This document shows, in pieces, positions 1 through 64,000 of a stretch of 64,000 nucleotides of DNA. Both the position numbers and the translations under genes were made by a program. Positions within the stretch are counted from its first letter, which is position 1; each line of letters begins with the position of its first letter. The DNA lies in NCBI RefSeq assembly GCF_002197845.1, contig NZ_NIDE01000011.1, forward strand, positions 1-64,000, in the 5' to 3' direction. This DNA comes from Fimbriiglobus ruber. Lineage in GTDB: Bacteria; Planctomycetota; Planctomycetia; Gemmatales; Gemmataceae. Under the pieces are notes generated by a model. That model had not been told where the DNA came from and searched no databases. It saw only the letters and a program-made list of their open reading frames with translations.

Positions 1-90
1 GCGTGAAAGGACATGTCGGTTTTCAGAGTCACACGTCGCGTGTCGAGTTTAGAAATGTGTCAATCAAGGAATTCTAACGGTCTCGAATCC

Positions 91-305
91 TTATTCGAAG
101 CGATCGCAGAACGCCTGGATGTGCAACACGTAGCCCTCGCAGGTCAAAACCGCTCGGTGCTTCTCGCACCAGTCGAGGTACTTCTCGAACAGTTCGGCGA
201 CGGTCAGGACGGTGGATTTGGCCGAGGTGGACTTCGGCTACCACGCTGGTGTGGAACTTCTTCGGATGGCCTCCGGCGCGGTCCACTTGCTCTTCGTCTT
301 GCGGG
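91..305 (-). pseudogene. Tyrosine recombinase/integrase N-terminal remnant
   Basis: Read on the minus strand, about 210 bp translate into a phage-integrase SAM-like (core-binding) segment: TVAELFEKYLDWCEKH at its centre, then HIQAFCDRFE just before a TAA stop at 91-93. An in-frame TAG interrupts the upstream part, and the whole catalytic domain (R-H-R-Y) is absent. This is a dead N-terminal fragment of a planctomycete-type site-specific recombinase. The family assignment rests on pattern recognition of the ELFEKYLDWC-type motif. It lies immediately downstream of the palindrome at 339-395, so this end of the window has probably been rearranged. Confidence 0.6.
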
Positions 306-334
306 GAGGGAGCGATCTCGGGATGGGTGTCTAT

Positions 335-2323
335 TCACAACCCGGCAGGAACTGTCCGATTTACGCTGGCCAAATCGGACAGTTCCTGCCGGGTTGCGAA
401 TGAGGCGTCGGGCGAAGCCCTTTGCGGCGGATAGGGGCAGTCTTCCCGGTTCCAGTGCGAGACGTCCCTGTCCATCCGCACCCGATAAAAAACTTCTTCC
501 GCCGTGGGCTCGGCGCTGTTCACGTACCACGGCATGTGCCGGGCCGTGTACGGCGGTGCCGTCCGGAGCGCGCGAGCCCAACCCGGGGTCGACGGGTTGA
601 GGATGGCCCCCGGGCGGTAGAGCGCGAAGGTGGTGTCGATCGGAGCCCGGTACGCACCGAGTTCGGAGTCGTAGTCGGCCCAGAACTTTGACTCCCAGGC
701 CCGCGCGGTCTCGGCATGAGTGTAGTGAGCCGGTAAGTCGTCGATCTTTAAAGAAAACCCGACCTTGTCCGCCGTCGGGTCGAGGTCGAGTAGCTTCCGG
801 AACCGCACGATCGCGTCGAGCGGGCATTCCGCGACCGGGACGATGTCCGGGTCGGTCACGACGTAAGGCACGTCCATGAACTCGCGGGCGTACTCCCACG
901 GCGCGGCGTGGCCGGCGTTCCTCCCGGTGCGAATGACCGTGTACCGCGTGGCCTCCAGGTATCGCACCAGCGGGGGGTAAGCCGAGTCGTTGTCGAGAAA
1001 GACGATGTTCGTCTCCCCGGCCCGTTCCAGCCACGCCACCAATTCCAGAAGGTCGGTCAGTCGGTCGCGACAGACGATGATGACGGGCGTCTTTCCGCCG
1101 TCGGTGCGGGGGCGGGCCGCCAGGCCGGCGAACCGCCCGTACCCGTCGCGGGTTTCGGGCAGCGGCTCGACGCGCCATCCCGAAAGCACCTCGGCCGCCC
1201 GGGCCGCGACGGACGGACGGTTGTAATCGTCGAGGAGAAGTACGCCGCCCGGCCGAACCCGGTCGGCCGCCCACCCCATCATCTCGACTCGCTTTTCGAT
1301 CGACCCGAGGTCGTAGAACACGAGATCGAAATCCGCGGGCGCGGTTCGGGAAAACGTGTCGAGTGTCACGAGACGGTCAGTCCGGATTCCACGATCAGCG
1401 AGAAAGAGGAATGTCCGTGCCAGCCAGCCGGGATGGTCGTCCACGGACCAGACTTCGGGCGCGTGCGGGAGACTCCTCAGCACCACGGACGAAACCCCGC
1501 TACCCAGGTCGAGTATCTTGCGGGCCTTGCGCTCCACGGCCACCGACCAGAGTTTTGCGAGCGTCTGCCAGGACGCGGCCATGTCCGGCGACGACACTCG
1601 GCCGACGTACTCCTCGTACAACGCCCGGACGGCCGCGGGGATAGGAGCCACGGGCCCGGTAAAATGAGATTCCACGGCGGCCCGGTTGAGCCACCGGTCG
1701 AAATCGTAGTGGTCCTCCCAAAACCGCTCGCCCGCGCAGACGAGCGATTTGGGCCGGCACCCGGGCGCCGCCCCGATCCACATTTCGCACGAATAGCGGA
1801 CCCGCTGCTTCGCCTCATGGAACGCGGCGAACGGCGGAAGCCGACGCAACCAGTCCGGCCGGGCGATCCAGAAGTTGCCCGAAAAGTGCGATTCCCCGTC
1901 CTGCCACCAGTTCACGCCGACGACGTCGTGGTCCGCCAAATAAGCCAAGTTGTCCCGCCACCGGCGGACGACGTACTCTTCCATGAGCCGCCGCCACTTC
2001 TGTTTACAGTAGTGATGGGGTGCGGATACGCCTTTCGTGTGCAGGTACAGAATCGGAGCGTTGACCTTCTCTTCTTTCGCGAGCCGGTCGATTTCCATCA
2101 GGGCGAACGTCTCGTAGTGATCGGTGTTCGGGTCGGACCGAACGAGTGTCGCGTCGATCCCCGCGCGGGCCGTGCGGTCAAGGAGCCAGTCCAGTCCGTG
2201 CCCGACGTGGGACAAGCGAATTTCGGTGTGCCCGCAATCCCGCAAGAGGGCGAGCTGGTCGGTCACGACGTCCTGCCAATTTCCCATCGCCGCGGCGTGG
2301 TAAACGACGATCGGCTTCTCCAT
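335..2323 (-). CDS. Three-domain glycosyltransferase / methyltransferase / glycosyltransferase protein
   Basis: Start taken at the ATG giving MEKPIVVYHAAAMGNW (an ATG-less extension upstream looks untranslated). Residues 1-230 resemble an N-terminal glycosyltransferase-like module of polysaccharide clusters (LYLHTKG motif, then a FSGNFWIARPDWL segment). Residues ~240-400 are a class I SAM methyltransferase-like domain with ILDLGSG (about 270-276) and an acidic D-D pair in YDLGS/LLLDDYN. Residues ~411-640 are a second glycosyltransferase-type domain opening with TPVIIVCRDR and containing a DPD (DxD-like) motif near 491-493. Likely role is glycan or surface polysaccharide synthesis; acceptor and donor are unknown. 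The last ~20 residues are encoded by a 24-bp-arm palindrome and are probably not native. Confidence 0.7.
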   Translation of the reverse strand: MEKPIVVYHAAAMGNWQDVVTDQLALLRDCGHTEIRLSHVGHGLDWLLDRTARAGIDATLVRSDPNTDHYETFALMEIDRLAKEEKVNAPILYLHTKGVSAPHHYCKQKWRRLMEEYVVRRWRDNLAYLADHDVVGVNWWQDGESHFSGNFWIARPDWLRRLPPFAAFHEAKQRVRYSCEMWIGAAPGCRPKSLVCAGERFWEDHYDFDRWLNRAAVESHFTGPVAPIPAAVRALYEEYVGRVSSPDMAASWQTLAKLWSVAVERKARKILDLGSGVSSVVLRSLPHAPEVWSVDDHPGWLARTFLFLADRGIRTDRLVTLDTFSRTAPADFDLVFYDLGSIEKRVEMMGWAADRVRPGGVLLLDDYNRPSVAARAAEVLSGWRVEPLPETRDGYGRFAGLAARPRTDGGKTPVIIVCRDRLTDLLELVAWLERAGETNIVFLDNDSAYPPLVRYLEATRYTVIRTGRNAGHAAPWEYAREFMDVPYVVTDPDIVPVAECPLDAIVRFRKLLDLDPTADKVGFSLKIDDLPAHYTHAETARAWESKFWADYDSELGAYRAPIDTTFALYRPGAILNPSTPGWARALRTAPPYTARHMPWYVNSAEPTAEEVFYRVRMDRDVSHWNREDCPYPPQRASPDASFATRQELSDLASVNRTVPAGL
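339..395. repeat. Palindrome, 24-bp arms, 9-nt loop
   Basis: Arms at 339-362 and 372-395 are perfect reverse complements (core AGGAACTGTCCGATTT), loop ACGCTGGCC at 363-371. It lies inside the 3' end of the glycosyltransferase gene, and the stop codon (TGA, minus strand, 335-337) falls just beyond it. It could form a very stable hairpin and act as a terminator, but there is no T-run. More likely it is a REP/MITE-type insertion that replaced the original gene end. No second copy was seen in this window. Confidence 0.8.
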
Positions 2324-2659
2324 CCACAGCCTCGCGACTACGGGCACCACGTTCCGCGGGAAGAGGAGCCGTCCGACAGAACGGCAATGTCATTGCGACT
2401 ATCGTAGCAATAAGACGCCTTCCACCTACTGCCCATCTCCGGTGCTTATCGAGAAATCCCCCTTTCCGCAACTCCCGCGGCGCCTAAAATTCACTGCTCC
2501 TGAACGACCACCCGGCCGGAACCCGGGGCCTAGTGCCGCGGGTGCCGTCCGTTTTGTTTTCGGGTGCGTTGTTCTCCCCTAATCGGGGTCGGGGTCCGTA
2601 AGTGAAGTGTTCCACGCGGGTTACTCCGCGGACGATGCTTCCCCCTTGAACCCTCATTC

Positions 2660-2682
2660 CCCCGGTCCTCGGCGGACCGGGG
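2660..2682 (+). promoter_or_regulatory. Leader hairpin upstream of rpmI
   Basis: Perfect 9-bp stem (CCCCGGTCC at 2660-2668, GGACCGGGG at 2674-2682) with a 5-nt loop, 18 nt before the rpmI GTG. The ribosome-binding site is probably CGAGG at 2691-2695. In many bacteria the rpmI-rplT mRNA leader is bound by L20 for autogenous control. Whether this hairpin plays that role is inference from position only. Confidence 0.35.
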
Positions 2683-2700
2683 CGGAAACGCGAGGCGATC

Positions 2701-2901
2701 GTGGCCAAGAAGAACAAGACGAACAAGAGCGTCAAGAAGCGGATGAAAGCGACCGGGAGCGGCAATCTTGCGCACGCGACCCCCGGCAAGCGGCACTTGA
2801 ACGCCCACATGACCGCCAAGCGGCGGCGGCAACTCCGCCGCGGCGGGGTCGTCACCGGGGCGACCGTCAAGAAGTACCTGATCGCGATGGGCGAGTACTA
2901 A
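2701..2901 (+). CDS. rpmI: 50S ribosomal protein bL35
   Basis: 66-residue highly basic protein starting at GTG with MAKKNKTNKSVKKR and containing the family pattern of alternating K/R, an H-rich centre (NAHMTAKRRRQLRRG) and a C-terminal VKKYL. Length matches bL35 (about 65 residues). Component of the large ribosomal subunit. Followed 53 bp later by rplT, the conserved pair. infC (IF-3), which usually heads this operon, is not upstream here: the neighbour is an oppositely oriented glycosyltransferase gene. Confidence 0.95.
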   Translation: MAKKNKTNKSVKKRMKATGSGNLAHATPGKRHLNAHMTAKRRRQLRRGGVVTGATVKKYLIAMGEY

Positions 2902-2954
2902 CCGCCACGCTCTTGTTTCCACACACTCGCACATTACACAGGGGATGATTCGTC

Positions 2955-3350
2955 ATGGTTCGCGCAGGGAGCGGGAAGACGCTGGCCGCACGGCGGAAGC
3001 GCACGCGGAAGTTGACCAAAGGGTTTCGCCTCAGCCGCCACAACCTGTACCGGCAGGCGATCTCCACGCTGATCCGGGCCCGGGCGTACGCGTTCCGGGA
3101 CCGCAAGGCCAAGAAGCGGCAGTACCGCCGGCTCTGGATCATCCGCATCAACGCCGCCTGCCGGATGCGCGGCCTGCGGTACAGCGAGTTCATCCACGGG
3201 CTGCAACGGGCGCTGGTCGTCCTGGACCGCAAGTCGCTGTCCGAGATCGCCATCCACGACCCGGCCGCGTTCGACCAACTCGTCGAACTGGCCAAGAAGA
3301 ACCTCCACCCGGACCTCGCCAAGCAACACGCGGCCGCCGCCAAGGCGTAG
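2955..3350 (+). CDS. rplT: 50S ribosomal protein bL20
   Basis: 131-residue basic protein. The N-terminal helix-rich region contains [18 protein letters not shown], the [15 protein letters not shown] block and the [15 protein letters not shown] motif, all characteristic of bL20. A little longer than the usual ~118 residues because of an Ala/Lys-rich tail. bL20 is an early assembly protein of the 50S subunit and, in enteric bacteria, represses its own operon through the mRNA leader. Start ATG at 2955 is preceded by GGGGAT about 10 nt upstream. Confidence 0.95.
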
Positions 3351-3446
3351 CCGGTTGCCAGGCGATGGACCGATGGACGCGGCCGTGTGTAGATGGGTGA
3401 CGGTGATGACGGGCGTTCTGAAGAGGCGGGTGGTCTCCTCAGGGTT

Positions 3447-3465
3447 CCCAGGGCGTTGCCCTGGG
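3447..3465. terminator. Hairpin between rplT and rnr
   Basis: Perfect 8-bp stem CCCAGGGC / GCCCTGGG with a GTT loop, about 100 bp after the rplT stop. No U-run follows, so this is a candidate terminator or a short palindromic repeat rather than a classical intrinsic terminator. Confidence 0.35.
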
Positions 3466-3607
3466 TTCCACCCGCCCTCGACCTGATTCCCTCTCGCAAC
3501 AGGCCGCGGACCGAACCTCTCCCCACGTCGTCCGCCTCTATTACCCGACGCGATCCGCCGCGGGTCGTACTCACGTTCTCATCGGCCCAGGAATCGCTGG
3601 GTCCACC

Positions 3608-5866
3608 ATGTCCGAACCCGACCTGACCGCGCGAATCATTCACGCCCTGACCCGGCCCAGCTACACCCCGGTGAAGCCGAAGGTGTTGGCCAAGCGGATG
3701 AACGTCACCGCGGACGAGGACTACGCCGAATTTCGGCGGACCCTCCGCGTGCTGATCCGCGACGGCCGCGTCGAGGTCGGCCGGAACAACGCCCTTCGCG
3801 CCGCCGACCCGTATGGCAGCGTTGTCGGCACGTACCGCCGCACCACCTCCGGGCTGGCGTTCGTCCGCCCCACCGCCCCGACAGCGGACACCGGGCCGGA
3901 CGTCCGCATCCGCGACGGCAAGGAACTCGACGCCTCGACCGGCGACGAAGTCCTGGTCAAGATCACGCGCAAGGCGACCAAACTGGGCGGGGCGTCCGGC
4001 GAGGTCGTCCGCGTCCTCGCGCGGGCCACGCGGACGTTCGTGGGCACGTACTTCGAGCGGGACAGCCAGGGGCTGGTGCGGATCGACGGAACCGTGTTCG
4101 CCCACTCCGTCGCCGTCGGCGATCCCGGCGCGAAGGGGGCGAAGCCGCAAGACAAGGTCGTGGTCGAGATGCTCCGCTTCCCGACGGCCGACGACCGCGG
4201 GGAAGGGGTAATCGCCGAGGTGCTGGGGCCGCTGTCGCAACCCGGCGTCGACCTGCTCTCGATCATCCGCGCGTTCGGGCTGCCCGAAGAGTTCCCACCC
4301 GAGGCGCTGGAAGAAGCCCGCGCCCGGGCGGACCAGTTTCGCGACGACGACCTCGACGGCCGCGAGGATTTCACGAACGACGTGATCATTACCGTCGACC
4401 CGGTCGACGCCCGGGACTTCGACGACGCCGTTTCCGTCACGATCGACCCGAAAACGAAGCACTGGGTGTTGACCGTCCACATCGCGGACGTGTCGCACTT
4501 TGCCAAGCCGGGCGGCCCGCTGGACTCCGAGGCCCGCAAGCGGGCGACCAGCGTTTATCTGCCGCGGAAGGTCATCCCGATGTTCCCGGAGGTGATCTCG
4601 AACGGCCTCGCGAGCCTACAGCAGGGCAAACTGCGGTACGTCAAAACCGTTCGCATGGAGTTCACCCAAAACCTGCAAAAGGGCCACGTCAGCTTTTTCA
4701 ACGGTGCGATCCGCGTCCGCAAACGGTTCACTTACGAACAAGTGGGCGACGTCCTCGCAACCATGTCCCCGTCCGGGACGAACGTAACCCCAGACAAGCC
4801 CCTACCTGCTCCTCCAGCGGATGGCGTCGAGGTCGACCCCGACGTTCTCGCACTCCTCCGGCGGATGCGCGACCTGGCGATGATGCTGCGCAAGAAGCGG
4901 TTCCGCCGCGGGGCGCTGGAACTGAGCATGCCAGAAGCGGTGCTGGAGTACGACGCCGACGGGCGCGTGAACGGGGCGCACTTCGCCGTCAACGATGTGA
5001 GCCACCAGATCATCGAAGAGTTCATGCTGGCGGCGAACGAGGCGGTGGCCGAACATTTCTCGCGGCTCGAAGTGCCCTTCCTCCGCCGGGTCCACCCGGC
5101 CCCCAAGGAAGAAAAGCTGCAGCAGTTCGCCGCGTTCGCCGGCCTGCTCGGCTACCCACTGGAGCGGTCGGACGACCGGTTCGAGCTGCAGCGGGTGTTG
5201 CGGGCAACGGCCGACAAGCCCGAGCGGGCGGCCATCCACTATTCGATGCTCCGCAGCCTCAAGCAGGCTTCGTATTCCCCGGTCCAGGACCAGCACTACG
5301 CGCTGGCGAGCCAGGACTACTGCCACTTCACATCGCCGATCCGCCGGTACCCGGACCTGCAGGTCCACCGCCTGCTAGACCGCTGGATTCGGACCGGCAA
5401 GGCGTCGGCCGACGTGGCCGAGTTGACCGTCCTCGGCGACCACTGCTCGAAGATGGAGCGCCGCGCGGAGACGGCCGAGCGGGAGCTGGTGAAGCTTAAA
5501 CTCCTGCAATACCTCAGCACCCGCCTCGGCGAGAAACTGGACGCCGTCATCACCGGCGTCGCGGACTACGGCTTTTTCGCCCAGGCCGAGCGGTTCCCGG
5601 CCGAGGGGTTGGTTCACATCTCGTCCCTGACCGATGACTATTACCACTACGAAGAAGACCACCACGCCCTGTTCGGCTCGCGGAGCAAGAAGCGGTACCG
5701 ACTCGGCGACCGCGTCCGGGTGGTGGTAGCGCGGGTCGACATCCAGCGGCGGATGCTCGACTTCCGCCTCGCCCCCGACCAACCCGCCCCGGCTGACCGG
5801 CCGCGGCCGGGCCGCGAGCCGGAGCAGTCGGAGCGGAAGAAAGGCAAGCGGCGGAAGAAGGATTGA
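3608..5866 (+). CDS. rnr: Ribonuclease R
   Basis: 752-residue 3'-5' exoribonuclease of the RNB (RNase II/R) family. An N-terminal winged-helix-like region (about 1-70, with YTPVKPKVLAKRMNV) is followed by cold-shock/OB segments, then the RNB catalytic domain, whose signature DPVDARDFDD at residues 264-273 carries the Mg2+-binding aspartates. An S1 domain starts near residue 641 (DAVITGVADYGFFAQ) and the protein ends in a basic tail (QSERKKGKRRKKD). Acts in structured-RNA decay and quality control. Length and domain order are normal. A diverged second copy of its last ~240 bp lies at 10433-10671. Confidence 0.95.
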   Translation: MSEPDLTARIIHALTRPSYTPVKPKVLAKRMNVTADEDYAEFRRTLRVLIRDGRVEVGRNNALRAADPYGSVVGTYRRTTSGLAFVRPTAPTADTGPDVRIRDGKELDASTGDEVLVKITRKATKLGGASGEVVRVLARATRTFVGTYFERDSQGLVRIDGTVFAHSVAVGDPGAKGAKPQDKVVVEMLRFPTADDRGEGVIAEVLGPLSQPGVDLLSIIRAFGLPEEFPPEALEEARARADQFRDDDLDGREDFTNDVIITVDPVDARDFDDAVSVTIDPKTKHWVLTVHIADVSHFAKPGGPLDSEARKRATSVYLPRKVIPMFPEVISNGLASLQQGKLRYVKTVRMEFTQNLQKGHVSFFNGAIRVRKRFTYEQVGDVLATMSPSGTNVTPDKPLPAPPADGVEVDPDVLALLRRMRDLAMMLRKKRFRRGALELSMPEAVLEYDADGRVNGAHFAVNDVSHQIIEEFMLAANEAVAEHFSRLEVPFLRRVHPAPKEEKLQQFAAFAGLLGYPLERSDDRFELQRVLRATADKPERAAIHYSMLRSLKQASYSPVQDQHYALASQDYCHFTSPIRRYPDLQVHRLLDRWIRTGKASADVAELTVLGDHCSKMERRAETAERELVKLKLLQYLSTRLGEKLDAVITGVADYGFFAQAERFPAEGLVHISSLTDDYYHYEEDHHALFGSRSKKRYRLGDRVRVVVARVDIQRRMLDFRLAPDQPAPADRPRPGREPEQSERKKGKRRKKD

Positions 5867-6011
5867 ATACAAACCCAGATTAACCGCAGCGGGCGCGGAC
5901 AAGGCAATGAAGTAAGAAAAACCTGGCGGATGGGTTTCTCTCCGCGCCCTCTCATGCCCTCTGTGACCCCTCTGTGACTAATCCGCTTTTTCGGCCGTAC
6001 CGAGGTTACCT

Positions 6012-7592
6012 ATGCTGACCCGCTTAGTCTTGTTGGTCGCGCTGACCGTTCTGGCCGCTACCGGTTTCGCCCAAGATCCGCCAGCGGTAAAGCCCAAGGC
6101 CAACTTCTCGGCCTCGGTCGCGGCCCTCAACAACCTATTTAAGAAGAACGCCGACGGCACGTTGGCCAAAAAGTACATCGGCCGGGAGTTCACGATCACC
6201 GGCACCGTGAACGAGGTGACGGAAGCCGACGGCGGCCAGACGCTGACCTTGAAAGGGTTGCCGCCGACCGCCGACGATCCGTCCGGGTGTACCATCCCGT
6301 TCCCGGCCGGCCATCCATCCTTGAAGTTGGTGCAGGGGCTGACAGCCGGGACGCTAGTACGGGTCCGGGGGACGATTGACACTGTTACTGGCACCGCTTT
6401 CACTCTTAAAGACCCGGTTCTGGTTTCTACGACCGTGACCCGATCGGCGAAGGGGCCACAAGCCGCGCCGAAAGTGCCGGCTCCCGGGACGGCCCCGAAA
6501 GCCGAACCGACCCCGGCCGTTCACACTCTCAAGCCGGAGGATCTGAAAACGACGGTCGTTGCCCTCACGACCAGATTGTGGAATGACAAGACGGACAAGC
6601 TTTATATTGCTTACCACGGCCAGCAGGTCGAATTGACCGGTCAGGTTTATAAAGTTTCTCGCGCGTCGGATTTCGTTGACGGCAGGTGCGTGCTAACTCT
6701 ATGCGGTTGTCCGACTGGTAATTCAAACGTCCCGTATCAGTTAGAAATGGTTTTTCCGGCCGGTAGCACGGATTTGCCTCGATTGCGGAATCTCATTGAG
6801 GGGGACAAAGTGACCGTGCGCGGGGAGTTCGGTCTGGCGATCGGAGCGCTTGCCCGACTCCAATCCCCGGAGTTAGTGAGCGGCGGCGAGAAACCCCCAG
6901 CGGCCTTGAAGCCGACCCGCACCGTGAGCGCCGAGGCGTTCGCCAAGGAGTTGTTACTCGACCGGGACACGGCGGAGAAACTCCAGGGGCAGGCCATCAC
7001 TTTGACCGGGGTGATCCTTGACGCGGGCGGCGCATACTCCGATTGCGATTTAACTTTGAGCGCCGGAAAACTTAAACCCTCGGATCCGTTCGGGATTTTT
7101 GTCGCGTGTAAAGTTGAAGAAGATCAATTGCAAGCCGTCGTGCAACTTCCCCCCGGGATGAAAGTCCGCGTCGTCGGGATGGTCGGGCGGACCGAAAAAG
7201 ACCGGGTGTGGCTGTCTCGCTGTCAGGTGACGCTCCTGGAACCGAACCCGATGCCGTCCCTGACTGCGACCGAACTGACGGTCGCTTACCGCAACGACCC
7301 GAAGGCGGCGGCCGCGAAGTACGGCGACACGTATGCCCAAAAGACGTTGTTCCTGACCGGCGAGGTGACGGCCCTTACGCAGAATTCATCCGGTACCAAA
7401 GTCGCCTCCCTGAAAGTGCCGGCCGGACCGAAGCTCGAATTGCCGATGTGGGGGGCAGGGACGAGCAAGATCCAGGTCGGGCAAACCGTCCGGTTCAAGG
7501 CATACTGTCGGGGTCTGTCGCAGGACAAAACGGCCGTGCTGGTCCAAGGCAGGCCTCTCCAGGAGGCGAAGCCGCTTCCCATAGACAAGTAG
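6012..7592 (+). CDS. Secreted protein with repeated OB-fold (tRNA_anti-like) domains
   Basis: 526 residues with an N-terminal signal peptide (MLTRLVLLVALTVLAATGFA, cleavage before QDPP). The mature part has about four repeats of the pattern KYIGREFTITGTVNEV..., QQVELTGQVYKV, GQAITLTGVILD and KTLFLTGEVTAL, each followed by beta strands ending in G..VRVRG or similar. This is typical of the tRNA_anti-like OB fold found in planctomycete exported proteins. Ligand unknown; the fold suggests oligosaccharide or nucleic-acid binding but no active-site residues can be named. It stands alone, 145 bp after rnr. Confidence 0.65.
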   Translation: MLTRLVLLVALTVLAATGFAQDPPAVKPKANFSASVAALNNLFKKNADGTLAKKYIGREFTITGTVNEVTEADGGQTLTLKGLPPTADDPSGCTIPFPAGHPSLKLVQGLTAGTLVRVRGTIDTVTGTAFTLKDPVLVSTTVTRSAKGPQAAPKVPAPGTAPKAEPTPAVHTLKPEDLKTTVVALTTRLWNDKTDKLYIAYHGQQVELTGQVYKVSRASDFVDGRCVLTLCGCPTGNSNVPYQLEMVFPAGSTDLPRLRNLIEGDKVTVRGEFGLAIGALARLQSPELVSGGEKPPAALKPTRTVSAEAFAKELLLDRDTAEKLQGQAITLTGVILDAGGAYSDCDLTLSAGKLKPSDPFGIFVACKVEEDQLQAVVQLPPGMKVRVVGMVGRTEKDRVWLSRCQVTLLEPNPMPSLTATELTVAYRNDPKAAAAKYGDTYAQKTLFLTGEVTALTQNSSGTKVASLKVPAGPKLELPMWGAGTSKIQVGQTVRFKAYCRGLSQDKTAVLVQGRPLQEAKPLPIDK

Positions 7593-7661
7593 AACGCCCG
7601 CCCGCGATTTCGCTGTATGAGGCCGCGTGCCGGCCATCAGCGGGTGGCGAGTCGCGGGCAG

Positions 7662-10283
7662 TCAGTCCACCTCGGTCGCCGGAATGCGACCGAGCGGTTG
7701 TGGCGTTAGCGCAGGCCGCGGCACCTCGACATACGGAGCTGGAGTGAGCCGCGACCCCGGCGTCTTCAGCCACGCGATCCATTTCGCTTCCAGATCGTCC
7801 ACACTTGTGAAGCCGTACACTTCTTTTGCGGCTGTGTCCCAACTGGTGTTCTTTCCGCCTGCCAGAAAGGCAAGGAGACCACGATCGCTTGGGGAAATTC
7901 CCCCGTTGTCGGAGCCGGACAAATGTGGGGTCTGGGCCAGCAAAAACCGCACGATCGAATGAGACTGTGCGACGACACCAGACATCAATTCGTCCGTAGA
8001 ACCCTTTTCAAATAGGCCCGGATCAGGCGTCAACAGTACCGATAACCGTACGGCTTTCCCCTGTTTGACGAACAGCCGGCACAAGCGGTCGTGCTCGGCC
8101 TGGATCAATTCTGTTTCGGCAAGAACACTCATTCCGAACGTCAAAGGCTCAGTCCGACCAGTGTGCAGATACAGCACGAGCCAGGACACGTCACGAGGTA
8201 ACGGCCCGTTGAGAACATCTTGCAACTTACCCGCACACCGAATCTCGAATGTCACTTTTCGGCTCGTGCCCTCGGGCACATGATAGTGAAAATTCAGCCG
8301 TTCCAGGAAGGCAGGCGCCTGCTTGTCGGGGCTATAGGCAACTCGGATGTCCCACGGTTGCGGAAACAGGAGAGCTTTTTCGCCGAACCATCGCCGTTTG
8401 CTCTCGGCGTATTGGTAGGCGACTTCGTTTCGAAGAGCGCGCTCGAGAGCCGGCGTGGGAGCCGTGGCGGAGAACGGAGCCAGAGCCGAATTCCTGGCTT
8501 CCAGCTCCACCGCCACCGGCGAATGGGTTCGGGTGGGTGGCTCAGACCTCTGCCAGACGAGCCACGCTTCTTCCAACTTGTCTACCGAATCGAATCCGTA
8601 GACCTCCTTGACGGCCGTCTCCCAGCTACTCGCTTGAGCGAGAGCAATCGCGGCGAGCAGTGAGCGCCGGCGAATGACCTGCGTCTCGAGTTCCGTACCC
8701 CGTCCGGGTAGGCTGGGTAGCAAGATGACCGGTCGGGGGGTTAACGTCAGGAGGAACTCACACACCGACAGGCCCTCCGCGAGAAGGACGATCATGTCCT
8801 TCGGGTACTCCGTCAGTTCCATGAGAACCTTCAGCCGGATTCCGCGGCCCGCGTTTAACAACTCGCGGCAGCGAACGGTCTGCGCGTGTCGGCTTTCGCT
8901 CCCTTCGGCCAGGGCCGCTACCCCCTCGTCGACCCAGCGGCGGAGCGGTTGACCGAAATGAGTGGCGAGGACGCAGTGCATCACCTCGTGCGGAAGGTGG
9001 TCACGCAAGACCGCGGACAACTCGCCGCTGACCCTCATCTCCATCGCCGTCACTGCCGGCTTCCCGGCCGACGTGCCGAACGAGAACGTCGTCACGCCAC
9101 CTGCCTTATCAGCAACGATCCGGACGGTGATCGGGCACGGCCGCGGCCACGCGGGCAGGGCGTGCCCGAGCCAGTCCTCGGCGAACCACTTGCGATGCCC
9201 CTCCGCGGCATCGCCGACGATGCGCGCCACCTCCGCGGTCGGGGCGTCGATCACGAAGTTCGTCGTCTGATAGCGAGCGGTCTTAGAGTCCGCGGCGGCC
9301 GGCGGCTCGATCGGAATATTCGACGGCGGAATGAGGGTAGAGTCTGAGACGGGTGGCGTCGGCCGGGGGGCCGCGGGCACGGGGGCCGCGACGTCTGTGG
9401 GCGGGATGGGTTCTTTCGCCGGAAGCTGCGGGGTCGGCGGTATCGGTTTCCCGTCCCCCGCGATCCCGACTCCGAGCGCCGCAACTCCCAGCGCGACCAC
9501 TGCGGCAACGACTTTGATTTTGCCCGCGAACGTACTCATCGCCACTCCTTTTGCGATTGCAGCTGGGGAAGACGCCACGGCGCATCCGCCCGCAAGAAAG
9601 TCCAAGACGATCGCCACCGTTCGCTTCGCCAGTTCCACCGGCACCGCGGCCGGCACTTGCCCGGCACCCGCCACCAACCCCGCCGCCACGACCGGCACGA
9701 CGCCCCGCCGCTCCAACCGGGACCGCAAGAGACGGCGGGCCTCCTCCAACCGCCGTCGAACCGTCCGCTGGCTGGTGCGAAGGTCCGCGGCCGCCTGCTC
9801 CTGGGTGCGGCCTTGTAGGAGGCAGGCCACGACCGGCCCGCGGAGGTGATCGGGCAAGCGGGTGAGTTCGTCGTCGAGAATGCGGCCCAGGTCGGCCGTT
9901 TCGGGCGGGAGGTCCGCGATGTTCAAGCCGCTTCGCTCGCTCGCGAAGGCGGACTCGTACCGCTCGCGCCGCAGCGCGGCCCGCCGCATCTGTCGAGCGA
10001 CCCGGGCCGCCACCCCGACCAGCCACGAGCCGACCGCTCCGGCCTTGCGGACCGCTCGGGCTCGCGTCGCCAGCACGAGGAACGTGGCTTGAAACGCATC
10101 GTCCGCACCCGTCGGCCCGACCAGTCGTCGGCAAACCCGGTACACGACCGGCCCGTGCCGGTTCACGAGTTCCGCGAACGCGGCCTCGTCCCGGTTCGCG
10201 ACGAAACGAGCCAACAACTCCGCGTCCGCGTCGGCGGTGGCGGAATGAGTCAGGACGTGGCGAAGGAGTGCGGGTGCGGCCAT
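7662..10283 (-). CDS. ECF sigma factor fused to tandem metalloprotease-like (gluzincin) domains
   Basis: 873 residues. Residues ~20-100 are sigma-70 region 2 (ADAELLARFVANRDEAAF, DDAFQATFLVLA) and ~130-190 region 4 (LPDHLRGPVVACLLQGRTQEQAA, helix-turn-helix). A single transmembrane helix follows (~255-275), then a Pro-rich linker (277-330), so the remainder is probably outside the membrane. Residues ~335-600 contain HEVMH at 432-436 and a downstream VDEG, fitting an HExxH...E gluzincin-like peptidase. A second, related module (~610-860) aligns in order but has RDVSW where HExxH should be, so it is likely inactive. Sigma-plus-extension architecture is known in planctomycetes; the metalloprotease-like tandem is inference from motifs. 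Confidence 0.8.
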   Translation of the reverse strand: MAAPALLRHVLTHSATADADAELLARFVANRDEAAFAELVNRHGPVVYRVCRRLVGPTGADDAFQATFLVLATRARAVRKAGAVGSWLVGVAARVARQMRRAALRRERYESAFASERSGLNIADLPPETADLGRILDDELTRLPDHLRGPVVACLLQGRTQEQAAADLRTSQRTVRRRLEEARRLLRSRLERRGVVPVVAAGLVAGAGQVPAAVPVELAKRTVAIVLDFLAGGCAVASSPAAIAKGVAMSTFAGKIKVVAAVVALGVAALGVGIAGDGKPIPPTPQLPAKEPIPPTDVAAPVPAAPRPTPPVSDSTLIPPSNIPIEPPAAADSKTARYQTTNFVIDAPTAEVARIVGDAAEGHRKWFAEDWLGHALPAWPRPCPITVRIVADKAGGVTTFSFGTSAGKPAVTAMEMRVSGELSAVLRDHLPHEVMHCVLATHFGQPLRRWVDEGVAALAEGSESRHAQTVRCRELLNAGRGIRLKVLMELTEYPKDMIVLLAEGLSVCEFLLTLTPRPVILLPSLPGRGTELETQVIRRRSLLAAIALAQASSWETAVKEVYGFDSVDKLEEAWLVWQRSEPPTRTHSPVAVELEARNSALAPFSATAPTPALERALRNEVAYQYAESKRRWFGEKALLFPQPWDIRVAYSPDKQAPAFLERLNFHYHVPEGTSRKVTFEIRCAGKLQDVLNGPLPRDVSWLVLYLHTGRTEPLTFGMSVLAETELIQAEHDRLCRLFVKQGKAVRLSVLLTPDPGLFEKGSTDELMSGVVAQSHSIVRFLLAQTPHLSGSDNGGISPSDRGLLAFLAGGKNTSWDTAAKEVYGFTSVDDLEAKWIAWLKTPGSRLTPAPYVEVPRPALTPQPLGRIPATEVD

Positions 10284-10432
10284 CCGTTGTCTCGGCGGCG
10301 AGTGGTCGTCTCACAGGTGTAGTGTGCCGCGGCGCGAGGAGGCGGCCAAGATTTTTTTGCCGGCCCGAGTCGCCGGACATGTCATACTTCATACTGGTCC
10401 GAAACAATCCCACTCGAACAGCGTATGGTTAA

Positions 10433-10671
10433 CTCCATCGCTGGCCGACGACGACTACCACTGGGGAGAGAACCAGCACGCCCTGTTCGGCTCACGGAGC
10501 AAGAATCGCTACCGGCTCGGCGTCCGCGTGGTAGCGCGGGTGGACGTGCAGCGGCGGATGCGCGACTTCCGCCTTGCCCCCGGCTAACCCGCCCCGGTGG
10601 ACCGGCGCGGCCGCGGCACGAGCCGGATCAGTCGGAGCGTAAGAAGGGGAAGCGGCGGAAGAGACATTGAG
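10433..10671 (+). pseudogene. Duplicated 3' end of RNase R gene (remnant)
   Basis: Clearly homologous to the last ~245 bp of rnr (5620-5866): both encode HALFGSRSKxRYRLG, then VARVDxQRRMxDFRLAP, then xSERKKGKRRK. The copy has a short deletion inside the RLGDRVRVVV segment, a premature TAA after FRLAPG and no upstream gene body. It is a partial segmental duplication left after recombination about 4.7 kb downstream of the parental gene. Confidence 0.85.
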
Positions 10672-10677
10672 GCGAGT

Positions 10678-10773
10678 GTTAATCCACCGACGCCGTGGCG
10701 GGTCGGGGACGCCATCACCATTCCCGACGTGCTGCCGGGATTCTCGGTCCCGGTCGGAAAATTGTTCGCGTAG
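10678..10773 (+). pseudogene. Uma2-family endonuclease C-terminal remnant
   Basis: A short plus-strand reading frame ends with IPDVLPGFSVPVGKLFA and a TAG at 10771-10773, resembling the C-terminus of Uma2 (PF05685-type, PD-(D/E)XK) proteins that are abundant in planctomycetes and cyanobacteria (typical ending DVLPGFxLPVxxLF). No upstream catalytic domain is present; the sequence abuts the rnr 3' duplication. Only about 30 residues support this. Confidence 0.45.
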
Positions 10774-10799
10774 ACGTGATGACTTCGGCACCACCCCGC

Positions 10800-11807
10800 T
10801 CAGCCCAGCTTGTACGCCGCGACTTTGTTGTGCCCGACCGCGTACACCGCGTCGGCCGTTTCGCTCATTGCGAAGTCGTGAACGTGCATCGGCACCTTTT
10901 CCTGCTTGGTGATCTTCTTCCCGGCCACGTCCATAAACACGAAGAACCCTTCGCCCGCGCCGCCGGCGCCGAGCAGCCACGACCCGTCCGGGGCGAATTG
11001 CAGCTTGTTCACGATGCCCTGCGACTTGTCCGCCACGAACTCGGCCACCTGCTTCTTCGCCTTCCAGTCGAACACCTCAACCCGGGCCTTCGCTTCCAGG
11101 TGGTCGATGTTCCCGATCTTCCCGGTGCCGCCCACGGCCAGCAGGTTTCCGTCCGGCGAGAACGCCACCGACCGGATGCCGCCGATCGAGTGCATCCGCT
11201 GGACCGGGTCCCAGGTGTACATGACCGGCGCCTCGACCGATCCGATCTCCTTCCCGGCCGCCACGTCCCACACGACCACGTGCCCGACCTTGTCGGCGGT
11301 CGCCAGGAGCTTGCCGTCGGCCGAGAACGCGGCCGTGTAGAGCATCGACGTGAAGTGCGTCGGCGTCTTCTCCTTGTGCCCGCGGAGGTCGTGGACGAGC
11401 CGGCCGGTCGCCGCGTCCCACACCTTGCACGCCATGTCGTCCGCCACGCTGACGACGAGCTTGCCGTCCGGTGACGCGACGACCTTCCGCACCCACTTGC
11501 CGTGCGCGTCGACCGTGCGGATCGTCTCGTCTTCTTCCGTGTCCCACCACGTCAGCTTGCCGTCGTAGGCGCCGGACACGAGGGTCGTCCCGGCGAGTGC
11601 CACGCCGGTCACGTAGCTGCCGTGGGCGTAGAGGTCGCGGGGCTCGAACTTGGCGGCGGCGAAGTCACCCACGCTGACCTTGAAGTCGGACGAGCCGAAG
11701 TAGCACGTCGTCTTCCCCGGCACCCGCGCGACCGCGAACACGGCCGCCTGGCGCGAGTAGTCCTTGACCAGTTTCAGCGATTCGGGGCTGGGGGATTTGG
11801 TCGGCAT
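10800..11807 (-). CDS. WD40 repeat protein
   Basis: 335 residues from the ATG giving MPTKSPSPESLKLVKDY. Successive ~40-residue units carry GH/AH...WD-type motifs: VTGVALAGTTLVSGAYDGKLTWWD, VRKVVASPDGKLVVSVADDMACKVWD, TAAFSADGKLLATADKVGHVVVWD, VAFSPDGNLLAVGG, LQFAPDGSWLLG. A beta-propeller scaffold without enzymatic motifs and without a signal peptide. Last gene of the DUF1549/DUF1553-DUF1501-WD40 cassette, 100 bp behind the DUF1501 gene. In planctomycetes such proteins accompany these cassettes; function unknown. Confidence 0.85.
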   Translation of the reverse strand: MPTKSPSPESLKLVKDYSRQAAVFAVARVPGKTTCYFGSSDFKVSVGDFAAAKFEPRDLYAHGSYVTGVALAGTTLVSGAYDGKLTWWDTEEDETIRTVDAHGKWVRKVVASPDGKLVVSVADDMACKVWDAATGRLVHDLRGHKEKTPTHFTSMLYTAAFSADGKLLATADKVGHVVVWDVAAGKEIGSVEAPVMYTWDPVQRMHSIGGIRSVAFSPDGNLLAVGGTGKIGNIDHLEAKARVEVFDWKAKKQVAEFVADKSQGIVNKLQFAPDGSWLLGAGGAGEGFFVFMDVAGKKITKQEKVPMHVHDFAMSETADAVYAVGHNKVAAYKLG

Positions 11808-11871
11808 GGGAAAGCCTCGGCGGAAGTATGCTGGAGTGATACTGCGGGTCGGTAGGATGGTCCGGGCAGGT

Positions 11872-11895
11872 GTCCCCGGGCGGGCGCCCGGGGAC
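11872..11895. repeat. Hairpin between DUF1501 and WD40 genes
   Basis: Perfect 10-bp stem GTCCCCGGGC (11872-11881) / GCCCGGGGAC (11886-11895) with loop GGGC. It sits in the 100-bp gap between two co-directional genes and could attenuate or process the mRNA; no T-run. Confidence 0.5.
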
Positions 11896-11907
11896 CGACA
11901 ACACACA

Positions 11908-13212
11908 TTACCCGATCAGATCCTTGACCGCCTCCGTGCCCGGTTCGACGAGCGGGATCGGCCGCGCGCCGACGTGGTAGTTCTTGTGCGGGTTGATGCC
12001 GAGGGCGGAGTAGAGCGTGGCGAACAGGCTGGCCGGGTTGACCTCGCCGTCGACCACCTTGTTCCCCTTGTCGTCCGTCTTGCCGTGGTACGAGCCGGCT
12101 TTGATGCCGCCGCCGGTCATGGTCATGCTCCAGGCGGCCGCGAAGTGGTCGCGGCCGAGGCTGGAGTTGATCTGCGGCGTCCGGCCGAACTCGGCCAGCG
12201 TGACGATCATCACGTCGTCGAGCAGGCCGCGTTCCTTGAGGTCGTCGATCAGGGTGGCCATGACGTGGTCCAGTTCGGGCACCATTTCCTGGTGCGTCTC
12301 GAAGTTCTGCCCGTGGCTGTCCCACCACGCCCGGGCCACGCGGACGAACGGGACGCTGGCCTCGACCAGCCGGCGGGCGATCAGCGTCTGTTCGCCGAAC
12401 TGCGTCGGGCCGTAGCGGTCGCGGACCTTCTGGGGCTCCTGCGTGATGTCGAACAGCTTGTCGCTAGCCATGATCCCGCGGACCCGCTCGTAAGCCTCGT
12501 TGTGGCTGGCAAGCGTGGTCGACGTCCGGCCCTGGTTGAACTGTTTGCTCAGCAGTTCCCGCAGGTCGGCCCGCTGCTGGTGGTCGAGTTCGTTGATGCC
12601 GTCGAGTTTCTTGATGTACTCGGGCATGTTGTTGGTCGTCAGTTCCATCGGCGAGTAGCGGGCACCGAGGAAGCCGCTCTCGCCCGGGGCCATGCCCCGG
12701 CCTTCGGTCTGGGTGTAGAAGGTGACGTAGTCCGGCACCTTGCTTTCCACGCGGCCCATTTCGCGGGCGATCACGGCCCCGAGGTCCGGGTACTTCACGC
12801 TGGCTTCGTCTTTCCGCCCCCGCATCATCAGTTTCGCGGCGCTGCCGTGGTCGCCGTTCCGGGTGTTCAGTCCGCGGATGACGCAGGTCGTCTTCATCCG
12901 CTTGGCCATCTCCGGCATGAGTTCGGAGATGTGCAACCCGGTCACGTCCGTCGGGATGGAGCGGAACGGGCCGCCGGTGGAGGCGCCGGGCTTCGGGTCC
13001 CAGGTTTCGAGCTGCGAGGCGCCGCCGGCGAGCCAAAGTAAGATCACCCGCTTTTGCTTCTTCTTCATTTCGCCCGCGAGCGCGGGAGACGAGAGGACGT
13101 TGAGTTGCGTCATGTCCGCGGCGGTGGCCGCGCCGACGGCGGCGGCTGCGCCGAGGAACCCGCGGCGGCTGATCGCGTGGTCCGCCGAACCGCAGAAGAA
13201 ATTGCGAGTCAT
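11908..13212 (-). CDS. DUF1501 domain protein (exported, TAT signal)
   Basis: 434 residues from MTRNFFCGSADHAISRRGFLGAAAAVGAATAADM: an RR-containing (SRRGFLG) twin-arginine signal followed by a hydrophobic Ala-rich segment. The body has typical DUF1501 features: LLWLAGGASQLETWDPKPG, HISELMPEMAKRM, VIRGLNTRNGDHGSA and VTLAEFGRTPQINSSLGRDHF. DUF1501 belongs to the alkaline-phosphatase/sulfatase-like superfamily, but substrate is unproven. It is 44 bp downstream of the DUF1549/DUF1553 gene, with which it is almost always paired in planctomycetes. Confidence 0.9.
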   Translation of the reverse strand: MTRNFFCGSADHAISRRGFLGAAAAVGAATAADMTQLNVLSSPALAGEMKKKQKRVILLWLAGGASQLETWDPKPGASTGGPFRSIPTDVTGLHISELMPEMAKRMKTTCVIRGLNTRNGDHGSAAKLMMRGRKDEASVKYPDLGAVIAREMGRVESKVPDYVTFYTQTEGRGMAPGESGFLGARYSPMELTTNNMPEYIKKLDGINELDHQQRADLRELLSKQFNQGRTSTTLASHNEAYERVRGIMASDKLFDITQEPQKVRDRYGPTQFGEQTLIARRLVEASVPFVRVARAWWDSHGQNFETHQEMVPELDHVMATLIDDLKERGLLDDVMIVTLAEFGRTPQINSSLGRDHFAAAWSMTMTGGGIKAGSYHGKTDDKGNKVVDGEVNPASLFATLYSALGINPHKNYHVGARPIPLVEPGTEAVKDLIG

Positions 13213-13256
13213 CTCAGGCTCCGGACAGGCGGGAAGGACGGTGTTTTTAACGGGTG

Positions 13257-14897
13257 TTAATACGCGAACCGGAACTCGGCACTTGTGAGCAACGCCCACA
13301 GCACCTGTTTGTACGCTTCGCTCGGCCGGTCATTTCGCTTGCGGACGTATTCGCTGAGGGCGGTCAGTTCGGACTCGGTCGCGGGCCGCGTGTAAACCGT
13401 CTTAATCATCAGCGCGACGGCTTCCTTCGGGTCTTTCAGGGCTTTCACCCGGCCGAGTAGCGTGCCTCCGTTGTCGCTCAGGAGTTCGCCGTAAACCCGG
13501 CCGCTGTTACTGAATAGGAGCGCCTCGCCGACGCCGATCTGGAAGTCGTCCGTCGGCTGGGCGAACGAGTTAGCCCAGCCGCGGGCGCCGCTTTCGATGC
13601 CCTCGAACTTCTTCTCAAGTTCCTCTGGCTTCTGTTTCTCGAACGAGGCCGGGTCGACCACGACCAACTTGAGGGCGGTCGAGAGCTGCATCGGCGTGAG
13701 CGGTTTCAGGCGGGCGACGGCGAAATATTTGGACGCCGGCACCGACGCGCTCGGGTAGACGCTCGACCGCGAGTAGGCCCGGCTCATCACGATGCCGCGG
13801 ACGAGCCGCTTCAGGTCGTAGCCGTGGGCGGCCGTGTCGCGGGCCAGCCACGCGAGCAGGTCCGGGTGGGACGGCGGGTTCTCGGAGTGCATCTGGTCGA
13901 GCGGGTTAACCAAGCCGTAGCCGAAGAACCGGTGCCACATGCGGTTCGCGATCGACTTGGCGAAGAACTCGGTCTCGCCGGGCTTCAGTGACACCTCGAC
14001 CAGTTTGGCCCGGGCACTGAACTTCGGCGGTGCGGGCGTCTTCTTGGCCCCCTTCTTATCTCCCTTCTTGTCCGTCAACTCTTTTTCCCGCTTCTGTTCT
14101 TCCTTGGTCAGTTCGCGGAGTGTGTCGGTGTCGACCGTGGCTCCGGTCAAGAACATGAGCTTGGCGGTCCGCTCCGGCCCCTTGGTCGGCTTGAACTTGA
14201 TGAGCCCGGCGTCCCGCTCCGCGAGTACCCCGTTCGCGTCGAACGAGCGGGCGAAGAACGACTTCATGCCGTAAAAATGGTCCTGCTTCCAGTCGGCGAC
14301 GAGCGGGTGGTCGTGGCACTGGGCGCAGCTGATGTTCACGCCGAAGAAGGCCGCGCTGACGTCGGTGGTCAGGCGGTCGAGATCGGTCACGCGACCGCGG
14401 AGGTATTCGCTCGCGCCCTTTTGTTTCGGGTCGTCCTCGTTCGGGATCATCAGCTCGCGGAAAATCTTGTCCCACGGCTTGCCGTCCGCGAGGGCGGTCT
14501 GAAGGTATTCGCGGATGCTGCGGACGCGGCCGTCGTTGCCCAGCACGCTGTTCAGCATCGCGTCGAACTGCGTGGCCTGGTGCCGGACGAAGCCCGGGGA
14601 CGCCATGAGCCGATCGACGAGCTTGGTCCGCTTGTCGGGGTCGGTCGAGGCCACGTAGGCGTCGGCTTCCGCGGCCGTGGGGACGCGGCCGACCAGGTCG
14701 AGCGTGAGCCGGCGAATCAACGTGGCGGCATCGGCTTGCGGGGCCGCGAGAATATTGTCTTGTTTGAGTAGGTCATCGACGTAGTGGTCCACGACGTCCG
14801 GCATCGGTCGGTCGGCCGGAAGCAAATTGTCGGCCCGGGCGGGTACGGCGGCGCAGAGCAAGGCGATGGCGGCGTACAGGGGGCGGAGCGTCCGCAT
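13257..14897 (-). CDS. DUF1549 and DUF1553 domain protein, secreted
   Basis: 546 residues from MRTLRPLYAAIALLCAAVPARA (signal peptide, cleavage before DNLL). DUF1549 occupies roughly the first half (LIRRLTLDLVGRVPTAAEADAYV, FVRHQATQFDAML, FFGVNISCAQCHDHPLVADW) and DUF1553 the second (FAKSIANRMWHRFFGYGLVNPLDQMHSENPPSHPDLLAWL, VMSRAYSRSS). The CAQCHDHP motif resembles a c-type heme site (CxxCH) and is conserved in the family. First gene of the cassette. Probable role in extracellular carbohydrate or sulfated-glycan processing is inference. Confidence 0.9.
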   Translation of the reverse strand: MRTLRPLYAAIALLCAAVPARADNLLPADRPMPDVVDHYVDDLLKQDNILAAPQADAATLIRRLTLDLVGRVPTAAEADAYVASTDPDKRTKLVDRLMASPGFVRHQATQFDAMLNSVLGNDGRVRSIREYLQTALADGKPWDKIFRELMIPNEDDPKQKGASEYLRGRVTDLDRLTTDVSAAFFGVNISCAQCHDHPLVADWKQDHFYGMKSFFARSFDANGVLAERDAGLIKFKPTKGPERTAKLMFLTGATVDTDTLRELTKEEQKREKELTDKKGDKKGAKKTPAPPKFSARAKLVEVSLKPGETEFFAKSIANRMWHRFFGYGLVNPLDQMHSENPPSHPDLLAWLARDTAAHGYDLKRLVRGIVMSRAYSRSSVYPSASVPASKYFAVARLKPLTPMQLSTALKLVVVDPASFEKQKPEELEKKFEGIESGARGWANSFAQPTDDFQIGVGEALLFSNSGRVYGELLSDNGGTLLGRVKALKDPKEAVALMIKTVYTRPATESELTALSEYVRKRNDRPSEAYKQVLWALLTSAEFRFAY

Positions 14898-15070
14898 ACT
14901 GGAAATGCTCCTCGGGGCGGGAGGCCAAGGCGGGTTCAGGCAAAAAGAGAGCTTCGGCGGGAGGACCGACACAAACTTCGACCTTGCAAATTGTAACATG
15001 GGTCGGATCGATTGCCAGCGCTACTTCAGGAAATCCCGGAGAGTAGTCATCAGGCCGAATCAGGTCGAAT

Positions 15071-15384
15071 ATACTCTACGCGGTCCGGAATGAGATATTT
15101 CTCCGTACTGGCGAGTGGGAACGGGTGGGAGCGGTGACCTCACCCCCGGCCCCTCTCCGACGCGGAGAGGGGAGCCCGAGCGGACGGCTCGCGGATTGGG
15201 GGTGGCGGCTCGGGTTCCCCCTCTCCGCGTCGGAGAGGGGGTCAGGGGGTGAGGTCGCGACTTCACCCCGCCAGGCCGTTCCTTCCCGAGCGGCGACAGG
15301 TGTCTCTCGTCTCATTCACCACCCGATGACCGGGCATACGTACCGGAATGACGGAACATCCAATTCCGGACCGCGTAAAGTATA
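15071..15384. mobile_element. Nested inverted-repeat (MITE-like) element
   Basis: Outer imperfect inverted repeats at 15071-15100 and 15355-15384 share CTACGCGGTCCGGAAT / ATTCCGGACCGCGTAAAG. Nested inside is a stronger inverted repeat, 15140-15180 against 15209-15252, built on CCCTCTCCGACGCGGAGAGGG. No transposase is encoded; apparent reading frames across it are low-complexity products of the repeat. The element fills the gap between the DUF1549/DUF1553 gene and the DUF58 gene. Confidence 0.65.
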
Positions 15385-15433
15385 GATCGCGTACACTGGA
15401 ACAAGTCAGCTACGCCGACCGAGGAACTTAAAG

Positions 15434-15625
15434 ATGACGCCAGCGCCGGCTCCTTTGGGCGGCTATGAGTTCGAGGTGGGCGAACTCGGAGAGCCTACAT
15501 ACTTTTCTCCGCCGCCTTCGGTCGCTGCACGCGGGACGCTCATTCCAGTTGATGGCAGCGAAAGTTCGCGAGGAAGGACGACCGCGAACACACAAGAAGC
15601 CACCGACGAAAAGCCACAGGATTAG
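15434..15625 (+). CDS. Hypothetical 63-residue protein (doubtful)
   Basis: ATG-initiated frame ending 10 bp before the DUF58 start, encoding a Pro/Ser/Thr-rich peptide (MTPAPAPLGGYEFEVGE...TDEKPQD). An overlapping frame is equally open, no family is recognised, and the region borders a MITE-like element. It may be a translated leader of the DUF58 gene or nothing at all. Confidence 0.25.
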   Translation: MTPAPAPLGGYEFEVGELGEPTYFSPPPSVAARGTLIPVDGSESSRGRTTANTQEATDEKPQD

Positions 15626-15634
15626 GAATCACGC

Positions 15635-16534
15635 ATGCCGCAAACATTGTCCCCGGACGTTCTCGCCCGGATCGACAAGCTGGAACTCGAAGCCCGGCAG
15701 GTGGTCGAGGGGTATCTGGCCGGCCGGCACCGCAGCCCGCGGCACGGGTTCGCCGTCGAGTTCGCCCAGCACCGGGAGTACGCGCCGGGCGACGACGTCC
15801 GGCACATGGACTGGAAGGTTTACGCGCGGACGGAGCGGTATCACCTCAAACAATATGAACAGGAAACCAACCTCGTCGCGTGGCTGATCGTGGACGCGAG
15901 CGAGTCGATGCGGGTGAGTACGGTTCGGGGGAAGGACGGGAACCCGGTCGCCAAGTACGACGTGGCCTGCGTCCTGGCCGGGGCGCTGGCCTACCTCATT
16001 ACCCGCCAGTCGGACAGCGTCGGCTTTCACCTGTACGCCGACCGGCCGCGCGTCGGGTTGCGGCCGTCCGGGAGTCAGGGACAGGTCCGCGAGATCCTCC
16101 GCGGCCTGTCCGATGGCCCGTTCCCGACCCTGGCGAACACCGGCCAAGCTCTCCGCGAGCTGGGCGGGTCGCTCGGCCGGCGGGGGATCGTCTTCGTCAT
16201 CAGCGATTTGCTCGACGACCCGGACGAATTCGCGACCGGCCTCCGCATCCTCCGGTCGCAAAAGCACGAGGTCGTCGTGTTCCAGGTCCTCGACGCGGCC
16301 GAACTCGACTTCCCGTTCCGCCACCCGACCCTGTTCCGCGGGCTCGAAGACCTGCCCGAAATCAGCACCGACCCGCTCTCCGTCCGCGACAGCTACCTGG
16401 CCGAGTTGGGCAAGCACCTCGCGGCCGTCGAGGCCGTCTGCCACACGATGGCAACCGACCTCGTCCGCGTCCGCACGGACGATGACCTCAGCCAGGTGCT
16501 GGCCGGGTACTTGCAAAAGCGGCGGGGGAAGTAG
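15635..16534 (+). CDS. DUF58 domain protein
   Basis: 299 residues. Contains the hallmark DUF58 block GFAVEFAQHREYAPGDDVRHMDWKVYAR near residues 35-65, followed by a von Willebrand factor A-like fold: LIVDASESM (MIDAS-like DxSxS) near 88-96 and VFVISDLLDD around 190. No transmembrane segment is evident, so it is probably cytosolic. DUF58 proteins usually work with a MoxR AAA+ ATPase and Bat-type VWA proteins in chaperone-like or metal-insertion roles, but none of those partners is adjacent here. Confidence 0.9.
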   Translation: MPQTLSPDVLARIDKLELEARQVVEGYLAGRHRSPRHGFAVEFAQHREYAPGDDVRHMDWKVYARTERYHLKQYEQETNLVAWLIVDASESMRVSTVRGKDGNPVAKYDVACVLAGALAYLITRQSDSVGFHLYADRPRVGLRPSGSQGQVREILRGLSDGPFPTLANTGQALRELGGSLGRRGIVFVISDLLDDPDEFATGLRILRSQKHEVVVFQVLDAAELDFPFRHPTLFRGLEDLPEISTDPLSVRDSYLAELGKHLAAVEAVCHTMATDLVRVRTDDDLSQVLAGYLQKRRGK

Positions 16535-16578
16535 CGTTCGCCTTTCCCCTCACCTCGACCGCCCGTTAGTCAGACCTC

Positions 16579-17901
16579 TTACTGTGGCTTGATCATGGTG
16601 CGTAAGGCCGCCTCTTGGCCGGTGAGGATTTTCAATTTCGGCAGCTTCTTTTGCAACGCATCCCGCCCGGCGGCGGTGATTTTCGTCGACGTGATCCTGA
16701 ACTCTTCCAGCGATTTGGATTCCGAAAGTGCCGCCAGATCTGTGTCAGTCAGTTCAATTCCAATCAAGGACAGAACGCGAAGCTTGTCGAGTTTGGCGAC
16801 GGCCGAAATCACCGCGTCCGTCTCCGCTGTCACCCCGAGCAAGTCGAGTGATTCCAAATTCGTCAGCGTTCCGATCGCGGCGGCTCCGTCGTCGGTGAGT
16901 GAGCCGTACACAATCCGCAGCTGCTTCAATTGGACAAAGCCCTTGAGCCCGGGTATTGCCTCCGCTGGCGGCCGGGAGAAACTGATCGATGTCAACTCGG
17001 GTAACTTGGCCAGTGCCGCCAAACCGTTCGCCGTTATTGCGTCGGTAGAGAGGTGGAGATGAGTGAGGTGCTTTAACCCGGCTAGCGCTTTAAGATCGAT
17101 GTCCCGGATCGGAATGCCCAAGCTTAACTCAGTCAGTTCGGTCAAGTTACCCAGTTTGGCGGTCCCCCGCACCGGGAGTGGGTAGTCCGGTTCACCCTTC
17201 GTATTTATCATTCCACTTATCTGCAGTTTCCGAAGGGTCTTCATGTGGCCAATTGCCGCGAACAAGGACTCCGATGGCGATACCGGGCACGTGAGTTCTT
17301 TCAGGGCAGCAAACCCCACCACGTCATCGGCCGACAACCCGGAGCCCGTGGACGACATGAGAAAGAACGATTCGAGTTTTTTTAATTTCCACAACGGACG
17401 AACGATTTCGGGCTTGAGATCATTCGTCCAAACTTTGACGGAGCGGAGCGACGAGACTTTCGCAAGGGCCTCGAAGTATTCGGCCGGAGAAGAAAGCCCG
17501 TCGAAACCTATACGACTGAAATTTTTGATCGCCGGCCCGTCCGGCAGTTGCTGGATCATCGCGAGATCGCTTGTGCCGCCGAGGCTGAGCGATTCGAGCG
17601 TCGGGTGGTCCTTCAGCTTCTTGAATATTCCAGGCCCGAATTTTACGTCGATTCCATCCAATGATTTCAAGTGCTTCAGCGCATTGAAATGCGCAACCTG
17701 AGTTTCGTCGAGTGACGCGCGGAAGAGTACGCCGATAACGGGTTTGTCCGGATGCTTTTCGTCCACTGTCACTTGGGCATACTTCCTCACCTCCGCGGCC
17801 GCCTTTGCTTCCGCCTCCGACACGCGGTCTTGCGCTCCGGCCGGTCGGGCACAGAACCCGGCCGAGAGAATCAACCCCGCGGTCACAACTGTTCGCGTCA
17901 T
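16579..17901 (-). CDS. Secreted leucine-rich-repeat-like protein
   Basis: About 440 residues from MTRTVVTAGLILSAGFCARPAGA (signal peptide; cleavage before QDRV). After a charged N-terminal segment there are about ten ~24-residue repeats of the form LxxLxxLTSLxxL..., for example LGNLTELTELSLGIP, LAGLKHLTHLHLSTDAI, LAKLPELTSISFSRPP, IGTLTNLESLDLLGV and VAKLDKLRVLSLIG. This matches the internalin-like LRR solenoid common in planctomycete secretomes, likely for protein-protein interaction outside the cytoplasm. Base composition is slightly more AT-rich than its neighbours. Confidence 0.75.
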   Translation of the reverse strand: MTRTVVTAGLILSAGFCARPAGAQDRVSEAEAKAAAEVRKYAQVTVDEKHPDKPVIGVLFRASLDETQVAHFNALKHLKSLDGIDVKFGPGIFKKLKDHPTLESLSLGGTSDLAMIQQLPDGPAIKNFSRIGFDGLSSPAEYFEALAKVSSLRSVKVWTNDLKPEIVRPLWKLKKLESFFLMSSTGSGLSADDVVGFAALKELTCPVSPSESLFAAIGHMKTLRKLQISGMINTKGEPDYPLPVRGTAKLGNLTELTELSLGIPIRDIDLKALAGLKHLTHLHLSTDAITANGLAALAKLPELTSISFSRPPAEAIPGLKGFVQLKQLRIVYGSLTDDGAAAIGTLTNLESLDLLGVTAETDAVISAVAKLDKLRVLSLIGIELTDTDLAALSESKSLEEFRITSTKITAAGRDALQKKLPKLKILTGQEAALRTMIKPQ

Positions 17902-18009
17902 AAATTCTCCCAACGTTCCGGCTACCCGAACGAATGGCGGGGGCCATTCGATTCGTGCGGCCGGCTACTCCCCTGCAGAACCTGCCTCCCCTTAATTCGG
18001 CCCGCTGAT

Positions 18010-18288
18010 TTACCTATTCTCGCCAAGGAACGGCCCCCGTGCCAGTACCAGGTTCTCCAAGAATTGCCGCGTGCAGTTCTCCCAGGTGTACGACCGCCCT
18101 TCGGCAATGCACGCGGTCCGGTTGCCGGTCCGTAGGGCTCGCAATCGTGCGACTTCTCCTGGCAACGCGGTCATTTCCGTGCGTAACTGGGCGACGGGGT
18201 CCGGCACCCCAAACGGTGTGGGTCCGGCTAGAACCGACTTGCCCGGGAAGTCGCCATGACCACCCCTCTTCCCCAAACTGGGAATCAA
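18010..18288 (-). pseudogene. Group 1 glycosyltransferase C-terminal fragment
   Basis: The minus-strand frame ends with a pattern typical of GT4 C-termini: GGHGDFPGKSVLAGPTPFGV, then DPVAQLRTEMTALPGEVARL, then EGRSYTWENCTRQFLENLV. These correspond to the acceptor-side GG.xE region and the final YSWexxaxqfl helix. The N-terminal domain and most of the catalytic site are absent, so it is a decayed fragment. Assignment by motif resemblance only. Confidence 0.5.
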
Positions 18289-18495
18289 GAGAGAGCCAGG
18301 ACCGCGGAGAACGGGATCGGCGGAGCATGACTTATGGGGTACAACGAGGGTGTGAACCCGGGGCCGCGACGACCACCCATTTTCGCCGGCCTATCACCGC
18401 GACCCTGTCCCGCCAGTAAATCATTTGAACCCCGCCCGGGTCGCACGTCCGCAGACCCGGGCGAACCCGGGAACACCCGCCTGGACCGTCCACCC

Positions 18496-19230
18496 ATGCC
18501 ACGACCCGCAGCCCGCCGGCCCGACCAACTCCGGCCGCTCTCCTTCAAGCGCAAGTACACGGGTTCCGCGCCCGGCAGCGTACTCGTGAAGGCCGGGCGG
18601 ACGACCGTCTTGTGTACCTGCTGTGTCGACTCGAAGGTGCCGGACTTCCTCGTCGGCAAGGGCAAGGGGTGGCTGACGGCCGAATACGGGATGCTGCCGG
18701 GGTCCACGAACACCCGCAAGGCGCGGGACAAGGGCGGGAAGGTGGACGGCCGTAGCGTCGAGATCCAGCGGCTCATCGGCCGCAGCCTCCGCGCGATCGT
18801 CAACCTGGACGCACTCGGCGAACGGACGCTGTGGATCGATTGCGACGTAATCGAGGCGGACGGCGGCACCCGGACGGCCAGCATCACCGGGGCGTTCGTG
18901 GCCCTCGTTGACGCCCTGCAAAGCGTCAAGAAAGACCTCCCCGCGGGGATCGCGGGCGTACTGAAAGACAGCGTCGCCGCGGTCAGCGTCGGGATCGTGG
19001 ACGGGGAACCCCGGCTCGACCTGGAGTACGTCGAGGACCGCGACGCCGACGTGGACATGAACCTCGTGATGACCGGGTCCGGGAAGTTCATCGAGGTGCA
19101 GGGGACCGGCGAAGAGGCGACGTACACGCGGGCCGAACTCGATTCGCTGCTCGCGCTCGGCACCGCCGGGATCGAGCAAATCACGAAGGCCCAGCGGGCC
19201 ACCCTCGGCAAGGCGTGGCCGCTCGCGTAA
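18496..19230 (+). CDS. rph: Ribonuclease PH
   Basis: 244 residues from the ATG giving [15 protein letters not shown]. The protein follows RNase PH throughout: an early [22 protein letters not shown] strand, [14 protein letters not shown](N)TR, the basic [17 protein letters not shown] helix, the phosphate/metal region [25 protein letters not shown] and a C-terminal [28 protein letters not shown]. It performs phosphorolytic trimming of tRNA 3' ends. Length is close to the usual ~240. The longer upstream frame is not needed. Confidence 0.95.
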
Positions 19231-19283
19231 GATCGCCCCGTCCGCGAACCCGCCCACCGCGGCGGTCCTCCCCGTGGGGCATC

Positions 19284-20461
19284 ATGGCCACGACGTTCAC
19301 CGTCACGATCCGGTTGCAGTGCTGGAAAGAACACCACTGCGTCGGGTGCGGGACCGCGTTCCGTTACCTGTTCGCCCGCGAGGTGAAGGGAACGGGCGGG
19401 GCGGCCCGAACGGCCGAACGGTCCGCGCACACGCGGGCCGCCCGGGTGATCACCAAGGGGACGGACCCACACCCGTGCCCCACCTGCGGACGCTTCCAAC
19501 CCGAGATGATCGCCCGGCCGCTCGCCGCCCGCCACGCCTGGACGTCGGCCGCGGGAGCGCTGGCCGTTCTCGCGGTCGTGGTGCTGGGCGGCACACACGC
19601 TTCGGCATGGCTGACCTACTCTGCGGCCGGACTCGCGGCGGCAGTCGTGACCGCGGTCGCTACCCTCGTTCACATCACCTTTGCCCGACGAAACCCGAAC
19701 GCCGACCTGGTCGGCAACCGTGCCCGCGCCGCCCACGAACTCAACGCCGGTGTAGTCCAGATTGTGAAGTCCGGGGACGCCGACCGGGCCGACAAAAACC
19801 CACCCCGAAAGCCGTTCGCGAAAGGCCACCTTCTTGCGGCTGGGTTGGGTTTCCTCGCCGCGGTTGTCCTGGCGGCCCCATTTATTACCAAGGGGGCTGC
19901 CGGTTGGCCCTCCAACTCCGGCGTGCCGGAAGTGGTCGGATCGGGCGAGCAGATCGTCGTCTATTTCGACGACTCGGTCGACGCCCTCAAGGGGCACTGG
20001 CGCGGCCAGGCCAAGGCCGAAGTCGCGGCCGACGAGGGGCCGGGGTGCTGGGTGAGGAGTTCGGCACATCGTCGCGGGATGAAGATTGGGGGAATTCGAT
20101 CGCGGTCAGCAAAACCGGGGCGACCCGCCGGCCGGCGCTCTGGGCTGCATTGACCGTCCCAGCCGACCCGCGGTTCGTGGGCCGCGCCGTCTCAGTCCGC
20201 GTCAACCTGTTAGTCACGTACCCGACGTCTGCCGGGGGCGGGTTCAATAATGTCGACCAAATCGTCGAAAGGACCGTCCAACTCACCGCGGCTCCGCCCG
20301 GCGCGCAGAACGCTTACCGGACGATCTTCTGGTACGGCTCGGTCACGGGTTTCGTGCTGTTATTGTTGTCCGGGTGGCTGTTTCGCGTGCTGGCCGTCCG
20401 GGTGGCTGAGTGCGCGCTGCCAGCACGGTTGTTGCCGTTCGAAGCCAACGCCCGGTCGTGA
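19284..20461 (+). pseudogene. Zinc-ribbon membrane protein, frameshifted
   Basis: Begins at the ATG giving MATTFTVTIRLQCWKEHHCVG and carries two zinc-ribbon-like Cys pairs (CVGCG, CPTCG) in the first ~75 residues. Two hydrophobic segments follow (~90-135), then another (~190-215), an extracytoplasmic part and a last transmembrane helix (GSVTGFVLLLLSGWLFRVLAV). The frame breaks near 20040-20060: the upstream frame runs into low-complexity Arg-rich sequence, while the next frame continues plausibly as EEFGTSSRDEDWGNSIAVSK. A single-base indel near a G-rich run explains this. Either a sequencing error or a recent pseudogene; function unknown. Confidence 0.6.
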
Positions 20462-20521
20462 TGCATCAGGCGTTCGGTAGTTGATAGTTGCCCCACTCCA
20501 ACAACCTGTGGAACTCCTCTC

Positions 20522-20593
20522 TGGAGCATTTTTTGCATTTATTGCGCTGAAACCCCTGTTTTAGGACCGGCGGGTCGCCACAGTTATCGAGGC
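20522..20593 (+). repeat. 72-bp dispersed repeat, copy 1
   Basis: Starts TGGAGCATTTTTTGCATTTA and ends in ATCGAGGC. A copy of equal length differing at only about six positions lies at 30932-31003 in the same orientation. It lies in the gap downstream of the frameshifted membrane protein and the convergent ferrochelatase gene. The A/T-rich core next to a GGCGGGTCGCCA segment suggests a structured non-coding mobile repeat. Confidence 0.8.
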
Positions 20594-20631
20594 AGTCGGG
20601 ATGGGTCAAATATTTGCTGCCGACCGACACG

Positions 20632-21603
20632 CTATTTCACCCAGCCGTGGCCCTCGTCGCGCACGATCGCGGCCATCGCCTCGATCCATTTCGGGTGGTC
20701 GTTCAGGCACGGGATATTGTGGAGGTGTTCGCCGCCCGCGTGCTCGAACACCTCGCGCGACTCGCGGCCGATCTCGTCGATCGTTTCCAGGCAGTCGGCG
20801 GTGAACCCCGGCAGAGTTACGGCCACGCGCTTGACCCCGCGCTTCGCGAGCGCCGTCAGCACGTCGTCCGTGTACGGCTTGAGCCACGGCTCTTTGCCGA
20901 ACCGGGACTGGTAGGTCTGCGTCCACTTGTCCCGCGGGAGGCCGAGCCGCGGGAGGAGAGCCCGCGTCGTGCGCACGACCTGCGTCGCGTAGGGGTCGCC
21001 CCGTTTCGAGTACGACTGCGGGATGCCGTGGAAGCTGACGACGAGGTGGTCCGGCTGCCACGCGAGCTTCGCCAGATCGTCCTGAATGACCGCGGCCACC
21101 GCATTGAGGTAGGCCGGGTGGACATAATAGGGCGGGACGATCCGGACCGCCGGCACACGGCGAACCTTGAGCAAGGTCTTGAACAGCGCGTCCGTCGCGC
21201 TGGCGAACGTGGTGGCGGAATACTGCGGGAACATGGGCAGGACGATCAAGCGGTCGAAGCCGGCCGCGATCATCTCGGTCACGACCTTTTCGACCGACGG
21301 GTTCCCGATCATCATCCCGAACCGGACCGGCGTGTCCGGGAAGTGGGCCTGGAGCAACTCGGTCTGCCGCTTGGTGTAGTGCATGAGCGGGGAGCCGGTC
21401 TTCGCGTCCCAGATCCGCGCGTACTTCTCGGCCGACGCCGCCGGCCGGGTGCGGAGAATGATCCCGTGGAGGATCGGCCACCAAATCAGCTTGGGCACCT
21501 CGATCACCCGCGGGTCCGACAGGAACTGCCGGAGGTAGGGCTTCAGTGCCGCCTTGGTGGGGGCGTCCGGGGTGCCGAGTTGAACGAGCAGGATGCCGGT
21601 CAT
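20632..21603 (-). CDS. hemH: Ferrochelatase
   Basis: 323 residues. N-terminal GILLVQLGTPDAPT, the SPLMHYTKRQ segment, FGMMIGNPSV, LIVLPMFPQYSATTFAS and VSFHGIPQSY with the catalytic His at residue 192; a Glu at residue 273 in CLETIDEIG is the second catalytic acid. Inserts Fe2+ into protoporphyrin IX in the last step of heme biosynthesis and is normally cytosolic or membrane-associated. Length is typical of bacterial enzymes. No Cys cluster typical of 2Fe-2S ferrochelatases is seen. Other hem genes are not adjacent; the upstream neighbour is a 7Fe ferredoxin. Confidence 0.95.
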   Translation of the reverse strand: MTGILLVQLGTPDAPTKAALKPYLRQFLSDPRVIEVPKLIWWPILHGIILRTRPAASAEKYARIWDAKTGSPLMHYTKRQTELLQAHFPDTPVRFGMMIGNPSVEKVVTEMIAAGFDRLIVLPMFPQYSATTFASATDALFKTLLKVRRVPAVRIVPPYYVHPAYLNAVAAVIQDDLAKLAWQPDHLVVSFHGIPQSYSKRGDPYATQVVRTTRALLPRLGLPRDKWTQTYQSRFGKEPWLKPYTDDVLTALAKRGVKRVAVTLPGFTADCLETIDEIGRESREVFEHAGGEHLHNIPCLNDHPKWIEAMAAIVRDEGHGWVK

Positions 21604-21724
21604 GGTGTTGTTGTCGGTTGAGTGCTGCCGTCGCGCGTGAGCGAAAACGAGCCGTGCGGGGCACCGTATTCATAGGTGCCCCGCACGGCCCGAAACCCGT
21701 CGCCCGCATTTTCCGCCGCGGCGG

Positions 21725-22039
21725 TTACGCCTTGGCTTTGCAGCCCGGGCCTTCCTTCGCGTCGTGCTTGTCGGTGATGTGCGCCTCGCCGCCGACGGCT
21801 TTCAGCGCCTCGGCCTTGTCCTTGTTCAGCTGGACGTAGCTGGTCCACTGCGCCGGCGTGTTGCCCTCGGAGTAAATCGCCTCGACCGGGCACTCGGGGA
21901 CGCACGCTTCGCAGTCGATGCAGTCGTTCGGGTCGATGTAAAGCATGGTGTCGTCCTGGTAGAAGCACTCTACCGGGCAGACCACACAGCAGTCCGTGTA
22001 CTTGCAGTCGTTGCAGTTGGCCGTGACGATGTGCGGCAT
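21725..22039 (-). CDS. fdxA: 7Fe (3Fe-4S/4Fe-4S) ferredoxin
   Basis: 104 residues from MPHIVTANCNDCKYTDCC. The first cluster motif CNDCKYTDCCVVCPVECF and the second CIDCEACVPECPVEAI match FdxA-type ferredoxins, including the conserved YIDPNDC linker. The C-terminal extension (WTSYVQLNKDKAEALKA...) is also family-typical. A small electron carrier in the cytosol. The longer in-frame upstream extension has no homology to ferredoxin and is excluded. 121 bp separate it from hemH, so co-transcription is possible. Confidence 0.95.
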   Translation of the reverse strand: MPHIVTANCNDCKYTDCCVVCPVECFYQDDTMLYIDPNDCIDCEACVPECPVEAIYSEGNTPAQWTSYVQLNKDKAEALKAVGGEAHITDKHDAKEGPGCKAKA

Positions 22040-22590
22040 AACGCGAGTCTCCCTAAATGCGGGTAAGATAAGGCACCGGTTGGTCCGGCTTCTGAACCCG
22101 CCGCCGGACGGGCCGGAACCGGTCGAGATACAAGAATTCGTCGGACCCGCGCGGGGTGTCAAAGTATGCATAGCCATCGGCCGGCCGCGCGGGAAGACCC
22201 GATGTTTTTTCCCGAAATCGTGTCCGGCACGGCTTCCCAGCCGCAACCCCGGGGAACCGCACGCAGTCCCGCGGCCATACACCTCGGGCACGGTCGGGCG
22301 CGACGGCTCAAAAATCTGAGACGGCTCGAAAGGTTTAGAGGAATTTGGTCATCGATGAAGTGTGGTCGTCTGCTTCTGAATTTGGCGTGCGGCGCCCGAC
22401 CGCCGCTTGGTTTTTTTTCAAACCCAAAGAGACGGTCAAGCGCCGCACGCCAAATTGAGGAATCGTGCTACATCGCGACGGCCACGCGATTGAAAAGGGC
22501 CGCGCCATTACTCTGACCCACGGGCCGCACAGAGCGACAAGTTCGTGTCATCTGGCGTCGCGAGAGTGAGTCGCAACAAGTACGGGCGTT
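22040..22590. other. Intergenic region with palindrome, no gene seen
   Basis: About 550 bp between fdxA and the next minus-strand gene. Apart from the palindromic repeat at 22379-22456, no reading frame has recognisable similarity or plausible start signals. The fdxA promoter is presumably in 22040-22200. Confidence 0.5.
22379..22456. repeat. Palindromic repeat, family shared with 30798-30883
   Basis: Arms AATTTGGCGTGCGGCGC (22379-22395) and its exact reverse complement (22440-22456) enclose a 44-nt centre containing GCCGCTTGG followed by eight T. The layout (TTTGG-G-GTGCGGCGC ... GCCGCTTGGTTTTT) is the same as in the longer palindrome at 30798-30883. The two are diverged members of one non-autonomous palindromic element family. 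Confidence 0.75.
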
Positions 22591-23118
22591 TTATAATGCG
22601 GGGCGGCCAGCCGTGGAGGTGATCGCTTCGGCCGGGAAAGGCGGGATCGGAAAGGGTGACTCGCCGTCGATCGGAATCTCGCCATTCCGGATCGCGTCGG
22701 CCAGTTCGCGTTCGAGGCGCGCGGCGACGGCAGCCCGACTCGGGTCGCGGCGGAGGAACCCGTTGGCCGCGTCGATCACCAACCGGGCGACCCGTTCTTC
22801 GAGGGACCGCCCGGTGCTGGAGTCGTATTCAAACGGCCAAATTTGTGGCCACTCGCGGTTGAGGGCCAGGATCTGCTGAACGGCGAGCGTGAGCCGGAGT
22901 TCCCCGCGGATCAGCGCGCCGACGATCGCGTCCTTGGCCGCGATTCGTTTGGCCACGGCCGTGGCCCGCGCGTACCCCGGATCCCGACTGTCGGACGGGG
23001 TGAAGATCACGCGCGAGTATCCGTCCGAAGAGTCCGGCTCCCACCGCGCCGCGGCCGCAACAATTGCCCCACTCGCCACCGCGACCACCACCGCCGCCGC
23101 CCGCGAGAATCGTGTCAT
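22591..23118 (-). CDS. Hypothetical exported protein
   Basis: 175 residues from MTRFSRAAAVVVAVASGAIVAAAA (signal peptide or N-terminal anchor). The mature part is mostly helical with KRIAAKDAIVGALIRGELRLTLAVQQILALN and RSLEERVARLVIDAAN, then an Ile/Pro-rich tail. The pattern of a short membrane anchor plus an amphipathic helical region resembles small planctomycete envelope proteins of unknown function. The GTG/ATG-free upstream extension was rejected in favour of this start because it gives a clean signal peptide. Confidence 0.55.
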   Translation of the reverse strand: MTRFSRAAAVVVAVASGAIVAAAARWEPDSSDGYSRVIFTPSDSRDPGYARATAVAKRIAAKDAIVGALIRGELRLTLAVQQILALNREWPQIWPFEYDSSTGRSLEERVARLVIDAANGFLRRDPSRAAVAARLERELADAIRNGEIPIDGESPFPIPPFPAEAITSTAGRPAL

Positions 23119-23576
23119 CGCTCGTCCTCCCGCGCACCAGTCAACCCGCCGAGGAAAAAGACGCGAAGTCGTGGAACCCGGCGCGCCGGATTCCCCACTT
23201 TTTCTCACCCACTTCACCCGCGTCACAATCAAGACGATGCGGGGCGAGAATCGTTTCACACAATTTAAGACAATCCGTCTGAACTGTAAATGGCAGATTC
23301 AGACATTTTGTCTGTAAGCACCCGCGTCTCCAGTTCCGCCACCGTAGTAGTGCCCGCGGGTGTGCGTTCTGATTCGTAATTCGCTGGAAATTCTCCGAGA
23401 TTTTTTGAATCCGTGCCCGGCACGTGACAACCGCGTTACACGAACGGGCGGGCGGGGGCAGTCCGGACGGGGATAGAGGACGCGGGGGAATCGGCGCGAG
23501 CGTCGCGCATCGCGATTGGCGATCACGAGCCGCGCGGTATCTTGTCAGCCGACCCGCGACGAACCCGGAGCCGGCC
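23119..23576. other. Intergenic region, nothing recognised
   Basis: About 460 bp between divergent genes. It contains AT-richer stretches near 23230-23410 that may hold promoters for both sides, but no conserved gene, tRNA or repeat was recognised. Confidence 0.4.
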
Positions 23577-23726
23577 ATGACGCCCGAAGAACACCCGACG
23601 CTGGAAGAGTGGATCGAAGCGACCCAGTCGTGCTGCGGCATCGACCACGACGACGACGACGACACCCCGCCGCCACAACCGCCGGAGGACCGCGAGCCGC
23701 CGCCCCCGGCTCCCGACGAGGCGTAA
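23577..23726 (+). CDS. Hypothetical acidic small protein
   Basis: 49 residues: MTPEEHPTLEEWIEATQSCC, a short helix-forming N-terminus, then a poly-Asp run and a Pro-rich acidic tail. No homologue recognised. The ATG is preceded by GGAGCC. Short length and low complexity make it uncertain, though the codon pattern fits the strand direction of the next gene. Confidence 0.35.
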   Translation: MTPEEHPTLEEWIEATQSCCGIDHDDDDDTPPPQPPEDREPPPPAPDEA

Positions 23727-23885
23727 AGAACGGGCGTGGAAAGAGGCTACCATCCCGTCCGCTCGCCCTGCAAGACGTACTTGTATTTAGAGGTTACAGC
23801 CGCGTTACACTGAGACGTTCCGGTGCGGGTATGATGTGGCGATCAGTCGGACGCCGACGTGCCCTTCTCCACCGGAGTCGCCGCG

Positions 23886-24380
23886 ATGAAGCCCCCGAAC
23901 CGCGCCCTGCAATTCGTTGCCATCGGCAGTTCCTTACTACTCGTCGGCGGACTCGTCTCGTACCGCACCGGCGCGCTCGGCCGGCTCGCGGCGACCTGGG
24001 GCCGGCCGGGTGGGTGGTGGCATTCGCTGCTGGCGCCCGCGGCTTCCCGAGACCCAGACTACTTGCCCGGGTCGAAATCCAAAACCTACGTTGTTCCCCC
24101 CGCGTCTCCCGAAGCGCCCGCGAGCTATGAAGTGAACCCGGCGGCGGCCCCACCGGGGACACCGCCACATCCGACGTTCATGGCCGGGTCCAAGTCGATT
24201 ACGTTCGTGGTCCCGCCCGGCGGCCCGACGGCCCAACCGCCCGCCCCGGGAGCGCCAGCACACCCGGCGTTCCTGCCCGGGTCCAAATCCGACCCGTTCA
24301 TCGTTCCCCCAGTAGCCCCGTCTGCCGGGCCATCGACTCAACCAACCGCCCCGCCCCCGCCGACCGCGATCTGCCCGTAA
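23886..24380 (+). CDS. Membrane-anchored protein with GSKS repeats
   Basis: 164 residues. The N-terminal hydrophobic segment (FVAIGSSLLLVGGLVSYRTGAL, ~9-31) is a signal or anchor. The rest consists of three repeats of ~35-40 residues in Pro-rich context: LPGSKSKTYVVPP, MAGSKSITFVVPP and LPGSKSDPFIVPP. Such GSKS...VPP repeats occur in short Gemmataceae proteins of unknown function. It precedes the interrupted sterol desaturase gene by 24 bp and may share its transcript. Confidence 0.6.
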   Translation: MKPPNRALQFVAIGSSLLLVGGLVSYRTGALGRLAATWGRPGGWWHSLLAPAASRDPDYLPGSKSKTYVVPPASPEAPASYEVNPAAAPPGTPPHPTFMAGSKSITFVVPPGGPTAQPPAPGAPAHPAFLPGSKSDPFIVPPVAPSAGPSTQPTAPPPPTAICP

Positions 24381-24928
24381 ACACCACGCCACGGGAAAAC
24401 TCCCATGAACCTGTCCGCACTCGCGCTGTCGGCCGGCCTCAGCTTCCTGTTCCTGTTCCTCGTGTTTCGCCCGCTCGAACTCGCGTTCCCGGCCCGCCCG
24501 GGGCAGCGGTTTTTCCGCCCGGCGTGGTTCACGGACCTTTGCTTCTTCCTCGGCCAGTACCTCCTCTGGGGCAGCCTCGTGCTGTGGGTTCTGACACTGG
24601 TCGGGCCGGGGGTCGGGGGCATCGTCCCGGAATGGTTCCGCGCGGCCGTGGCGTCGCAGCCGTGGTGGCTCGGGGCCGCGGAAGTCGTCCTGCTGAGCGA
24701 CATCGCGGTCTACTGGGGGCACCGCCTCCAGCACCGCGTCGGCTTCCTCTGGCGGTTCCACGCCGTCCACCACAGCGCCGAACACCTCGACTGGCTGGCC
24801 GCCCACCGCGAACACCCCGTCGACACGATCTACACCGCGTGCGTGATTAACCTCCCGGCGTTCGTCCTCGGGTTCCCGCTGGACGCGATCGCCGGCTTCC
24901 TGGTCTTCCGCGGCGTCTGGGCGATCTA

Positions 24929-26100
24929 TTCTCGGACTCGCCTGAAGTGACACAAGTCGGCCTTGAGCAACCAGGCCTGGATAGCGGAGGATAGATCCTT
25001 CACCGATCCGTCTGCGGGAGGGCAAGGATGCGTCCCCAATATTCGTTTCCCGAACCCGTGGTCCAAGCGATCGCGGACGCGCGCTATCGGCACCCGGACC
25101 CGCGTGTCCAAGAGCGGATGGAGATTCTCTGGCTCAAGACCCGGAACGTGACGCACAGTCGGATCGCGGAGTTGGCCAACGTGTCGCGCTCCACGGTGCA
25201 GCGGACCCTGCGGATCTATGCGGCGAAGGGTCTGGATGGGGTCCGATCGTTCGGCTGGAAGGGCCAACCCAGTGCGCTGACACCGCATCACGGGACGATC
25301 GAAGACGCGTTTCGCCGGCACCCGCCGCACACGGCCCACGAGGCGGCGCGGCGGATCGAGGACCTGACGGGCGTCCGACGCAAGGCGTCGCGGGTGCGCC
25401 AGTTCTTGAAAGAGGATCTGGGGATGAAATGCCTGAAGGTGGCACCCATCCCGGTGCCGCCCAAGAAAACGGTCGACGAACACGCCCGCACGCAGGCGGA
25501 TTTTTTAAAAGACGGAACTGGAACCGAAGTTGGCGGAAGCCCGCGACGGTAAGCGGACGGTGTACTTCGTGGACGCGTCGCACTTCGTCTTGGCGTCGTT
25601 CCTGGGGTGGGTGTGGTGCTTCGTCCGGTTACATGTCCGGGCCGCGTCGGGACGGCAGAGGTACAACGTGCTGGGTGCGCTGAACGCGGTCACGCACGAG
25701 CTGGTGACAGAAATCAACACGACGTACATCACGGCCACCTCGGTGTGTGCGTTGCTCCGCAAGATCGCGGCCCTCGGTGGGTCATTGCCGATCACGCTGG
25801 TACTCGACAACGCCCGCTACCAGCGGTGCGCGCTGGTGGAGCACACGGCCAAGGCACTCGGGATCGAGTTGTTGTTCCTGCCGTCGTATTCGCCGAACCT
25901 GAACTTGATCGAGCGACTCTGGAAGTTCGTGAAGAAGGAGGCGTTGAACAGCCGCCACCATCAGGACTTCAAGAAGTTCCAGGAGGCCATCGACCATTGC
26001 TTGGCGGATCTGCCGACGAAACACCGAGAGAAACTGGCGACCCTGATGACCCACAAATTCCAGACGTGGGACAATGTGTCACTCCTGGACGCGTAAAGTA
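24929..26100 (+). mobile_element. IS630-family insertion sequence, 1172 bp
   Basis: Bounded by TA dinucleotides at 24927-24928 and 26101-26102, the target duplication expected for IS630/Tc1-type elements. The ends form an imperfect terminal inverted repeat (about 25 nt) whose inner part GTGACAC is identical and at equal distance from both edges. It encodes one transposase split over two frames. The interrupted host gene and frame-perfect empty site define the element's boundaries to the base. Confidence 0.9.
25028..26096 (+). CDS. IS630-family transposase, two overlapping frames
   Basis: First frame 25028-25552 encodes the N-terminal helix-turn-helix domain (HSRIAELANVSRSTVQRTLR) and the linker HPPHTAHEAARRIEDLTG. 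The second frame carries the DDE domain to 26096: Asp in VYFVDASHF, Asp in LVLDNARYQ, Glu in NLNLIERLWKFVKKE. The frames meet at a T6A4 run (25501-25510). In the downstream frame the protein would continue FLKTELEPKLAEARDGKRT, so a +1 (or -2) shift, or one base fewer in the run, gives the full-length enzyme. This may be slippage-based regulation or an inactivating indel. Confidence 0.85.
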
Positions 26101-26457
26101 TATATCCACTCCAACGTCCGCCTGCCCGTCGGCCCGCTGCGAGTGCTTCTCGGGTCGCCCGAGATCCACCACTGGCACCACGACCGCGACCGGGACGCCG
26201 GCAACTACGCCAACCTCTCGCCGCTCATGGACGTCCTGTTCGGCACCTACCACCGGCCGCCGCACGAGCCCGAAAGCTTCGGGCTCAACGAGCCGGCGCC
26301 CAAGACGTATTTGGCCTTTATGATCCAGCCGTTCCTACCGCGCGCCCGGCGGAACGAGCCGCCGAGAGTGGACACGGATGTGCAGAAATATGCGGAGATC
26401 GAGGCGTGCGCAGATGTCAGTTGCCGGAACCGTCTTTTTGGCGAAACAGCAAGCTGA

Positions 26458-26746
26458 CCCTTCAAGATTCAGTATGGCGAGAGATAATAGGCTTCCTTCC
26501 GCTGTTCGTCCCGCGGGCCGCATTCGAGCGGTCTTTTTGACTTTTGCCCTTCAGACGCCGCCAGTTGATCGACCAAGCCGGGCACCGCCGCCGTCCGCGT
26601 GGCGGATCGGTCGGGGTCGGCCGATCCGGTCCCGATGACCTCGAACGTCGGCGTCGGCGCCTCGGCGTCCGCCGTGCGGATTGGAGCCGGCGGACGGTCC
26701 TTCTCGGCCTTATGTTCGTCAGTCGCCTTATGGCATCCCGCGGCGA
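26458..26746. other. Intergenic region, nothing recognised
   Basis: About 290 bp between the interrupted desaturase gene and the convergent TolC-family gene. Open frames here are short, Arg-rich and without recognisable family features. No terminator hairpin with a T-run was seen. Confidence 0.4.
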
Positions 26747-28324
26747 TCAGCGGCGATCAACGCCGTCAGGACTACCGGCAGGCTGAGCGGCCGGAGGAGG
26801 GGGCTGTTGCGCAGTGGGATTATCACCGGGTGTAGGATGAAGTTGAGGTTGAGGCTGGACGACCGGCTGTTTCGGCTGGCAGTAACCGCCGACGGCCAGG
26901 ACGGGGTCGCCGACGGCGAGGGCGAGGTCGGCGTTCGCCTGGCTGACCTCGAATTCGGCATCGAGATGGAGGCCAAGGGCTTGCAGGTAGTTCTGCTGCA
27001 CGCCGATGAGCTTTAATACGTCCAGCCCCGGCTCGTTCGCCGCGAACAGTTTCTCCATCTCATCGCGGGCTTGGCGGAGGCTGGGCAGCACTTCCTTGGC
27101 GTAGGCGTCGGCCCACTTCCGGGCCGCTTCCAGGCGGGTGAGCGCCGCCTGCACCTCAAGACCGGCCTGCGTCTCGAATTGCCGCACGTCGGCTATCGAT
27201 CTGGTAACCGCGGCCTGCCGCTGGAGAATTTCCCCTTTCCGGGTGTTCAGGGCTGGGATCGGGGTGACGAGCCACATGCCGACGAACGTGGCTCGCGTTT
27301 CGTTGTACTCGAAACCCGGGCCGATCGAGGGGTTGCCGAATCGGTTGGCGACCTCCAGCTTGTAGAGCGCCTCGGCCTCGGACACCATCAGGCGGCGGGC
27401 GTTCACGTCCGGCCGCACCTGAAGGGCGGCGTGGGTCAGTTGCTCCCGGTCGGTCGTCGGCGGCGGGACGACCAACTCGCCGGTCAACACGAAGGTGTCG
27501 GCGTCGGTACCGAGCAGCCGGCGCAGGTCGGCCCGGGCGACGGCAATCGCGGACTCCGACTGCGCCCGCTGGGCGCGGGCGGCGCTCAGGTTCGTCCGGG
27601 CGACGATGATGTCCGCGGCCCGTAGCCGCCCGAGGTCGGCCAGCTTCTTCGTCTGGTCGTACACCTGCTCGGTGAGCCGGATCGTCTCGTCCTGGAGTTC
27701 GAGCCGCTTCTGGCGGTAAAGGGCGGTGCTGTGCGCACGGATCGTCGCCACCGCGACCGTAACCTCCTGGGTGGCGATGTCCCACTCGGTGCGACTGAGA
27801 GTGGCTGCGGCTCCGGCCTGTCGGATACGGCCCTGGCCGCGGACTTCCAGGTCGAGCCGCATCGTCGTCTCGTTGAACGCATGGTTCGTGACCCCCGCCT
27901 CGGGCGGCCCGTTTGCCGCCAACTCGAAAACCTGCACCAGCGGGTTAAATGGGTACTGCTTCGCGATGACGATCCCGGCGGCGGAGATCCCTCGTTGGGT
28001 GCGCACAGCGACCAGGGCCGGGTTGTTCTCCAGCGCGTACCCGACGGCCGCGTCCAGCGTCAGTGGCAGTTCCTTCAGCCCGCCTTTCTCGACGGGCGAG
28101 GAAGTGGGCGAGGTTTGGGGAGCGGTCGCCGAAGCCTGAACAACCCCCGACCCTCCGGCGGATTGTTTCGCCGGGCTGGACTGTCCCTCAGTAGGGAAAT
28201 ACAGAGCCACGGAATGCGGCGGTGGTAAGTAAGAGGTCACGTCTGGCGAAGTGGCGCAACCCGTGAGAGAGGCGCCGACTCCGAGAACTCCGATGCCGGC
28301 CGCGGTTTTCAGGACCGATCTCAT
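26747..28324 (-). CDS. TolC-family outer-membrane efflux lipoprotein
   Basis: 525 residues with a lipoprotein signal peptide (MRSVLKTAAGIGVLGVGASLTGC, lipobox LTGC). After a Pro/Ser linker the protein is almost wholly helical with the duplicated outer-membrane-efflux pattern: LTLDAAVGYALENNPALVAVRTQRGI near the start, and LYKLEVANRFGNPSIGPGFEYNETRATFVGMWLVTPIPALN at the second beta region. Likely trimeric outer-membrane duct for the RND pump encoded divergently at 31-36 kb. It lies 72 bp downstream of the histidine kinase and probably shares its operon. Confidence 0.9.
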   Translation of the reverse strand: MRSVLKTAAGIGVLGVGASLTGCATSPDVTSYLPPPHSVALYFPTEGQSSPAKQSAGGSGVVQASATAPQTSPTSSPVEKGGLKELPLTLDAAVGYALENNPALVAVRTQRGISAAGIVIAKQYPFNPLVQVFELAANGPPEAGVTNHAFNETTMRLDLEVRGQGRIRQAGAAATLSRTEWDIATQEVTVAVATIRAHSTALYRQKRLELQDETIRLTEQVYDQTKKLADLGRLRAADIIVARTNLSAARAQRAQSESAIAVARADLRRLLGTDADTFVLTGELVVPPPTTDREQLTHAALQVRPDVNARRLMVSEAEALYKLEVANRFGNPSIGPGFEYNETRATFVGMWLVTPIPALNTRKGEILQRQAAVTRSIADVRQFETQAGLEVQAALTRLEAARKWADAYAKEVLPSLRQARDEMEKLFAANEPGLDVLKLIGVQQNYLQALGLHLDAEFEVSQANADLALAVGDPVLAVGGYCQPKQPVVQPQPQLHPTPGDNPTAQQPPPPAAQPAGSPDGVDRR

Positions 28325-28395
28325 GGCACTTCCTCGACTTCCCTGTCGGTGGCATCGCGCCGAACCGCGTCCCCGTCATAATCGGCAAAGTTTGG

Positions 28396-29952
28396 TCACG
28401 GCATATAAATTCCTTCCTCACTCACCTGTCCCACCCCAACTTCGGGGCGTTCGGGAGCTTTCCCGGCCCCCGTATCTCGCCCATCCCCCGACGACGGTTC
28501 GACAGGTAGGGTGACCCGGAACTGGCTACCATGCCCGGGTTCGCTCTGAACGTCCAGTCGCCCGCCAAGGAGGGTGATGAGCCGGCGCGCGACGGTGAGG
28601 CCGAGTCCGACTCCCCGCGCTCCTGTCCACCGAGATTGAGCGGAACGGAAGAACGGTTCGCAGATCAGTGGGAGTTCGTCCGGCGTGATCCCGCAACCCC
28701 TGTCCGACACGACCAGAACCGCTTCCGCCCCCTCCGTCTCGACCGACACGACGACCGGGCTGCCCGCCTCGCTGTACTTACAGGCGTTATCGAGCAGATT
28801 GTCGAGTACCTGACCGAGCAGCGCCGGGTTTGCCCGGACGGGGGCGGCCCCTTCCCCGGTGTGGAAGGCGAGATCGGAGGCCCGCGGGTGATCGGCCCAC
28901 GAGTTGAGCCACGACCGACACCACCCGGCGAGGTCGATCGTCTCGGCGTCGGGGAGGTGGCAATCCGACTCGGCACGGGCCAGGAACAACAAGGACTCGA
29001 TGATCTGCCGCAGTTGCACCCCCCGCCGCTGGACCACCCCCAATACCCGCTGGTATTCGGCCGGCGACCGCACCTGGCGAAGCGACACCTCGACGGACGC
29101 CAGCATTGCGGCCAGTGGCGTCCGCAACTGGTGGGAGGCGTCCCCCGTGAACCGATGCTGGCGTTCCAACGACAGCCGGAGGTCGGCGAGAAGGTCGTTG
29201 AAGGCCCGCCCGAGGTCTTCGAGTTCGTCCCGGCTCGGGGACACGTCGAGAAGTGGACCGTCGGTGGCGGTCCGAGGAACGGACCGGGCGGACGCCGCCA
29301 TCTTGGCGATCGGGGCCAGCGCCCGGCGGCACAGCAGCCGGCCCCAAAAGGCGGCGGTCAGCCAGATGACCGCCGAGATGCCGGCCATCGCCAGTGTGAG
29401 GTGACGGAGTTCGGCGGCGGCCGGGGCATCGGCGACGGCGACGGTCAGCACCACGCCGGCGCCGTGGTAGGTCCGGTCGTGCGGCAAGCGGACGGCCCCC
29501 GGCATCTCGCCGCCGGGGAAATCGCCCAGCAGCGGCCCCCGTCTGGGCGCGGTCTCGTCACCGAGTGGTTCGGCCGCGAAGTTGCCGGCCCGGACGCGTC
29601 GGGTCAACACCCGCCAGCCCGAACCCGTCGTCGGTTCGGTCCCTTCGCCGGGCTTTTCAAGGTTCGGGGAGCAGTCGAGGAGTTTCCCGTTCAGGTCGTG
29701 AACCGACCAACGGAGTTGATCCGGTCCAGGGTCGTCGCCCATCGTGATGTGTCGTTCGAGCGGTTCCCATTCCACGTCGTCGGGATGGACCTCGATGGCC
29801 GCGACCAGCGTTTGCAGGGCGGTATCGAGCCGGTGGTCGGCCCGGGAGTGAAGATGGTGGTCGGCGAGAAAATAGAGCGCCGCGGAGAAGCCGACCAGCA
29901 CCAACCCCAAGGCGGTCAGGAAGAACAGGGACACGCGATTGGTGAGGCTCAT
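28396..29952 (-). CDS. Two-component sensor histidine kinase
   Basis: 518 residues from MSLTNRVSLFFLTALGLVLVG. Two transmembrane helices (~8-30 and ~185-208) flank a ~155-residue periplasmic sensor region. HAMP and DHp follow, with the phospho-acceptor box DASHQLRTPLAAM; the ATPase has N box LLDNACKYS, G1 VSDRGCGI and G2 GVGLGLTVARRL. Overlaps the response regulator stop codon by ATGA, so translation is coupled. By position and architecture (CusS/QseC-like) it should sense a substrate of the efflux system and control it. Confidence 0.92.
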   Translation of the reverse strand: MSLTNRVSLFFLTALGLVLVGFSAALYFLADHHLHSRADHRLDTALQTLVAAIEVHPDDVEWEPLERHITMGDDPGPDQLRWSVHDLNGKLLDCSPNLEKPGEGTEPTTGSGWRVLTRRVRAGNFAAEPLGDETAPRRGPLLGDFPGGEMPGAVRLPHDRTYHGAGVVLTVAVADAPAAAELRHLTLAMAGISAVIWLTAAFWGRLLCRRALAPIAKMAASARSVPRTATDGPLLDVSPSRDELEDLGRAFNDLLADLRLSLERQHRFTGDASHQLRTPLAAMLASVEVSLRQVRSPAEYQRVLGVVQRRGVQLRQIIESLLFLARAESDCHLPDAETIDLAGWCRSWLNSWADHPRASDLAFHTGEGAAPVRANPALLGQVLDNLLDNACKYSEAGSPVVVSVETEGAEAVLVVSDRGCGITPDELPLICEPFFRSAQSRWTGARGVGLGLTVARRLITLLGGRLDVQSEPGHGSQFRVTLPVEPSSGDGRDTGAGKAPERPEVGVGQVSEEGIYMP

Positions 29953-30641
29953 GCACCCTCCGGCGGCGTGGGGTCGCCGAGCATGTACCCGCGGCCCCGG
30001 ACCGTGTGAATGAGCCGGGGGCCGTGCGCCTCCAACTTCTTCCGCAGTTCCATGACGTGAACTTCCAGCGTGTTCGATAGCCCGTCGTACTGCTCCTGCC
30101 AGACCTGCTCGTACAACCGGGTGCGGGATAGCACTTCGCCGGTGTGTCGCATGAAAAACGCCAACAGTGCCTGCTCGCGGGCGGTCAAGTTCAGGGGTTG
30201 GCCGGCCCGCTCGGCGCGGTTGGCGGTCGGGTTGAGGAGCACGTCGTGGTGCCGCCATTCCGCCCCGGCGGTGGTCTGCACCCGGCGAAGAAGGGCTTGC
30301 ACGCGGGCGAGGAGTTCTTCGTAGGCGAACGGCTTGCAGAGGTAGTCGTCGGCCCCGGCCTGGAGGCCCTCGACCCGCTGGGCGACGGCGTCGCGGGCGG
30401 TCAGGAACAGCACCGGCGTCGTCCGCCCCGCCTCCCGGAACTGCCGTAGCAAGGTGAGCCCGTCCGGGCCCGGAAGCCACCAGTCGAGGACGACCAAATC
30501 CCAAACGGACGTACTTAGGGCGTGTCCGCCCGAATGCCCGTCCGCGGCCAGCTCGACGACGAACCCTTCCTCACGCAGCCCTTGTGCGACGAACTCGCCG
30601 ATCTCCTCGTCGTCCTCGATCAGCAGGATGCGGAATGACAT
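29949..30641 (-). CDS. OmpR-family response regulator
   Basis: 230 residues from MSFRILLIEDDEEIGEFVAQ. Receiver domain with the acidic pocket (EDD near 9-11), phospho-acceptor Asp in LVVLDWWLPGPDGL, Thr in LFLTARD and Lys in DDYLCKPF. The C-terminal winged-helix DNA-binding domain contains LTAREQALLAFFMRHTGEVLSRTRLYEQVW and ends VRGRGYMLG. First gene of the minus-strand operon RR-HK-TolC; likely regulates both arms of the divergent efflux locus, whose intergenic space is occupied by a repeat element. Confidence 0.95.
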   Translation of the reverse strand: MSFRILLIEDDEEIGEFVAQGLREEGFVVELAADGHSGGHALSTSVWDLVVLDWWLPGPDGLTLLRQFREAGRTTPVLFLTARDAVAQRVEGLQAGADDYLCKPFAYEELLARVQALLRRVQTTAGAEWRHHDVLLNPTANRAERAGQPLNLTAREQALLAFFMRHTGEVLSRTRLYEQVWQEQYDGLSNTLEVHVMELRKKLEAHGPRLIHTVRGRGYMLGDPTPPEGA

Positions 30642-30797
30642 CGCCTCGACCCCAAATAAGCGGCGCGTAGCCACACCACAGCGAAGGTAGCATCCCGACC
30701 TAAACAACCGGTGAGCGGTTGATAAAGTCCGGGCTTATCTCCGCCCGGCGTTCCGAGGCCCCGCCGGCTCGCATCGTGGCGCCCTGGAGCATTTTTA

Positions 30798-30883
30798 GCG
30801 CAAATTTGGAGTGCGGCGCTTTGACGCCGCTTTGGTTTTTAAAAGCAAAAGCGGCGTCAAAGCGCCGCACTCCAAATTTGCGC
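30798..30883. repeat. Long palindrome, 36-bp perfect arms
   Basis: Left arm begins GCGCAAATTTGGAGTGCGGC and runs to 30833; the reverse complement occupies 30848-30883. The centre is TTGGTTTTTAAAAGC-like and AT-rich. Related to the shorter palindrome at 22379-22456. Inserted in a sequence resembling the 72-bp repeat (GGAGCATTTTT ... CAAAACCCCCGTTTT). Confidence 0.8.
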
Positions 30884-30931
30884 CAAAACCCCCGTTTTGA
30901 TACGAGCGCGACTGCCGAGCCTTGGCCGACG

Positions 30932-31003
30932 TGGAGCATTTTTTGCATTTATTGCGCTAAAACCCCCGTTTTAGAACCGGCGGGTCGCCACGGCTATCGA
31001 GGC
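30932..31003 (+). repeat. 72-bp dispersed repeat, copy 2
   Basis: Same length and orientation as 20522-20593, about six differences (for example GCGCTAAAACC against GCGCTGAAACC). Carried inside the inverted-repeat element 30710-31107, which suggests that the copy at 20522 is a fragment of another such element. Confidence 0.8.
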
Positions 31004-31139
31004 GTGGCCGTGGTATTACAACCGCATCCGCTCCAATCACACGCCGGACGGGCAGTGAGGACGCGTGGGCTGGGAAAGATAAGCCCGGAATTTATCAACC
31101 GTTCACCCCTCGCTCATCCGGCGAGGATAGCATCCTGGC

Positions 31140-32606
31140 ATGAAAGATGACAGTCCTCACTTCGCGCGAAGGAACGGGGGCGATCCTGGCATGTCGATAC
31201 ATCTCATCGGCGACCTCCATCCGCGAAACCCGAATCGGCCACCCGGCACGCAACGGCTCGACGAGATGCCGGACGAAGCCATCCGCGCCGCGTCGAAAAC
31301 CATCCGAGCGGCCCGTTCTTCGCGACGAAGTGTCTTGTCCATTTGCGCCCTTCTCGCCCTCATTTTCTTGAACCTCGGCTGTGGCCGTGCGCCCCAGTCT
31401 GCCGAAAAAGACCCTCCGCCAGCCCCGATCAAGTGGGAAGAAGCCCGGCAGCTATTCCTGGAGGAGTGGACCGAGTTGGTCGGCTCCACCCAACCGCTCC
31501 CGGATCACGCCGCCCGCGTCACCTCGCCGGTCGCGGGTCGGGTACTCGCCGTGCTTCCAAAAAATGGCGAGAAGCCGATCGTGGAGGGGCAATTGGTTGA
31601 AGAAGGCGAGGTGTTGGTCCGATTGGACGCGACCGCCATTCACGCCAACCTGGCCAAGGCCGAAGCCGCGAAGAAAGTACTCCAGGCCGAGCGCGACGTG
31701 GCCGCCGTCACGGTCAAGCAAGCCTCTTTGGACGTCAAATCCCTCGAAGATCTCAAGCAAACCCCGAACACGTCCCTGGTGTCGCCCATTGCGCTGGAAA
31801 AGGCGGCCCTGGCGCTGGAGTCTGCTCGCGCCTCCGTGCTCGCTCTCGATCGTAAATTGGAAGCGGCAGACAAGGAAGAGGCCGCCCTCAAGCTCGAAAT
31901 CCAGCTCTTCGTCCTGACCGCGCCCCGCAAGGGACGTCTGGGCCGTCTCCAGGTCGTCATCGGTCAGACCCTACCCGCCGGTGCCGCCGTCGCGGAAGTC
32001 CTCGGTATCGACGACGAAATTGACGTGCTCTGCTTCGTCTCGGCCGCGGACGCCCGCAAAGTGCAACTCGGTCAGTCGGCTCGCGTCGGCGGGTTCGACA
32101 AAGATTCCGCGACCGAAGCCGGCGCCGACCCGGAAGGGAAGGTGGTCTTCGTCGCGGACCAGGCCGAGGCCGAGACGGGCTCGTTCGCGGTGAAAATTCG
32201 CTTCCCCAACCGCGACCTGAAGCTCCGGGCGAATTCGGTGGCGCGTGTCCGAATCCTGACCAGGCCGGGCAAGTCCTGCTGGGCGGTGCCCGAATCCGCA
32301 CTCCTGGAAGATCAGGACCCGCCCGGAATTGTCCTGGTCGAGGACGTCGCGGTCACGAAGAACGCCGAGGGGAAGGACGAACAGACCGGCAAGGTGCGAC
32401 GGCTCCGCGCCGTAATCGGGGTACGGGATCGCATCCTGCACCAAGTGGAAATCGTGAGGCTGGAGGACGTCGAGAAGAAATGGCGTGGCGACCTGGAACA
32501 CGCCCTGATCGTCATCGCGAAAGGTCAGGGCCTTCAGACGGGCGACGCCGTGAAGTTCGAGGCAGAAGACGACGACGAGGCAGCGAAACCCGACGCGAAG
32601 CCGTAG
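31140..32606 (+). CDS. RND efflux membrane fusion lipoprotein
   Basis: 488 residues from the first ATG; starts at 31191 or 31266 are equally possible. A hydrophobic segment ending LIFLNLGC (lipobox) anchors it. Then the HlyD/AcrA layout: VTSPVAGRVLAVLPKNGEKPIVEGQLVEEGEVLVRLD (lipoyl half), an alpha-helical hairpin (NLAKAEAAKKVLQAERDVAAVTVKQ ... ALESARASVLALDRKLE), the second lipoyl half (LTAPRKGRLGRLQVVIGQTLPAGAAVAEVL), beta-barrel and membrane-proximal domains. Links the RND permease (55 bp downstream) to the TolC-type duct. Confidence 0.88.
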   Translation: MKDDSPHFARRNGGDPGMSIHLIGDLHPRNPNRPPGTQRLDEMPDEAIRAASKTIRAARSSRRSVLSICALLALIFLNLGCGRAPQSAEKDPPPAPIKWEEARQLFLEEWTELVGSTQPLPDHAARVTSPVAGRVLAVLPKNGEKPIVEGQLVEEGEVLVRLDATAIHANLAKAEAAKKVLQAERDVAAVTVKQASLDVKSLEDLKQTPNTSLVSPIALEKAALALESARASVLALDRKLEAADKEEAALKLEIQLFVLTAPRKGRLGRLQVVIGQTLPAGAAVAEVLGIDDEIDVLCFVSAADARKVQLGQSARVGGFDKDSATEAGADPEGKVVFVADQAEAETGSFAVKIRFPNRDLKLRANSVARVRILTRPGKSCWAVPESALLEDQDPPGIVLVEDVAVTKNAEGKDEQTGKVRRLRAVIGVRDRILHQVEIVRLEDVEKKWRGDLEHALIVIAKGQGLQTGDAVKFEAEDDDEAAKPDAKP

Positions 32607-32660
32607 GTCGCCGCAGCTCGCCTGCTGAAACCTCCTTGTGAGATCGTAAGGGCGCTTCGC

Positions 32661-35600
32661 ATGATCAATCTGTCGACCAAGGCCCGTCCCTACATCGGCT
32701 CGGTGATCTTGACCTGCGCGCTGTTGACCGCGGGCGGCATTTACAGCGCCACGCGCATGCCCAGCGGCGTCTATCCGGAGGTGACCTTCCCGCGCGTCGC
32801 CGTCGTGGCTCGCCTGCCCGACTCGGACGTCACTCAGATGGAGGTCAAGGTCACGAAGCCCTTGGAGGACGCCGTCAGCGGCGTCCTCGGGGTTTCCCGC
32901 GTGCGCTCCAAGTCCATCCGCGGCGGCAGCGAACTCTCGATCGACTTCACCCCCGGCACCGACATGCGGCGCGCCGAGACGCTCATCTGGAATCGCATCG
33001 GCGCCAAGCGTTCGGAGCTGCCCCCGAACGTGGAATTGACCGTCGAGCAGATGACGCCGTCCGTTTTCCCCATCATGTCAGTGGTTCTGATCGGCGGTAA
33101 CAACTCGGACACGAAGCGCGACCCCGAGGTCGGGGCCAAACTGCGCGACTATGCCGAATACCAGTTGGCCCCCCTCATCAAGACGATACCGGACGTGCTC
33201 TACGCGAATGTCGCCGGGGGCGACGTCCGCGAAGTCGAAGTCATCGCCCGGCCGGACGACCTGCTGGCGGCCGGCCTGTCAGCGGCCGACCTGGCCGATC
33301 AAATCACGCAGCAGAGCAATCTGCACCCGGTCGGCCGCACCGAGGGCCAACCGTTCGCCTTTCAGATCATCGTCAACAATCAGCCCGAAACCGTTCGACA
33401 GATCGAAGAGATGGTGGTCTCGACCCGCAAGGACCAGCCGCTGCGGGTGCGCGACGTGGCCAGTGTCAAAGTCCTCCACAAGGATCGCGGGCTGTCGATC
33501 GGCTTCGACCAGCGCGACGCCGTGGTCATTACCGTTTTCCGTCGGTTGGGCGGCAACACGGTCAACATCTCCCGCGATCTGCGGAACCTGTTGGACAAAA
33601 ATCAACTCACCCTGCCGGCCGGAGCCGACGGCAAGCGACCCCCGCGGGACATCCAGGCGGTCGTCGTCTACGACCAGTCGAGCTTCGTGACGACGGCGGT
33701 TCACAATGTCCGCGACGCCATCGTGATCGGCAGCCTATTCAGTGTGTTGATCCTGCTCGCCTTTCTCCGCAGTTGGCGGGCGGTACTCATTTCGGCCCTG
33801 GCGATCCCGACCACGCTGGCGATCACGTTTCTGTTCCTCTACTGGTCCGGTGAAACGCTCAACTTGATGTCCTTGGGCGGTCTGGCGGTCGCCATCGGCC
33901 TGATCATCGACGACACGGTCGTGGTCGTCGAGAACATCGCACGACACCTCTCGCCGGCGCGACATGGAGCCTCGTCCGGTACCAGTGGTACCGAGCCGGC
34001 ACCGGCCGCGGGAGGATTCGCGAATCCCCCGACCGTCGCCGGCCCGGCTCCCGAAGCCTCGGGTCGCGGCGACGCGATCGACAAGGCCTCCGGCGAAATC
34101 ACGGGGGCCGTACTCGGTTCCACCCTGACGACCGTCCTCGTCTTTTTGCCCTTGGCTCTCATCGTCGGCGTGTACGGTCAGTTCTTCGCGGCGCTCAGTT
34201 GGTCGCTGTCCATTGCGGTCCTCGTCTCGATGGTGATCAGCCTGACGCTGGTCCCCGTGGTCGCGGCCAAATTTCTGGGTCGACGCCCGATGCCGGGGCC
34301 GGGGCGCCTCTATCACTTCTTTGAACATATTTACGAGTGGGGGCTGACCGTCGCCCTTCGTTTTCCCTGGGCCGCGCTTGCCTTGTCAGTCCTCGCGGTA
34401 GCTGTCGGCGCGATTCTCGTCATCGGCGTCCCGGATCTGGGTACGCAACGTGAAGCGGGCAAACCGCCACCCCCGCCTCTCGTGAAGGGATTAGAGACCG
34501 GTTTGATGCCGGCGATGGACGAGGGTGCGTTCGTCGTCGATTACCGCGCGCCGTCCGGGACGCCGCTCGAACAGACGGAGAAAATGGCCCGCGACATCGA
34601 GAAGATCCTCGCGAAAAGCCCCGACGTCGACGCGTACGTCCGGCGGACCGGGGCGGAGCTGGGGCTGTTTGCCACGCAGACGTCGCGCGGGGACATCCAG
34701 GTCGTGCTGCGGCCCGCCGAGGACGATCCGATCTCGCTCCTCTCCAAACCCGTGCGGCCCGCCCAGGAAGACCTGGAGAAGGAACTCAAGGGGCAGGGCC
34801 AGAATCTGGAAGACCCGGCGACGCGAGAGGCGATTCGCCACAAGTACCGGCGGCGGCCGCTGCCGAAGGTGATGGAGGAGGTTGAGGACCAGATCAAAGA
34901 CCTTTACTCGGAACACCAGCTCAAGGTCGAAGTGATCCAGATCATGGCGGACGAGTTGAGCGACCTGTCCGGGGCGAACAAACCGATCGAGGTCAAACTG
35001 TTCGGACCGGATCAGAAGGTGTTGCGAGCGCTGGCCGATCAGGTCGGCGAGACACTCGAAAAGAAGGGCAAGGGGCGCGGCATCAAGGAAGTGAGTACCA
35101 ACGTGTTCGCGGGCAACCCCGACCTGGTCGTCCAATTGGACGCTGCGAAAGCGGAACGCCACGGGTTGAAGCCCGACGCCGTGGCCCGACAGTTGCGGAC
35201 CATGTTTCTCGGCCAGATCGCGGCCAAGGTGCAAGAATCGTCCGCGCGGCTCACGGACGTCCGCGTTCGTTATCCCGATGCGTTCCGGTTCGGACCCGGT
35301 CGTTTTGATGCCGATTTCGTCCGGCGGCAGTGGATCCTCCTGCCGCCGGGGGCACCTCCTGTGCAGGCCGGCCAACCGTCGGGGCTGACCGGGCCGTCGC
35401 GGGCCGTGCCGTTGTCGGAAATGGCAACGGTTACGCCGGTGCGGTCCCCCGACCAGCTCTGGCGCGAGGGCCAGCAACCGGCAATCTTTGTCACGGCCGA
35501 GCTGAACGAAGAGGAAGCCGGTCTCGGCTCGGTGGTCGCGGACGTCCGCGCCTGGATGTCCGACTTGCCGTTACCGGCCGGCTACCGTTGGGAACTCGGC

Positions 35601-36278
35601 GGCCATTACCTGCGACAGCAAGAAGCGTTCGACAGTTTACTCGTCGTCATGCTGGTGGCCGCCCTCCTCGTATTCATCATGCTCGCCATCCAGTTCCAGT
35701 CGGTTTCCCTGCCGGTTCTCATCTTCCTCACCCAGCCGTTGTCGCTCGTCAGCGGCCTGTTGGCGCTGTGGTTGACGCATACGCCTTTAAACGTCTCCAG
35801 TTACATGGGGGCGATCCTGTTGATCGGATTGGACATGAAGAACGGCATTCTGCTGGTCGAATACATCCAGCAACTTCGCGGGGAAGGCATGGATTTACGC
35901 CCGGCGCTGATCGAGGCCGGGCGCACCCGCTTTCGACCCATTCTGATGACGAGCCTCGCGGCCATTCTCGGCTTAGCGCCTCTGGCCTTGGGAATCGGTC
36001 CGGGCGCGCAGATGCAACAACCACTTGCGATCATGGTCATCGGCGGGTTGACTGCCAACATGCTCTTCACCCGCATGATGATTCCGGTCGGGTACCTCGT
36101 TTTGGAAAGAACCAGAGGCAAGAAAACGGCCGGCGCGGTACCGGCGGCGCGCCGAGTGAGCGTGTCGGCCCGGTTCTTTGGCATGCTCAGACGCAAGGAA
36201 ACGGCCCGCCCGGTACCGGCGGCGCCGCCCTCGTCGCCTCCCGTGCCATCGCCACGCGGGGTGGAAACGCCGGTATAG
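32661..36278 (+). CDS. RND efflux permease (AcrB/CusA superfamily)
   Basis: 1205 residues, proton-driven inner-membrane pump. TM1 at ~12-30, first periplasmic loop with GVYPEVTFPRVAVVARLP, VTKPLEDAVSGVLGV and IRGGSELSIDFTPGTDM. TM4 has IGLIIDDTVVVVENIARHL: the DD pair is characteristic of hydrophobe/amphiphile-type (HAE) rather than heavy-metal pumps, whose motif has a single acidic residue. C-terminal half contains SYMGAILLIGLDMKNGILLVEYI. A ~35-residue Gly/Pro/Ala-rich insertion after TM4 and a Pro-rich C-terminal tail are unusual. Substrate unknown. Confidence 0.92.
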   Translation: MINLSTKARPYIGSVILTCALLTAGGIYSATRMPSGVYPEVTFPRVAVVARLPDSDVTQMEVKVTKPLEDAVSGVLGVSRVRSKSIRGGSELSIDFTPGTDMRRAETLIWNRIGAKRSELPPNVELTVEQMTPSVFPIMSVVLIGGNNSDTKRDPEVGAKLRDYAEYQLAPLIKTIPDVLYANVAGGDVREVEVIARPDDLLAAGLSAADLADQITQQSNLHPVGRTEGQPFAFQIIVNNQPETVRQIEEMVVSTRKDQPLRVRDVASVKVLHKDRGLSIGFDQRDAVVITVFRRLGGNTVNISRDLRNLLDKNQLTLPAGADGKRPPRDIQAVVVYDQSSFVTTAVHNVRDAIVIGSLFSVLILLAFLRSWRAVLISALAIPTTLAITFLFLYWSGETLNLMSLGGLAVAIGLIIDDTVVVVENIARHLSPARHGASSGTSGTEPAPAAGGFANPPTVAGPAPEASGRGDAIDKASGEITGAVLGSTLTTVLVFLPLALIVGVYGQFFAALSWSLSIAVLVSMVISLTLVPVVAAKFLGRRPMPGPGRLYHFFEHIYEWGLTVALRFPWAALALSVLAVAVGAILVIGVPDLGTQREAGKPPPPPLVKGLETGLMPAMDEGAFVVDYRAPSGTPLEQTEKMARDIEKILAKSPDVDAYVRRTGAELGLFATQTSRGDIQVVLRPAEDDPISLLSKPVRPAQEDLEKELKGQGQNLEDPATREAIRHKYRRRPLPKVMEEVEDQIKDLYSEHQLKVEVIQIMADELSDLSGANKPIEVKLFGPDQKVLRALADQVGETLEKKGKGRGIKEVSTNVFAGNPDLVVQLDAAKAERHGLKPDAVARQLRTMFLGQIAAKVQESSARLTDVRVRYPDAFRFGPGRFDADFVRRQWILLPPGAPPVQAGQPSGLTGPSRAVPLSEMATVTPVRSPDQLWREGQQPAIFVTAELNEEEAGLGSVVADVRAWMSDLPLPAGYRWELGGHYLRQQEAFDSLLVVMLVAALLVFIMLAIQFQSVSLPVLIFLTQPLSLVSGLLALWLTHTPLNVSSYMGAILLIGLDMKNGILLVEYIQQLRGEGMDLRPALIEAGRTRFRPILMTSLAAILGLAPLALGIGPGAQMQQPLAIMVIGGLTANMLFTRMMIPVGYLVLERTRGKKTAGAVPAARRVSVSARFFGMLRRKETARPVPAAPPSSPPVPSPRGVETPV

Positions 36279-36409
36279 ACGCCCGCGCTCTTGTCGCCGG
36301 GGTGGTCGGACGCGGACGTATCGCCCGAAACGGCAACACCCCTTGATCCGACTGCTTCGGCCATCGGTCCTCCACCCACCCTCGACCCCTGTTAACGAAT
36401 GAGGAACCA

Positions 36410-37411
36410 ATGACAACATCCCGTTTCTGTGCATTTGGCGTCGTCCTCGCCTGTGCGTCACTCGCTGGCACGGCGCGGGCAGCCGACCCGTCACTGGAGC
36501 TGATCCAAACGATCGCGCTCAAGGGCAAGGCCGGAAAGCTGGACCACGTCGCGCTCGATGCCAAGCGCGAGCGCTTGTTCCTGGCTAACACCACGAACGG
36601 CACACTCGACATCGTGGATCTGAAGGAGGGCAAGCTGCTGAAGCAGGTGAAGGGTCAGACGGGGATTCAGGGAATCGCGTACGCCGGCGACCTGGACCGG
36701 GTGTTCGTCGGTTTGGGCGGCGGCGGCCTCTGCAACGTCTTCGGGGGCGAACAATATCAACCCCTGAAAACGATCAAGTTCAGCGGCGACTCCGACAACG
36801 TTCGTTACGATCCCGCCAGCCACCTGACGTTTGTCGCACACGACGAGAAGGCGCTCGGGATCGTCGACGCCAGGACGTACGCGGTCTCGCCCGATTTGAA
36901 GTTGCCCGGCGCGGCCGAAGGGTTCCAGATCGAAACCGGGCGCCCGCGGCTCTACCTCGTCAACCCGTCGCCGTCCCAAGTCCTCGTCATCGATACCGGG
37001 AAGAAGGAGGTTCTGGCGACTTACCCCATGAAACTGGCCGGCGAGGGCCACCCCCTGGCAATCGATGAGGCCAACAAGCGGATCTTCGTCGGCTGTCGTA
37101 CCGAACCGATGATCGTGGTGATGGACAGCGAAACGGGCAAGGAAATTACCAGCGTGGCAATCCCCAGGGACATCGACGACCTGCATTACGACGCGAAGCG
37201 GAAGAAGCTCTACGCCTCCTGCGGCGAAGGGTTCCTGGCGGTGGTTCGTCAGGTGGGGCCGGATACGTACCAGTTGGAGGACAAAATCGCAACGGCCAAG
37301 CAGGCGAAGACGTCGCTGTTCGCCGCGGAATCGAACCGCTTGTACCTGGCGGTGCCCCGGCAACCGAATCAGGAGGGGCCGGAGATTCGGGTGTATAAAG
37401 TCAAGGACTGA
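36410..37411 (+). CDS. Exported YncE-like beta-propeller protein
   Basis: 333 residues with signal peptide (MTTSRFCAFGVVLACASLAGTARA). The body is a seven-bladed propeller of YncE/surface-antigen type with repeats such as LDHVALDAKRERLFLANTTNGTLDIVDLKEGKLL, DNVRYDPASHLTFVAHDEKALGIVDA, HPLAIDEANKRIFVGCRTEPMIVVMDSETGKEI and DDLHYDAKRKKLYASCGEGFLAVV. Follows the RND permease by 131 bp in the same direction. Likely a periplasmic accessory protein of the locus; its role is inferred from position only. Confidence 0.8.
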   Translation: MTTSRFCAFGVVLACASLAGTARAADPSLELIQTIALKGKAGKLDHVALDAKRERLFLANTTNGTLDIVDLKEGKLLKQVKGQTGIQGIAYAGDLDRVFVGLGGGGLCNVFGGEQYQPLKTIKFSGDSDNVRYDPASHLTFVAHDEKALGIVDARTYAVSPDLKLPGAAEGFQIETGRPRLYLVNPSPSQVLVIDTGKKEVLATYPMKLAGEGHPLAIDEANKRIFVGCRTEPMIVVMDSETGKEITSVAIPRDIDDLHYDAKRKKLYASCGEGFLAVVRQVGPDTYQLEDKIATAKQAKTSLFAAESNRLYLAVPRQPNQEGPEIRVYKVKD

Positions 37412-37686
37412 TGGGTTCGTCGACGGGCGAAGCCGGCCGCGCCGACGACACGGACGAGGACTCTGTGGAACGCGCCAAATCGTTCTACATGGGCGTGTAC
37501 CACGTCACCCAAGGCGAATACGTGAAAGTGATGGGAAAGAACCCGAGTTGGTTCTTTCCCACAGTCTCCTCCCGCGGCAAACTGACGGACCGCGCCGCGC
37601 GTTCCTACCCGGTCGCCAACGTGAGTGGGAACGCTTTGCGGCAGTTCTGTGAGAAGCTCACGGGGACTGAAGCGGTTGAGCGGTGA
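37411..37686 (+). pseudogene. Formylglycine-generating enzyme-like (FGE-sulfatase domain) fragment
   Basis: 91 residues whose ATG overlaps the propeller stop codon by one base (TGATG). KSFYMGVYHVTQGEYVKVMGKNPSWF, then YPVANVSGNALRQFCEKLT is the conserved N-terminal part of SUMF1/FGE-sulfatase domains (usual: PFYLGxYEVTQGQY..VMGxNPS...PVENVSW). The remaining ~150 residues, including the catalytic Cys/metal sites, are missing and the W of NVSW is G. A truncated remnant that may still be translated by coupling. Confidence 0.75.
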
Positions 37687-37934
37687 GACTTGACCTGCTA
37701 CGCGATCACCGCCTTGCACCTTTCACACGCGGCCACTCTACGACCGCTCTGATAACGGGCCTTTCGCCAGGCTCCCGACGGCGGATCTTGCGCTCACCGC
37801 GGCATTTCGATCCATAGTACCACTGTTCGCCGGATCGTATCGGCCGTCTTTTCGTGTTACGGGTTACGATTTTTGACTTCTGTAACCTTGGCGCCTAAAC
37901 TAGCTCGTGTCCTCACTGGATCAGGAGCAACGCC
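37687..37934. other. Intergenic region upstream of aldo/keto reductase
   Basis: About 250 bp without gene candidates. AT-richer sequence near 37850-37900 (GTTACGGGTTACGATTTTTGAC) probably includes the promoter of the aldo/keto reductase gene. Confidence 0.35.
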
Positions 37935-38822
37935 ATGAATGAAACCACGCTCGGCGATCGGTTCACGTTCCCCGGCACATCACTCTCGGTCCACCGGATG
38001 GGCTACGGCGCGATGCAGTTGGCCGGCCCCGGCGTGTGGGGGCCGCCCAAAGATCCGGACGGGGCCGTCGCCGTCCTCCGCGAGGCCGTCGCGGCCGGCG
38101 TCAATCACATCGACACGGCCGACTTCTACGGCCCGCACGTCACCAACCAGATCATCCGGCAGGCCCTGCACCCGTACCCCGCAGACCTGGTGATCGTCAC
38201 GAAACTCGGAGGCCGCCGCCCGCCGGACAAATCTTGGCAGTCGGCCATCTCCCCCCAGGACCTGACCGCCGGTGTTCACGACAACCTTCGCAACCTCGGC
38301 CTGGACGCGCTCGACGTCGTCAACTACCGCGTGATGGGGGCGGTCCACTGCCCCGCGGAGGGGTCCATCGCCGAACAGGTGACGGTGCTGGCCGACCTCC
38401 GGCGCAAAGGACTGATCCGGCACATCGGCCTGAGCAACGTCACGGCCGCCCAGGTCGCCGAGGCGCAGGCGATCACCGACATCGTGTGCGTGCAGAACAA
38501 TTACAACTTGGCCCACCGCGAAGACGACGCCCTGATCGACGACCTGGCCCGACAGGGCATCGCGTACGTGCCGTTCTTCCCGCTCGGCGGGTTCACGCCG
38601 TTGCAGTCGTCCACCCTGTCGGCCGTCGCGGGCCGACTCGGGGCCACGCCCATGCAGGTCGCGCTGGCGTGGCTCCTGCACCGGTCGCCCAACATCTTGT
38701 TGATCCCCGGCACGTCGTCGGTCGCCCACCTCCGCGAGAACCTGGCCGCCGCCCAGTTGACGCTACCGTCGCAAGCCCTGGCGGAGTTGAACGGCATCGC
38801 GGCGGAAGCGGTGAAGCACTGA
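37935..38822 (+). CDS. Aldo/keto reductase
   Basis: 295 residues. The (beta/alpha)8 AKR layout is visible: MGYGAMQLAGPGVWG at the start, INHIDTADFYGPHVTNQII with the catalytic Asp and Tyr (D..Y), LVIVTKLGG with the catalytic Lys, the family His replaced by an N in VVNYRVMG, LIRHIGLSNVTAAQ, VQNNYNLAHR and the NADP site IPGTSSVAHLRENLAA. Cytosolic NADPH-dependent carbonyl reductase; substrate unknown. 84 bp upstream of the TetR gene and possibly its target. Confidence 0.9.
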   Translation: MNETTLGDRFTFPGTSLSVHRMGYGAMQLAGPGVWGPPKDPDGAVAVLREAVAAGVNHIDTADFYGPHVTNQIIRQALHPYPADLVIVTKLGGRRPPDKSWQSAISPQDLTAGVHDNLRNLGLDALDVVNYRVMGAVHCPAEGSIAEQVTVLADLRRKGLIRHIGLSNVTAAQVAEAQAITDIVCVQNNYNLAHREDDALIDDLARQGIAYVPFFPLGGFTPLQSSTLSAVAGRLGATPMQVALAWLLHRSPNILLIPGTSSVAHLRENLAAAQLTLPSQALAELNGIAAEAVKH

Positions 38823-38906
38823 GAACGCGGGGCGGCGGAAAAACGGCATGAGGGCTTCCACAGGCCGCAGTACCGGGGAGGGGAGTCGGCCTGTAGAGTA
38901 ATTCCC

Positions 38907-39509
38907 ATGCCCCCCGACAACACCCCGCTCACCCGCGATCGGATCCTGGCCGCGGCCGCGGACGTGATTCGCAGGTTCGGCCCGGCCAAGGCGACCGTCG
39001 TGGACGTGGCCCGCGCGCTGGGCGTGAGCCACGCGGCCGTCTACCGGCACGTGGCGACCAAGGCCGAACTGCGGGACTTGGTCGTCGGCCGTTGGGTGGA
39101 GACGATCATGCCCCCGCTGCGGACCATCGTCGCGGAGCCGGGGCCGGCCGCGAAGCGGCTCCGACAGCTGTTCGACGCAATGATCGCCGTCAAGCGCCGC
39201 CGGGCTACCGACGACCCCGAACTGTTCGCGGCCTACCGGACGCTGGCGGTCGACGCCCAGTCCGTGGTCGTCGCCCACGTCGACGAGTTGGTCGAGTTGA
39301 CCGCGTCGGTCATCCGCTCCGGGGTGGAAGAAGGCACGTTCCGCACCGCCGACCCCGTGTCCGCCGCCCGGGCGGTGCTAGTTGCCACGTCCCGGTTCCA
39401 CCACCCGGCCCACGCCGCCGACTGGGCCGACCCGGCACTCGACGCGGCGTACGCCGACGTGTGGCAGCTGCTGATGGACGGGTTGCGCTCTTCCAGCGAG
39501 TCCGGTTAG
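38907..39509 (+). CDS. TetR/AcrR-family transcriptional regulator
   Basis: 200 residues. N-terminal helix-turn-helix: TRDRILAAAADVIRRFGPAKATVVDVARALGVSHAAVYRHVATKAELRDLVV (residues ~9-60), followed by an all-helical ligand-binding domain (EPGPAAKRLRQLFDAMIAVKRRRATDDPELF ...). Probably represses itself and the aldo/keto reductase; ligand unknown. The adjacent sulfur genes begin 540 bp downstream and could also be under its control, but no operator palindrome was identified. Confidence 0.9.
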   Translation: MPPDNTPLTRDRILAAAADVIRRFGPAKATVVDVARALGVSHAAVYRHVATKAELRDLVVGRWVETIMPPLRTIVAEPGPAAKRLRQLFDAMIAVKRRRATDDPELFAAYRTLAVDAQSVVVAHVDELVELTASVIRSGVEEGTFRTADPVSAARAVLVATSRFHHPAHAADWADPALDAAYADVWQLLMDGLRSSSESG

Positions 39510-39570
39510 GGCGGGGCAGATCGACAACTGCAATGACTCGACCGCTCTTCACCTCCCCGGAGAACTTTCG

Positions 39571-39945
39571 GTGCAACCAGTTCCGATTTACGACAAGGAC
39601 GGTGTGGCTGTTGCTTGGTACGAAGAAACAATGATCGATATCATTTACGATCTGGCTGGCCACCGAATTGCTTTCATTATCGGGTTCTTCATCTTTGATT
39701 TTCGCGGGACGCAACGCGGTCAGATCCAATCGCGGAATTTCTGCGACGCCGACGGAAGCCCGGTCGGGTTCGTGGAAGGGGCCATCGGCGGCCCACCCAA
39801 GCCCGAACTCCGTGCCGCACCCGTACCGCCCGCGCAGTTCGATTCCGACTCCCATTTTCCCCCACTGACGACATCGGTCGCCGCATCACTGAAGCAGACT
39901 TGGAGTACGAAAACGTGGGCCATGTTCTTGCCTCCGAACGACTAG
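39571..39945 (+). CDS. Small 4-fold beta flower-type protein
   Basis: 124 residues starting at GTG. Repeated short strands of the pattern PIYDKDGVAVAWYEE, IIYDLAGHRIAFII, FIFDFRGTQRGQI and NFCDADGSPVGFVEGA match the four-fold beta flower family (xxYDxxGxxxAxxE repeats), found mostly in soil and planctomycete bacteria. Function unknown. The C-terminal ~40 residues are low-complexity. A GGAG stretch lies about 10 nt before the GTG. Confidence 0.55.
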   Translation: MQPVPIYDKDGVAVAWYEETMIDIIYDLAGHRIAFIIGFFIFDFRGTQRGQIQSRNFCDADGSPVGFVEGAIGGPPKPELRAAPVPPAQFDSDSHFPPLTTSVAASLKQTWSTKTWAMFLPPND

Positions 39946-40050
39946 CCGATCCGGGAAAACGGGCGCGGAGCGGAGTGTACCTTCGGAGGCAGTCATCCGG
40001 GAATTATTTGGTAAGACAATCTCACCACCACGCCAGATGGAATAAGCCCT

Positions 40051-41199
40051 ATGAGCGACACGACCTCGCAATGGACGACGAGCGCCGAGGCGGTGGCCCG
40101 CGACGTCCTCTCCCGGTACGCCGCCGACGTCGACCGGCAGGCCCGTTGGCCGGCCGAGAGCCTCGAAGCCCTCAAAGCCGGCGGGTTCTTCGGGCTGACC
40201 GTGCCGACGACACATGGCGGGGCCGGGGCGGGGCCGCGAACGTTCGCGGACGTGCTGTCGAAATTGGCGGAGGGGTGCGCGTCCACGGCAATGATCTACC
40301 TGATGCACGTGTGCGGTACCCAGGTGATCGTCGCCGCCACCGGATTCGGCCGACGGGATCAGCTACTTCGTGACATCGCCGCGGGTCGGCACCTTTCCAC
40401 GCTGGCGTTCAGTGAAAAGGGATCTCGTAGCCACTTCTGGGCCCCGGTCAGCCAGGCGACGGCCGACGGAGACGTTTACCACATCACCGCCGAAAAGTCC
40501 TGGGTCACGAGCGCCGGCCGGGCGAACGGCTACATCGTCTCCACGCGGTCGGCCGGGACCACCGAGCCGACCACCAGTACCCTGTATTACGTCCCCGAGG
40601 GGACGACCGGGCTGTCGGTTGCCGGCTCCTGGGCCGGGCTCGGGCTTCGGGGGAACGCCAGCGCCCCGATGCGGTTGAAGGACGTGGACGTTCCGGCTTC
40701 GGACCGAGTCAGTGGCGAGGGCGGCGGGTTCGACACGATGATCAACGTGATCCTGCCGTGGTTCCAACTCGGCAGTGCCGCGGTGGCCGTCGGGATTGCC
40801 CGGGCGTCGGTCGCGGGGGTCCGGGAACACTTGCTCGGGGCGAAATTTGAACACCTGGGGCAGACCCTCGCGGCGCTGCCGAACCTGCGGGCCGAGTTGG
40901 CTCTCATGCAGATCACGACCGATGCCCAGGCTGCCTTCCTCCACCAAGTGGCCTGGAAGATGGAAAACCCGCAACCGGACACCATGCTCGCCGTTCTCGG
41001 CAGCAAGGCAGCCGCGACCGAGGCGGCCCTGCAGGTGACCGACCTGGCCATGCGGGTGTGCGGCGGGACGGCGTTCAGTGGCCAGTTCGGCGTCGAGCGC
41101 AACTTCCGGGACGCCCGGGCCGGGTCGGTCATGGCGCCGACGACCGACGTCCTTTACGACTTCGTCGGCAAGGCGGTGCTGGGTATGCCCCTGTTTTGA
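40051..41199 (+). CDS. Acyl-CoA dehydrogenase-like flavoprotein (DszC/SfnB-like)
   Basis: 382 residues of the acyl-CoA dehydrogenase fold. N-terminal helical domain (WPAESLEALKAGGFFGLTVPTTHGGAGAGPRTFADVLSKLAEGCASTAM), a central beta domain (LAFSEKGSRSHFWAPVSQA, KSWVTSAGRANGYIVSTRS) and a C-terminal helical domain with QVTDLAMRVCGGTAFSGQFGVERNFRDARAG. No obvious catalytic Glu of true dehydrogenases at the usual place. Members near sulfur genes (DszC, SfnC, SfnB) are FMNH2-dependent monooxygenases or accessory oxidoreductases. First gene of a tight three-gene operon (9-bp gap to the next). Confidence 0.85.
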   Translation: MSDTTSQWTTSAEAVARDVLSRYAADVDRQARWPAESLEALKAGGFFGLTVPTTHGGAGAGPRTFADVLSKLAEGCASTAMIYLMHVCGTQVIVAATGFGRRDQLLRDIAAGRHLSTLAFSEKGSRSHFWAPVSQATADGDVYHITAEKSWVTSAGRANGYIVSTRSAGTTEPTTSTLYYVPEGTTGLSVAGSWAGLGLRGNASAPMRLKDVDVPASDRVSGEGGGFDTMINVILPWFQLGSAAVAVGIARASVAGVREHLLGAKFEHLGQTLAALPNLRAELALMQITTDAQAAFLHQVAWKMENPQPDTMLAVLGSKAAATEAALQVTDLAMRVCGGTAFSGQFGVERNFRDARAGSVMAPTTDVLYDFVGKAVLGMPLF

Positions 41200-41208
41200 G
41201 GTCGCGAT

Positions 41209-42039
41209 ATGGAACGGCCGGTCCGAATCGGTGCGGTGGCCTACGACCCGCGCGTGGTTCCCATTTGGGAAGGGATGCGCGACTACTTCCGGGAAGCCGG
41301 GCCGCCCATTGATTACGTCCTTTTCTCCAATTACGACAGCCAGGTCCAGGCCCTACTGGACCGGCACATCGACATCGCCTGGAACACCAACCTGGCCTGG
41401 GTGAAGGTCTACCGGCGGACCGACGGGACGTGTCGTGCCCTGGCGATGCGGGACGTGGACGCCAACTTCACCACCGTGTTCGTGACCCGGACCGACAGCG
41501 GGGTCGGGGCCTTGGCCGACGTGCGGGGCAAGCGGTTGGCCCTCGGGTCGGCCGACTCGGCTCAGGCGGCCATCCTACCCGTCCACTTCCTCCACCAGTC
41601 CGGGGTCGAACCCGACCGGGACTGCACGCTCCTGCGGTTCGATCTGGACGTCGGCAAGCACGGCGACACCGGGACGAGCGAGCTAGAAGTCCTTAAAGCC
41701 CTACGGGATAACCGGGCGGATGTCGGTGCGATCGGCGACGCAACGTGGGCCAAGCAACTCGCCGAGGGCCGCATCGACCCGTCGCAGGTTCGGGCCTTTT
41801 GGACCTCGCCGGGCTACTGCCACTGCAACTTTACGGTCCTGGGCGATTTCCCAGAGGACATCGGAAGGAACTGGACCGATTCGCTGATGGGGATGCGTTA
41901 CGACGACCCGCGGTGGCGGGAGTTGATGGACCTGGAGGGGCTGAAACGTTGGCTACCGACCGACGCGGAGGTCATGAAGGGGTACGACGTGCTGTTCGAA
42001 GCGGCCCGCCAACAGGGGCTGTACGGCCGATGGATGTGA
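41209..42039 (+). CDS. PhnD/SsuA-type substrate-binding protein without signal peptide
   Basis: 276 residues. The periplasmic-binding-protein type 2 fold is recognisable: VRIGAVAYDPRVVPIWEGMRDYF, SNYDSQVQALLDRHIDIAWNTNLAWV, LADVRGKRLALGSADSAQAA, then GEDxGKHGDTGTSELEVLKAL and VGAIGDATWAKQL. The PhnD/phosphonate-binding family assignment follows from these. No signal peptide or lipobox is present: the protein begins MERPVRIGAVAYD, so it is predicted to stay in the cytosol, unusual for a binding protein. It could act as a substrate carrier or sensor for the two neighbouring enzymes. Gap to the next gene: 4 bp. Confidence 0.8.
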   Translation: MERPVRIGAVAYDPRVVPIWEGMRDYFREAGPPIDYVLFSNYDSQVQALLDRHIDIAWNTNLAWVKVYRRTDGTCRALAMRDVDANFTTVFVTRTDSGVGALADVRGKRLALGSADSAQAAILPVHFLHQSGVEPDRDCTLLRFDLDVGKHGDTGTSELEVLKALRDNRADVGAIGDATWAKQLAEGRIDPSQVRAFWTSPGYCHCNFTVLGDFPEDIGRNWTDSLMGMRYDDPRWRELMDLEGLKRWLPTDAEVMKGYDVLFEAARQQGLYGRWM

Positions 42040-42043
42040 CTCT

Positions 42044-43306
42044 ATGACCGCTGACCCCGAGCCCGCAGCTCGCGTCGAAGGTGGGCCGCTGGGCGTCGCC
42101 GACGGCTTACTCATGCTCATCCGGGAGACCGCCGACGCGCTGCCCGCCGGAAGTGTGGTCGCCGTCCGCACGTCGCACCCGACCGTCGAACACGACCTGC
42201 CGGCCTGGTGCCGGATCATGTCCCACAGCTACCTCGGCTCCGTCGCGGGTCCGGACGGGGTGGTGTACTTTTTCCGCAAGGGCGACGTTTCCCCGCCGGC
42301 CGTCGCCAAACCGGACTGGGGCGTCCGAGCCCCGCTACGATCCGGTGGTGAGTTCCACACCCGCGACTGGCTCATCGGCCGGGTCGCGGACGTACCAGAG
42401 CGGGCGACCGGTGCGACCGGGTTCGCCCCCCGCGGGGCCGTGGTGGAACCGGGCTCGCCGGTTTACGACTTCACCATCAACGACCGGGCCGCGGTCTGGG
42501 CCGCCGAAGTAGCCGACCTGTACGAGCAGGCTACCGCCAGCCAGTGGGATGCGTCCCGCGACATCCCGTGGGGCGATCTGAGGCCGCTCCCGGAACCGGT
42601 CGAGCGGGCCGTCTGTCAACTCATGACCTTCCTGGCCGAGAACGAGTACTCGGCCCTGTACGTGCCGGCCAAGTTCGTCCCCCGGATCAACCCCCAGTTC
42701 GCCGAGGTCGTCTTCTTCCTCTGCACTCAGATGGCCGACGAGGCCCGACACATCGAGGCGTTCACCAAACGGGCACTGGCGAACGGTGGGGGGCTTCAGT
42801 ACGCGGCCGCGTCCACCCAACTCAGCCTCAAGACCCTGTTCGACCAGCACGACTTCACTGTCGCCTCGTTCCTTTTGTCGGTCCTGGGGGAGGGCACGTT
42901 CCTCGACCTGTTGCGGTTCATTGAGGACCACGCCCCGGACCCGGTGACGGCCGAGGTGTGCCGCCGGGCCCGGGTGGACGAGGCGCGGCACGTGAAGTTC
43001 GGGATGGCCCACCTCCGGTACTATCTGGGCGAGGATCCGGCCCACTTCGAGGAGCTTCGGACGGCCGTCCGGCGGCGGGCCGAGGTGATGGCCTCGGTGA
43101 CCGAGGTGAGCCCGCGGGTGCAGGAAGCTCTGGCGGTGTTAGCGGCCGGGGGACTCGACCCGGCCCGGCTCGGGGAGGGGACGCGGAAAGTGCGGGAGCT
43201 GATAGCCGAGATGCACTCGCACCGGCTCAAGCGGTTGGCGCAGGCCGGCTTCACCGAGATACAGGCCGAGGAGATGTCCCGGCTGCACACGCCGAATTTC
43301 ATGTAA
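42044..43306 (+). CDS. TusA-like domain fused to ferritin-like di-iron oxygenase domain
   Basis: 420 residues. Residues ~10-80 resemble TusA/SirA (VADGLLMLIRETADALPAGSVVAVRTSHPTVEHDLPAWCRIMSHSYLG... VVYFFRKG), but the sulfur-carrying CPxP motif is replaced by GGPLG, so persulfide transfer is unlikely. Residues ~150-400 form a ferritin-like helical domain with a complete putative di-iron site: Glu199/Glu201, E233-x-x-H236 (DEARH), Glu283 and E313-x-x-H316 (DEARH). Relatives include ribonucleotide-reductase-like and AurF-like oxygenases. Likely an O2-activating di-iron enzyme acting with the upstream flavoprotein and binding protein; substrate unknown. Confidence 0.8.
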   Translation: MTADPEPAARVEGGPLGVADGLLMLIRETADALPAGSVVAVRTSHPTVEHDLPAWCRIMSHSYLGSVAGPDGVVYFFRKGDVSPPAVAKPDWGVRAPLRSGGEFHTRDWLIGRVADVPERATGATGFAPRGAVVEPGSPVYDFTINDRAAVWAAEVADLYEQATASQWDASRDIPWGDLRPLPEPVERAVCQLMTFLAENEYSALYVPAKFVPRINPQFAEVVFFLCTQMADEARHIEAFTKRALANGGGLQYAAASTQLSLKTLFDQHDFTVASFLLSVLGEGTFLDLLRFIEDHAPDPVTAEVCRRARVDEARHVKFGMAHLRYYLGEDPAHFEELRTAVRRRAEVMASVTEVSPRVQEALAVLAAGGLDPARLGEGTRKVRELIAEMHSHRLKRLAQAGFTEIQAEEMSRLHTPNFM

Positions 43307-43598
43307 AAGGACAACCGCCAAGTGACCGCCAACAGGGCGAGCCCGTAACTGGAGAGTTCCCCACGCCAGCGATACCCGTTCCCGGCACCGCAACCACTGC
43401 CGCGGTAACGATCGCGTCGTCGCCGGCCGCGAGTACCGCTTGGCCCGCTTCCGCGCCCCCGGCATATCCGGTTACCAGCCTTTCAGGGGAGCATCGGTCG
43501 CGCGACCGTCGGGCGGCGACAACCCGGCAACGAGGACGCACGCGGTGTCGGTCAGGAGCCCGCGGCGGGCGGTTGTCGTCGGCACCGGGGTCTACCCG
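43307..43598. other. Convergent intergenic region
   Basis: About 290 bp between the plus-strand sulfur trio and the minus-strand ssuB. Open frames are present but Arg/Ala-rich and unrecognised, and no strong hairpin terminator was found. Confidence 0.4.
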
Positions 43599-44330
43599 TT
43601 AGGGCGGCGGAGCGGGTGTCATCACGGCGTCGAGAATCGTGCGGGCGAGCCGGCCGAAGTCCGGATGGTCGCGGCGCCGCGGGCGCGAAATCGCGACCGG
43701 CCATTCGCCCGCGACACGCCCGGCGGCGGTCAGAATGACGCGGTCGGCGAGCGTCACGGCCTCGTCCACGTCGTGCGTGATCAGCACGGTCGTGAAGCGG
43801 CCCGCGAGCCAGAGGTCTTCGATCAGCCGCTGCATTTCGATGCGGGTGAGCGCGTCGAGGCTGCCGAGCGGCTCGTCGAGGAGCAGCAACCGCGGCTCGC
43901 CGGCCAGTGCGCGGGCCAGCGCGACGCGCTGCCGTTGGCCGCCGGACAGTACCGCGGGCCAGTCGTTGGTGCGGTCCGCGAGACCGACCCGCGCGAGCAT
44001 TTCGTTCGCCCGCCCGCGGGCGTCACCCGAGAGTCCGAGGGCAACGTTCGGTCCCACGCGGAGCCACGGCAAGAGCCGGCCGTCCTGGAAAACGACCCGG
44101 GCAACCGGGCACACCCCGAGGAGAGGCGTGCCGGCGATGCGGACCTCGCCCGCCGACGGCCGGTCCAGTCCCGCGAGCAGGCGGAGGAACGTACTTTTCC
44201 CGCTCCCGCTCCGGCCCACCACGGCTACGAACTCGCCGGGGGCGGCGACGAAGCTCAGCCCCGCGAGAACCACTTTCGGTCCGAACGCGCGGCGGATGCC
44301 GGTCGCCTCGACCGCGACCCCGCGAGTCAT
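43599..44330 (-). CDS. ssuB: Aliphatic sulfonate ABC transporter ATP-binding protein
   Basis: 243 residues from MTRGVAVEATGIRRAFGPKVV. Walker A GRSGSGKST, Q-loop VVFQDGRLLPW, signature LSGGQRQRVALARAL, Walker B LLLLDEPLGSLD, H-loop ITHDVDEAV. The TauB/SsuB/NrtD subgroup is indicated by the short sequence and the partners. Start overlaps the ssuC stop by ATGA. Energises uptake of alkanesulfonates through the SsuC channel. Confidence 0.92.
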   Translation of the reverse strand: MTRGVAVEATGIRRAFGPKVVLAGLSFVAAPGEFVAVVGRSGSGKSTFLRLLAGLDRPSAGEVRIAGTPLLGVCPVARVVFQDGRLLPWLRVGPNVALGLSGDARGRANEMLARVGLADRTNDWPAVLSGGQRQRVALARALAGEPRLLLLDEPLGSLDALTRIEMQRLIEDLWLAGRFTTVLITHDVDEAVTLADRVILTAAGRVAGEWPVAISRPRRRDHPDFGRLARTILDAVMTPAPPP

Positions 44331-45127
44331 GCCCGGTCCCCCGCCGGGTCGTCCGGCACGGCCGCGGCGGGCGGCACCCGTGCGAAGGCCGGGTGCCACG
44401 GCAGGCACCACCGCTCCGCCAGCCGGGCGGCCGCGTCGGCCAACTTCCCGAGGGCGGCGTACAGGAGGATGCTCAGTACGACCACGTCCGTCCGGAGGAA
44501 CTCTCGGGCGTTCATCGCCATGTACCCGATCCCGCTCGTCGCCGCGATCGTCTCGGCCACGATGAGGGTCAACCACATCACTCCGAGGGCGTACCGGACC
44601 CCAATCAGGATCGACGGCAAAGCCCCGGGTAGAAGCACCCGGCGGAACAGGGACCACCGGCCGAGTCCGTACACCCGGCCCATCTCGATCAACCCCGGGT
44701 CGACGCCCCGGACACCGTGGTAGGTGTTCAGGTAGACCGGGAACAACACCCCGAGGGCCACGAGGAAGACCTTCGCCCCCTCGCCGACGCCGAACCACAG
44801 GATGACCAGCGGGATTAGGGCCAGATGCGGAACCGTCCGGAGCATCTGCACGGTCCCGTCGAGAGCGGTCTCCGCGGCCCGGGAGACGCCGGCGAGAACG
44901 CCGAGGACGAGCCCGACCCCGCCGCCGATCAGGAACCCGGCCGCGGCCCGCCCGGAGCTCGTCCGGATGTGCTGCCCGAGTTCCCCGGACGCGGCCTTTT
45001 GCCAGCCGACCTGCGCGACCGCCCCCGGGGTCGGGAGGACCCGCTCGGGCAGATACCCGAAATCTCCCGCCGCCTGCCAGGCGACGAGTAACAGGAGTGG
45101 TACGACCCACGGCCCGACCGCCCGCAT
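44327..45127 (-). CDS. ssuC: Aliphatic sulfonate ABC transporter permease
   Basis: 266 residues from MRAVGPWVVPLLLLVAWQAAG with about six transmembrane helices. The EAA/cytoplasmic coupling loop is seen in YHGVRGVDPGLIEMGRVYGLGRWSLFRRVLLPGALPSILIG, and the N-terminal GYLPERVLPTPGAV is typical of SsuC/TauC. Six bases separate it from the ssuD stop. Forms the membrane channel of the sulfonate importer. Confidence 0.92.
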   Translation of the reverse strand: MRAVGPWVVPLLLLVAWQAAGDFGYLPERVLPTPGAVAQVGWQKAASGELGQHIRTSSGRAAAGFLIGGGVGLVLGVLAGVSRAAETALDGTVQMLRTVPHLALIPLVILWFGVGEGAKVFLVALGVLFPVYLNTYHGVRGVDPGLIEMGRVYGLGRWSLFRRVLLPGALPSILIGVRYALGVMWLTLIVAETIAATSGIGYMAMNAREFLRTDVVVLSILLYAALGKLADAAARLAERWCLPWHPAFARVPPAAAVPDDPAGDRA

Positions 45128-45132
45128 CGCGC

Positions 45133-46277
45133 TCACCCCTTCGCCCCGGCGGGAACGGCGACCGCGCCGTTGGCGACCACCTCGCCGACGATCGCCCGGG
45201 CCGGCCGCGGCTCCGGGGTGTCGCCGCGCGGCAGGAGTGGGAAGACGTGTTCGGCCACCCGGTACGCCTCGTCGAGGTGCGGGTAGCCGGAGAGGATGAA
45301 CGTGTCGATCCCGTGGGCGGCGTACTCCCGCATCAGGGCCGCGACGGTCGGCCCGTCGCCGACCATCGCCGTCCCGGCCCCGCCGCGGACCAGCCCGACC
45401 CCCGCCCACAGGTCCGGCCGCAGCCACAGGGCCGCGCGGTCGCCGCGGTGCAGCTCGAGCATCCGGCGCTGGCCGTCCGAGTCGTGCCCCGCGAGCGACC
45501 TCTGGGCGGCGGCCGCGACCTCCGGTGCCAGCTTGCTGAGGAGGCGTTCGGCGCCCTCCCGGGCCTCCGAGACGGTATCCCGGACGAGGACGTGCAGCCG
45601 GACGCCGAACCGGACGGTCCGCCCGCGGCCGCGGCCAGCTCCCGCACCCGGGCGACCTTCTCGCCCACCTGGGCCGGCGGCTCTCCCCACGCCAGGTACA
45701 GATCGACGTGCCGGGCCGCCACCCGCATGGCGGCCGGCGACGACCCCCCGAAGTAGAGCGGGATGTGCGGCTCCTGGACCGGCGGGAACAGCCCCTTCGC
45801 CCCGCGGACCGTGACGTGCCGACCGGCGAAGTCGACCGTCTCGCCCCGGGCCAGCCCCCGCCAGACGGTCAGGAACTCGTCGGTCTGGGCGTACCGCTCG
45901 TCGTGGTCGAGAAACAGCCCGTCGCCGTGCAGTTCGCCCACGTCCCCGCCGGTGACGACGTTGATGAGAACCCGCCCGCCGGACAGCCGGTCGAACGTGG
46001 CCGCCATCCGGTGGGCGAGGGTCGGGCTGACGAGCCCGGGGCGGACGGCGACGAGGAACCGCAGCCGGGTGGTGACGGCGGACAGGGCGGCGGCCGTCAC
46101 CCAGGCGTCCTCGCACCCCCGACCGGTCGGGAGCAGGACGCCACGGAACCCGAGGGCGTCGGCCGCCTTCGCCACCTGGGCGAAGTAGTCGAACGTCGCC
46201 GGCCGGGCCCCTTCCGGGGTGCCGAGGAACCGCCCGTCCCCGTGGGTCGGGATGAACCAGAACACGTCGAGCGCCAT
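45133..46277 (-). pseudogene. ssuD: FMNH2-dependent alkanesulfonate monooxygenase, frameshifted
   Basis: Luciferase-like TIM-barrel enzyme that releases sulfite from alkanesulfonates. The start overlaps the ssuA stop by one base (TGATG). The first ~220 residues ([77 protein letters not shown]) are in one frame and the rest ([48 protein letters not shown]) in another. The shift lies near 45620-45640; one missing C in GCGGGCGGACC would explain it. With that base the length would be normal (~380). Sequencing error or a genuine null allele. Confidence 0.8.
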
Positions 46278-47245
46278 CAGTCCGCCCTCCCGAACGGGAC
46301 GGCCCCGACGGCCGCCCGGACCTCGATCCGGTGCGGCAGGAGGCCGATTTCAAAGTACCGGTCGGCCAGCGCCTGCTGGTCGGCCACCAGGTCGGCGGTC
46401 ACCGGGCCGGTGTCGTACCGGTCCCGCCGGGCCTCGGCGAGGGCCACCGCCCGGGGGTCGAGCCCGGTCTGGCCGGCGAGCAACCCGCTCACCTCCGCCG
46501 GCCGTTGCTTCGCCCACGCCTTCACTCCGGCCAGCTCATCGAGGAACGCCCGGATCACCTCGGGCCGCTCGGTTGCCGCCGTGCTGGAGGCGAAGTAGTA
46601 CTCCCGGCCCGAGACGTATCCGGTGCCGCCGACCAGCCGGCGGACCCCGCCGCCGTACTCGGCCGCGGCCGCGTACGGATCCCAGATCGCCCACGCGTCG
46701 ACCGCCCCGGCTTCCAGGGCGGCCCGGCCGTCGGACGGCGCGAGGTAGACCGGCTCCACGTCGGTGAAAGCCAGCCCGTGTTTCTCCAGCACCCGCAGCA
46801 GGAGGGTGTGGGCGCTGGTGCCCTTGGTGAACCCGATCCGCTTGCCGCGGAGATCGGAGACCGCCCGGAGCGGTGAACCCTCGCGGACGAGGACCGCGGC
46901 ACTCTCCGGACTGGGGGACGACGCGGCGATGTAGACGAACGGGACGCCGGCCGCCTGCGCGAACAGGGGCGGCGAGTCGCCGGCGTGGCCGAGATCGATG
47001 CTCCCGGCGTTCAGAGCCTCGAGGAGGGGCGGCCCGGCCGGGAACTCGACCCACTCGATCCTCAGTCCGCGGGCGGCAAACGCCCGTTCGAGCTCACCGG
47101 AGGTCTTGAGGATCGAATACGTGCTCCACTTTTGATAGCCGATGCGAAGGACCCCGTCGGCTCCGCTCCCCGAGCCGCACCCGGGAACCACGGCGATACA
47201 GACGGCCAGGACCACCTGCCAGACCGACGCGAACGAGATTCGCAT
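46277..47245 (-). CDS. ssuA: Aliphatic sulfonate substrate-binding lipoprotein
   Basis: 322 residues. Lipoprotein signal [20 protein letters not shown], then PGC. Mature protein follows Ssu[93 protein letters not shown], and [18 protein letters not shown]. It captures sulfonates outside the cytoplasmic membrane for SsuBC. First gene of the minus-strand ssuADCB operon, all neighbours overlapping or within 6 bp. AT-rich DNA just upstream (47280-47330) probably contains the promoter. Confidence 0.92.
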
Positions 47246-47384
47246 GCCCGCCCTCCGCTTCCAAAATCCATCGGCCCAGTCACAGCGGACGGAAATTGTT
47301 GATATTCATTATCGAAATAGTGACACAAGACAACCCGTCCGGATCGTACTCAAGCCGGAGCCGGCTGAACGGTGGCCGCGGCGG

Positions 47385-48371
47385 TCACCAATCGGAGCCG
47401 AGGGGCTGACCGTCATCGGGCACGAGGGCCTGCCACCAAGTGGTGGGACTCATGCCCGAGGAACAGCTGCGCACGCTGCCGTCGCCCAGCGCGGCGAGGA
47501 TGCCCCCGGTATGTCCCGTACTGGCGATTCCGGGTTTACACCCGCCGGCGCCAAGAAAGGGATTGGGTTGGATCTGGAAAAAACCGGCTGCACCGTAAAC
47601 GTTGGCTTGCCCCCCGGATTGGTTGGTGCCGTACGCGAGGCCCGCGTTCGGGGCCTGGTAGCCGATGTAAGGGCTCGTCTGCGCTTCGAAACGAGACGCC
47701 CACTGGTTGCCGCCATCGTTGCCGTTCGCGTCCGGGCTGCAAATGCCGTATTTTTCCGTCCAAAAGATCGTGTTACTGGTCCCGTCCGGGTACGACCCCG
47801 GGAACTTCTTCCCGCCCGTGGTCAGAGCGTGCGATGAGGTCGCGTAATTGCCGCTGGTGACCGCCGGCCCGTGGACGTAAGCGGTCAGGAAATTGCCGGG
47901 GGTGTCGTAGGTGACTTGACTGAACGCGAGGGCGTTCGCGGCATAACTGCACAGCGCCCACCCCCCGGGCGAGGCACCCGTTCCGATGCTGGGATCGGAC
48001 GGGCATACGTATGTTTTGACGGCATAGGTTCGGTCCGCGTTTCCCGAGTTGTACACGCCGCCGGATAACGCTTGGTTGTAGATTGCGCTTTCTTCAATGT
48101 AGGGGAGCAGCCAGAACGTCAGTGGGCCGTAATTATTCAGACTCATGCCCGGTAGAGCGCCTTCGGTGGGCGGCAGGGATTGATAGGTGTCGTGCAGTGA
48201 CTGCACCGCCAGCCCAGTTTGTTTGAGGTTATTCTGACACTTGATGCGATTCGCGGCCTCGCGAACCTTCTGAACGGCCGGGAGAAGCAAGCCAATCAAG
48301 ATGGCGATGATCGCGATCACCACCAGCAATTCGATCAGCGTGAAACCCGGGCGGGTGGGCCGGCAGGTCAT
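47385..48371 (-). CDS. DUF1559 protein with prepilin-type N-terminal methylation motif
   Basis: 328 residues from [21 protein letters not shown] class III signal (GFTLIE) precedes a ~20-residue hydrophobic helix and [17 protein letters not shown], the universal start of planctomycete DUF1559 proteins. The globular part contains [33 protein letters not shown] and the C-terminal [15 protein letters not shown] motif (H-xxG..xxxDGSVR). Type IV pseudopilin/T2SS-like, processed by prepilin peptidase and probably surface-exposed. One of many paralogues expected in the genome; role unknown. Confidence 0.92.
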
Positions 48372-49021
48372 GAGTTGGTTCCTCTCCAAGAGCCCGTCCG
48401 CGCGGCGGCGCAATCGGTTTGCGGGCCACAGCGCGCAGACCGGCCGTTCGCCGGAGCCCGTATTGGGTGGGCCGACTTCGGTGGCAGGACGGCGTCAGCC
48501 GCCCGTGAGGGGTAGAGCAGAAAGACGATCAGCCTTGCGGGCGACTTCGAGAGGAGTGAGAGATCAGATCCGACCGGTGGAGTTGTCCCTCGCCGGTGAT
48601 TAATATGACCAGATCGATCATCGTTGTCAACATTGTATCGCGTCTGAACGGCCTTTCGCCGCATGTCGGATGCGACTCTGTCAGGTTTGGTCCATTACCC
48701 CCCTGGCGTTGCACCTGAGGACCGCTCGACGGATAACATCGCGATTCAGGTCGTTGAAGAACTGTTGAGAACGTCCTCTGCCCCGATTCTCGGGAATGGA
48801 TCGTTCGGCCGATCCTAACACTCGACCGCGCAAAAACCTGCCCCGGCCCGCGCGTGCAAGTCGATGCCCGACGACGAAATGCGGTCCAGTGAGCCGACAT
48901 TTTTCCCGGCAGTGATGTCTTTGTCTGTCCACTGTCAGAAAACGCGATGCAAGGTGCGAAAAGCGCAAAAACCCCCTCGGGTCCAGGTTTCGTGGCTCCC
49001 CATCTTCCCACCCGGTGTACG
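48372..49021. other. Intergenic region with diverged direct repeat
   Basis: 650 bp between the DUF1559 gene and the IS. Contains the first copy (48718-48818) of a ~101-bp diverged repeat whose second copy is at 50778-50878. No gene with recognisable features. Confidence 0.45.
48718..48818 (+). repeat. 101-bp diverged direct repeat, copy 1
   Basis: Aligns without gaps to 50778-50878 (about two-thirds identical); best conserved parts are AGGACCGCTCG, CGGATA and CGATTCTCG. The two copies flank the IS at 49031-50722. Could be a regulatory leader family or a fossil repeat. Confidence 0.55.
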
Positions 49022-49068
49022 GGGTTAGTCTAGGCTGATCGGAAGTCGGTCTTTTGAGGTGCGAGGGT

Positions 49069-50633
49069 TCATCCCGGATTTGGTTCGCCGTTAGTCGTGC
49101 ATGGGCCCGGATTCACGAATCGGCGACGGAGCCATTGCACGGTTTTCCCGAAGGTTCGGGCGGCCCAGTTGTTCACGGCTTTCTCCGGGACGCGATCGAT
49201 CTCGGCCCGCATCTGCTCCGGCGTCACCTCCCCCAGCAATGCGCCCAGACCGGCACTCAATACCGTCAGGCCGCTCTGGGATTGGTCCCGGGACAGCCGC
49301 TTCTGGACCCCGAACGCGGATTCCAACACGTCCGTCGATCCGACCAGGCGTTCCCCGACCGGCAACCCACGGCCGTACCGCCCCACGTACGCCCGCAACC
49401 GATTCCGCAAGGCCGCGGTCGTCGGGTGGTCGCTGACGCCCAACCGGTCCCACGTGTCGTCGAGCGCGGCTTCGCCCCGGGTGAACAGTCCGTCCACCCG
49501 CACCTGATCCAGCATCGCGCGGACGAGGTCGTGCTGGTCGCCCCACGCCTGCACGGCGTTCGCGTACTCCGACACCCAGGCGTAATGCCGGACCACGTCG
49601 GCGTCCGGGGCCGCATCCCGTAACCTCCGCAGCACGAGCCGGCCGAAGCGGACGAACGTCCCGGCGCTCAGGAACCGCGCCTTGTTGCGCAGCTTGGGGG
49701 CCAGCAGATGCGCCGCACGGGTCTGGCGGATGGTCGCGGCCGTCTCGGTCATCCGCCGGGTGAACGCGGCCCACTGGGGGTCGTTCGCCCAGTAGTACTT
49801 CAGCAGGTTGGCCGCATGGTGGGCGGCATCCGGGACGGACACCGTCTGCGGATGCTGGTCCCGGAAGCGGTCGATCCCCCGTTGCAAATCCGACCCGCCG
49901 TCGGCCACGATCTGGTGGGGCACCCCGGTCCGGGCGACGGCCACCTCCAACGCGTCGGCCACCCGCTCCTGGTTCGACGTCGCCATCGGCACCATCGCGA
50001 CGAGGTGGAGGTCGGCGAGTTGCAGGGGGCGGACGCCGAACGGGACGTGGTCGAGCGGTACCCCGACGATGACGAACAGCTTGGTCGCGCCGATTTGCAG
50101 CGTGTGGTCGATCAACCACACCCAGCGGTGGTCGTGGGACAGCGGTCGGGTCAGGTGGGCGTAGCCCAACCGCAGGACCCACGCGCGAACGGTGGTGGCG
50201 GAGGGGGTCCGATCGGGGGTCCGGTCGGTGTCACCCGCGGTCGCGAAGACGGCGAGAGCGGCCGCCGTCCCGCGGAACGACAAGCCGGCCTGCCGCACTA
50301 ACGTTACGGCGAGGGCGATGATCGCGACGTCGTATTGCCCACCCCGGGGCCGGTCCTGTTTTTTTGAGGCGCCGGCGGTGGGCCCGCCGGTGGTTCCGAA
50401 GTCGGGCGGCGGGCGGCGGCGAGTTGCTGCTCGAGCTGGGTGACGCGCTCCTGGAGTTGCTCGGCCCGCGCCCGGTGTCCGGCGCGGGAGGCCTCCAGAT
50501 CGCGGACGCGAATGGTCAGGGCTTTCCGCTCGGCCTTGCGGGCGGTCGCTTTCGCCTTCCAGGCGTCCCGCGAGCGGACCAGTTTGGGGATCAGAATCCG
50601 GGGTGGGGTATGGAATGCCGTTGCGGTCGCCAT
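49069..50633 (-). CDS. DDE transposase produced by -1 frameshifting (orfA/orfB)
   Basis: orfA (50633 down to 50304) begins MATATAFHTPPRILIPKLVR and forms a Lys/Arg/Gln-rich coiled coil (RAEQLQERVTQLEQQLAAARR). At A AAA AAC (minus strand, positions 50364-50358) a -1 shift leads into orfB, which runs to 49069. orfB has candidate catalytic acids: Asp in WLIDHTLQIG, Asp in IVADGGSDLQRGI, Glu in VGSTDVLESAFG. The region APDAAHHAANLLKYYWANDP is also notable. Without the shift orfA ends after ~109 residues. Size and motif spacing fit an RNase H-fold DDE transposase; IS family unassigned. Confidence 0.85.
50358..50364 (-). promoter_or_regulatory. Programmed -1 frameshift heptamer A AAA AAC
   Basis: On the minus strand the zero-frame codons are CAA AAA AAC, giving the classic X XXY YYZ slippery site A AAA AAC. 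The -1 frame continues AAA CAG GAC into the DDE domain. Seven A in a row would also allow transcriptional slippage. Confidence 0.7.
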
Positions 50634-50777
50634 GCCAGCCTCGTGCCCGACCAACGGGAAACAATTCCCGGAAGTAGAACCGCAAGAATAATCCACGACA
50701 AGCCCAACTTCCGATCAGCCTAGGGTTAGTCTGAGGTCGAAGGGGAGGACCGATCTACTCAGGGGGGGCCGCTTGTC

Positions 50778-50878
50778 AGGACCGCTCGCCGGATACCGTC
50801 TCGGTTCGGGAAGTGGAAGAACGATCGGGAATGTTCTCCGGCCTCGATTCTCGAAATTTATCTTTCGATCGATATTAG
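50778..50878 (+). repeat. 101-bp diverged direct repeat, copy 2
   Basis: Partner of 48718-48818, ending about 100 bp before the glutathione peroxidase start. It is in the leader region of that gene, so part of it may be transcribed. Same orientation as copy 1. Confidence 0.55.
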
Positions 50879-50976
50879 TTCCGCAATTGGCCTCGCGGAT
50901 CGGATTTGATGGCGGCCGATCGCCGGTTACCATTTCGGCTGGCGCGTTCGACCGTGTGCTTCCCGGTGAAGGTGAG

Positions 50977-51483
50977 ATGACTAATCCCCCGACGATCTAC
51001 GACATCCCCGTGACCCGCCTCGACGGCACAACCACGACTCTGAACGAGTACCGCGGCAAAGTGCTGCTGGTGGTGAACCTCGCGAGCAAGTGTACGTTCA
51101 CCCCACAGTACGCCGGGTTGGAAGAGCTGTACCGCACGTACCGGGACCGCGGGCTCGTGATACTCGGGTTCCCGTGCAATCAATTCCTGTGGCAGGAACC
51201 GGGGACGGCCGACGACATCCGGGCGACCTGCTCGCTCCGCTACGGGGTGACGTTCCCCGTGTTCGCCAAGGTGAAGGTCAACGGTTCGGACGCCCACCCC
51301 CTCTACCAGCGGCTCAAGTCGGCTCGCGGGGGTCTGCTGGGGACGCGGGCGGTGAAGTGGAACTTCACCAAGTTTCTCGTGAACCGGGGCGGAGAAGTGG
51401 TCGGGCGGTACAGCGGACTGACAAGCCCTCAGAAACTCACGGGGCCCATCGAGCAACTCCTGGAGGGGCCAACGGGACGCTGA
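50977..51483 (+). CDS. Glutathione peroxidase (cysteine form)
   Basis: 168 residues from the ATG after GGTGAAGGTGAG. Thioredoxin fold with the peroxidatic site NLASKCTFTPQY (Cys39; a TGT codon, not TGA), the GFPCNQF motif with the conserved Gln, and KWNFTKFLVNRGGEVV with the conserved Trp/Asn. Reduces hydroperoxides, probably with thioredoxin as donor, as in other Cys-GPx enzymes. The Sec form is not used here, although a tRNA-Sec is present in this window. The upstream in-frame extension runs through a repeat and is excluded. Confidence 0.92.
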   Translation: MTNPPTIYDIPVTRLDGTTTTLNEYRGKVLLVVNLASKCTFTPQYAGLEELYRTYRDRGLVILGFPCNQFLWQEPGTADDIRATCSLRYGVTFPVFAKVKVNGSDAHPLYQRLKSARGGLLGTRAVKWNFTKFLVNRGGEVVGRYSGLTSPQKLTGPIEQLLEGPTGR

Positions 51484-51661
51484 GCTGAGATCACCCCCGC
51501 CCGGAGCCGGTTCGCGGACGCCGTTCACACTGAACGCGATATCGAAATGCGTTCGCCGCCGGTGATCTCGGCAGCGTTCCTCTGCCCGCAACCGACAGCA
51601 GCCCCAGTCGTGCCCACACGCGACGGAGGCTGTTGCGTGTGGATAGCGAACCTTGGCGGCT

Positions 51662-52051
51662 TTACTTCTCTTCGTCCTGGCCCGCGTCCACCGCCCAGAG
51701 TCGGGCCATCGCGACGACGACGGCTTGCGGTCCCGCCCCGACCGGTCCCACGATTTCCACCGTCTTTCCCAGGGCGGTGAGCGTTCCTTGCCAGGTGTCG
51801 CCCGGCAGGAGCGTGAGGGACACCTGCGCCCCGGCGGGCAGCGATTTCAGCGCCTCGGCTTTCGGAATCCCCTGCGAACGCCGTTGCTCTTCTTGCAATT
51901 TGGCCACGCACTCGGCGCAGCGACTGCCCTGAAACTTGGCCAGGCGCTGGGCGCGGAATTTATCCTTCTCGTAATGCTGAAATTCCTGCTGGTGCCCGCA
52001 CGCCCTGACGACCATCGGTCGGGCCACGATCTTTCCGGAAGGCTCACTCAT
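51662..52051 (-). CDS. Hypothetical CGH/C-x-x-C protein
   Basis: 129 residues from MSEPSGKIVARPMVVRACGHQ. N-terminal motif RACGHQQEFQHYEKDKFRAQRLAKF then CAECV: a Cys-Gly-His followed ~30 residues later by C-x-x-C, likely a zinc-binding module found in short planctomycete proteins. The C-terminal half (LPAGAQVSLTLLPGDTWQGTLTALGKTVEIVG) is beta-rich. A GAGAAG-type ribosome-binding site precedes the ATG. Function unknown. Confidence 0.6.
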   Translation of the reverse strand: MSEPSGKIVARPMVVRACGHQQEFQHYEKDKFRAQRLAKFQGSRCAECVAKLQEEQRRSQGIPKAEALKSLPAGAQVSLTLLPGDTWQGTLTALGKTVEIVGPVGAGPQAVVVAMARLWAVDAGQDEEK

Positions 52052-52205
52052 CCCGCTTCTCTCCCCCTCGGGCGGTCGCAAGTTGCCGAATTCCTTCTGG
52101 CCGGTCAATTTCGTTTAACGCGGAGATTCATCCCGTGAGGACGAAAAACTCCTCTGTCGTCTAAAAGGCTAGACCACGTCATTTTCCGACGGCAGGGAAA
52201 CCCTC

Positions 52206-52320
52206 ATGAGTTTACAGTCCTTTCCGTCATTTGACTTGGATTTTTTCGGGCCGCGGTCGATCCGAGTCGAGATCTCCGACGCACGGCCTACATCCGACGA
52301 CGTTCCGTCACCCCGCCGGT
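52206..52320 (+). pseudogene. IS1380-like transposase N-terminal remnant
   Basis: An ATG-initiated frame reads MSLQSFPSFDLDFFGPRSIR then VEISDARPTSDD, matching the conserved N-terminus of IS1380-type transposases in planctomycetes (F-DFFGPrpVRVE-SDAPLTSDAGL). It decays into unrelated sequence after ~35 residues and overlaps the 3' side of the macro-domain gene region. Remnant only. Confidence 0.5.
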
Positions 52321-52363
52321 CCCGTCAAAGCCGGTCACTTCCCCCTATCTATTACCCCGGCTC

Positions 52364-53008
52364 TCACATCTGCATCAACGCCCGGTGGAACTCGTGGATC
52401 GACTGAAAACTCGGGATTCGGGAAGGGGCTTTCATGAGCTGGTACGCGGCCCGCATTTGCATGGCGCACTTGTTCGCGTCCATCTTCCCGACGCCCGTCC
52501 CGAGCCCACAACATACCACCGAGTCGATCTCGCGTCGTCCGGCGGCCCGGTTGACGTTCTCGATCGCGATCAGGATCGCGCGGAACGCAAGGTAGTCGTT
52601 GATGGTAAATGGGACCGGCTCCGGGACTCGCATCGTCGGGGCCGCAACCAGGTATCGCCAGCGGTTGTCGTCCGTCCGGACCACTTCGGCCGACCCGACC
52701 GGCATCTCCCCGTGATACTTATCGATGATGACGGCCTGGATTCGCTCCTGGACGGCGAAGCCGAGTTGGTCGCGGATCGCCAGATCGAGGCCGCCGTCCA
52801 TGATGCCGTAGCTGTTCGCGGGGCTCACGAGGGCGTCCGCGGGTCGTTGGAAGTAATCGCCGGCAACCGCTTCGACCTTGGGGCAATCCGCGAAGTGTTG
52901 CTGCCAGCGGCCGACGAGAGACTGGGAGCGGTCGATCAGGTAGATCCGCTGCGGCAGAAGATACTCTTCGGGCGGGTCGTCCGCGGGGGATCGCGTGCTA
53001 CTGCTCAT
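52364..53008 (-). CDS. Macro domain (ADP-ribose-binding) protein
   Basis: 214 residues. Macro-domain features in order: VEAVAGDYFQRPADALVSPANSYGIMDGGLDLAIRDQLG (NS-x-G-xx-xGGlD ligand loop), then a central strand YLVAAPTMRVP, IAIENVNRAAGRREIDSVVCCGLGTGVGKMD (GLGTG-x-G second phosphate loop). Likely binds or hydrolyses ADP-ribose derivatives in the cytosol. Members of this subtype occur next to NAD-related or phage-defence genes, but no such partner is adjacent here. Confidence 0.85.
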   Translation of the reverse strand: MSSSTRSPADDPPEEYLLPQRIYLIDRSQSLVGRWQQHFADCPKVEAVAGDYFQRPADALVSPANSYGIMDGGLDLAIRDQLGFAVQERIQAVIIDKYHGEMPVGSAEVVRTDDNRWRYLVAAPTMRVPEPVPFTINDYLAFRAILIAIENVNRAAGRREIDSVVCCGLGTGVGKMDANKCAMQMRAAYQLMKAPSRIPSFQSIHEFHRALMQM

Positions 53009-53155
53009 CGATTGCCTCCACGGATCGCGTTACCAGCTAAATGCCCAAACCACCCATACGTCGTTTGCGATAACGGTCGCGGCGGCCATTGAACAGTCCT
53101 CGTAAGCGCTCACAGGCTGATGAACCGCAGCAGCCGAATGGGGTGACGGGGCGCG

Positions 53156-54280
53156 TTAATCATCTTTGGCCAATGCCTGGACGATCTCCACAGCCAACTT
53201 ATCCAAGGGGTGCGGCGAGTTACCGAGAAGGACGACGCCGAGATTCTTCGCCGGAACCAGCGCGAGAAAGCTCCGAAAGCCGCCGGTGCCGCCGTTGTGC
53301 CAGATCCATTCGCCCTTGATCGGCGGAAAGGGTTCTCGAAACCAACATAAGCCGATCGACTGCGTCCCGGTCGGCCCGTGGCACGTTTCACGCCAGGGTT
53401 GCTGAGCCGTGCGGAACGCTTCCGAGAGCGGTGTTTTCCGCCGGCCCATGGCGGCATCAGCGAAGAGCAACAGATCACCCGCCGTCGAACGCAGGCCGCC
53501 GCAGGCTTCCAGACAGGCGAAAGTCCAGGGCGCGGTCGGCTCGCCCTTCCTGTCGTAACCGGGAGCGAAACGCTTGTTCTGCTCGGCGGACAATTGCACG
53601 CGCGTATCGGCCAGCCCCAGCGGCTTGGTCAGGCGCTGCACCAGCAACGCCTCATAGCTCTCGGCCCCGGCGGTATGGGCCAGGGCGTGGCCCAGGAGGC
53701 CGACGCCGAGATTGGAGTAGTCGAACCGGGCACCAATCGGCCGGTCCAGCTTCAAGCCCGACAGGGTTTTCCCCAGGCTGGCCCGGTCGTAGTGACCGTA
53801 CGGATTGTCCGGTTCATTTTTGAGTACAGCAACCAATCCGATAAGCGGCGGCTGCACCGGCAAGGACGAAGTGTGGGTGGCCAGGTGCAAGAGGGTGATA
53901 TCGCGGTCGTCGCGGCGCGGGACGGTCAGGGTGTCCGGCAGATGTTTCTGCACGGGATCATCGAGCTTCACGGCGCCGCGCAAAACCTGGTCGGCCAGCA
54001 GAGTGCCGGTGAAGACCTTGGTGAGCGAGCCGATCTCATAGATCGTCGTTCCGTCGGGGGCGTGCTGCTTGCCGTCGAGAGTCACTTGTCCGTAACCGAA
54101 AATCTCCCGACCCGCCGGCCGGCTGATGCCGACGACGAGCCCCAGATAGGGCTTGTCCTTGAGGAACGATTTGACCAGTTCATCGACGGCAGCACGTTTC
54201 GGCTCGTCCGCCGACGCAAGGGGAGCCGCGACGAACAGACAAAGGATTGCGGCCAGGTAGCGGCCGCTGGCGATGAGCAT
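53156..54280 (-). CDS. Class C beta-lactamase-like serine hydrolase, exported
   Basis: 374 residues with signal peptide (MLIASGRYLAAILCLFVAAPLASA). Penicillin-binding fold: nucleophile motif SLTK (S85-x-x-K88), Y188-S-N190, and a C-terminal HNGGTGGFRSF (H-x-G) at about 330. Related to AmpC and D-amino-acid/ester hydrolases. True beta-lactamase activity is uncertain: HNG instead of KTG is common in esterase-like relatives. Periplasmic. Confidence 0.88.
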   Translation of the reverse strand: MLIASGRYLAAILCLFVAAPLASADEPKRAAVDELVKSFLKDKPYLGLVVGISRPAGREIFGYGQVTLDGKQHAPDGTTIYEIGSLTKVFTGTLLADQVLRGAVKLDDPVQKHLPDTLTVPRRDDRDITLLHLATHTSSLPVQPPLIGLVAVLKNEPDNPYGHYDRASLGKTLSGLKLDRPIGARFDYSNLGVGLLGHALAHTAGAESYEALLVQRLTKPLGLADTRVQLSAEQNKRFAPGYDRKGEPTAPWTFACLEACGGLRSTAGDLLLFADAAMGRRKTPLSEAFRTAQQPWRETCHGPTGTQSIGLCWFREPFPPIKGEWIWHNGGTGGFRSFLALVPAKNLGVVLLGNSPHPLDKLAVEIVQALAKDD

Positions 54281-54381
54281 GGGGGACTCTCTCCAGAGAA
54301 ATGACGTGAGCTTTGCTTAACAGAAATGGGTGTCGGAAGCAAACGCGGCTCTTTTGCGACCGACGACCGTTCCGAAGTTTT

Positions 54382-54669
54382 TTATAGCCCTTGCGGCATT
54401 TGTCGGGCACCGTGTACCACGGCAACGACATCAACCCGATCTGTGTAAACGCGATATACGATTCGGTACGGGCTCTCAAGTAACTCGCGCAAGGATTCGT
54501 CTTCGAATTCCGGGACGATCGCCCCCAATCGCGGAAAGTCTGCCAACCATCCCGTGCTGGCGAAGATTCGTCCTACCACTGCGCGCCCATACCGCGGTGA
54601 ACTCCGGGCAATGTATGTCTCGATTGCTTGGAGGTCGGCCAACGCCGTCTCGGTCCAATTCACGATCAC
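54382..54669 (-). CDS. ParE/RelE-superfamily toxin
   Basis: 95 residues. The type II toxin fold shows in VNWTETALADLQAIETYIARSSPRYGRAVVGRIFASTGWL, LGAIVPEFEDESLRELLESPYRIVYRVYTDRVDVVAVVHGAR. Overlaps the upstream antitoxin gene (54666-54857) by ATGA, the usual antitoxin-toxin arrangement. Likely target is gyrase (ParE) or ribosome-bound mRNA (RelE); motifs favour ParE. Confidence 0.85.
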   Translation of the reverse strand: MIVNWTETALADLQAIETYIARSSPRYGRAVVGRIFASTGWLADFPRLGAIVPEFEDESLRELLESPYRIVYRVYTDRVDVVAVVHGARQMPQGL

Positions 54670-54857
54670 GACGCATCCAGCCCGAACCGCCGGCGGGCTT
54701 CTTCCAGTGGCACGACACGCCCTTCTCGGGAATCCTTCAATCCGGCTTCAATAGCTTGACGCACGTAAATTTGATACTGAAGATCTTCCCAAGTTGCGTC
54801 ATCCGGGAGTTTTTCGACCAGTCGACGGGCTTCTTCTTTAATGGTTACAGCGGTCAT
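54666..54857 (-). CDS. Antitoxin of ParE-type toxin
   Basis: 63 residues: MTAVTIKEEARRLVEKLPDD...WEDLQYQIYVRQAIEAGLKDSREGRVVPLEEARRRFGLDAS. Length, charge and the C-terminal amphipathic helix followed by a toxin-binding tail fit small type II antitoxins. Should autoregulate the pair by binding its own promoter. Confidence 0.8.
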   Translation of the reverse strand: MTAVTIKEEARRLVEKLPDDATWEDLQYQIYVRQAIEAGLKDSREGRVVPLEEARRRFGLDAS

Positions 54858-55001
54858 TGCGCATTCCTCGACGGTAGACGACGCGATGCAAGCAGTGTAA
54901 CCGATCCGTACGTCGCAGCAAACGGAGGCTGGTTGAACTGACCGAGTTCCGGCTGCCGGTGCGTGGGCCTGGTCATGTGGACGGTTTTAGTGGGGTGACG
55001 T

Positions 55002-55286
55002 CTTGGGGCTCTGCCCCAAACCCCGCCGGAGGGGTTCAACCCCTCCGGACCTCCCCACTTGCTCCCGATCAGTGGGTCGATCCCAAAGCGGAACGACCCA
55101 CTGATCGCTCGCGGGACCGTTGGCATTTGCTCGCGGACAGCTGATGTCTTCCCGCCGAAATCAACTCAGGCCCCTGCGAGCGGCCCGCGGAATCATCCGC
55201 TCTGGGATGATTCCGCGGGTCGGGAGCAAATGGGGAGGTCCGGAGGGGTTAAACCCCTCCGGCGGGGTTTGGGGCAGAGCCCCAAG
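55002..55286. repeat. Large inverted repeat with internal hairpins
   Basis: 67-bp arms at 55002-55068 and 55220-55286, nearly exact reverse complements (begin CTTGGGGCTCTGCCCCAAAC). Each arm folds by itself (GGAGGGG TTCAA CCCCTCC). The spacer contains two more hairpins (GATCAGTGGGTCG ... and GCGGAATCATCC...). No coding function. Positioned between the toxin-antitoxin pair and the EF-Tu gene. Confidence 0.75.
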
Positions 55287-55531
55287 ACGCCCTCCCGCCA
55301 GGACGCCCTGGAATCCCCAGTCCCCCCGACTGCCGCCTGAATCAAGTTGGCGTGTCCCCACCGCCGCGCGAACCCAATTCGCCCCCCGGCTGTCTAACTG
55401 GTGCCAAGTGGCATCGCCGGAAGACCCGCCCTGGATTCGCTCGTTGTGAAAAAAAGACCGCGCACCGCGGTCGGGCGGGGGGGACTGGCTATCCCGTTGG
55501 TCGCTCGTCGCGACCGGGAAACCGTTTCACC

Positions 55532-56707
55532 ATGCACAAGGTTCACGTCAACGTCGGCACCATCGGACACATTGACCACGGCAAGACCACACTGACGGCC
55601 GCCATCCTCGCCGTCCAGGCCCGCAAAAGCCTGGCGACTGCGAAGGGGTACCAGGACATCGCCAAGGGCGGGACGAAGCGGGACCCGACCAAGACGGTCA
55701 CGATCGCCGCTGCGCACGTCGAGTACGAGACGGCCGGCCGGCACTACGCCCACATCGACTGTCCCGGGCACGCGGACTACGTGAAGAACATGATCACCGG
55801 GGCCGCCCAGATGGACGGCGCGGTGCTCCTCCTCGCGGCGACCGACGGCCCGATGCCCCAGACCCGCGAACACGTCCTGCTCGCCAAGCAGGTCGGCGTC
55901 CCGGCCCTGGTGGTGTTCGTCAACAAGGTCGACCTCGTGGACGACCCGGACCTGATCGACCTGGTCGAACTGGAGACCCGCGACTTGCTCACGAAGCACG
56001 GGTTCGACGGGGCGAACGTCCCGTTCGTCCGCGGCAACGCCCGCGGCGCGCTCGACCACCCGGGCGACCCGGCGTACACCGGCTGCATCGACGCCCTGCT
56101 GGCGGCGCTGGACGCCCACGTCCCGGAGCCGGTGCGGGACGTTGACCGACCGTTCCTCCTGGCCGTCGAGGGCGTTCACGTCATCGAGGGGCGGGGGACG
56201 GTCGCGACCGGCAAGATCGAGCAGGGCAAGGTCGCGGTCGGGGACAAGGTCGAAGTCCTCGGCCTGGGCGGCGCCCTGGAAACGGTCGTCACCAGCGTCG
56301 AGGCGTTCAACAAGCCGTGCCAGTCGGCGGCGGCCGGGCAGAACGTCGGCGTGCTCCTCCGCGGCGTGCGGGCCGATCAGGTCCGCCGGGGTCAGGTGAT
56401 CGCGGCCCCGCGGAGCGTCCACCCGCGGTCCCGGTTTCGGGCCGAGGTGTACGTTCTCGGGAAGGACGAAGGCGGGCGGCACACGCCGTTCTTCACGGGG
56501 TACAAGCCGCAGTTCTTCGTCCGCACGACGGACGTGACCGGCCACGTGTCGCTCCCGGCGGACGTGGAGATGGTCATGCCTGGCGACAACGCCCGGGTGG
56601 AAGTAAGCCTGGACAAGGCGATCGCGCTGGAAGCGGGGAGCCGGTTCGCCATCCGCGAGGGCGGTAAGACCGTCGGCTCCGGCGTCGTCAGCGAGGTGTT
56701 GGAATAA
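55532..56707 (+). CDS. Elongation factor Tu paralogue, divergent switch region
   Basis: 391 residues of full EF-Tu length. G1 GHIDHGKT (12-19), G3 [22 protein letters not shown] (76-97), G4 NKVD (131-134). Domains II and III are present ([45 protein letters not shown]). Unusual: the switch I block EEKARGITI of normal EF-Tu reads [10 protein letters not shown] here (Thr kept, Arg-Gly lost), and the G5 SAL motif reads NAR. This looks like a specialised or second tuf copy. Delivers aminoacyl-tRNA in the canonical form, but whether this paralogue does so is uncertain. A start upstream of 55532 gives no homology. Confidence 0.85.
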
Positions 56708-56805
56708 AACCACGGCGGCGGGGCGGATTCGTCCGCCCCCGCCGCCGTAGTTCACGTGCAGTTCGCGCGTCGTTTATGCGAAACCAGGATCGGTAGTGCG
56801 TGCCC

Positions 56806-58224
56806 TCAAGCCTTCCATCCCTTGCGCGGTTCGATCTGGATCCACTGATTCAGATCCTTGAGGTTGGTCACTTTCATGTTCGGCCCGTCCCACTCCACCG
56901 GGTTACCCGGGCCGGCGCGCTGGGCCAGGTTGCCGAGCAGGGTGAACTCCGTGAGCCGGGCCGAGTAGTCGAAGGCCGCGGCGGTGTCGGTCCGCCCCTC
57001 CCGGACGGCGCGGAGGAAATCGCCCGCGACGCCCGAGGGCCGCGGGAGCGTCTTGGCCGGCGGGGTGGTTTCCAGCATCGTCTTCTTCGGGACGATGTGC
57101 ATGTCGCCGCCGTAGGTCGCCGTGTAGAGGATGCCCTTCTCGCCGACGTAGAGCGTGCCGTTGGAATCGAACTTCTCGTCGGGGTACTTCTTTTTCAACT
57201 CCGCCAAGAGCGGCGGCAGGTTATGGGGGCCCTTTTTACCCTTGGGGCTGGCCTTGTTGCCGTCGCCCGAATCGCCCTCGCCGACCCGCCCGTCGTACCA
57301 GTAGACCTTGGCGGCCGGCATGTCGCCGCGGGCCGGGAAGTCCCAGCGGATGCGCGTCCCGGTCGGGTAGCGCTCGGTGGTGCCGCCGAACATCTGCTCG
57401 ACTTCGACCCGCGTCGGGTGTTCGAGTTTCAGCGCCCAGTACACGCCGTCGAGAACGTGGCAGGCCATGTTGCCGAGGGAGCCGTTCCCGAAGTCGTACC
57501 AGCCGTGCCACTCGTGCTGATGCAGGTCGGCGTGGTAATCGCGGAACGGCGCCGGCCCGACCCACGAATCCCAGTGCAGATTCCCGGGCACCGACAGCTT
57601 GGGCGGCCGCGGCCCGATGCCCCCGTTCGAGCGGTCGGACCAGCTATGCGTCTCGGTGATCGGCCCCACCACGCCGCCCCAGACGTACTCGCACAACCGG
57701 CGGTACCCTTCCTCGCAGTGGCCCTGGTTGCCCATCTGCGTCGCCACCTTGTACTTGGCCGCCGCCGCGGACAGCATGCGGGCTTCGCCGATCGTGTGGC
57801 AAAGCGGCTTTTCGCAGTAGACGCCCTTGCCCAGTTGCATCGCGATCATGGTCGGCAAGGCGTGCTGGTGGTTCGGCGTGGCGATGAACACGGCATCGAT
57901 CTGCTTGCCGATCTTGTCGAACATCTCCCGGTAGTCGGTGAAGACCTGGATTTTGTCGGGGTCGGCGTTTTTGGTCTTGGCGAGCGCGCGGGCCGCGTCC
58001 AGCCGCTTCTCGTCGGCGTCCACGAGGGCGACGAGGTTCTGTCCGAGGGCGGTGGCGATGTGCGTGGTGCCGCGCCCGCCGCAGCCGATGACCACGCAAT
58101 TCAGCTTGGCCCCGCGGTCGGCCGGCGCGGCCGACAGGACTCCCGGTACGAGCGGCGCCGCGGACAGGCCGCCCGCCGCGACCGCGGATTGTTTCAGGAA
58201 CGAACGACGACTGAGCTTGGACAT
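56806..58224 (-). CDS. Gfo/Idh/MocA-family oxidoreductase, TAT-exported
   Basis: 472 residues from MSKLSRRSFLKQSAVAAGG: twin-arginine signal (SRRSFLK) with hydrophobic core. Rossmann motif LNCVVIGCGGRGTTH for NAD(P), then VDADEKR, TPNHQHA and the family signature GKGVYCEKPLCHTIGEA (the catalytic Lys in EKP). C-terminal domain with WDSWVGPAPFRDYHADLHQHEWHGWYDFGNGSLGNMACHVLDG. Such exported enzymes act on sugars or sugar alcohols in the planctomycete periplasm. 57 bp behind the DUF1080 gene. Confidence 0.92.
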   Translation of the reverse strand: MSKLSRRSFLKQSAVAAGGLSAAPLVPGVLSAAPADRGAKLNCVVIGCGGRGTTHIATALGQNLVALVDADEKRLDAARALAKTKNADPDKIQVFTDYREMFDKIGKQIDAVFIATPNHQHALPTMIAMQLGKGVYCEKPLCHTIGEARMLSAAAAKYKVATQMGNQGHCEEGYRRLCEYVWGGVVGPITETHSWSDRSNGGIGPRPPKLSVPGNLHWDSWVGPAPFRDYHADLHQHEWHGWYDFGNGSLGNMACHVLDGVYWALKLEHPTRVEVEQMFGGTTERYPTGTRIRWDFPARGDMPAAKVYWYDGRVGEGDSGDGNKASPKGKKGPHNLPPLLAELKKKYPDEKFDSNGTLYVGEKGILYTATYGGDMHIVPKKTMLETTPPAKTLPRPSGVAGDFLRAVREGRTDTAAAFDYSARLTEFTLLGNLAQRAGPGNPVEWDGPNMKVTNLKDLNQWIQIEPRKGWKA

Positions 58225-58278
58225 GGATCCCACCTGGGGAAGAAGAGGAACGAACGGTCCGGAACCGGAATCGGCGAG

Positions 58279-59001
58279 TCACTTTGGGGTATCGGTCGGA
58301 AGCACGCGAATCTTGATGTTGCGAAACAGGACTTCGTTGTGGTGGTTTTGGAGCGCGATATAGCCGAGCGGCTTTTTGCCCCAGTCGGTGTTCCGGAAGT
58401 GGCTCTTGGCCAGGGCGGCGGTCATCGCCTCGCTACCGAACTCGACTTCGACCACCTTCACGCCGTTGAGCCAGTGTTCCCAGTGGTTGCCTCGCACGAC
58501 GATCCGCGACTGGTTGAACTCGCCCTGCGGCACCAGCTTCTTCCCTTGCGGGGCGAACAGGTCGTACAACGCCCCGCTGGCGTGGATGTCCGTCACGCCC
58601 GGGTCGTTCATGCACTGGAACTCCGGGCCGAACGCGTAGCCGGCTCCCTTTTTCTCCTGGACGCGGTATTTCACGCCGCTGTTGCCCTTGGTCTTGGGAA
58701 ACCGCCACTCGAACGCGAGTTCAAAGTTCTCGTACTGGTCGGCCGCGATCAGGTCGTTGGCGTCCTTCGTTCCGCCCAAACACTTGAGGCAGCCGTCTTC
58801 GACGACCCAGCACTTGGGCACGCCGTCCGTGCCCAGGCCGCGCCAGCCGGTCGTGCTGACGCCGTCGAACAGGAGTTTCCACCCCGCCGTTTTCTCGTCT
58901 TCGCTGAGCGTGGGGCGGGTCGGCGGGGGCTCGGCACTGGCGAAATTGCCGGACGCCATGCACAAGACAACAAGGGCTGCCACTGTCAGAGCCGTTTTCA
59001 C
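58279..59001 (-). CDS. DUF1080 (3-keto-glucoside hydrolase-like) protein, exported
   Basis: 240 residues from a GTG placed 7 nt after GAGGG; a TTG six bases upstream is the alternative. Signal peptide (VKTALTVAALVVLCMASGNFA). Concanavalin-like jelly-roll fold: WKLLFDGVSTTGWRG, WVVEDGCLKCLGGTKDANDLI, ENFELAFEWRFPKTKGNSGVKYR, FGPEFQCMNDPG, HWEHWLNGVKVVEVEFGS, YIALQNHHNEVLFRNIKI. Members hydrolyse 3-keto-glycosides made by Gfo/Idh/MocA dehydrogenases, the gene directly downstream, so the pair probably degrades glycosides outside the cytosol. Confidence 0.88.
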   Translation of the reverse strand: MKTALTVAALVVLCMASGNFASAEPPPTRPTLSEDEKTAGWKLLFDGVSTTGWRGLGTDGVPKCWVVEDGCLKCLGGTKDANDLIAADQYENFELAFEWRFPKTKGNSGVKYRVQEKKGAGYAFGPEFQCMNDPGVTDIHASGALYDLFAPQGKKLVPQGEFNQSRIVVRGNHWEHWLNGVKVVEVEFGSEAMTAALAKSHFRNTDWGKKPLGYIALQNHHNEVLFRNIKIRVLPTDTPK

Positions 59002-59279
59002 GCGCAATCCCTCGTAGAACCTGATTATGAAGAGACCTGCGTTCGCGAGTCATTGGGCGGGTGGAAGTCATTTCCGCTGGAACCGGCGCAATCCCCCTCC
59101 GTCGTGAACCTGACCATATCTTGTGGACGAGACATTTCCCAGCGGATTTTGACCGGGTATTTTCCCTAATCAGTGAAACACGCAAGGCGGTGAAAGAGAC
59201 CGGTGAAATTTGCATCGCCCGGAAGGACCGGGTCCGGATGTCCCCCGTCAAGAAATCAGCCCAACAATTCAATCCCCTA

Positions 59280-59590
59280 ATCGCCTCGGTCTCGGCCGGA
59301 ACTCCTCCCATTAAGGTGTGGCGTCGCGGACATGGTCAGCGTCTTGGTGTACCTTCCGCCCCGATCGTCCCGGGAGACCTGACCTGAATCGGGCCGGTCG
59401 TGGTGCCGGTGGAGGCGTCGAACCCGGGGTACACGCGGACCTCGAGGTCGGGGGCGTCGTACACCGTGTACTTGACGTTCCCGTTCGGGTCGGTCATCTC
59501 CGTCGTCCGCCCCTGTTCGTCGACCTGATAGGTGATGATGAGTTCCTGCCCGCCTCCGGTTGGCGTCGCCCACCCAGAAAGGTAACACGG
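59280..59590 (-). pseudogene. RHS/YD-repeat protein remnant
   Basis: Minus-strand translation GGQELIITYQVDEQGRTTEM then TDPNGNVKYTVYDAPDLEVRVYPGFDAST is RHS/YD-repeat sequence. After GPIQV a tandem 5-bp duplication (CAGGTCAGGT on the minus strand) shifts the frame; the other frame continues VSRDDRGGRYTKTLTMSATP as expected for the repeat. Stop soon afterward. A small relic of a large secreted or toxin-type RHS gene. Confidence 0.7.
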
Positions 59591-59601
59591 CGGAACACGT
59601 C

Positions 59602-59815
59602 AAAAAACCTGGGCCGGTAAACTCAGCTGGTTGAGCTGATTTTCCAAGTCTTTCAGGCATCCGTCGGGATCACGACGGAACCTCTTCCGCGCGACCCGCC
59701 GCTGCCGTCGCTCCTCCAGGGCGGTCCGTAACTGCTGCCACTGGCCCGGGTTCGCGCCCGCCAAGTCGGCCGCCGTCACCTTCTGGCGGCAGGTCGACAA
59801 CCCGGCCACCAGCCG
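59602..59815 (-). pseudogene. Unidentified coding fragment
   Basis: A ~70-residue minus-strand frame (STCRQKVTAADLAGANPGQW, then QLRTALEERRQRRVARKRF, then DPDGCLKDLENQLNQL) looks like real protein by composition and helix pattern, ending in a stop at about 59600. Possibly part of a transposase or phage protein. It sits between RHS and IS110 remnants. Confidence 0.3.
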
Positions 59816-59841
59816 GGCCGAACCCCGCAAGACCAAGGGAA

Positions 59842-60126
59842 GTGGAATTGGCAGAGTTGGTGGCCTGCACCCGCGAGAGCGCGGGGAGGGTAAAGGGTGT
59901 CGGCGGACGAAAGATCGGCAACGCGCATCTGAAGTGGGCGTTCTCGGAGGCCGCGTCGCTGATGCCCCGGAGCTTCCCGGCGGCCAAGTCGTGGATGCAA
60001 CGGCAATCGCAGAAGCGAGACGTGAAGAAGACCCACGCGATCCTGGAAGCGAAGATCGGACGGACGGTGTATCACCTGTGGCGAAAGCAGGTGGCGTTCG
60101 ATCCGAAGAAGTTCCTGGCCTCGTGA
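59842..60126 (+). pseudogene. IS110-family transposase C-terminal remnant
   Basis: 94 residues ending TGA at 60124-60126. RKIGNAHLKWAFSEAASLMP, then AAKSWMQRQSQKRDVKKTHA and AKIGRTVYHLWRKQVAFDPK match the conserved C-terminal (transposase_20) region of IS110/IS116 elements (GxxxGNPxLKWAxxEAA ... K.AR..Y). The N-terminal DEDD catalytic domain is missing. Confidence 0.75.
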
Positions 60127-60172
60127 CACCGAACGACCGCAACCCCAAACCACCACGAGTGGGAAGAGAAGA

Positions 60173-60452
60173 TGGCTCATGAGGCGGCAGAGGTGCTTTG
60201 GCCCGACTGCAGGTCTCCCGTCTCACGGCGCTCGCCGCCCGTGCTCGGCGCGGGTCTCCGACCCCGCCGCTCTTCGCGACCGCAGGTCTCCAACGCCAGC
60301 TGGCGCATGAGGCGGTGTCCGAGGGGGCGAGCGTCGGGAGACCTACGGTCCGAAGAGCGGCGGGGTCGGAGACCCGCGCCGAGCGCCGGTGCGGGGGGCG
60401 ATTGCGACAGGATGGTTATGCCCTTTTTCCACCTCGGCCGCCTCATGAGCCA
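60173..60452. mobile_element. MITE-like element, 23-bp terminal inverted repeats
   Basis: Ends TGGCTCATGAGGCGGCAGAGGTG (60173-60195) and its complement with one mismatch (60430-60452). Inside, a second inverted repeat around CGGGTCTCCGACCCCGCCGCTCTTCG (60256-60281) pairs with GAAGAGCGGCGGGGTCGGAGACCCG (60353-60377). About 280 bp, no transposase. Confidence 0.65.
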
Positions 60453-61112
60453 GAAAGATACCCCGGTAGTCGTTGCGGGAACACCAGACCGGCGGGGGGG
60501 GGAGCTGACAGCCGAACTGGGGCATCAAGGGCGACCGCGTGCCCGAGGCTTATCCGGTGGGGCGTGACCCCGTGTGGCCTCGTTGCGGCCTCGTCCCGGA
60601 CCCCGTTGCCATTGGATTGGCCCCCTCGCTGGCGTCCGGTTCCATCGCACTGCCATCGCACTGTCGGAATGCAACCGTCCACCGATGCGGCCCGCCGGCC
60701 GAGTCGAAGACTAACTGTGCCGACGCCGTTGTCCCGAGGCGAAGGCGCGACCGGGGTCTCGAATCCCCTGCGCGTTCCCGGTGGGTAAGAAACACCCTTC
60801 GGGGGTCGAGCCATCGCGTTGAGGAGCCGAGCCGGCGGAACGGAGAGGTTTCTGGGGCGTCGCCGCTGGGTGGCAACGGCCGGCCGACCCCGTGGAGCTG
60901 TTTGGCACCGCCTCGGCCCCCACGGGGAGCCGTGCGATGAGATGCCGACGACCGAACCATCCCGGTGCGGCCAGGTGATCCACGGAGGAAGACCTGTGGC
61001 GGACGTGTGCGAGACGACCGTGCTTCAAAATGTGCTCGGACGGGTGTTCAGCCCGCCCCAGAGCCGTCGTTTTTATTCAAGTCGGCTGGCCTATGAGAGC
61101 GGTTCGGCCGTG
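60453..61112. other. Degraded intergenic region, nothing recognised
   Basis: About 660 bp between the MITE-like element and the SUKH remnant. Frames are open by GC content but Arg/Pro/Gly-rich; a few short hairpins only. No tRNA, riboswitch or intron domain could be recognised with confidence. Confidence 0.4.
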
Positions 61113-61665
61113 CTACCCTTGCCGGCTCCGGCCGGCGCACAGATCGAACCGCGCGTGGAACGGTCGCCCGGCCAATTCAACGAGGAACCGCCCGAGCTTG
61201 CCGCGGGGAAGCTGTACTACTCCATTATAGACCGGCACGTGACCACCGTCCCCCGCTCGTCTGGCATGCCACGCCGGTGCCAGTAGCCCGCCCATGCTCG
61301 GCCGTCCCCCAAGGGAACGGCCCGGACGCGTCCGGGTACCCGCACGCGTCCGGGTAGATGGGGAACGGCAACGACCTGGCGTCTTGTGGGTCGCCGGGCG
61401 ATGACTCGGCGTAGAGTTCGAGGCTGCGGAGCGAATCCACCACGTCTCGCAAGATGTCCACGAGAGCCCGCGCCTCATCACACTCCTGTGGGTCGAGCAG
61501 GTTCAAGACCCGCACACCGTTTGGTAGGTCCGCCATGCCATAGGCGGCGATAAACTCTCGGTAGTCTCCCGGCAGGGTGACGCCCAACCGCTGTTCGACC
61601 GCCGCCCAATCCCCCGCGTTCTTCGACGGCTGCCAACGTGATAACGGACTTTTCTTGACCCGACC
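61113..61665 (-). pseudogene. SUKH (SMI1/KNR4) immunity-type protein remnant
   Basis: The minus-strand frame reads PSKNAGDWAAVEQRLGVTLP, then GDYREFIAAYGMADLPNGVR, then VLNLLDP, and later SLPFPIYPD...PFPWGTAEHG: the SMI1/KNR4 pattern (W...V E..LG..LP.DYr.F...YG...f.WG). No ATG or GTG starts the complete domain (only a TTG inside it) and the frame shifts near 61280, after which GGHVPVYNGVVQLPRGKLGRFLVELAGRP continues in another frame. SUKH proteins are typical polymorphic-toxin immunity proteins, consistent with the RHS relic ~1.5 kb away. Confidence 0.6.
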
Positions 61666-61720
61666 GGCCCGGTGCCCGCACTATACCAGATGAGTCCCTT
61701 CGCCCGGCACGGGGTTCCGT

Positions 61721-63364
61721 ATGCCGTCCGGCCCGGTTTACGCACTGTTTCGCCACCTCCTCGGACGCGGACCCGCGTCCGACGGGGGGGTGTTGTCCGA
61801 CGCGGAATTGCTCGCCCGGTTCGGGGGAACGCGGGACGAGGCCGCGTTCGAAGAAATCCTGCGGCGGTACGGCCCCCTCGTATGGGGCGTCTGCCGGCGG
61901 GTACTCGCGCACCAGGCCGACACCGAGGACGCATTCCAGGCCACGTTCCTGGTCCTGGCGAAGCGGGCCGGTGCGGTCCGAAAACCGGGCGCGCTCGGGT
62001 GCTGGCTGTACGGCGTCGCGTACCGGGTCGCCCGCCGGATGCGCGGCCGCAAGACCCCGATTCCCCTCGACCCCGGGGCGCCCGGCGCGACCGCCGAGCC
62101 GGCCCCCGACGCCGTTTCCGCCCGCGAGTTCCTCGCCGCGCTCGACGAGGAACTGCTCCGCCTGCCCGCCCGGTATCGGGCGGCCCTGGTCCACTGCTTC
62201 CTCCGGGAAGAAACCCAGGACGAGGCCGCGCGCAACCTGAACGTCTCGCTCAGCACGCTCAAGCGTCGCGTAGCCGCGGGCCGGGAAATCCTTCGCTCCC
62301 GGCTATCGGGCCGCGGGGTGGACCTGTCGGCGGTGTTGATTGGGGTCGGCGTGGCCGGGACCGGCGGGAGCGGCCGGGCGGGGGCGGCGGTCCTCGCGGC
62401 GGTCCGCGCGGGCGCCGGGGCCGGCGAGTTCGTGTCACCAACTGTCATCAACCTGGCGGAAGGAGTGGTAAACACCATGTGGCAAACCAAATTACGAGCG
62501 TGGGCGACGGGCCTGGCGATGGCGGCCGTCGCGACCGGCGGGTCCGGGTACTTCGCGTACACCGGGTTCGGCCGGGACGACCCGACCGCGGTCAAGCCGG
62601 GCGGGCTGCCCGCCGCGGACGAGAAGCCGAACCCGAAACCCAAACCCGACCCCCGGGTGACCGACCCGACCAGACCGGGCGGGTTGCCGGCGGCCGAGAA
62701 GTGGGCGGCCGATTTGACAACCACAGCCGACACGCACCAGTTGCGGCTGGAGAAACTCAAGATCGCCCACGACGCCCTGGCGCTTCAGGTCGAGATGGTG
62801 AAGCGGGGCGTCGTGCCGTCCCGGTCGCGGGACATGTACGAGTGGTCCAAGCGGGTTCTGCAGGCCGAGCAAGAACTCGACCCGTCGAGCCCCAGCACGC
62901 TCGCGGCGGCCCGCGATCACTTCGACCGGATGAAGACGAGCGAGGTCACGTGGGAACGGCTGGTCAAGTCGGGGGCCGTGTCGCTCGAGGAAAGCCGGGC
63001 GGCCGCCTACCAGCGCGTCGAGGCCGAGATCTGGCTGAGGGAAGCCGAGGCACGGGCCGCGCGGTCGGACGCCCGCCCCCGGGCCGCGCCGGGTGGGTAC
63101 GTCGCCTCCGTTCAGAAACGATCCGGCGACACCATGACCTTCTTCCCGGCCGCGGGCGCGGCGATCCAGAAGGGCGAGGAACTCCTTGTCGTGCGCGTCG
63201 ACGGCTCGGGAACGCGCCCGCTCGGAAAGTTGACCGTGACCGAGGTCACTTCCACCGGGGGAACGGGCAAATACGAGGCGGCCGCGAAGGGCCCGGACGT
63301 CCCTCCGGATCGGGGCGACTGGATTCTCCGCCCGGGTCAGGCGCCCGCAAAGAACGACGAGTAG
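61721..63364 (+). CDS. ECF sigma factor with membrane-anchored C-terminal extension
   Basis: 547 residues. Sigma region 2: LSDAELLARFGGTRDEAAFEEILRRYGPLVWGVCRRVLAHQADTEDAFQATFLVLAKRA (~26-83). Region 4 at ~139-200: LDEELLRLPARYRAALVHCFLREETQDEAARNLNVSLSTLKRRVAAGREILRSRL. A transmembrane helix at ~255-280 (WATGLAMAAVATGGSGYFAY) is followed by a Pro/Lys linker, a coiled-coil-like helical region (~320-430) and a small beta domain. This is the Gemmata-type ECF architecture: no anti-sigma gene, with the extension probably sensing envelope signals and controlling release of the sigma part. Confidence 0.9.
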   Translation: MPSGPVYALFRHLLGRGPASDGGVLSDAELLARFGGTRDEAAFEEILRRYGPLVWGVCRRVLAHQADTEDAFQATFLVLAKRAGAVRKPGALGCWLYGVAYRVARRMRGRKTPIPLDPGAPGATAEPAPDAVSAREFLAALDEELLRLPARYRAALVHCFLREETQDEAARNLNVSLSTLKRRVAAGREILRSRLSGRGVDLSAVLIGVGVAGTGGSGRAGAAVLAAVRAGAGAGEFVSPTVINLAEGVVNTMWQTKLRAWATGLAMAAVATGGSGYFAYTGFGRDDPTAVKPGGLPAADEKPNPKPKPDPRVTDPTRPGGLPAAEKWAADLTTTADTHQLRLEKLKIAHDALALQVEMVKRGVVPSRSRDMYEWSKRVLQAEQELDPSSPSTLAAARDHFDRMKTSEVTWERLVKSGAVSLEESRAAAYQRVEAEIWLREAEARAARSDARPRAAPGGYVASVQKRSGDTMTFFPAAGAAIQKGEELLVVRVDGSGTRPLGKLTVTEVTSTGGTGKYEAAAKGPDVPPDRGDWILRPGQAPAKNDE

Positions 63365-63557
63365 AAGTGGATTCGGGGAGACTCTCGTCAGGGAAGGGTG
63401 TCCGGTGCTGGCGGGTTCGCGTCACAAACCGTCGCTCACATCGATGACAGCCCGAGCGAACCAGTTCCCCGACCGCTCTCCCCATTCGACGCGGGAGTGA
63501 CCGGGCGGACGCCCCGGAATCGCCGCGGTCCCGTCTTTCCGGCGGTTCCGCGGGCCT

Positions 63558-63563
63558 TACAAT
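63558..63563 (+). promoter_or_regulatory. Candidate -10 element of the tRNA-Sec gene
   Basis: TACAAT, 15 nt upstream of the tRNA 5' end, with a weak CTTTCC at 63535-63540 as possible -35 (17-nt spacing). Sequence match only. Confidence 0.3.
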
Positions 63564-63578
63564 GCGTGGGCTCGATTC

Positions 63579-63673
63579 GGGGGTGTTTGCACGGCTGGTG
63601 CCGGCCCTGGTCTTCAAAACCTGTGGGGGGTGTGAACAACGCCCCCAGTCGGTTCGATTCCGATACACTCCCG
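63579..63673 (+). tRNA. selC: tRNA-Sec (anticodon TCA)
   Basis: 95-nt tRNA with an 8-bp acceptor stem GGGGGTGT (63579-63586) / ACACTCCC (63665-63672, one G-U), discriminator G63673, a GCAC/GTGC D-stem, anticodon loop CTTCAAA (TCA), a long variable arm GGGGG...CCCCC and T-arm GTCGG-TTCGATT-CCGAT. The long extra arm, 8+5 acceptor/T design and UCA anticodon are diagnostic of selenocysteine tRNA. One mismatch sits in the anticodon stem. CCA is not encoded. Implies SelA/SelB/SelD and selenoproteins elsewhere in the genome. Confidence 0.85.
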
Positions 63674-63683
63674 CTCGGACTCC

Positions 63684-63764
63684 GGCAGGGAATCGCACGG
63701 AGTCGCAGAAACTGGCAGTACATCTTTCTGACCAAGGTTTTGCGATTCCGTGCGATTCCTTGCC
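63684..63764. repeat. Large imperfect hairpin downstream of tRNA-Sec
   Basis: Left part 63684-63718 and right part 63728-63764 pair over about 30 bp (GGAATCGCACGGAGTCGCAG with TTGCGATTCCGTGCGATTCC). It could terminate the tRNA transcript, or be the remnant end of an integrated element at the tRNA 3' side. Confidence 0.55.
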
Positions 63765-64000
63765 ATCCAACCCGACTTAACATGTTGCCGGGTTGACCTG
63801 AGCAAGATCATTACTGATTTGATGTTCACATCGCAGAATACGATAGACCGAACTATGGCCCCCCTTCAGATAATGTGTCGGTGGTTTCTCCTTGGGAGGC
63901 TTCTTAGCAGTTGCCTTGCGCCATCACTTGTACAGGCTCAACCCCGCGGACTTCGTCTCGACTTTTGGCCGCAAATCCTGTCTTTTCGTTGGCCATGACC
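63765..64000. other. Window end, no gene resolved
   Basis: After the hairpin the DNA becomes more AT-rich. Short frames exist on both strands (for example a minus-strand ATG near 63996 starting MANEKTGFAAKSRD) but they are broken within the window and cannot be assigned. Confidence 0.3.

Follow-up and report, generated by a model that had tools for sequence, protein, structure and literature searches.

Among described systems, the M. tuberculosis genes Rv1679 (FadE16), Rv1680, and Rv1681 (MoeX), which presumably lie in that order, as we take from their locus numbers, encode a flavoprotein and a cytosolic binding protein of families related to those considered here (NCBIfam models NF049984, NF049985, and NF049973). 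Rv1681 is, at the level of annotation, a possible molybdopterin biosynthesis protein, and Rv1680 is, in a structure-based annotation, a putative phosphonate transporter component (PMC8562490). The core (folate-independent) methionine synthases MesA-MesD with MesX are a further point of comparison (Price 2021, PMC7857596); MesD requires O2 and a partner protein. Our literature search, with most subscription papers outside it, found neither an experiment on the function of Rv1679-1681 nor a description of the module reported below.

The window, that is, the whole stretch of 64,000 nucleotides of Fimbriiglobus ruber DNA that was analyzed, contains the following features:

40051..41199, + strand: flavoprotein gene (ACAD), ORF of 382 aa, acyl-CoA dehydrogenase domains (Pfam), FadE16/Rv1679-like
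41209..42039, + strand: binding-protein gene (SBP), ORF of 276 aa, PhnD-type, Rv1680-like, Phosphonate-bd (Pfam)
42044..43306, + strand: TusA-like/di-iron fusion gene (DIFE), third of the trio, ORF of 420 aa
42056..42319, + strand: TusA-like N-terminal domain of the fusion (own profile, residues 5-92)
42413..43303, + strand: ferritin-like di-iron domain of the fusion (own profile, residues 124-420)
292 bp away (43307-43598 between), convergent with the trio: ssu operon; SsuA 278 bits, SsuC 348 bits (cut-off 347), SsuB 291 bits

The ORF check confirmed the original prediction of a single operon, with gaps of 9 bp (flavoprotein/binding protein) and 4 bp (binding protein/fusion), and the family names it had given (acyl-CoA dehydrogenase type, PhnD/SsuA-like, TusA-like/di-iron) are correct. 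The facing ssu operon, placed at 290 bp, was found at 292 bp, with its ssuD split across two reading frames. The fusion has no paralogue in its own genome at E ≤ 0.01, where the only match was to itself.

Conservation of the trio and its neighborhood

Around 46 non-duplicate loci encoding the di-iron domain, the binding protein adjoins in 40 and the flavoprotein in 36, and the whole trio lies together on one strand in 36/46, which bears out the expected co-occurrence of the three families in other genomes. (L032-L034, L036, and L037 duplicate L065, L066, L068, L079, and L077 and were left out; L083 and L084 were both kept although their di-iron domains are identical.) Since one-strand linkage is kept in so many loci, the arrangement is not due to chance. 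The binding protein is missing from 6/46 loci and the flavoprotein from 10/46, with L057 and L063 cut by contig ends; by tblastn, the flavoprotein is absent in L055, L073, and L080. Gene order is ACAD-SBP-DIFE in 25 loci and DIFE-ACAD-SBP in 11, and it does not follow clades cleanly: L039 has the second order but groups with loci of the first. Correlations between the pairwise distances of the three proteins are 0.85-0.91 (27-31 loci), a level reached in 0/2000 permutations. The trio is a conserved unit, and the module is present in many bacterial phyla. Its distribution is scattered (at least 15/294 planctomycete genomes); our genome counts are lower bounds, with the best few candidates scored per genome.

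No further conserved neighbor was found: with the trio and reading-frame shadows set aside, the most frequent family occurs in 5 of 47 neighborhoods (window included). Nor is a transporter family conserved next to the trio; an ABC ATPase, the most frequent one, occurs in 4/47. The predicted linkage to ssu genes did not extend to other genomes. A full ssu set lies within the flanks of only 1/46 loci, and none was found in L051, the nearest relative of the window by binding protein; the ssu operon was accordingly rejected as part of the module, and may matter in the window genome alone. Bacillus sp. DNRA2 (L072) carries ssuD, ssuB, and ssuC ~3.4 kb from its trio. Neither a tau nor a cys family emerged in the survey of families shared among the neighbors of trio loci.

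The three proteins

The flavoprotein scores 476 bits with the FadE16 model NF049984, under the cut-off of 600, and thus falls outside that equivalog. In acyl-CoA dehydrogenases the catalytic Glu is located at the YEGT motif of the C-terminal domain. The window protein lacks this Glu: the motif position reads MAPT, and A362 (in MAPTT) aligns with the catalytic site. Among relatives, A362 is found in 36/37 alignment rows and T364 in 37/37. Judged by these residues, the FadE16-type flavoprotein is not an ordinary acyl-CoA dehydrogenase. The SfnB/DszC-like identity originally proposed was rejected, with scores of 115.6 bits for SfnB (cut-off 430.9) and 69.7 bits for DszC (cut-off 850), against 476 for FadE16.

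The binding protein belongs to the phosphonate-binding-protein family (Pfam PF12974, 120.6 bits, cut-off 27) and is clearly related to Rv1680, with 364 bits under the cut-off of 400 for NF049985 (Rv1680 SBP-like). The best other NCBIfam match is TIGR04553, putative selenate binding protein, at 122.6 of 250 bits. The best fold matches of the window protein have Z scores of 25-26, including PhnD (7s6g, Z 26.4); the nearest folds are PhnD, PtxB, HtxB, ArrX, and AioX, and Thi5 is also among the matches. H205-C206 and H151-G152-D153 are invariant in the family and K150 is nearly so. Although the fold is shared with PhnD and PtxB, the window protein differs from them in being predicted to be cytosolic, in an operon that lacks a transporter, and in an altered ligand loop, which reads DSAQ or DSTQ where solved relatives read STSG, presumably the anion-binding loop. 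Only four residues stand ahead of the first strand, leaving no secretion signal. In a survey of 63 relatives scoring >200 bits (transporter-type L096 and L108 and tandem lipoproteins L109 and L110 lie outside it), the start codon is ≤5 codons from the domain in 58, and a hydrophobic stretch above threshold is absent from the other five. Because no signal-like stretch was detected in the 63 relatives and no conserved transporter family adjoins, we do not read the protein as an uptake component, the role first suggested for it.

The best fold match of the fusion is VlmB (8wvr, Z 22.3) over residues 122-416; the fold-search list is filled by di-iron domain matches and bears on that part only. The structure model likewise supports the di-iron assignment. 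The putative ligands E199, E201, E233, H236, E283, E313, and H316 are present in all of 46-47 rows. The domain therefore shares fold and Glu/His metal-ligand residues with VlmB, AurF, ADO, and R2lox, but differs in being fused to a TusA-like domain and in scoring below the Pfam AurF cut-off (23.7 bits, cut-off 29.6). It is a putative di-iron enzyme that would use O2. With Pfam TusA the fusion scores 24.3 bits, below the cut-off of 28.6, while related N-terminal domains pass with 33.3-33.5 bits; the TusA-like assignment draws on the sub-threshold match, the secondary structure of the model, and the passing relatives. The sulfur-carrying Cys of TusA sits in a CPxP motif. In the window domain this position is Val, so the sulfur transfer expected of a TusA sulfurtransferase is not to be ascribed to this copy.

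Partner exchange and the pattern of the carrier cysteine

The place of the third gene can be filled in several ways: alongside the same two partners, some relatives encode a TusA-like-radical SAM fusion and others a MetE-like enzyme and OsmC. There are also clusters in which DsrE and TusA-like proteins occupy the positions of the binding protein and flavoprotein. The radical-SAM group of the SBP tree is nested in di-iron groups (support 96/93 and 95/83). Relative locus L124 passes the cut-offs of all three NCBIfam models of the Rv1679-1681 families, and the N-terminal region of its radical SAM protein is TusA-like (hhalign E 1.3e-5); in L145 a clear TusA-like-radical SAM fusion is accompanied by genes for a PhnD-type protein, an ABC ATPase, and a permease. 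The window locus is of a different type from Rv1679-1681, since its third gene is TusA-like-di-iron rather than radical SAM, and its first two proteins stay below the corresponding cut-offs.

The TusA-like cysteine is present in 28/28 domains of DsrE clusters versus 0/46 SBP-linked domains, the 46 being those with a letter at the Cys position, including L072 (where the domain has a reading frame of its own) and L098 (truncated at a contig end). DsrE with a CSPC motif is paired with a TusA-like domain in 13/13 examined clusters, nine of which were examined with flanks from at least 23 places matching the TusA-like domain alone, and four of which came from other searches. The window fusion thus has its TusA-like domain in common with TusA-DsrE sulfur relays, whereas the trio has neither DsrE nor the sulfur cysteine. 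L066 carries both systems, separated by 3 kb; the residue at the Cys position is Cys in one and Phe in the other. L053 has TusA-like, DsrE, and TusA-like-di-iron proteins with Cys and no binding protein at the locus, or in its genome at E ≤ 1e-8; it is sister to an SBP-linked clade in two trees, and a regain of the cysteine is possible there. How often the cysteine was lost is uncertain, because the TusA-domain tree has little resolution at its deep branches.

Our leading explanation, which we put at a little under an even chance, is that the window trio represents a modular cytosolic enzyme system, in a version where a small-molecule route has replaced a persulfide relay. In the constant half, the Rv1680-type protein would bind a small anionic substrate in the cell and work with the FadE16-type flavoprotein. 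The exchangeable half would here be the oxygen-using di-iron enzyme with its TusA-like domain, and in relatives the TusA-like-radical SAM fusion or the MetE-like zinc enzyme with OsmC. Ancestrally, the terminal enzyme was probably fed by a persulfide relay (DsrE plus the TusA-like cysteine). Where delivery passed to the binding protein and flavoprotein, which would bring a small molecule in place of a persulfide, the cysteine could have been lost and the domain kept for docking or recognition. The trio would probably belong to thiol or methionine-linked sulfur metabolism.

It is possible, although we hold it with less than even confidence, that these loci, including M. tuberculosis Rv1679-1681, represent an undescribed class of modular sulfur-linked pathways with interchangeable delivery and terminal halves. 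Delivery might be by a DsrE/TusA persulfide relay or by a cytosolic phosphonate-binding-type protein with an unusual flavoprotein, and the terminal half might be a di-iron oxygenase, a radical SAM enzyme, or a MetE-like enzyme with OsmC. One delivery half may have displaced the other on more than one occasion, accompanied by loss of the cysteine that carries sulfur. The class might also include the enzyme that is, for some complete planctomycete genomes, the sole methionine-synthase candidate found. If so, this would provide a first frame for three uncharacterized M. tuberculosis protein families and a widespread di-iron fusion, as alternative heads on one delivery system. It would also be a natural experiment: the protein-bound carrier of sulfur is replaced, yet its domain stays, without the Cys.

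Competing roles and the methionine link

In the organosulfur scavenging originally proposed, the binding protein would capture a sulfonate or sulfone, an SfnB/DszC-type flavoprotein and the di-iron enzyme would oxidize it, and SsuD would release sulfite. The ssu genes near the trio in the window and in L072 are in keeping with this, and the sulfur theme itself has indirect support from the DsrE, OsmC, MetE-like, and DoxD/DoxX proteins of module relatives (DoxD/DoxX was found only in actinobacterial loci of other module versions and beside none of the di-iron loci). The rarity of a full ssu set, the leaderless binding protein, and the SfnB and DszC scores far under cut-off make this account very improbable, and the ssu link and uptake are unsupported. 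In another account, the PhnD-type protein would hold a small oxyanion, or a methylated form of one (phosphonate, phosphite, arsenic, or selenium), for conversion by the enzymes. This would suit the nearest folds, the TIGR04553 match, the annotation of Rv1680, and the transporter genes beside the L145 fusion. It is quite unlikely given the replaced STSG loop. A selenium link, prompted by a tRNA-Sec in the window and two selenium-mentioning NCBIfam matches, was rejected: tRNA-Sec scores over cut-off in 215/294 planctomycetes, and its presence in the window is therefore uninformative.

Biosynthesis or tailoring of a specialized metabolite or cofactor, with sulfur uninvolved, would combine VlmB/AurF-type N-/C-oxidation, desaturation by the flavoprotein, and a binding protein that acts as an enzyme in the manner of MqnA or Thi5. 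The azoxy synthase VlmB among the closest di-iron folds, Thi5 among the binding-protein matches, the lack of a conserved transporter, and the scattered distribution all fit. No additional family occurs in >5/47 neighborhoods, however, and the DsrE, OsmC, and MetE-like partners of relatives fit thiol chemistry better, so that we regard this role as unlikely.

The MetE-like enzyme in third place of other versions retains zinc and homocysteine residues, and in this the module resembles MesA-MesD; its partners are OsmC, DsrE, or the binding protein, not DUF1852. The window trio has no MetE-like enzyme and so is not a core methionine synthase. A methionine role for it was rejected, and the link is not needed in the window genome, since MetH and a full MetE are present and no MetE-like family member was found at E ≤ 1e-40 among the best few candidates scored. 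Elsewhere, MetE-like versions may account for methionine synthesis in some bacteria where neither a MetH activation domain nor a full MetE is found. Among planctomycetes, the MetE-like enzyme occurs in at least 16/27 SBP genomes versus at least 43/294 overall (Fisher p 1.2e-8, kinship ignored), where the SBP set omits matches with E above 1e-34 (G113, G279, and second copies in G149 and G178) and includes G293, added by hand for its fragmentary SBP gene. The G176 MetE-like gene, split over two contigs, was counted once, and one row labeled MetE was left out of the MetE comparison as a ribonucleotide reductase.

Locus and its conservation

The three genes at 40051-43306 all lie on the + strand, separated by 9 and 4 bp, and form the tight operon that had been predicted:

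40051-41199, + strand, gene 1: flavoprotein of the acyl-CoA dehydrogenase fold (ACAD); nearest family FadE16/Rv1679, 476 bits (cut-off 600)
41209-42039, + strand, gene 2: PhnD-type binding protein (SBP); nearest Rv1680, 364 bits (cut-off 400)
42044-43306, + strand, gene 3: fusion of a TusA-like domain (TUSN) and a ferritin-like di-iron domain (DIFE)

The genome is 12.36 Mb in size, and the window also carries a tRNA-Sec gene (63579-63674, + strand).

A scan of 84,980 species genomes found relatives of gene 3 at 40 loci, of which 38 contained the di-iron domain; eight planctomycete loci were added and five duplicates removed, giving a set of 46 loci with the di-iron domain. SBP adjoins DIFE in 40 of these and ACAD does so in 36. 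Co-occurrence of the three families, by which the original prediction was to be checked, was confirmed in other genomes: all three are found together on one strand in 36 of the 46 loci, ordered ACAD-SBP-DIFE 25 times and DIFE-ACAD-SBP 11 times. Four loci have SBP without ACAD; one (L063) is truncated at the edge of its contig, and tblastn found no ACAD in the other three (L055, L073, L080). Neither SBP nor ACAD is present in L053, L057 (at a contig start), and L082-L085. The last four are actinomycete di-iron homologs without the TusA-like domain, each followed by an OsmC-like gene. The carriers belong to the Planctomycetota, Acidobacteriota, Myxococcota, Bacillota, Chloroflexota, Actinomycetota, Armatimonadota, Bdellovibrionota, and Pseudomonadota. 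Protein-pair distances within the trio correlate at 0.85-0.91 (27-31 loci), a level equaled in none of 2000 permutations, and, the trio and reading-frame shadows excepted, no family occurs in more than five of the 47 neighborhoods (46 loci and the window). Among the 294 planctomycete genomes searched, at least 15 encode the di-iron fusion, and SBP is present in all 15 (fragmentary in G293).

The ssu operon is convergent with the trio across 292 bp, an arrangement already noted in the original prediction. A search of every ORF in the 46 di-iron loci (651 kb), with the window SsuA-D as queries, found SsuD, SsuB, and SsuC near the trio only in L072 (Bacillus sp. DNRA2); two other di-iron loci gave just a weaker ATPase match, and 34 further loci with other module versions gave ATPase matches only. 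The ORFs of L051, a Gemmataceae MAG that is the closest named relative by SBP (82%), had no match to SsuA-D, and among the three Bacillota loci compared, the genes flanking the trio vary. For these reasons the adjacency of trio and ssu is local, and the linkage is not supported as a module feature. The window ssuD (45133-46353, − strand) is split over two reading frames, covering model positions 1-216 and 214-346, and is either broken or carries a sequencing error.

Exchange of the third gene

Fourteen planctomycete genomes with SBP but without a full gene 3 were taken for a neighborhood check. A MetE-like gene (MET) adjoins SBP in ten of them, including L100, where it is cut by the contig end, and ACAD and an OsmC-like gene (OSMC) accompany it in all ten. 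Of the remaining four, L098 carries ACAD-SBP followed by a TUSN that the contig end truncates, the short contig of L102 shows SBP-ACAD only, and in L096 and L108 a weaker SBP of the transporter type accompanies an ABC ATPase. The actinobacterial L132 shows the order ACAD-SBP-MET-OSMC, and one genus holds both the di-iron (G086) and the MetE-like (G022) versions. Nine aligned MetE-like proteins keep H255, C257, E291, and C348 together with S14, E65, and D201 (L101 numbering), which are zinc and homocysteine residues, respectively, according to PMC7857596.

A radical SAM protein comes after ACAD-SBP in actinobacterial L124, L125, and L147, and after SBP in L146, where a search of the locus found no ACAD. 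L124 exceeds all three NCBIfam cut-offs (Rv1679, Rv1680, and Rv1681). The actinobacterial L133 and L134 have ACAD-SBP without any of the searched third genes. The radical SAM version is rare, the Rv1681 family occurring in 4/121 genomes of one family. The radical SAM proteins of L124 and L125 align with TUSN at their N-terminus (two rows; hhalign E 1.3e-5, probability 81%; in the reverse direction E 2.3e-4, probability 45%). A relative, L145, shows the fusion plainly: TUSN (E 3e-19 with its own profile; 21.7 bits with Pfam TusA, cut-off 28.6) precedes Radical_SAM (5.5e-15), in a row (519-5053) with an ABC ATPase, a permease, and a PhnD-type protein whose signal looks lipoprotein-like by eye. 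Upstream of this row, on the opposite strand, is a DoxX gene. With two query proteins, DoxD/DoxX-like membrane proteins were seen near L124, L125, L132, L133, L145, L146, and L147; Pfam confirms those of L125, L132, and L145 and finds nothing in L124 and L147.

The SBP tree places the radical SAM group inside di-iron groups (support 96/93 and 95/83) and unites the MetE-like group in a single clade (100/97) adjoining a further di-iron clade. These positions indicate that SBP was retained through at least two changes of partner.

DsrE clusters and the TusA-like cysteine

A second set of clusters reads TUSN-DsrE-TUSN.OSMC-MET or TUSN-DsrE-TUSN.MET (dots denote fusions), with small order differences (L047) and without ACAD or a single cytosolic SBP alongside. 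DsrE is present in all 13 clusters examined, nine from the 23 planctomycete places matching TUSN alone and four found otherwise, and its CSPC motif is kept in all eight aligned rows. L109 adds a tandem SBP lipoprotein to its DsrE cluster. This protein (L109:7170-9071), adjoining TUSN-DsrE-TUSN.MET, and that at L110:7848-9623 each carry a tandem pair of PhnD/Rv1680-like domains, and their start is lipoprotein-like by eye. L066 combines both systems, its DsrE cluster and its di-iron trio being divergent and ~3 kb apart. In L053, the di-iron fusion itself stands in a DsrE setting (TUSN-DsrE-TUSN.DIFE); its genome has no SBP at E ≤ 1e-8, an absence that is not certain in a MAG.

We surveyed 79 TUSN domains at the position that we take to be the sulfur-carrying cysteine of TusA. 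Cys occupies it in all 28 domains of DsrE clusters (CGxG or CGD/E), both L053 domains included, and in none of 46 SBP-linked domains, where Leu, Phe, Ala, Val, or another residue stands instead; a further domain is gapped at this position. Cys is also missing from the di-iron rows L042 and L057, where SBP is broken or cut off, and present in the L145 radical SAM fusion and the L090 CPxP TusA.

The sister group of L053 in both the DIFE (99/95) and TUSN (98/93) trees is a clade of SBP-linked fusions; the deep branches of the latter tree are weak. The position of L053 suggests either two or more losses of Cys, all of them together with SBP, or a regain in L053. Most fusions of the sister clade have the order DIFE-ACAD-SBP, and two recruitments of ACAD-SBP would fit the two gene orders; L039, with DIFE-ACAD-SBP inside an ACAD-SBP-DIFE clade, counts against this.

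Conserved residues, proposed reaction, and a possible methionine link

SBP is read as cytosolic because a start codon lies within five codons of the domain in 58 of 63 relatives scoring >200 bits, and no signal-like hydrophobic stretch was seen upstream of the domain in the remaining five. Its model (pLDDT 94) matches PhnD, PtxB, HtxB, and ArrX in a fold search (Z ~25-26). The STSG loop of solved PhnD-type proteins, presumably anion-binding, is DSAQ or DSTQ in SBP, and H205 and C206 are invariant (41/41 rows). In solved dehydrogenases, the motif YEGT holds a glutamate that aligns with A362 of MAPTT in ACAD, a position that is Ala in 36 of 37 rows. DIFE keeps E199, E201, E233, H236, E283, E313, and H316 in all 46-47 rows, and the gene 3 model (pLDDT 91) matches VlmB, ADO, and R2lox (Z 19-22).

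Most likely, a small anionic substrate would be bound by the SBP-type protein in the cytosol and altered by the flavoprotein through chemistry that differs from ordinary acyl-CoA dehydrogenation; the di-iron domain would complete the conversion with O2, and TUSN would serve recognition. The TUSN cysteine pattern suggests that this small-anion route replaced a persulfide relay. The original prediction was of an oxidative sulfur module acting on an organosulfur compound; the partners found in relatives point to a thiol or methionine setting, and a sulfur role may be kept in that wider sense and in none narrower.

MET, called at >500 bits (next other match 216 bits), was found in 43 of the 294 planctomycetes, in 16 of 27 with SBP (Fisher p 1.2e-8), in 6 of 17 SBP genomes when those with MET beside SBP were set aside (p 0.008), and in 6 of 15 with the di-iron fusion (p 0.013), all p values being uncorrected for kinship. 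The window genome has MetH and full MetE, and MET is absent. Among 25 genomes checked, no MetH activation domain was found in G122 and G217 (100% complete) or G070 (99%); MetH was sought by this domain, so a domain-less MetH is possible. The sole MET of these three near-complete genomes is that of the DsrE cluster, the only methionine-synthase candidate found in them. The TUSN-DsrE-TUSN.OSMC-MET and TUSN-DsrE-TUSN.MET clusters, found in L044-L050, L066, L089, L109, and L136-L138, are possibly an undescribed methionine synthase system.
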